Virus record (IMG/VR): IMGVR_UViG_3300025168_000568
Location: 1 to 26,318 of that record
Length of the DNA: 26,318 bases
Reading direction: 5' to 3' (one strand)
DNA from: a virus
Part shown: positions 1 through 26,318 of the stretch, in pieces
Layout: every line of letters begins with the position of its first letter
How positions within the stretch are numbered: the first letter of the stretch is position 1
Program-made: the position numbers and the translations under genes
The notes under the pieces: model-generated
What the model was told of the DNA's origin: nothing
The model's input: only the letters and a program-made list of their open reading frames with translations
The model's database searches: none

Positions 1-3000
1 ATTTACCTTGATCAATATACTCGATTTCTTTCAACTCTAACTCAGTCATCTCTCTTTCTTTAGCGCCTTCTAAGCCTTTTTTAACAACTTCCCCTGTTAG
101 TTCTGACTTAGCGTCATATCTTGATGCTACTTCAAATAAACGTCCACCTACAATTTTCTTTTCAGCAGCCGATAAATTAGATTTTTCTAACGCTTCAGCT
201 ATTATAATTGGACTAATTACTTTTGAATCTAATAAGAACTTTTCTATATTGTTGATTTCATTTGAGAATTTAACCTGAGCCTCACTAGTATTTAAAATAG
301 AAGCCATAGCTTCATTCTTACCAGATCTAATTTGGTTCATGACAGTTTGAACACCAACTTTTTTACCTAGTTCATGATCACCATTTTTAACTTTATTGAC
401 AATTTCTTGTCTTATCTCTTGGTTCGTGATAGTACGTAGTATCTGCCCTTCTAGCAAACCCATTTTTCTAATTGCAGCTCTTATTTCTAGAACTTCCGCT
501 GGTGACTTGCCTTTAACATCTAAGCCAGATAAATCTAAAGTTCCATCTTCATTACGTTTTATTCTATACTCAGCTAAAAACTTTGCTTCTTTAACAGTTT
601 TTAATTCTCTAAGGGTGTTACCAACACCTTCTACGTTACCCTGCTCTATATTTATTCTTTTAGATTCTGCAACACTTTTGTAATGAGATTCTAATAACAC
701 TGTTTCAACAATACCTGCTTCACCTGTTATTGTGTTAAGGTTTTTAGGAAGTATTTCCAATATTTCAACCCACTTTTCTGCTATGTATTTTGCTTTTTCT
801 ATTTTGTTTTTACCAAATAAATCTTTACCACTACCTTTAGGAGCTAAGTTAGTTAGGTTATTATAAGTTAAATCTCCAGTCAGAATCTCCTTACCATCAA
901 CCATAACACCCTTACTAGTTACGTTGCTTCTAATGTCGGTTAGTATACCTTCCATTGCAGGGTTTTTATCTAACTTCAGTAAATCCTTAGCGAGTTTACC
1001 TTCACCAATAGAATAGTTTTCACCTTTAACATACGACGCTCCACCTTCCGGCGTGTTTAAATCCGACATGTTTTCTAAAACCTCAGTACCAGTAAAGGTA
1101 ATATCTTCTTTACCACCACCTAAACGAGATTCTTTCATCGCGACATCCACGACATTACCATACCTCAATGGTTTAGCTCGTTCTGACAAAGGAACATCAA
1201 ATTTATAACCCTTACCATATAAAGTATTTCTTAAGTAAATACCAAAGTTATCGTTTTTAGCAGGATCATAACTTCTATATATTTTAGAAACCTCTAACCT
1301 TACCGCACTCATGTATGCGTCTCTACTAATTTCACCACCAGCTTCAAAAGAATCTCTAACAAATTCATTTACAACTCTTTCGTTGTTTTTATAAAGTTCG
1401 TTACCAGCTCTTTGAAACACCTGATCTTTGCCCGCTGGCAATTTGTTTTCTAAAATCTCTTGCTTTAACTTTTCTATCTCAGCTGATCCATTTGGGAATT
1501 TTTTTTCTAGCTCAGCTAGTTTTTGCTTTTTTAAATACGTAACGCCACCAGGTTCTAGTTGAGCTTGTTTTTCTGCAGCTAACTCTTTATATGGACCTAT
1601 GAACGTTTCGTTAGTCTTATTGTTATCAATGTTACCTTTGTTTGTTGCTATCTGCTCATTTATACCACCTTTTCTCGTAAGTTTAATAGAGTTTTCTTTC
1701 ATTAAATCCGCATAACCTTCTGGTTTTTCAGTAGCTAATCTTTTGTTCTCTGTTATTATGTTTTCTTTTTGAGTTTCTAAAGTTAACTTTTCTTGGTTTA
1801 AATCTTTAGAGGCTTTAGTGGTACTATCAACATTCTTGTTGTTTTCAACTATCGTTTCAAGTCTAAAATAATCAGCATTAACAAGGTCACTTATTTTTTT
1901 GTTTGATGGTTTCCTCGCAAAATCAGCTAATAAATCAATATTATCCTGAGCTGTTTTTAGTTTAGGAGAATGACCGTATTCACCAAGCATATCTGTTAAG
2001 TAATTTCTTATTCCCACAAACATCTTAGGCGCTTTATAATTATCGTACGCCTGTTTGTTAGAAAGTATTTCAACAGTATAAGCCATAAACTCTTCTAACG
2101 TTACGTTTTCCTTGTAAACACCCTCTATAGCCTTAGCTAATGGAGTACCATCTGCAACTTGTAATTCAGGTAGAATTTCTGAAATATCACTTTTCATTTT
2201 TTCTAAAAACACCTGTTTAGCCTTTGGTCTATGTTTAAAGTGAGCAGCCAATAAAGCGTGAGTTATCTCGTGGTTAAACTTTTCGTTACCAACTTTAAAT
2301 GAACTTTTCCTTACTAATATAGTGTTTGTTACAGGATCATACTGCGCTATGTTTTTAGAATTAGCGTAGTCAGCAGGGTTTTCACTAAACTTAACTTCAA
2401 TGTTTTTAAAATCTTTACCAAACTCTTGTCTTAAAGATTCATTAATTGGGTCAAGTTTTATTCTTTTAAGATTCTTTTCAAAATTAGGATTTGTAACGTT
2501 TAACTCATGGTGCATTACATCAACCATGTATGATTTATGTAATAAGTTTTTGTAATCTAAGTTTTGCTCAAATTTTTTAAGTTCTTTCCCTTTTAAATAT
2601 TTTTCAGGATTATTTAGCATTTCCGGAGTGATTGACAGTGGTACTTCTGAAGTTGATCCTATTGCTTTTCTAAGAGCATTTATATTTTGCCTCTCCAACT
2701 CTTCGCCTAAATTCTTTTTTGATCTAGTAGTTTTAAGATCCACTCCTTTAACGTGAGAAAAACCAGTGATACCAAAGACTATCATGTCTACTAGCATTTT
2801 CTTCCTCCAATCATCGTCGTCTGGACCATCTATGCTACCATACATGTCATTAAACTGTGTAGCAAAATCCTCATCGTTCATAAAACTGTTATATGCTTCT
2901 TCAGCGATATGAGCCATTTGAGCAGAAGAACCACCTACAACACCACCTTTAACAACTTTGTGCCATAGAGGGTTTAAAAACGCAAACTTATTATTAAAAG

Positions 3001-5398
3001 GCGATATGTTAGAAGTTAACTGACCAATAGTGTAAAAAGTAGCACCACCACCAACAGGCATGTCAAAAGCAATCTGCATCTTAGCCTCTTCAAGTGCTAA
3101 GTTAAAACCTTGATACGTTAATTTTTGAAACTTATTACCTGTTCTAAACATTTGGTAAACTCTACCTATTTGACCATAACCTAAAACACCACCTGTAGCA
3201 ATGTTAATACCAGCCATTTCAATCAACATAGGTGTAAACATACCAACGCCTTCACCTATTTCTTCTGAAAAAGTTCTAGTTAAAGCTTCTATTTGGTCGT
3301 CAGTTAAGTTTATCATTTCAAATTTAGCACCAGTAATCGGGTCTACTCCACCAGCAAACTCAGCATTGTAATTTGCCACTGTACTTTGTATATGATCTTT
3401 TAGTGCCCTGTCTCCAAGATCACCAGAAAACATTTTTTCAGAATCAAGTGCCCTTTGTTGTAACCAGTCACTCATAATAGACTGTTTAGCCGCTCTAAAG
3501 AAAGAAGCTATACCACCTTCTTTATCCATGTACTTAGGATTTGTGTTTACATATATAAGTTCATATAATGCTCTTCGTTCTCCTTCGTTGTTATCTATAG
3601 TAAGTTCGTACTGCGTTAGTAAATCTAAGTCTTTATCGCTTATAACCCCTTTCATTAAATCAAAAACGCCAGTAAAATCTTTTGCATCTAATCCAGCTTC
3701 AAATATATCTGAAACAGATATTTCTATTGACTTACCATCTTTTGAGTAGTTGTCTTTAATAAAACCAGATCCATCTGTAAACGCTTTTATTAAATCATAA
3801 TACTCTGATTTTTGATAATCACTTAGCTTTAAATTATTAATATCGTTAAACTTCTCTCTGTCTAGTTTTATTATTAACTCATCACCTTCTTTTTTTAGCT
3901 CTTGATTTCTAACTGTTTTTGTTTCGTAATACTTTGTTAAAGCATCTCTTGGTGATAAATTAGGGTATGCGGTTGTAATTGCATCTAAACTAAAGTCAAT
4001 AGAGTTTAAAGCATTTCTACCAGCTTTTACAGCGTTTTCAGCCCTATAGTCAGTCATACCTGTTTCTGGATCAAAGAAAAAGTTTTTTAAACTTTCATCA
4101 ATCAAAGATGTCTCTTGACCTAGCATAACTTTTCCTACGGCATTAGACTCTATACTTTTTAATATTTTATCAATCTGCAATTGTGCACTATCTTTAGCTG
4201 TGGTATCACCACTATTAATAGCGCTTTTACGAGCTTTGTACTGTTCAAACAATTGATCGTTTAACAGCTTTTTGTTTCGCTTTTGCTCGCTCATCGAGTT
4301 AAAAATAACATTGTTTTGCTCGTTTATAAATCTAGTGTTTAATTCAACTGAACTTAGCGATTTTCTATTGTTAACTGTTTGTTGTTTTACAGCTAGCTTC
4401 TGCAATGTCTTTGTAAAAAGTCCTTTTTTATCACCACCAATAATCTTAGAAAACTCTTTATAAGATATATTGAGTTTACCAGTAGGATCTTGGGCTCTAA
4501 ATTTAATTGCAGCTTGTTCGTATATAGCTCTTTTAACTTCTTCTTTAGTTTGTTCGGGTACGTTTTGTAAATTAAAAGAGTTGTATTGACTTTCTAAACC
4601 AGGATAGTTTATATTTAAACCATCTTCTGACACCGACGTAAAAGCGGCGTTAGTTTCGTCTTCTATAAGTTTTGTTAATGAAAGAACTTGATCTTTTGTA
4701 GCAGAATACGTAACGGGCTCTTCACCGGAGTTAATATCATAATCTTGTTGTATATCTATATCATATAAACCTTTTCTAGGACCTTCTGTATTAGCTATCA
4801 AGGTGCCAGATGTTTTACTATATATATCAGCCTCTTCTTGATCGACCTCTGTATTTATAAAGTCCATAAAAGCGCCGTACGCTGCTTCAGGGCTTTCAAC
4901 AGGGTATGTAAAACCTAAGTTACCCTCTATGTTTTCCTGCGAGTACAAAGGTATACTTGTTTCAACCCCATTTGACAAAGTAATATTCACTTCGTCTCGC
5001 GCTAAGCCAGATGGCGTTGCTGTTACGTTTAACCCTGATTTGTTTATTAAATCTGAAACTTGAGTTTCAACATCCTCTCCTTTATCATTTCTTTCGTATA
5101 AACTAAAGGCTTCTAAAGAAATCTTAGGAGCCTCATAATCATCTATAGGTAAATCCAAAAAACCACTGTCCGATGTTAATACCGTATCTTCTAATACAGT
5201 TTGAGGCCCTGCAGTCACATCGGGTGTCTGAGAGCCTTTTGTCTTTTCCACATCACTTACCACTGAAGATTGAGCTTGATGAGTTTTAACAACGCTATCA
5301 AAGTCAGCGTCATTATAAATTTCTGGTCGCCCTGCGTTTATTGCATCGGCATTCTCTTGTTTCATGCCTTCAATAATTGCTTTTAACTTTTCTTCCAT
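1..5398 (-). CDS. Giant multidomain virion-associated protein with zincin-like HExxH motif (3' end outside window)
   Basis: The ATG at 5398 (MEEKLKAIIEGMKQENADAI) opens a frame that I read through to base 1 without a stop: at least 1799 codons, with the C-terminus off the window. The N-terminal about 700 residues are charged and helical. From about 710 to 835 there are Gly-rich hydrophobic segments (GEGVGMFTPMLIEMAGINIA, TGGVLGYGQIGR, MPVGGGATFYTIG, KVVKGGVVGGSSAQMAH), suggestive of a membrane-active region. At 1038-1060 NEKFNHEITHALLAAH contains HEITH (1043-1047), and LEEFMAYTVE (E1102/E1103) could supply the third zinc ligand. Coiled segments follow (about 1193-1325). Residues 1376-1391 (SYDPAKNDNFGIYLRN) recall sigma region 2. 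It is the last of three probable ejected proteins. The alternative is a non-packaged polyvalent accessory protein. Confidence 0.72.
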   Translation of the reverse strand, partial: MEEKLKAIIEGMKQENADAINAGRPEIYNDADFDSVVKTHQAQSSVVSDVEKTKGSQTPDVTAGPQTVLEDTVLTSDSGFLDLPIDDYEAPKISLEAFSLYERNDKGEDVETQVSDLINKSGLNVTATPSGLARDEVNITLSNGVETSIPLYSQENIEGNLGFTYPVESPEAAYGAFMDFINTEVDQEEADIYSKTSGTLIANTEGPRKGLYDIDIQQDYDINSGEEPVTYSATKDQVLSLTKLIEDETNAAFTSVSEDGLNINYPGLESQYNSFNLQNVPEQTKEEVKRAIYEQAAIKFRAQDPTGKLNISYKEFSKIIGGDKKGLFTKTLQKLAVKQQTVNNRKSLSSVELNTRFINEQNNVIFNSMSEQKRNKKLLNDQLFEQYKARKSAINSGDTTAKDSAQLQIDKILKSIESNAVGKVMLGQETSLIDESLKNFFFDPETGMTDYRAENAVKAGRNALNSIDFSLDAITTAYPNLSPRDALTKYYETKTVRNQELKKEGDELIIKLDREKFNDINNLKLSDYQKSEYYDLIKAFTDGSGFIKDNYSKDGKSIEISVSDIFEAGLDAKDFTGVFDLMKGVISDKDLDLLTQYELTIDNNEGERRALYELIYVNTNPKYMDKEGGIASFFRAAKQSIMSDWLQQRALDSEKMFSGDLGDRALKDHIQSTVANYNAEFAGGVDPITGAKFEMINLTDDQIEALTRTFSEEIGEGVGMFTPMLIEMAGINIATGGVLGYGQIGRVYQMFRTGNKFQKLTYQGFNLALEEAKMQIAFDMPVGGGATFYTIGQLTSNISPFNNKFAFLNPLWHKVVKGGVVGGSSAQMAHIAEEAYNSFMNDEDFATQFNDMYGSIDGPDDDDWRKKMLVDMIVFGITGFSHVKGVDLKTTRSKKNLGEELERQNINALRKAIGSTSEVPLSITPEMLNNPEKYLKGKELKKFEQNLDYKNLLHKSYMVDVMHHELNVTNPNFEKNLKRIKLDPINESLRQEFGKDFKNIEVKFSENPADYANSKNIAQYDPVTNTILVRKSSFKVGNEKFNHEITHALLAAHFKHRPKAKQVFLEKMKSDISEILPELQVADGTPLAKAIEGVYKENVTLEEFMAYTVEILSNKQAYDNYKAPKMFVGIRNYLTDMLGEYGHSPKLKTAQDNIDLLADFARKPSNKKISDLVNADYFRLETIVENNKNVDSTTKASKDLNQEKLTLETQKENIITENKRLATEKPEGYADLMKENSIKLTRKGGINEQIATNKGNIDNNKTNETFIGPYKELAAEKQAQLEPGGVTYLKKQKLAELEKKFPNGSAEIEKLKQEILENKLPAGKDQVFQRAGNELYKNNERVVNEFVRDSFEAGGEISRDAYMSAVRLEVSKIYRSYDPAKNDNFGIYLRNTLYGKGYKFDVPLSERAKPLRYGNVVDVAMKESRLGGGKEDITFTGTEVLENMSDLNTPEGGASYVKGENYSIGEGKLAKDLLKLDKNPAMEGILTDIRSNVTSKGVMVDGKEILTGDLTYNNLTNLAPKGSGKDLFGKNKIEKAKYIAEKWVEILEILPKNLNTITGEAGIVETVLLESHYKSVAESKRINIEQGNVEGVGNTLRELKTVKEAKFLAEYRIKRNEDGTLDLSGLDVKGKSPAEVLEIRAAIRKMGLLEGQILRTITNQEIRQEIVNKVKNGDHELGKKVGVQTVMNQIRSGKNEAMASILNTSEAQVKFSNEINNIEKFLLDSKVISPIIIAEALEKSNLSAAEKKIVGGRLFEVASRYDAKSELTGEVVKKGLEGAKEREMTELELKEIEYIDQGK

Positions 5399-5400
5399 AT

Positions 5401-7275
5401 TTAACTAAATTTTTTAATTATTTGTTCGGCTGTTAGCTTAGAATTACTATTTGCTTTTGAGTGTAGTCTGTGTTGTGCTCTTAACTTTTGTAAAGCATAA
5501 TTTTTTACTAAAGGCGCTAAATCGTTTTTGCTATAATTAGGACTATCAATATGTGCAAAATCAGTGTTTGCCTTTGGATACTGCTCCGCAAAGTCATTTA
5601 AAAACTGATATAAAGGACTTTCTTCATCATGTATTGAAGATAATATATCTTGTTCTGTTTTAATAGCGTTATTTATTAAAACCATAGAGCCTTCTTCATC
5701 AAAAGGAACTCCAGCCTCAGCACTGTTTTTCATGTGAGTTAATCCTTTAGCCACAGCGTCAAAAGATTGAAAAGCTTTAGGAAACACATCTTGTTTTAAA
5801 GAAGTTAAATTATAAGTTCCTTTAGTATCTCGAAACTTAATAGCTAGTTCGTTATTATTATCAACAATCATTGTTGTCAATGGTTTTCCTTGCTCATCAG
5901 TTTTTTTAGTAATAAGAACATCTCTTAAGTATCTACTAGCAACAGAAGAACCATTAGATTCAGTTTCTTCAGATATAGAATTAATTTCTTCTTCTATATA
6001 AGGTCCAATTTTATTTAAATTAGTAGCAAGTAATTTAGCGTTGTTTATAATGTTAAGACCTGCTTTTTCTCCTCCTTTCTCTTGTAGCACTCTGTTTAAC
6101 TCTTCTTTTTGCTGTTCCATAAATTCTTGAATAGCGTCAGTAGCCGAAGCCCCTAAGAGTTGTGGTGGTAGCTCATCTCCTATAAACTGAACAGTATCAA
6201 TCCAGTTTTTTATATCTGCACTTCCTTCTCTTTGCATTAAATCAAAAGCGTCACCTTCAATCACAACCTCTGGTAGCTCTGCGCTTGGCATCTTTTCTTG
6301 CTTTGAAGAGTTGTTTATTTCTTCTGCTTCAGTAGCGTTTCCATTAAATTCTTCTAGTTGATACATTGGAGTATCAGAAGGTAATCTTTCTTTATATGAA
6401 TAAGGACTATTTCCTTTTATATTTGCTCTTTTTGATTTTAATTTTAAAACAGACTCTCTAGCTGTGGCTGGTGTTCTTGAATAAAAATCACCATACCTAA
6501 CATTAACTTTATCTCCTCCGCCTCTACCGCCTTGATTGATTAAATCGTTATCTTTAATCATTTGTTGAGCTTCGTCATTTGTCATTATCTTAACCGTACC
6601 ATCAGGTTTTTTTACTCTAACCATATTCTGAATACGCTCTCCTGCTTTATTACTTTGTATTGTCTGTAAAGTGTCTTTATATTCGTCACTTTCTGGATCA
6701 AAGTTATCGCTTTTTTCTAATTTTCGTTTTTTTCTGTTTGCCTCATTAAAACGCCCTTTCATTTCTTTTTGAGTATCTTCATCGTATTGTTTTTTCTTTT
6801 TTCTTCCAAACAATCCAAAGGCGTTTGCTAACTTTCTTTTTTCTTTTGCAACTTGAATCTCATATTTTTTAACTTCTTCTTTATTACCTTCTTTTTTTGC
6901 TTTCTCTAATTTTGCTTCAGTAGCTTGTATTGGTTTTAAATCGTCTTCGTTATAACCTGGTTGCATTTGATCTTCTAAACCTATCATGTCTATTTTAGAT
7001 GCAGTCAATTTTTTTTCACCGTTGTAATAGTTATTAGTAATAGTATCACCAGTACTTTTCTCTTTGTTTTCTTCTTCTTTGTTTCCTAAATATTGTTTTT
7101 CAAAAGCCGCCATTATAGGTCTGGTCATTAAATCACCTCTCCAATCACCGCCAGAAAGAGATGATTCTCCTCCTAGTTGGTAGTTTGATCCAGCCGCACC
7201 ACGGACTAAAGTTTGATTTATTCCTAATGGGCTTTTAATAGCTTTTTTCTTATTTTTTTTAGATTTTTTTGCCAT
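5401..7275 (-). CDS. Basic, low-complexity protein, probable packaged (cargo/ejection) protein
   Basis: I do not recognise a named family for this 624-residue protein. It starts with a very basic tail, MAKKSKKNKKKAIKSPLGIN, which could bind DNA or act as a packaging tag. A charged, mostly helical region follows (about 65-220) with clusters such as GRKKKKQ (157-163) and RKKRKLEK. A Gly/Arg linker (NQGGRGGGDK, about 247-256) and a Glu/Asn-rich spacer come next. From about residue 334 (LPEVVIEGD) the C-terminal half is helical (ELNRVLQEKGGEKAGLNIIN, FPKAFQSFDAVAKGLTHMKN), with no catalytic motif or membrane segment. It lies between the ejection-like protein and the giant protein, with only 2 bases before the latter. 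Together they look like an internal-protein cluster. Confidence 0.5.
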   Translation of the reverse strand: MAKKSKKNKKKAIKSPLGINQTLVRGAAGSNYQLGGESSLSGGDWRGDLMTRPIMAAFEKQYLGNKEEENKEKSTGDTITNNYYNGEKKLTASKIDMIGLEDQMQPGYNEDDLKPIQATEAKLEKAKKEGNKEEVKKYEIQVAKEKRKLANAFGLFGRKKKKQYDEDTQKEMKGRFNEANRKKRKLEKSDNFDPESDEYKDTLQTIQSNKAGERIQNMVRVKKPDGTVKIMTNDEAQQMIKDNDLINQGGRGGGDKVNVRYGDFYSRTPATARESVLKLKSKRANIKGNSPYSYKERLPSDTPMYQLEEFNGNATEAEEINNSSKQEKMPSAELPEVVIEGDAFDLMQREGSADIKNWIDTVQFIGDELPPQLLGASATDAIQEFMEQQKEELNRVLQEKGGEKAGLNIINNAKLLATNLNKIGPYIEEEINSISEETESNGSSVASRYLRDVLITKKTDEQGKPLTTMIVDNNNELAIKFRDTKGTYNLTSLKQDVFPKAFQSFDAVAKGLTHMKNSAEAGVPFDEEGSMVLINNAIKTEQDILSSIHDEESPLYQFLNDFAEQYPKANTDFAHIDSPNYSKNDLAPLVKNYALQKLRAQHRLHSKANSNSKLTAEQIIKKFS

Positions 7276-7304
7276 ATTATATTTGTCTAATTATTGTAGC
7301 TAGT

Positions 7305-7949
7305 TTATACTTTTGGTTTTGGGGCTCCCGAGCCTAGGCCCGCCGCGCCTCCTTGACCAAGCACTCCTATTGCAACAGATCCTATATCACCAATACCAGA
7401 CATAACTTGATCTCTAGCTCTTTGCCTAGCTGCGTCGGCAGCTGCTTTTCTTTGTTGCGCCATACCCATTAAAGTTTCTGTTTTATCTTTTCTTAAATCT
7501 TGACTTCTAGCTTCACCACTTGCTTCTTGCATGTTTAATTTAGATTGCTCTTGCGCCGATAATCTAGTGTTTTGAGCTTCTTGCATACCAATAGTTGCTG
7601 AAGCTTGTTGGGCTTGTTGAGCACCTTGATTAGCCATAGCTTGTGCTAATCCAGCAATACCAGATCCACCAGCAGCTCCTTGCATGTTTTGCATGATGTT
7701 TGCTTGGTTTTGTTTGTTTTGGCTTGCTTGAAACTCTGCTTGCTGAGTATTAACCGTTAGATCTTCCATAGTGTTCTCCATGTCAGCATAAGGATTACTA
7801 GTGTCCATAGCTTCGTAATCAGCTTTTCTTTGTTTTAATTCAGCTGCTGCTTTTCTTTGCTCTCTTTTTCTTTTGCTACTACCCGACAAGGCCATACCTA
7901 TTTTAGAAACAGCTGCGGCTCCAGCTATACTTACTGCTATCCAACTCAT
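7305..7949 (-). CDS. Internal virion / DNA-ejection-like protein (T7 gp14-like)
   Basis: This protein has 214 residues. The N-terminus is a hydrophobic Ala/Gly helix (SWIAVSIAGAAAVSKIGMAL, 2-21) directly followed by a basic patch (SSKRKREQRK). Next come the motif MDTSNPYADMENTMEDLTVN (48-67) and a long Ala/Gln/Met-rich helical region. A Gly-rich hinge, GAAGGSGIAGLAQAMANQGA (91-110), interrupts it. The C-terminus is Gly/Ala-rich with a second hydrophobic stretch (DIGSVAIGVLGQGGAAGLG). This composition and these paired weakly hydrophobic ends are typical of podovirus internal core proteins ejected with the DNA to breach the cell envelope. No signal peptide cleavage is expected. It starts 1 base from the cupin stop and precedes two other likely cargo proteins. 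An alternative is a small structural or chaperone protein. Confidence 0.6.
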   Translation of the reverse strand: MSWIAVSIAGAAAVSKIGMALSGSSKRKREQRKAAAELKQRKADYEAMDTSNPYADMENTMEDLTVNTQQAEFQASQNKQNQANIMQNMQGAAGGSGIAGLAQAMANQGAQQAQQASATIGMQEAQNTRLSAQEQSKLNMQEASGEARSQDLRKDKTETLMGMAQQRKAAADAARQRARDQVMSGIGDIGSVAIGVLGQGGAAGLGSGAPKPKV

Positions 7950-7950
7950 A

Positions 7951-8553
7951 TTATTCTTGTTTTAAATTAATTTTTTTTAATGCTTCTAGAGGATCACTGC
8001 CTAGTGGTAAGTCTTCGTACTTAGTACATATAACCTCTTCTTCAACATCCTCTATAGTAATACTATCAGTAGCATGCACTGTTGTGAATACACATTCTTC
8101 ATGTGTATATATAGCTCTTTTTGTACCTGGTTTTGTTACTCCTTGATAAGGCGCTTTTATAGTTTGTATGCCTTCTTCTGTTAGTATTGACATCTCACCT
8201 TTCATTAAAAAAAAAGGATGTTCTTTTTTATGTATTTTTGTTACAATAAGTTCGTGAGCTGGGTTATATATTTCTCTTATATAACAACCACCTGCAAAAG
8301 TATGTTTAACAGGGTTTTTATTATGTGCCGCTGCTCCTGTTGTTCCTTCTACGCTAGCTATAGCTTGCTCTAACTCATTTATTTTGCTTCTAAATTCTTT
8401 TCTTTTTCTAATTTCTTCTCCAACCTCCCATGCTTCATCAAAATTAAAAGAGTGTTTTAAACCTAACATTTCTGTTACTTCTACAAATTGAGCTTTACTT
8501 TCTTCTTTTGTTAAAGGATTTTTGGCAACTTGTTCTTTTATTTTTTCGTCCAT
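7951..8553 (-). CDS. Cupin-fold phage protein in the tail block
   Basis: This protein has 200 residues. Residues 1-70 are helical and charged (a coiled segment, IRKRKEFRSKINELEQAIAS). Residues about 85-165 look like a single cupin barrel. GGCYIREIYNPAHELIVTKI leads to H108 and H112 in KIHKKEHPFFLMKGE (E120), then SILTEEG. The second half is APYQGVTKPGTKRAIYTHEE with P142, G143 and H151, ending FTTVHAT. This follows the two cupin motifs (His/His/Glu, then PxG...His), so a bound metal is plausible, though the HxxxH spacing differs from the classical HxH. Such cupins occur in phage structural blocks, where they may be structural or carbohydrate-binding instead of enzymatic. The tail (EEEVICTKYEDLPLGSDP) is acidic. 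The ATG lies in an A/T-rich leader. Confidence 0.68.
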   Translation of the reverse strand: MDEKIKEQVAKNPLTKEESKAQFVEVTEMLGLKHSFNFDEAWEVGEEIRKRKEFRSKINELEQAIASVEGTTGAAAHNKNPVKHTFAGGCYIREIYNPAHELIVTKIHKKEHPFFLMKGEMSILTEEGIQTIKAPYQGVTKPGTKRAIYTHEECVFTTVHATDSITIEDVEEEVICTKYEDLPLGSDPLEALKKINLKQE

Positions 8554-8573
8554 TGCAATTTAATTTAATTTTA

Positions 8574-8588
8574 TAACTAATATAGTTA
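8574..8588. repeat. Short A/T-rich inverted repeat in a 48-base gap
   Basis: TAACTA-ATA-TAGTTA is a perfect 6-bp dyad with a 3-base centre between the small virion protein gene and the cupin gene. In the minus-strand RNA one G.U and one U-A pair extend the stem to 8 bp. No U-tract follows and the stem is weak, so it could be a minor operator or simply chance in A/T-rich DNA. The rest of the gap (8554-8601) shows nothing I can name. Confidence 0.3.
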
Positions 8589-8601
8589 CAGTTTTTAGTG
8601 T

Positions 8602-8958
8602 TTATTTACTACTCTCAAATGCTTCCGCGTTAATACCAAATAGCTCAGCTTCTACTCTAGAGTTGTTTCTAAAACACACTTCAGCAAAATAACCAAGTGT
8701 TCCACTAGGATTAGAATATTTATCTTTACTAAATAGTATAAAGCTACTACTAGTTGGCAACGTGGTATTTGTATCATGATCAACGGTCATAGTTAGTCTA
8801 TTAGCAGCAACTGTTAAACAGCTTCCTAACATAACAACATCGGCTTGGGCAGCAGTGCTAAAGCCAGAAACTGTAGTTGGATTACAGTATAAAATAAGAT
8901 CTCCGGCTTGAACAGAAGCTTGTATTTGATTTGCAAAAGTTAATGTTACTGTAGGCAT
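8602..8958 (-). CDS. Small virion protein (tail/decoration), function unknown
   Basis: This 118-residue, beta-rich protein starts 2 bases after the preceding stop. It begins TVTLTFANQIQASVQAGDLI and ends GYFAEVCFRNNSRVEAELFG followed by INAEAFESSK. I recognise this closing pattern (aligned 'AEV.F.NNS...AELF..... SSK') from small structural proteins of many marine myo- and podophages, where it is found beside tail genes. No catalytic motif, signal or membrane segment is present. It is encoded between the Ig-like surface protein and the cupin, so a role in tail decoration or as a capping subunit is plausible. The exact function is not known to me. Confidence 0.6.
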   Translation of the reverse strand: MPTVTLTFANQIQASVQAGDLILYCNPTTVSGFSTAAQADVVMLGSCLTVAANRLTMTVDHDTNTTLPTSSSFILFSKDKYSNPSGTLGYFAEVCFRNNSRVEAELFGINAEAFESSK

Positions 8959-8960
8959 TT

Positions 8961-11318
8961 TTAATTTGTTAAAGTTATTGTTATGTTTGCGGCTGCACTA
9001 TCGTTCACTCCGTCATTTACTTTGTATGTTACGATATCTTGTAAATCACCGTCTGTATCTGGAGCGTTATAAATAATAAAATTGCCTGTAGGATCTATAA
9101 AAGCTGCACCAGCACTAGTTACACCTCCTCTTTCAACACTAGCACTAGGAGTAGCTGATATTTTTAAAACCCCAGTTTTACCAGTGCAAGTAGACCGCGG
9201 ATCTATTTGCACGGTTCCTCCAAGCGAGCAAGTAGCCGTGGCAGCGCCAGCTGTTGGTAAGGCATAAGTTTCGATAAAATTACTTAAAGTCAAAGTAGTT
9301 GTAATATTGCTTATTCCCATTTTTTGTACATAACCACTTACATTTAGTTTAGCGCTTGTAGTACCAGCACCACTAACACCTACTTCTGTTATTCTTAGAC
9401 TACTACCTGCATCTGAAAAAAACACGGCAGAACCTCCTGGCAAAGCTTGTGGTGTTGATAGTGACACTAATCCAGCTGCGCTAATTGCTGTAACAGTTGG
9501 ATAGCCAACTATATGTTCTCCTTGAACTAGAGCACCAACTTTTATTGAAGAAAACTCACTTTCTACACCAAACAAATTAAAAGAACTAGATTCGTTGTAA
9601 ACAAACGCATTAGTAATAGGATCAAAATTTAAATTATTTTGTTGCACGTCAAATTCTGTATATGCTAGGCTAGGATTTATAGAATTATTTCCTGTAAAAT
9701 CACTAGTTAAAGGCTGTCTAGATATACCAACAGTTCTTGTAAATGTTATAGTAGCTTCGTCTGCAACTTCTGCTGAAGGCGTAAGGCTTAAGGTATAAAC
9801 CTTTTTGTTACTACCAACGGCTACTGCTGCCACCGTTGTGTTATCTGCTATATTAGTTCCAGTTACAGCATCTCCAACAACAACTTTTTTAGCATCGTGA
9901 TCATTATCCATAGTCATAGTTGTACCACTAAAAGCGCCATTGACAGTATCTGTAATTGAATAACCTAAAGCTTGAGAGGTTGTAAAATATCCATTGTTAA
10001 CGCGAAGACTCTGCACGTAAGTGTCGTCAGCATGTACAAAGTCACCAACAGCATTATTTTTACTCAATACTAACAAAGGGATTTTATTAGTTAAAGACTT
10101 CAGTGCAGGAGTGGCAACGGTTTCGCCATTTGTAGATGGCGTTACAGTGACGTTGTAATCAACTTCTCCAAATTGATGTAATGTTATTTCGTGAGGAGTT
10201 TTAATAGACTGTAAAACCCCACTAGAATCTGCAAAAATAACAGTAGATGTTGAACTATCCGCGGGAGATACAGTTGTTTTAAAAGAATAATTAGCTTCTC
10301 TTCCTTTAAAAAAAGCAGGTACATTTATTAAATGAGTATTTCCTAAGCCATTTTTTTTAGCAAAAACGTAATTTGATGCAAGTTTAGATTGATAACTTTC
10401 TATAGTATGAGTTTGAGAAAGTCTTAAACCTCGAACAAAAGTTGTAGAGTCAAAATCATAACTAAGACCTTTGTTGTCTTCTATTTTTATATTGTAAGAA
10501 GCTCCAACACTACCAACTACATTTAATTTTAATTGAGTGTTTTTTGCAGGTAAAACGTCTCCGCTTTTATAGCCTTCGTATGAAACAGAAGAAATAATCT
10601 TTTTTAAAGAAGGAGTTAATACTGGCGGCCTTACTTGCCATATTATTGTTTCTCCTTGAATAAGAGGCACACTGACAGTACTAACGTCATAAAAAAGCTC
10701 AAACGTTACGCCGGTTAATTGATTTGAAGAATTATAAAGTAAACCGCTAATAGTGTCACTCCATTTAGAAGGATCACTAGAAACTAATTTGTAAGTTGGA
10801 TTTACTGCAAAGTGATATCCTGCAGTCGCCGCAATAACCATTTTACCTACTGAAGATATTGAGTTTTGAGGCGTGTCTACGCTAACAGTTTTTGTAACTA
10901 AACCCGCGCCACTAGTGATTGTTGTTATTGTTGCTGCGGTAGCAGTAAAAGTTTGGGTTGCATTAGCAACGGTTTCATTAACAGAAACATATTTTACCGT
11001 AACCCCAGGCGCGTGAGTAGTGCCATCAATATCAACTTCTATAGTATCAGCGGAAGCAGGCATAGTATACCATTGCGCTAAAGATACTCTAGCTATAACC
11101 TGATTTGACGGGTCTAATGCTGTTGTTGTATTTGAAAAATTAACTACCGTAACTTCTATTGGTAGTGTAGAGCCTATAGAAAAATCACTAGCTTGTACAA
11201 CGTGACCAGTGTTTGGTGTTATTACAATATCATACGCGTCAGGTACAGTTGAAGCAGCCACAGTGTCGCCGGTAAACTCTAGTGTTGTAGGTTGGGATGT
11301 TGTATAATTATTTGCCAT
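8961..11318 (-). CDS. Beta-rich surface/tail protein with C-terminal Ig-like (cadherin/tandem-95-like) domain
   Basis: This 785-residue protein is dominated by Thr/Ser/Val/Ala/Asn and predicted strands, with very few charged helices, which is typical of phage fibres and decoration proteins built of stacked beta-sandwiches. Two related segments are visible: VVVGDAVTGTNIADNTTVAA (479-498, then VYTLSL) and IKVGALVQGEHIVGYPTVTA (592-611, then LVSLST). Both follow a 'VGxxVxGxxI..TVxA...xLS' pattern that I have seen in phage tail proteins. The last about 90 residues (FIDPTGNFIIYNAPDTDG, then VTYKVNDGVNDSAAANITIT) match the closing strands of cadherin-like/tandem-95 Ig-like repeats. No signal peptide is seen, as expected for a virion protein assembled in the cytoplasm. 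The likely role is tail or capsid surface adhesion. The target is unknown. Confidence 0.62.
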   Translation of the reverse strand: MANNYTTSQPTTLEFTGDTVAASTVPDAYDIVITPNTGHVVQASDFSIGSTLPIEVTVVNFSNTTTALDPSNQVIARVSLAQWYTMPASADTIEVDIDGTTHAPGVTVKYVSVNETVANATQTFTATAATITTITSGAGLVTKTVSVDTPQNSISSVGKMVIAATAGYHFAVNPTYKLVSSDPSKWSDTISGLLYNSSNQLTGVTFELFYDVSTVSVPLIQGETIIWQVRPPVLTPSLKKIISSVSYEGYKSGDVLPAKNTQLKLNVVGSVGASYNIKIEDNKGLSYDFDSTTFVRGLRLSQTHTIESYQSKLASNYVFAKKNGLGNTHLINVPAFFKGREANYSFKTTVSPADSSTSTVIFADSSGVLQSIKTPHEITLHQFGEVDYNVTVTPSTNGETVATPALKSLTNKIPLLVLSKNNAVGDFVHADDTYVQSLRVNNGYFTTSQALGYSITDTVNGAFSGTTMTMDNDHDAKKVVVGDAVTGTNIADNTTVAAVAVGSNKKVYTLSLTPSAEVADEATITFTRTVGISRQPLTSDFTGNNSINPSLAYTEFDVQQNNLNFDPITNAFVYNESSSFNLFGVESEFSSIKVGALVQGEHIVGYPTVTAISAAGLVSLSTPQALPGGSAVFFSDAGSSLRITEVGVSGAGTTSAKLNVSGYVQKMGISNITTTLTLSNFIETYALPTAGAATATCSLGGTVQIDPRSTCTGKTGVLKISATPSASVERGGVTSAGAAFIDPTGNFIIYNAPDTDGDLQDIVTYKVNDGVNDSAAANITITLTN

Positions 11319-11331
11319 TTTTTAAATTTTA

Positions 11332-14300
11332 TTAGTCTAAATCACCAGTGTCTTTTACTGTAAGCTTAAATTGTGATGGTGCCTCCTCGCTAACATTTGA
11401 ACTTACAGCTGATGGAGAGCCTATTCCTTGAGTTGAAAACTGACTAACATCAAGATTTGTTAAGTTGTTTGATTTGTTACCTCTTATATAGTTAAACCAT
11501 TTACCTTCTTTTTCTATAAACTCAGGAACAAAACCAGTTTCTAAATCAGTGGTTACATAGCTAGCATACCAACCGTCAGCTCCAGCATTATTATAGTACT
11601 CTGCATCTGAAGTATTTTTGTAAATTCTAGACTGCGTTCCTTCGTAACTTAAAGCTCCAAAGCTTTTAACGCTGCTAGGTAAATCATTAAATACAACACA
11701 AACATAAGAATCATATTGTATACCGTAAAAATTGTTTCTAGTTTCATTAGCATGATGTTGAAAAATATTACCACCATTAAAAGTAAAATACTGATCATTT
11801 ATTGATAAACCACAATTTTGCAACCAAGACTTAAACGATGTCCACCCTTTAGTATCTTCGCTAAAACTTGCTGTAATATTAACTAAACCAGCTTGCGGAG
11901 AAGCTGCATCGGCAATATCTAAATTACGATCATCATCACTAATGTCAAAAGGTCCATTTAAAGACCATCTAAAAGAATTTAAATCTTCAAAAGAAGTTTC
12001 TCCAACAAGCCAATTAACTTTTAGTTCGTAAACCTCTAATGACGCATCATAACTAATACTCTCAACAGAGTAAACTGATTCAATTGGATGCTGGTGAAAA
12101 CCAGAGCCGGCAGTTGCTACTCCAGTAGGTCCATACCAACTAAATGGATAATTTGATATACTATTAATAGGAAAAGAAACCCCAAGAGTTTGTCCGGTGA
12201 GCCCAAGTGTTTGTGCTAGTAAATGATTGTATATAGGAGTATCAAGATATGCATAATTTTGATATAAATAAACATTATTAGGACCTTGTGCAACGAGTGC
12301 AGCTATCAAATCGTCAAAATTAGGCGTAGAATCTATAGTTGGCCTCCAAGAATAACCTGTTGTCATTTTATTTGCCCAAATTGTTATAGGATTATTTAAA
12401 TTTGGATTTAAATGGTTTGATGAAGTGACTGCAGAAAAATCTACATGTCCATGTAAAATACCAGCCGGCACACTAGGGGAACTTGAAGCATCTATACCAG
12501 CCCAACCTCTACCTTGCGATCCACTCGTTGAGCCAACAGTCATTTGAGGATTTGACGTTGATCCAAAACCAGTGTCTGGGTTTCCGGTTTTACCACCGCT
12601 TACTAAATAATTAGTCCAATCACTACTAACAACACCCCCACGTCTAAACCACATCCCTAAGTAGTTAGCAGTTGTTGGTATTCCAGTATCGTTTAAAAGA
12701 GTTAAACCGTCATCATCTTCATCGACTGTTGAAAGGCCTTGTTGAATTTTTGATTTTATTGTTAAATTGTATGATTTTTTATTATCATCATAACTGCCTA
12801 CTAAAACAATATCTTTAGCTCTAAAAGCATCTTTAAAATAATCTCTCATACCTAAATCAGATATAGGAGTTAAACCATCTTGCGATAGTCTCATTACAGC
12901 ACCTCTAGCTTTATCAGTAAAATAAGATCTATATTGATCAACAGCAAAAGATTCTGGGTTTGTTGATATACCAAAATCCCCAGCATAAGGTGTTGCTGCT
13001 CCTAAAACATTACTTGTAGCTGTTATATTTGAGTTACCATCAGCGTTAAATAAAGCATCTTTATTTGCTAAAACACCTATAACTCTATCTTCACAAAATG
13101 TTACTAAATTAGTTTCTTTTGAATATAATTTTTGTATACTACCATAAGTTGGATTTAAATCTTTTGTAATCTTTTCAGCCATGATAAACTGATTTAATCT
13201 ATTTATACCACTTGTAGAGTTGTATATTCCAGAGTATATTAACCCAGATTTTCTATGTTCCTCTCTGTATTGCTCAGCTAAAACAGTAGAAACTTTAGGG
13301 CCCTTGTCAATAGTAACAGCATTAAAATCATCTCTAATTCTATTAGACTCAACACCATTTCCAAAAGAAAAACAATTGTAATAATTAATATCGTTTTTAG
13401 CGCCGTACTCACTCTTAGAAATAAATTCGTTTTTGTAAGCGTTCCACTCTGAGTCTATAGGCAACAAATCACTCGCTTCATTATATAAATCTAAATCAAT
13501 ATCTTCTTTTGGCTCTGTTTCCCATATCGCCGGATTGTCACTAGAATAAGAGTCGTCAGAAACTATTTCATCAATAAACTGTATTTGTCTTAATGAATTT
13601 TCTTCCCCAGGATTAATTACACCGGTTTCATGATCTGACTTAAATCTAAAGTCACATGGCCACGTATCACCAGTGTCTACACCAAAAGTGCTGCCAGGAA
13701 GAGTTCCTTCTACGTTGCTATCAAAAGGATTATAACCAGTACCTTCAGCTCCAAGAGCGTCAGGCCCAGTGCTTCCCATTGCTGGCTCGTATACCATTCT
13801 CAAGCCAACCGCGTGGTTTGATGCTTTTTTAGGCCTATTAGAATTCTTTGTAGAGGGTTTAAAATTTTCAATCATCCACTCTGCTCCTATTGTTTTTACT
13901 CTATAAGTTGTAGTGTCTCCTTTCCATTTAAAAAGTTGCCCTGGCGTCCTCATTCTTCTACCAACTGTTACGTTTTCTTGAGTTTCACCAAAAGTGTTTG
14001 TTCTAGTAACATTAAACCTATGGCCTCTACTAATGTTTCCATACGAACCATTGTAAACAATAAAGTCTAAGGTTGATTGATTTAAAACAAGATCATCTGT
14101 TGGACCGTCGCTTGACCTAGCCATAGGTGAGGTGTTGTTATTAGTAGTATCCTCCGGGTATCCTTCCCAAGCATGATTTTGTTGAGAAGAAGAACTCTTA
14201 TTTTTGTCTTTTGACTGTACCGTCCATCTCATTCGCGAAGCCGCATTAGAACTATTTCTAAAATTATCTTCATCATCAACAATATTATCTTGTGCCCCTA

Positions 14301-17300
14301 GATTATATGTTTGAGCTGCTACATACGTTTTTCCATCAGCAAGTGCTAATATATTTTTTTCAAAAACACCATCTTTAAGTAATTTTACAAAAAACCTTCC
14401 ACCAAATTCTGGTAAGTTTTTTCTTACTTTTTCAGCCATCTCTATGCTTAAGTTTGATCTTATAGCTCCTGTCGCAGTTCCATCTACTGTTGTAAAAGAA
14501 GCATCGTATCCAAATGCTTTTTTTATAGTAATTCTTCTAGTAGTGTCAGAATAAGCCACTATGTTAACAACATCATACCAAAAAGAAGTATTTGTAGGGT
14601 CTTTTATTCTTAAAACTCTTTCACTTGCTTTTAAGACTTTGTAAAAAACACCAACAGGACCATCGTCTTCGCCTGATTCAAAATATGCATCTGGAACATC
14701 AACATATTGCCTTTGGTATCTAGGTTCTCCGGCTTCTCCAAAAGTAGTTCCTATATTTCCAGCAGATTCAAATTTTGTTCTTACAAAATCCGGCGCTTCA
14801 TTTTCAATAGCTAAAATTTTATATCTAGCAGGTTCTTCAACAAACACACTGTTATCATGTTGTTTTTTTAATATTAAAAAAGTTTCTTCATCAACTTTAT
14901 TTCTTTCGGAAGAAGGAAAGCTTATCCATACATTACCATCTTCGGCATCATAAAAACGATCCATAGCTAAGTTATAATACTCGTTAGAATTTTCTTTTAT
15001 ATAATACTTATAATGAGTTGCAAATTCCGGCCAAGTATCAGAATCTCTTAGCTTAATATTTAAGCCATTGTAATTATCAGCTCTATGTTTATTTAATCTT
15101 TTTAATCCACTGCTATGCGTTTGAACCGGCGTTTGCCTACCAAATTCATCTGCCCAAACTAATCCTACTTGATAATTTCTTAAACTTTTTAAAGATCTTT
15201 CTGGCAAATTTTTGTGTCTTGATACAACATTTAGTGGGTCTGAAGCTGTTATAGCAGTGCCATCGTTTGGGTTCACCAAAGCTGTGTTAAAGTTGTATTG
15301 AATGTTTTCTCTAATATTTTTTCTATTAGAAGTAGCTACTCTAAAAACTGGAGTTTTTATATTATTTTCAAGATCTTTTAAATCATAGTTTTGAACATAA
15401 TTTCCGTAAACAATTCTATTTCCAGTTATTTCTTGACACAAAGCCGATTTTGGAACATTGTCCCACGGTCTTAGTAACTGGTTTGATGGAAGCGTTGCGT
15501 GAATCATGTCTGATTTTATTTCAAAAGAACCTTGTGCATCATCTAAATACACAGCTGGTTTTTTAGGCAAAGTTCTAGATACATTAAAAGGACTATCAGC
15601 GTAAAGCCATGATATAGCGGTACTAGTCACAGCGGTGTTACTTGTGCCTTCCGATAAAGCTAAAAAAAGAGAAGTTTCAGGGTTTGGAAGCCCACCAAAA
15701 ACCCCTAAAGAACTAAATAAGTATTTTTGATCAACAACCTTTATTGTAGCGGTTAAACCGGTTTGACTAGCCGTAAAAGTAATTACATCTCCTGTGGTAA
15801 TATTTATTTTATTATCTGTAATATCTTCATTTATCTCGTAATATGTAACGCCAGAAACAACTTGACTTTGACCAGTAAAAGTGCCGTTAAGCATTATCTG
15901 AAGTGATGTTTCAAGTGTGTTTGGAGATTGTACGTTATCTTTAATTTCACCAAACCACCCTAAATCTCCTTTAGACTCAATTGTATTTAAAATAGTATTT
16001 CTAGTGCTAGGAGATTTTATAGTTTCAACAGTGTAAACGTTTGGAGAGTTTGATTCTTTGTACAGCAAATCTATTTCTACAACGTCTAACGGCATTGTTG
16101 TTGGCTTAAATCCTGAAAGCAGTAAATACTGTAAATTATTTGTCATACCTAAATTAAAACCTTTTTTAGGTAAATAATCAAACTCATCAGGTATAAACGC
16201 TACTTCAGAAAAAGGAGAATAAGTAGAATACTCTCCATCTTCATATTTCCATCTATAAGCAAATCTTGGAAATTTAAACTCAAACAAACTTTCTTCTTCT
16301 TGCAGCATAACTCTAAAGTCCATAAACACTTTAGTCATGCCGCTAGATATTGACATAATTTCAAAATCAAATACATTACTAGCCGTTCCGTTTTGTTTGC
16401 TGTTTACTAAAGCGACGGCCAGAGGAGTGTTGTCGAAGCCAGCTTGATCGCTTTGAGGATAAAACTCAACAACATCACCAATTTCCCAATCAAGGTTTTG
16501 AGGAAAAACTAGATACTCCGTAATACTACCATTTGCCAATACGTCGGCGCTGTCAAAAAAGAATTCACTAGACTGAACGACTGGACTTGCATTTGGAAAT
16601 GTTGGAGCTAAGGTAACGTATGCATCAACAATAACACTTCCATCTATAGGCGGTAAATCTGTCTTTTTAGTAGACGACATTGTTAGCCTTAAAGCCGTGG
16701 TTGGTGATTTTCTAATTACAGTAGTATGTTGGTAAGATAAAAAAGGAAATGAAATAGCTGAAGGGTAGTCGGTAACTTTACCAAGCCTATAGTTTTCAAA
16801 CGAAGGGATTTGGCCATTTACTATTAGTAGTGTTGGGAATTTTCTAGTACCGTTTGGGTAACTAGCTGCTAGATCATCGTGTGTAGATCCATATTTACAT
16901 CTATCTATATTTATTTTTTTTGGCTCGGTTATACCGTCGGTAAAAAATAATAAATTATCAATAATGTTTATACCTGTAATTATTTTTCCAGGATTTTTAA
17001 ATGCAAAGTGATTGAAAGCTAAAGCTCTTTTTTCATGAGGCTGTTTAAACTTAACAGAATCGCCAGCTACAACATCAGCCAAACCTTCGTAGCCAATATC
17101 AGAAGCAGTGTGCTCTGTGTAAACTCTCCATCCATTGAAGCCACCTGCATCATCTTCTTCAATTTTTATTATAGTTGTTTTTGGAATTCCAGAAAGATAA
17201 ACATCCATACCAACCATTATACCAACTGGTCTTATGTCGCCAGATGTTCCTAAGTTACTAACGTGGACATGGTCTCCAGCCGCGTGACTAGGGTTTGATA

Positions 17301-17751
17301 CTATTGTTTTAACTTTAACGTTTTCTACTACAACAAAATTTGTTTCATCAGCCGTCTCGTCATACTCTAATATATAATCAGAGTAAACTTTGTGCACAAT
17401 GCTAAGAGCAGCACCAGCCACCGTTGTACTTGCGTAAGCGCTGTTTAAAGAAAAATTAGTGTCCCAACTTGCATCAAAATTTCTATGTTTATCTGTAATA
17501 AACCAATATATCTTATTAGTTGCTTCGTTAGCAATTGAACCAACACAAACGGCTTTATTAGAATTATTAATAGTAAATAAATCAGTTAACGAGGTGTTTC
17601 CTTTTAAAGATTGTACAGTTCCAACATTAGAACCTTCTGAAGTTGCTACTTCAATATTTAAAGCATCTCTATATTCTCCACTAGGTATTAGTCTTTCATC
17701 AAGATCTTTGTTAATTCGACCTTTTGTAAAATTTCGCTTAAACTCTGGCAT
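11332..17751 (-). CDS. Giant tail structural protein, possible 'muzzle'/tail-hub-like
   Basis: This 2139-residue protein is the largest complete gene here. The first about 1660 residues look like a widespread phage structural family. They include KGRINKDLDERLIPSGEYRD (from about residue 10), KIITGINIIDNLLFFTDGIT, FEFKFPRFAYRWKYEDGEYS (about 487), LLRPWDNVPKSALCQEITGN (about 755), SLRNYQVGLVWADEFGRQTP (about 855) and MDRFYDAEDGNVWISFPSSE (about 930). Further along are VIGVLANKDALFNADGNSNI (about 1556) and FTDKARGAVMRLSQDGLTPI (about 1608). Strand-rich, repeated 'IYWF/LLFFTD' blocks suggest beta-propeller-like modules. Residues about 1665-2139 are Gly/Ser/Asn/Tyr-rich and unlike the rest, perhaps a variable distal or receptor-facing part. 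There is no signal peptide and no coiled-coil tape-measure character. Position after two connectors suggests a short-tail nozzle protein as in crAss-like phages; a tail-spike hub is an alternative. Confidence 0.62.
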   Translation of the reverse strand: MPEFKRNFTKGRINKDLDERLIPSGEYRDALNIEVATSEGSNVGTVQSLKGNTSLTDLFTINNSNKAVCVGSIANEATNKIYWFITDKHRNFDASWDTNFSLNSAYASTTVAGAALSIVHKVYSDYILEYDETADETNFVVVENVKVKTIVSNPSHAAGDHVHVSNLGTSGDIRPVGIMVGMDVYLSGIPKTTIIKIEEDDAGGFNGWRVYTEHTASDIGYEGLADVVAGDSVKFKQPHEKRALAFNHFAFKNPGKIITGINIIDNLLFFTDGITEPKKINIDRCKYGSTHDDLAASYPNGTRKFPTLLIVNGQIPSFENYRLGKVTDYPSAISFPFLSYQHTTVIRKSPTTALRLTMSSTKKTDLPPIDGSVIVDAYVTLAPTFPNASPVVQSSEFFFDSADVLANGSITEYLVFPQNLDWEIGDVVEFYPQSDQAGFDNTPLAVALVNSKQNGTASNVFDFEIMSISSGMTKVFMDFRVMLQEEESLFEFKFPRFAYRWKYEDGEYSTYSPFSEVAFIPDEFDYLPKKGFNLGMTNNLQYLLLSGFKPTTMPLDVVEIDLLYKESNSPNVYTVETIKSPSTRNTILNTIESKGDLGWFGEIKDNVQSPNTLETSLQIMLNGTFTGQSQVVSGVTYYEINEDITDNKINITTGDVITFTASQTGLTATIKVVDQKYLFSSLGVFGGLPNPETSLFLALSEGTSNTAVTSTAISWLYADSPFNVSRTLPKKPAVYLDDAQGSFEIKSDMIHATLPSNQLLRPWDNVPKSALCQEITGNRIVYGNYVQNYDLKDLENNIKTPVFRVATSNRKNIRENIQYNFNTALVNPNDGTAITASDPLNVVSRHKNLPERSLKSLRNYQVGLVWADEFGRQTPVQTHSSGLKRLNKHRADNYNGLNIKLRDSDTWPEFATHYKYYIKENSNEYYNLAMDRFYDAEDGNVWISFPSSERNKVDEETFLILKKQHDNSVFVEEPARYKILAIENEAPDFVRTKFESAGNIGTTFGEAGEPRYQRQYVDVPDAYFESGEDDGPVGVFYKVLKASERVLRIKDPTNTSFWYDVVNIVAYSDTTRRITIKKAFGYDASFTTVDGTATGAIRSNLSIEMAEKVRKNLPEFGGRFFVKLLKDGVFEKNILALADGKTYVAAQTYNLGAQDNIVDDEDNFRNSSNAASRMRWTVQSKDKNKSSSSQQNHAWEGYPEDTTNNNTSPMARSSDGPTDDLVLNQSTLDFIVYNGSYGNISRGHRFNVTRTNTFGETQENVTVGRRMRTPGQLFKWKGDTTTYRVKTIGAEWMIENFKPSTKNSNRPKKASNHAVGLRMVYEPAMGSTGPDALGAEGTGYNPFDSNVEGTLPGSTFGVDTGDTWPCDFRFKSDHETGVINPGEENSLRQIQFIDEIVSDDSYSSDNPAIWETEPKEDIDLDLYNEASDLLPIDSEWNAYKNEFISKSEYGAKNDINYYNCFSFGNGVESNRIRDDFNAVTIDKGPKVSTVLAEQYREEHRKSGLIYSGIYNSTSGINRLNQFIMAEKITKDLNPTYGSIQKLYSKETNLVTFCEDRVIGVLANKDALFNADGNSNITATSNVLGAATPYAGDFGISTNPESFAVDQYRSYFTDKARGAVMRLSQDGLTPISDLGMRDYFKDAFRAKDIVLVGSYDDNKKSYNLTIKSKIQQGLSTVDEDDDGLTLLNDTGIPTTANYLGMWFRRGGVVSSDWTNYLVSGGKTGNPDTGFGSTSNPQMTVGSTSGSQGRGWAGIDASSSPSVPAGILHGHVDFSAVTSSNHLNPNLNNPITIWANKMTTGYSWRPTIDSTPNFDDLIAALVAQGPNNVYLYQNYAYLDTPIYNHLLAQTLGLTGQTLGVSFPINSISNYPFSWYGPTGVATAGSGFHQHPIESVYSVESISYDASLEVYELKVNWLVGETSFEDLNSFRWSLNGPFDISDDDRNLDIADAASPQAGLVNITASFSEDTKGWTSFKSWLQNCGLSINDQYFTFNGGNIFQHHANETRNNFYGIQYDSYVCVVFNDLPSSVKSFGALSYEGTQSRIYKNTSDAEYYNNAGADGWYASYVTTDLETGFVPEFIEKEGKWFNYIRGNKSNNLTNLDVSQFSTQGIGSPSAVSSNVSEEAPSQFKLTVKDTGDLD

Positions 17752-17754
17752 ATA

Positions 17755-18630
17755 CTAGTGTTTTATTTGTTTCGATTTACCTCTTAAAATTTGAGTAATT
17801 TCTTCTAATTTAATGTTTGATAGTCTTAGTTTTGCTTTTCTAGTTTCAGCAAATCTTTCTTTTTTAAATCTTTGTATTATATATTCCTGTACGTTAGAGC
17901 GAGTAGATAATATAGCATAAGCTATATGCTTATACATTGCTTCTTCTGCAAACTTATGAACTTTCATTTCAGCATCAGTTCCAAGACTATCACTTATGTA
18001 CTTTAAGATTACAGTTTTTCCAGAAATATTAGAGCTAAAATGAATTTTTCCTGTATTTTCATCTATAAAAAACGAACCGTTGGCCTGTGCATATTGAGGA
18101 TCAATTCCATATCTATTGCCATTTGCGTCAGTCCAATAATCATCGTCATATTGGTCTTGATTTTCACTAGAAGTGTGTGCTTGATATTTTTCCCAAGTAC
18201 TTGAAGATGTATCTGTGTCTAACACGCCACCAGTAAAAGTATAATCTCCATTAGCGTCTTGAGCTACATCTGTTGGGTTAGATGTTTTTGCTACTGGATA
18301 TAAAACATGCTCTATACCAGCGGCGTCACTCCAACTAAGCTTTACATAATTAACATAATCTTGTGGGAGTATCATTGTAAGGGAAGCTGGAATTTCTATT
18401 TCTTGAGATTTAGTAGACTTAAAGGTATCAAAAGATAATTCTTGTAAAGCTCTTTGAGCATGAAAAGCAACATCAGTTCTTTTAATTTTAGATATTATTT
18501 TATCATCACCAACGTAAGCTATTAAAAATTGATTTATAATATGTTCTAAAGAAGTAAATTGATAATCACCAAAAGGTGTTGGAGAAGCCGTGCTATAATA
18601 CTGTTGTCCTGTTTGTGTTATTAATGCCAT
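17755..18630 (-). CDS. Putative head-tail connector / tail adaptor protein 2
   Basis: This 291-residue protein is likely the second ring below the portal. N-terminal helices SLEHIINQFLIAYVGDDKII and VAFHAQRALQELSFDTFK (about 27-72) are followed by IEIPASLTMILPQDYVNYVK, a pattern I associate with P22 gp4 or T7 gp11-like adaptors. An acidic, Asp/Tyr/Gly-rich insertion (about 125-180, including DQYDDDYWTDANGNRYGIDP) looks like a surface loop and could bind metal, though that is speculative. It then returns to FFIDENTGKIHFSSNISGKT and an AEEAMYKHIAYAIL helix, ending in a very basic tail (RFKKERFAETRKAKLR ... RGKSKQIKH). It is separated by 3 bases from the gene before and by 3 bases from the giant tail gene, and terminates in TAG. 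Confidence 0.58.
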   Translation of the reverse strand: MALITQTGQQYYSTASPTPFGDYQFTSLEHIINQFLIAYVGDDKIISKIKRTDVAFHAQRALQELSFDTFKSTKSQEIEIPASLTMILPQDYVNYVKLSWSDAAGIEHVLYPVAKTSNPTDVAQDANGDYTFTGGVLDTDTSSSTWEKYQAHTSSENQDQYDDDYWTDANGNRYGIDPQYAQANGSFFIDENTGKIHFSSNISGKTVILKYISDSLGTDAEMKVHKFAEEAMYKHIAYAILSTRSNVQEYIIQRFKKERFAETRKAKLRLSNIKLEEITQILRGKSKQIKH

Positions 18631-18633
18631 TTA

Positions 18634-19359
18634 TTATTGTTTTTGTACTAATAATTCTTTTTCTTCATTTGTTGCTAGTTGGACTAACCCTGGTTTATTT
18701 AAAACAAAACCACTTAATTCTAATATTTTATAAACTAACTCGGTTTCTTCAGAGTTGTGTAGTTGAAAATCTGTAGATGCGCCAGCGTTATATAATGCCT
18801 GGGCATTTACAACAGTATATCCCCATATAGCTTGAGTAGGCTTAGCGATAAAATTACAATTAACAGTTGACGTAGAATACGCAGGAGAAGCTGATGATGG
18901 ATAAAACTGTAATTTTGTTTCTGATCTTTTAACGTAAATAGGTCTTAATTGTGTTGATGCATATAAAGCTGTTTGTTGCATTAGTTCAGCTTCTTTAGCT
19001 TCTACTCTTTCAACTTTAATACTTTTAGTACCATCATTATAAAAAACAGTACCTAATTTATGTAGCGTTGTTGATGGAGTTGGCAAAGTCATTGTAGCGC
19101 CTGAAACAGCGCTCATGTCTATGTTGTTGTTTTCAAATATTGCTATTTTTTCACTTAAAATATTTACAGTATCACTATATTCTGTACTATTACCAGGATC
19201 AATAAGAGCTTTATCCATGTCATAAAAATATTGTTCAAATATTCTTTCTTGTGCTATGTTAGCAAATAGTTGAAATTCTTGAGGAGTTATATATCCTCTT
19301 TGTTCTTTGTTAGTTATAGCTAAAACTCTTTGATATACTGTATCTATACTTACTGCCAT
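18634..19359 (-). CDS. Putative head-tail connector (adaptor/ring) protein 1
   Basis: This 241-residue protein starts MAVSIDTVYQRVLAITNKEQ and continues RGYITPQEFQLFANIAQERI, a helical N-terminus typical of the head-completion/adaptor proteins that dock under the portal (T7 gp11-like, P22 gp4-like or crAss-like ring proteins). The middle is beta-rich (LHKLGTVFYN, IKVERVEAKEAELMQQ, TQLRPIYVKRSETKLQFYP). The C-terminal helix begins SEETELVYKILELSGFVLNK. It has no membrane segment. The pair formed with the next gene, between capsid and a giant tail protein, is the normal connector position. It ends CAA TAA TAA directly before the next ATG (3-base gap), so the two are co-translated. The leader is A/T-only. 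The assignment to a particular connector family is inference. Confidence 0.58.
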   Translation of the reverse strand: MAVSIDTVYQRVLAITNKEQRGYITPQEFQLFANIAQERIFEQYFYDMDKALIDPGNSTEYSDTVNILSEKIAIFENNNIDMSAVSGATMTLPTPSTTLHKLGTVFYNDGTKSIKVERVEAKEAELMQQTALYASTQLRPIYVKRSETKLQFYPSSASPAYSTSTVNCNFIAKPTQAIWGYTVVNAQALYNAGASTDFQLHNSEETELVYKILELSGFVLNKPGLVQLATNEEKELLVQKQ

Positions 19360-19381
19360 AATTTATTTTTATTTTGTAGTT

Positions 19382-19407
19382 TACGATCGCTCCGTAGAGC
19401 GACCGCA
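19382..19407 (-). promoter_or_regulatory. Intergenic RNA hairpin with UACG tetraloop
   Basis: The minus-strand RNA folds as UGCGGUCGCUC-UACG-GAGCGAUCGUA, an 11-bp uninterrupted stem with two G.U wobbles and the stable c(UACG)g loop. On the plus strand the two wobble positions become A/C mismatches, so the structure is better in the transcribed RNA. The sequence after the stem is A-rich (AACUACAAAAUAAAAA), so there is no U-tract and it is not a standard intrinsic terminator. It may stabilise or mark an mRNA end, act as a processing site, or impede polymerase or a 3' exonuclease. It sits in the 60-base gap between the 285-residue gene and the first connector gene. Confidence 0.7.
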
Positions 19408-19419
19408 TCTACAGTTAGA

Positions 19420-20277
19420 TTAATTTAATCTTTTTTCAATATTGGAGTAAATCTCCATGCCTTCATCTGTTTTAAACCAAGCGGCTAAAGCAGAGTAAGG
19501 GTGTTCTTCATAAGGAACTGTCATTAACTTTCTATCAGTAGAAGACCATAAAAAAGTTCTTTGATCTTGAGACAATTTAATTATGTTCATTTCCGTAGCT
19601 TTAATACCAAAGTTTCTAAGCATAACATTTTCATCATTTACTAACTCTAAGAACAACTCAGGATTTCTTTTAGCATATAATAATAAATCTCTTTTAAGTT
19701 CTTTAGAACTCATCTCTGATACTTTAGAACCAACCTCCACACGCATAACAGCTTCTGCCATGTCTAAGTCTAAAGATTGAGCGGCATTTAAAGCTTCTAT
19801 TTCCATTTCTAGCCAATCAATTTGAGTAGCTGCAATTGCGGCCGGTTTATACTCTTCAAATAATTTATCTCTATGAGGATGATACAGCGATAAAAGTTTT
19901 TGTAGTACCGTTTTGGTTTTTGGAACGTACAAGCCTCCTTTTTGAAATATAATATGCTCTAGTCTTTGTTCGCCTTTCATTTCGTCAACAAATGAAGTTC
20001 TTTGATTTGAAGTATACTTTAGTTCTCTTTCGTATCCTTTTTCTTCATCAAACCAGTGAATATTACTACCTCTTATCAAGTAACTCAACGGTGTTTTGTT
20101 GTTTTTTAAGTAATACATTCTGTCTTTTATTTCCCAACCATCTTTTGGGGTAATTTTTTTTGGTTCCGCAACTACAGTTTCTTCAAAAAATTCTGTAACT
20201 ACTTCTTTGGTTGTTTCAATATGCTCATCTCCAGGGTCTGCCTGTGGTGAGACTTTTGTTTTTGTTTTTTTAGCCAT
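19420..20277 (-). CDS. Virion-cluster protein of unknown function
   Basis: I do not recognise a biochemical function for this 285-residue protein. The N-terminus (MAKKTKTKV, then Glu/Thr/Val-rich to about 43) looks disordered. The body starts with TPKDGWEIKDRMYYLKNNKT and IRGSNIHWFDEEKGYERELK, a beta-like segment (about 43-90). From about 120 it is predominantly helical: KTVLQKLLSLYHPHRDKLF, WLEMEIEALNAAQSLDLDMA and SSKELKRDLLLYAKRNPELF. It ends with TVPYEEHPYSALAAWFKTDE and a helix. No membrane segment or catalytic motif is seen. It lies immediately after the capsid gene and between two strong RNA hairpins, so it is probably a virion or assembly protein (head completion, minor capsid or regulatory). 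I recall similar genes following capsid genes in marine phage contigs, but no role is known to me. Confidence 0.8.
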   Translation of the reverse strand: MAKKTKTKVSPQADPGDEHIETTKEVVTEFFEETVVAEPKKITPKDGWEIKDRMYYLKNNKTPLSYLIRGSNIHWFDEEKGYERELKYTSNQRTSFVDEMKGEQRLEHIIFQKGGLYVPKTKTVLQKLLSLYHPHRDKLFEEYKPAAIAATQIDWLEMEIEALNAAQSLDLDMAEAVMRVEVGSKVSEMSSKELKRDLLLYAKRNPELFLELVNDENVMLRNFGIKATEMNIIKLSQDQRTFLWSSTDRKLMTVPYEEHPYSALAAWFKTDEGMEIYSNIEKRLN

Positions 20278-20300
20278 AATATAATATATAATAAAATTAA

Positions 20301-20337
20301 TAAAAATAAAAGGCCGAGGCCGAAGCCCCGGTCTTTT
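20301..20337 (-). terminator. Rho-independent terminator after the capsid gene (UUCG tetraloop)
   Basis: In the minus-strand transcript the arm GACCGGGGC (20333-20325) pairs with GCCUCGGCC (20320-20312) around the loop UUCG (20324-20321). There is one G.U pair, one A/C mismatch, and four further A-U pairs outside the stem. The run UUUUAUUUUU (20311-20302) follows. A GC-rich stem with a c(UUCG)g loop and a U-tract is a textbook intrinsic terminator, and it stands out sharply in this A/T-rich DNA. It lies 14 bases after the capsid stop and only about 23 bases before the next ATG. Confidence 0.88.
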
Positions 20338-20350
20338 AAAATAATTGTGC

Positions 20351-21793
20351 TTAGTTCATTAACATGAAGTTATTAGCACCTTGTGTAATCAAACATCTTT
20401 CAGATAAATAGTGTATTTCCATCGTGTCTTTTCCAGAAGTAGCAGCACCAACAGAACCAGTAACCCAAGTTTTCATTTTTCTGTCATCAGTTGCAGAAGC
20501 TCTGTATCTAACATGTAAGAATGGACGCTTTAAGTTTCTACCTAACTGCTCATCATATACAGAAGATACACCAGCTGGAACAACTACCCCTCGGATGTTT
20601 GTAACAGTATCGTTAAGAGCACCTCTTGTACCTTTGTCATTTAAGTATTTAAAGTCAGATTTGTAAAAGTCATAAGAACCTCTTCTAAAACCAGAGAAAC
20701 CTAAATTTAAAGCCATATCTTCTTCATTATTGAATACTCCGTAAGAAGTACCACCAGCACCATAAGAATTCATAGAAGCTAACATGTCATCCATTGCCAG
20801 CGAAGTACCTCTGTTTACAAACATCATATTTTCTTCAATAGCACCGTTTTGATCAAACGCAGCTAAGATAGCGTCAAATTCAGCTAAATCAGTAGCGGCA
20901 TTAACGCCAGTAACACCAGTAGTTTGGTGACCTCTAGTAGTAATAGCTTGGAATAAACCTTGCGTACCATCTTGTAAAGCACCTCCATCAGTACCACCAA
21001 TTGCGCCAGCAGCTGCTAAAGCAGTTTCAGCTTCTAACATAGTCATCTCTAAGTAATCAGTAAAACGAGCTCTAGTATCACCTTCAGCTTTTAAGTACCA
21101 TAAGTAACCGTTTTGCCCTTCTTCACCAGAAACTTCAACCCAACCAATTTGAGACACATCAGATCCAGATACTTCGTAGTAATCTTTCATAATAATGTGT
21201 TTGTTAGAGTGAGAAGTAAACTTAGGAGAATTTGCAGCAGTTCTTCCATCAGTACCTTTTTCAAATTCAGAACCAACAACTAGTATTCTATAAGCACTTG
21301 CACCAGCACTATCAGCAAAACCAGCAGTGTCAAAGTTAGCAGCAGCGTAAGGTAATACAGTCACAGTTGCAGCAGCTTTAGCTGAAACATAACCTCTTAA
21401 AGTTAATGAAGCGTTTGATATTAATACTATATCACCAACTCGTATACCGTGTACATTTGCAGCACCACCATCAATAGTATTTCCATCAATATCTTCTGTA
21501 ATAGTAAATATATTAGCAGAAACATCAGCGTTAGTTGCTTTGTAAGCTAAATGTAATCTACCTTGTTCAGACCATATAACTCTATCTGACGTAGAAGCTT
21601 CTTCAGCTCCTACTTGAGATAAAAATCCTGCGATTGTTCTTTTACCATAAATCTCTGCTTCTTGAGCCATAAGATCTGGTAAGTATTGTTGCGCCCATCC
21701 TTCCGTAGCAGCAGACGTAAAGTCTATGTAGTTTGTGGATAGCGTTTGTTGTCTTGGAGCAGCGTCTATGCCGCTCGCACTTGTAATTGCCAT
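20351..21793 (-). CDS. Major capsid protein
   Basis: This 480-residue protein is the likely main shell subunit (HK97 fold expected for tailed phages). It is Ala/Gly-rich, unlike its Lys/Glu-rich neighbours, and has no signal peptide or membrane segment. Features seen include the N-terminal SQVGAEEASTSDRVIWSEQG strand region. A beta-rich insertion follows (IRVGDIVLISNASLTLRGYV, about 117-136). The central helix is ARFTDYLEMTMLEAETALAA. The C-terminus is DTMEIHYLSERCLITQGANN, an ending I associate with capsid proteins of this general group. It sits after the scaffold gene (19-base gap) and is followed 14 bases past its stop by a strong intrinsic terminator, as expected for the most highly expressed structural gene. 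The leader TAAAATAAATAATT before ATG has no Shine-Dalgarno sequence. I cannot tell which capsid family it belongs to without a search. Confidence 0.86.
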   Translation of the reverse strand: MAITSASGIDAAPRQQTLSTNYIDFTSAATEGWAQQYLPDLMAQEAEIYGKRTIAGFLSQVGAEEASTSDRVIWSEQGRLHLAYKATNADVSANIFTITEDIDGNTIDGGAANVHGIRVGDIVLISNASLTLRGYVSAKAAATVTVLPYAAANFDTAGFADSAGASAYRILVVGSEFEKGTDGRTAANSPKFTSHSNKHIIMKDYYEVSGSDVSQIGWVEVSGEEGQNGYLWYLKAEGDTRARFTDYLEMTMLEAETALAAAGAIGGTDGGALQDGTQGLFQAITTRGHQTTGVTGVNAATDLAEFDAILAAFDQNGAIEENMMFVNRGTSLAMDDMLASMNSYGAGGTSYGVFNNEEDMALNLGFSGFRRGSYDFYKSDFKYLNDKGTRGALNDTVTNIRGVVVPAGVSSVYDEQLGRNLKRPFLHVRYRASATDDRKMKTWVTGSVGAATSGKDTMEIHYLSERCLITQGANNFMLMN

Positions 21794-21812
21794 AATTATT
21801 TATTTTAAATTT

Positions 21813-23015
21813 TTATTTATTTTTGTTTTTAATTTTAAACTTAAAATCAGCAGAATTTTCACCTAATACTTTGTATTGCAAACCGCCTGTACTACTAGCC
21901 TCTCCATGAGATCCTCTAGGATTCATGTTTATATTTTTAGCATTAGCAACACTATTTTTCATAGCGTCAGCCTTGCCTTGTTCATAAAAATGAGTAGCAA
22001 TAGTATCAGCGTTCATAGCCGTATACAGTGATTTGTGATAACCTGCAGCATCTTCCATTGTTTTATTTTCGTTCAAAAACTTTTTGACAAAATTATTAAT
22101 GTCGCTTTGGGTTTCTTTAACTTTATTAGTATCCTTTACATTAAACCTATACTTTTTGTCTCCGACGTTATATTCAAAACCTTTGAATTTGTCGTTAAAA
22201 ACCTGATTGGTTTTATTTAAAAAAGTAGAAGTGTTTTTTTCAAGGAGTTTACTACGATCTGCTTCTTCTTTGTTGTATCTATCAAAAAAATTAATTGCTT
22301 TCTGTTGCTCACTCGTAAGCTTTGAACCCATTTTAATTTCTTCATAGTATTTAGACTTTTGCCCGTCTAGGTGGCTTTTAGCGCTGGCAACTTGCTCTTT
22401 AAGCGCTAATTTTTTTCTTTTAATATCTCTTACTTCGTCTACATCTTCGTCGTAAGAAAATTGATCTTCCATAAGGAAGTTAATTTCTTCATTGTCTAAA
22501 TGAGGTTTTGTTTGTTTGTAGTATTCAACAAGTAAATCTTGATTATCATAATCATCATAATTTTTGTTGAGCTTAACATAGTCATTTAAATCTCCACCAG
22601 TCTCTTCCATGAAACTAACTAAGTTTTGAATATTTTCTGGTAGTGGCTTTCCAGTAGCCTCGGCTTCAGCTATTGCTTCTTCAACAACCTCTTCAACCTG
22701 TTCGTTGGTAATTTCTTCTAATGCTGGAGCTTCTTGTGCTTCAGCTTCCGGTTGTACTTCTTCTTGTTCTTGTGGGGCGTCGGCATTTTCAGCGACTGCA
22801 ACCACTCCGTCGTTGTCAGTGTTATTTTCTTTAGTTTCATCTTTTGGTTCTTTTAAATCAACTTTTATAATATTGTCAATTTCTTCGGTTTTTTTAGAAA
22901 GATCAAGTTTTGTGATTTCATTGTCTGGCGCAAACTTTTTCTTTTTAGGTTTTTTAATTTTAATTTTTTCTACAGCATTATCTACAGCTGGTTTTTCTTT
23001 TTTGTTTTCTTCCAT
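21813..23015 (-). CDS. Probable capsid scaffolding protein
   Basis: This 400-residue protein is encoded directly upstream of the major capsid gene, the usual scaffold position. It begins with a basic patch (KIKIKKPKKKKF, residues 17-28), followed by a long acidic, low-complexity Glu/Ala/Gln segment (about 70-125). A helical, charged middle comes next (EVRDIKRKKLALKEQ and the EEIKMGSKLTSEQQKAI region). The C-terminus is basic and ends in FKFKIKNKNK, which fits a capsid-binding tail. No protease active site is evident, so this looks like a plain scaffold and not a fused prohead protease. The composition is typical of phage scaffolds, but sequence in this class is poorly conserved, so the call rests on position and composition. 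The 27-base gap upstream is almost purely A/T. Confidence 0.62.
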   Translation of the reverse strand: MEENKKEKPAVDNAVEKIKIKKPKKKKFAPDNEITKLDLSKKTEEIDNIIKVDLKEPKDETKENNTDNDGVVAVAENADAPQEQEEVQPEAEAQEAPALEEITNEQVEEVVEEAIAEAEATGKPLPENIQNLVSFMEETGGDLNDYVKLNKNYDDYDNQDLLVEYYKQTKPHLDNEEINFLMEDQFSYDEDVDEVRDIKRKKLALKEQVASAKSHLDGQKSKYYEEIKMGSKLTSEQQKAINFFDRYNKEEADRSKLLEKNTSTFLNKTNQVFNDKFKGFEYNVGDKKYRFNVKDTNKVKETQSDINNFVKKFLNENKTMEDAAGYHKSLYTAMNADTIATHFYEQGKADAMKNSVANAKNINMNPRGSHGEASSTGGLQYKVLGENSADFKFKIKNKNK

Positions 23016-23042
23016 AATATAATATAATAATAATTAATAAAT

Positions 23043-25439
23043 TTACATACCTAGACCAAAGCCACCTAGTGTATCATTACTTGTTTTCTCAAAGTTTTTA
23101 GGTGGTTTACCATTATTTCTTTGATCTATAAGTTCTGACTGTTGAGTAGCTTGAATTCTAGTTCTCTCATCTTTTCTATCTTCTTTTTGTGATTCTTTTC
23201 CATTACCTTGCCCTAACTGCATTTTAGCTAATTGCATTTTAAAATTAAATTCAGTCTCAATTAACTGTTTTTTCATTTCTGTTTCTTGTTGTAGTCTTTG
23301 GGATTCCATTTGAGCTTTGGCTTGCTCTAGTTCTATTTCTGTTTGTACTAAAGCTTTTCTTTTTTCAACCTCAGCTTGAGCCGCAGCTGCTTGAGTTTGT
23401 TGATTAGCTTCGCCTTGAGCTCTTATATTTTCTTGCTGCATTCTTTGATCTCTTTCAATTTTCTTTTTTCTACGAATTTTTAAAAGTTGATTTGCAAGTT
23501 TAATATTTTTAATTTCTCTAAGATCAATAGCATCTTCTAAATCTATCCCTTGCTGTGCAATTGCAGCTTGTATGTTATTTTCTAATAGCATTTTTTGCTC
23601 TTCATCTGGCGCTAGCTCTAGAAATATACCAAAATCATATAAGTGTAACTCTGACATTTCAGCAAGTGTAGCAACGTTATGTGCTCCTATGGCCTGAATG
23701 AAAGCATCTTTTGTTGGAGAATACTCTATAATATCAGATATTCTAAGCGAGAGTTTTTCACAAGTTTCTGCTGTTAAAAATAATCCAGCCTGTAATATAT
23801 GTCTTGTAGCTGTGTTTGAATTTGCAGCAGCTAGTTTTTGTACGCCAACTAAAGAATACTTATCTGGCTTAGATCCATCAGCAGCTTCGTTAAGCCCAGT
23901 AACGTCTCTTATCATTTGCATATAGTAGTTATAAGTTTGAATTAAGCTTTGCATCTTGCCACCACCACTTCCAGAAGATATTTCTTGAATAGGAATTTTA
24001 CCAGGATTCATATCGCCATCAGAAGTAAATGATCTACCAATAACAGATCCTGTTTGGAAAAACATGTTTAAAGCTTCTTGTGGGCTGTAGTTGGTTCCAT
24101 TGCCTAAATCAATTTCAGCTAAACCATCGGCATCTAAGTAAACACCATCTGGTACTAACCTAGACATTACTTGTTGTAGTTTTAAGTGTGTAAGTTGTAT
24201 CATATCAGCAAAACCAGTACATCTACTAACTAAAGACTCAATTCTACCTTCGTACATTCTTGGTGCTACAATAGAATAATTCATTTTAACTTTGGTAAAA
24301 TCACTTTTTGTACGCATCATATTTTGTGATTTTTCCCACTTAATAAGCATGTCAGTTCCTAATATTAAAGCCCCTTCAAAAAGACACTCTACTTGCCTTA
24401 TCATTTTAGTATATCCACCTTCTAAGTTTTCAGGCGGATCAAATGAATCGTCTTTTGGTATAATTTTATCAGCGCCAGTTCCAGTCTTTTTAACTTTATA
24501 AACTTCGTTCATATAGGTTTTATAGTTAAAATAAAGAACTTCTATTTTATTAGTGTCTTTTTTTCTAGAACTATAAGTATTGCTATGGCCACCGTAGTTT
24601 TTGCTTGTTATTTCTTCTAGTTTATCGTTTGTTAAATGAGGAAATTGTTTGACTAGTTCATTTATAGGTATTGACTTTATTTCACCAACATAATATACGT
24701 CGTCAAAATAAGGAGATTCAGTATAAGAATAAACTAAATTAGCTGGATCAACATAATTAATTGTCACACCTTCAGACGTGTTAAAATCAGTTTTTACAGC
24801 ACCAATACCAATAACAGTTAAATCTCTAAGAAGTCTTTTTCTAGTAAGTTCATATCTATTTCCTTCTAGCAAAACATTTAATGCTTGCTCTTCTGCTAAT
24901 TCTACAGACTGTTTATAAGTAAGCTGCATGTGCAATGCAACTTCTTCTTCTGTTTCCGGTAAAGTTTCTTTTTTATTTTCGTTTAGCGGAATGCCAAACG
25001 CTACTTGAGATAACTTATTTAATTCTTCTGTTCTAACATCTTTTAAAACAGACTCCATATACTCAGTTCTTTTAGCCACGCCGTAAGGATCTTGTGAATA
25101 AGCTTTTATATCGTACATTCTTTCAGCCATACCATTAACTACTATATCTACAAATTTAGGTATAATTGGAACAGGTTTCCAGTCTAAATTTAAATAAGAT
25201 AAATCGCCGTTAATAGATAATTCATCTTTGTATTTTTGAATAGATTGTTCGCCTCTTGCGTATAGTCTTAAGTTATGAAAATTATTTTTTGAAGTATTAT
25301 ATCGGCTGTTAGTTCTATTGCTTAAATTACTATCAGAACCAAACCATTCATAATCGATGGCTTGAGCTACTTTCAACCCGTACTCATAACTTATTTTTTC
25401 TACGTCACTAACTACTTGACTTGGAAATTTACCTATCAT
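23043..25439 (-). CDS. Portal protein
   Basis: This 798-residue protein would form the dodecameric ring at the capsid vertex through which DNA enters and leaves. The N-terminal half has the usual portal signature: an early helix with YARGEQSIQKYKD (about 57-69), then WKPVPIIPKFVDIVVNGMAE, and a mid region VTINYVDPANLVYSYTESP resembling the portal wing. Next come a Gly/Ser stretch (SSGSGGGKMQ) and the helical stem MQMIRDVTGLNEAADGS. From about residue 650 to 770 the C-terminus is a long Gln/Ala/Glu/Lys-rich coiled coil (barrel-like), and it ends in a Gly-rich tail. At roughly 800 residues it is on the long side, as in T7-like and crAss-like portals. Its ATG overlaps the terminase stop. The leader is A/T-rich without a Shine-Dalgarno core. 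Confidence 0.87.
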   Translation of the reverse strand: MIGKFPSQVVSDVEKISYEYGLKVAQAIDYEWFGSDSNLSNRTNSRYNTSKNNFHNLRLYARGEQSIQKYKDELSINGDLSYLNLDWKPVPIIPKFVDIVVNGMAERMYDIKAYSQDPYGVAKRTEYMESVLKDVRTEELNKLSQVAFGIPLNENKKETLPETEEEVALHMQLTYKQSVELAEEQALNVLLEGNRYELTRKRLLRDLTVIGIGAVKTDFNTSEGVTINYVDPANLVYSYTESPYFDDVYYVGEIKSIPINELVKQFPHLTNDKLEEITSKNYGGHSNTYSSRKKDTNKIEVLYFNYKTYMNEVYKVKKTGTGADKIIPKDDSFDPPENLEGGYTKMIRQVECLFEGALILGTDMLIKWEKSQNMMRTKSDFTKVKMNYSIVAPRMYEGRIESLVSRCTGFADMIQLTHLKLQQVMSRLVPDGVYLDADGLAEIDLGNGTNYSPQEALNMFFQTGSVIGRSFTSDGDMNPGKIPIQEISSGSGGGKMQSLIQTYNYYMQMIRDVTGLNEAADGSKPDKYSLVGVQKLAAANSNTATRHILQAGLFLTAETCEKLSLRISDIIEYSPTKDAFIQAIGAHNVATLAEMSELHLYDFGIFLELAPDEEQKMLLENNIQAAIAQQGIDLEDAIDLREIKNIKLANQLLKIRRKKKIERDQRMQQENIRAQGEANQQTQAAAAQAEVEKRKALVQTEIELEQAKAQMESQRLQQETEMKKQLIETEFNFKMQLAKMQLGQGNGKESQKEDRKDERTRIQATQQSELIDQRNNGKPPKNFEKTSNDTLGGFGLGM

Positions 25440-26318
25440 ATTGTTTTTTAATTAATTGAGAAGCGTTACCTTCGTTTTTATACCTTGCAATGCTTAAGTT
25501 TAGTTTTGGTTTTTCAACTTTTGCATTTGGTGCGTACAAGTGCCTGTTGTTAGCCATAACAGCTAGACCAGAACTTATAGAGGCATCATGCTTTGTTCTT
25601 TTGTTTATATCAAATCTACTCCAATCATTTAGTAGCTCATTAAAATATAAATCTCCAAAAGTTCCATCTTGTTTCATGCCAACGTGATCTTGTATATACA
25701 TTTCAATAGCCGCTGCATGAGCTTGTTTTATATCTTCGCTTGAGTTAGGTATTCCACCTACTTCTTTTTCTGCTACAGATAGCTTGTTCCATATCTTGTC
25801 AGGTCTATTCATACTAAATCCCCTGTATCCTCTACGTCTTAAGTAATACAAAAGACGAGGTTTATTATTCTCTGCTAATATAGGCATACCGTAAAAAACT
25901 AAAGCCATTAGAACATCTTCAAAAAACATTTCAGCCGTAGGTGGTCTTGATAAGTATTCTAAAAAGAAACTGTTCGCAGGAGCGTCCTCCATACTAAACC
26001 TGGTTAAGCCGTGTAATGCTCCTTTTGATCCTACACCATCTACGGTACCTGATATATCGTAAGAGTCACAACCAAATGCTCCCATGTGTTCATTACCAGG
26101 ATATTTTATACCATTTTTTAATACCACTTTATTTTGAAGCTGTTGAGGTGGAACCCAGCTAACTTTAAATCTACCTTTTGGATCTGGATAGAATATTACT
26201 TGTGAATCTTTTATTCCACTAACCCATTGAAAATTACCTGTTGTAACGCCTAATGTTCTAGACATTTCCTCGTTGTAATCTATTTGTTCGTATATTTTAA
26301 CTAAGTTAAATATACTGT
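25429..26318 (-). CDS. terL: Terminase large subunit, C-terminal nuclease part (5' end outside window)
   Basis: This is the packaging motor's nuclease end, which cuts concatemeric DNA at the portal. The frame stays open to the right edge: codons upstream of the Met at 26265 read SIFNLVKIYEQIDYNEE without a stop, so that Met is internal and the ATPase domain lies outside the window. Counting from that Met, the RNase H-like layout typical of TerL is visible. A GCDSYD strand carries a first acidic residue (about 67-70). An FFEDVLMALVFYG helix carries a second (115-116) and is followed by PILAENNKPRLLYYLRRRGY. The late motif KHDASISSGLAV (D227) matches the family's 'DHDA' metal site. The stop at 25431-25429 overlaps the portal start by 11 bases, indicating translational coupling. 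The order terminase-portal-capsid supports the call. The assignment rests on motif recognition, not a search. Confidence 0.87.
   Translation of the reverse strand, partial: SIFNLVKIYEQIDYNEEMSRTLGVTTGNFQWVSGIKDSQVIFYPDPKGRFKVSWVPPQQLQNKVVLKNGIKYPGNEHMGAFGCDSYDISGTVDGVGSKGALHGLTRFSMEDAPANSFFLEYLSRPPTAEMFFEDVLMALVFYGMPILAENNKPRLLYYLRRRGYRGFSMNRPDKIWNKLSVAEKEVGGIPNSSEDIKQAHAAAIEMYIQDHVGMKQDGTFGDLYFNELLNDWSRFDINKRTKHDASISSGLAVMANNRHLYAPNAKVEKPKLNLSIARYKNEGNASQLIKKQYDR

Follow-up and report, generated by a model that had tools for sequence, protein, structure and literature searches.

The giant protein that closes the structural operon of the window, by which we mean the whole 26,318-nucleotide stretch of viral DNA analyzed here, most probably carries a zincin-like metallopeptidase domain at residues about 975-1171 (1886..2476, minus strand), with an intact candidate site made up of H1043, H1047, and E1103 as metal ligands and E1044 as general base. 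We place the probability of this reading at roughly 0.88. The identification is supported by a motif, by its conservation, by homology to a large family, and by a predicted zincin fold. The domain joins a known class, the zincins of phage polyvalent proteins, and it does so within an N4-like ejection cassette; a giant virion protein that joins a zincin to a sigma-like partner, as many relatives do and the window probably does, was not found described in the open-access papers searched.

The window represents the structural operon of a podovirus, headed by the C-terminus of the terminase, the portal (phrog_6547, 4e-140) and the major capsid protein (MCP; 20351..21793, minus strand; phrog_13704, 7.5e-100). 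Beyond the MCP follow two head proteins, a 2139-aa protein together with smaller ones, a 214-aa protein rich in Ala, Gln, and Gly (7305..7949, minus strand), a 624-aa protein (5401..7275, minus strand) and lastly the giant (2..5398, minus strand), which the ORF list, its translation, and synteny define as a chain of 1799 aa with its 3' end cut by the end of the contig. A 200-aa protein at 7951-8553 (minus strand) matches PHROG short tail fiber/adhesin families (3.8e-32) and has a cupin-like look by eye. The order portal-MCP-...-small-medium-giant matches that of N4, in which the ejection cassette comprises gp52 (150 aa), gp51 (644 aa), and gp50 (3500 aa) (PMC12633501). By order and composition the 214-aa protein would correspond to gp52, and by position and size the 624-aa protein would correspond to gp51. 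Capsid and portal place the window near Flavobacterium Elemovirus, Cellulophaga phi38:1 (Pervagoviridae) and Pachyviridae, with Maribacter phage Panino and the metagenomic phage ctfjg026 as further named relatives, and the named relatives have a giant or large protein at the same operon position. Because of the gene order, and because the syntenic giants of elemoB and phi38:1 are annotated as “structural protein,” the giant would be expected to leave the head with the DNA; it is probably an N4-gp50-like internal (ejection) protein of a Bacteroidetes-type podovirus. The annotations of two other syntenic giants, “tRNA methyltransferase” in Panino and “reticulocyte binding/rhoptry protein” in ctfjg026, were set aside as evidence. 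This reading links the N4-type strategy of ejection with a group of marine phages that is widespread yet uncultured.

The first-pass annotation of this DNA had placed HEITH on the minus strand at 2272-2258, as residues 1043-1047, and the ORF translation returns exactly these coordinates. The motif (2258..2272, minus strand) supplies the two candidate metal-ligand His and the candidate catalytic Glu, and it is the single HExxH of the 1799-aa protein, a pattern present in 0.95% of 2000 shuffles of the same sequence. The downstream Glu had been sought in LEEFMAYTVE, which begins at residue 1101 and offers both E1102 (2095-2093) and E1103 (2092-2090); homologous columns single out E1103 (2090..2092, minus strand) as the conserved third-ligand candidate. 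As a lone query the giant finds no relative in Pfam, PHROGs, PDB sequences, IMG/VR, or phage records, and its failure to match the first three would suit the view that HEITH arose by chance in so long a protein. This explanation is extremely improbable given a homologous conserved domain, an invariant downstream Glu, and a fold match, and we discarded it on the grounds of conservation.

Relatives were gathered solely via the capsid protein (68-93% identity), after which the giant gene closing each operon was read. This gave 16 distinct giants chosen without regard to the motif (at this length L111 and L112 are identical, and they count as one). HExxH is present in 15 of the 16, with a chance expectation of 0-2.5% per protein, and the remaining giant (L105) has HDGIH, for which the corresponding chance is 4.75%. 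In L105 (4225-11817) the HDGIH lies at residue 1626 and the downstream Glu is kept, a possible natural active-site variant. Of these giants, the only one that can be aligned with that of the window is L108, at 30% identity over residues 311-1212. Over the domain, L108/L113 is likewise 30% identical to the window, and this nearest homologue has HEMSH and keeps the Glu. Loss of HExxH in close homologues would, according to the first-pass annotation, have refuted its reading; the motif is in fact kept in the closest one and in nearly all syntenic giants. When window positions 2-5398 are compared with L093-L112, the capsids are 68-93% identical and most giants are unalignable; by these comparisons, the operon as a whole evolves much more slowly than its giant gene. 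A 20-region alignment has both His in every row, with E1044 and E1103 each found in at least 90% of rows. Among the named phages, elemoB has HEIFH and ctfjg026 has two HEFGH motifs, at residues 1615 and 2500 of its giant (L004:741-12320). HExxH is absent from the giants of phi38:1, phi46:3, and Panino, so the domain appears dispensable in some related lineages.

A wider sample came from an eight-region profile, which recovered 186 encoded relatives from IMG/VR; the 80 retained for analysis lie in open frames mostly of 1100-3500 codons. HExxH was imposed on this set by the search pattern, whereas the position of E1103 was left free. The Glu is nevertheless invariant in 75 aligned rows and present in 97 of 98 rows of a second alignment, while most of the 75 domains are only 11-21% identical to that of the window. 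The zincin is one of the few fixed parts of an otherwise fast-changing giant protein, and therefore probably serves a need of the phage at entry.

Profile and fold evidence point the same way. When the window and L108/L113 are both withheld from training, the resulting profile still detects residues 1024-1171 at 17.8 bits, compared with 1.1 bits for the best of 200 shuffles. PHROG 87 “metallo-protease” is matched by four family members (best E 1.5e-6), and the 20-member set has weak, scattered Pfam matches, several of which are to zincin families (M78, DUF5700, DUF3267, and DUF6782); a 75-sequence profile has no match among PDB sequences. An AlphaFold2 model of residues 913-1193, built on the family alignment, has a mean pLDDT of 64.6, with values of about 75-88 in the core. 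This core consists of a helix (973-996), three strands (1001-1005, 1018-1021, and 1026-1030), a helix bearing HEITH (1039-1055) and a later helix bearing E1103 (1101-1113). The metallopeptidase (MPTase) core of polyvalent proteins is described as a helix, three strands, and two helices (PMC5512222), and the model, a prediction of moderate confidence, agrees with it. The gluzincin-type arrangement claimed in the first-pass annotation is thereby supported, at the level of a model and of 75 aligned rows: both His are on one predicted helix and the invariant E1103 is on a later one. The best Foldseek matches and most VIA-align rows are zincins, among them anthrax lethal factor, N4 vRNAP C1, PPEP-2, IrrE/PprI, SPRTN-like proteins, selecase, and ArdC, every structural Z for the zincin model being below 8. 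The top VIA-align rows include lethal factor residues 51-263, which are outside its catalytic domain, and for this reason the fold alone is no demonstration of catalysis. The catalytic domain of lethal factor is the best-ranked fold match and likewise draws its ligands from the two His of HExxH and a distant Glu. At about 10-18% identity over the match it is a structural neighbor only, and the window protein has no sign of the other parts of lethal factor or of a eukaryotic target.

A closer comparison can be made with N4. The model matches residues 2124-2363 of N4 vRNAP (9pnr) with Z 5.4 over 170 residues at 16% identity. When zincin domains from eleven Schitoviridae vRNAPs were aligned and compared with the window/L108 profile by hhalign, the match extended over 141 columns (E 2.7e-5, probability 74%), pairing HEITHA with HELVHA and EFMAY with EFMAW; larger family alignments match the N4 domains more weakly. 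These profile comparisons support kinship between the window zincin and the C1 domain of N4 gp50 (residues 2124-2375), which also carries HExxH (PMC12633501) and is likewise a zincin in a giant virion protein ending a small-medium-giant cassette. No RNA polymerase domain was detected by Pfam in the 1799 residues of the window giant, whose C-terminus is missing, and a search for the DxDxD RNA-polymerase motif gave scattered matches only, with none in the window protein. In N4 the RNA polymerase precedes the zincin, whereas in many relatives of the window a sigma-like domain follows it instead.

Zincin-like domains are the commonest domains of polyvalent proteins, N4 vRNAP included (Iyer et al., 2017; PMC5512222), and the polyvalent framing of the first-pass annotation holds. 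By operon position and by comparison with relatives, the giant combines several unrelated domains and is encoded with structural genes. It shares with the polyvalent MPTases their core fold, HExxH, and distant Glu, as well as their setting in giant multidomain phage proteins adjoining structural genes. In the relatives' giants, the zincin is accompanied by Zeta-toxin/AAA_33, DUF5763, or sigma-like domains. The group described here differs in consisting of marine Bacteroidetes-type podoviruses and in having, in many of its members, a sigma-like partner that is absent from the main text of the survey. The giants of Elemovirus and ctfjg026 occupy the same operon position and have HEIFH or HEFGH in a protein of 3700-3860 aa, and that of elemoB is 28% identical to the window giant over 130 aa around the motif; the rest of their sequence is unalignable with that of the window giant, and they have no sigma-like match.

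What the peptidase might act on can be discussed in the light of precedents compatible with self-processing, with cleavage of a host protein, or with a structural role. We tentatively favor, at somewhat less than even odds, a zincin working in cis or inside the ejected assembly. The giant chain would be cut during or after passage into the cell, and cutting would free other domains (sigma-like and kinase-like in relatives) in the cytoplasm. This mode of action is favored because nearly every member of the capsid-defined group has the domain, as one would expect if it belonged to the entry machinery. The P1 protein DdrB, whose MPTase domain is C-terminal, undergoes processing ahead of packaging, whereas N4 vRNAP is packaged uncut (PMC5512222). 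As N4 vRNAP has the same domain as the window giant, its packaging argues against obligatory processing in the head. It is also conceivable, with rather lower probability, that the zincin is an injected effector which cleaves a host protein involved in defense, transcription, or the envelope soon after entry. Such a role is named as one possibility in the polyvalent-protein survey (PMC5512222) and would fit a protein in an ejection-type cassette whose site is retained while the remainder of the giant diverges. Other effector-like domains are borne by the group's giants, for example the Zeta-toxin/AAA_33 kinase of L095, although a domain that is near-universal rather than patchy in the capsid-defined group is less typical of an arms-race effector. 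This kinase-like region (Pfam 5.7e-9 and 5.8e-10) lies at residues 2461-2593 of L095:2395-14568, in the same giant as the zincin.

N4 also provides the grounds for an unlikely third account, in which the zincin fold is structural and contributes to packaging or to the regulation of neighboring domains, with peptidase activity lost or irrelevant. The N4 vRNAP region that contains the zincin domain is required for encapsidation of a protein that is packaged unprocessed (PMC5512222), the C-terminal part of N4 vRNAP autoinhibits transcription (PMC12633501), and one relative, L105, has HDGIH in place of HExxH. Against this, diverged domains keep the two His, the Glu of HExxH, and the distant Glu almost without exception, which is hard to explain without metal chemistry; we argue for such chemistry because the four site residues are constant in domains only 11-21% identical to that of the window. 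These phages offer many natural variants for asking what the N4 vRNAP zincin does.

The partner that sets this group apart is a sigma-70 region-2-like domain, which is well supported in the relatives' giants by profile comparison and structure prediction. About 40% of the giants collected have it, 200-330 residues downstream of the zincin; with a cutoff of E 0.01, a profile search detects it in 40 of 104. The pattern [YF][DN]P...(aliphatic)..Y is found in 59 of about 98 giants that have the HExxH motif, at 150-450 residues after it, compared with 3% in shuffles, and together with its flanking sequence it resembles sigma-70 region 2. Pfam gave the domain no name, and the best 10 PDB sequence matches of a 17-member profile are all sigma factors (top E 0.002). 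In a predicted structure (pLDDT about 90, residues 41-130), sigma factor domain 2 is the only fold among the Foldseek and VIA-align matches listed, and all 50 of the 50 VIA-align matches listed are sigma factor chains or models, with Z up to 9.1. The domain was seen at L149:6430-6870, with equivalents including L099, L100, L111, L119, L129, and L134 and further loci in L140-L142, L148, L151, L168, L178, and L186. At tblastn sensitivity, no cultured phage in the collection matched the zincin and sigma-like region of L149.

In the window giant the sigma-like domain is probable, at residues about 1306-1393 (1220..1483, minus strand), with RSYDPAKNDNFGIYLRNTL at 1374-1392, and it is reached through the nearest relative. 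A single-sequence hmmsearch with the sigma-like profile found no match in the window protein, while hhalign of the window+L113 profile with the sigma-like family gave a probability of 91 (E 1.1e-6) and L113 alone scored 27.3 bits against that family. The main text of the polyvalent-protein survey (PMC5512222) makes no use of the word “sigma,” and a zincin/sigma-like virion protein fusion was not found in the open-access library searched, which is incomplete. The union of zincin and sigma-like domain suggests a vRNAP-like role at entry, and the sigma-like neighbor offers a testable proposal for how such phages could start transcription without a virion RNA polymerase of their own. A bolder and doubtful extension is that abundant marine Bacteroidetes-type podoviruses eject a zincin and sigma-like giant that would bring the host RNA polymerase onto the phage genome as it enters, while the peptidase would free or reset the sigma-like device of the giant. 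If true, this would be a functional parallel to the ejected RNA polymerase of N4.

Other regions of the giants also stand out. A domain of unknown fold at residues about 1489-1625 of the window protein (524..934, minus strand) was delimited with a window/L108 profile, which matches other giants down to 1.9e-11 with no decoy matches; it has no PDB relative by sequence. This conserved domain (ATGVPxxLLxxFYTK ... TNQAVR) follows the sigma-like one and can also be seen in L148:6760-7665. By eye, the C-terminal half of L108:4410-13169 contains a HAD-like DFDDT stretch, with Cys/His-rich repeats at the C-terminus, and Pfam places a similar C-terminal DUF5763 in L093 and L095.
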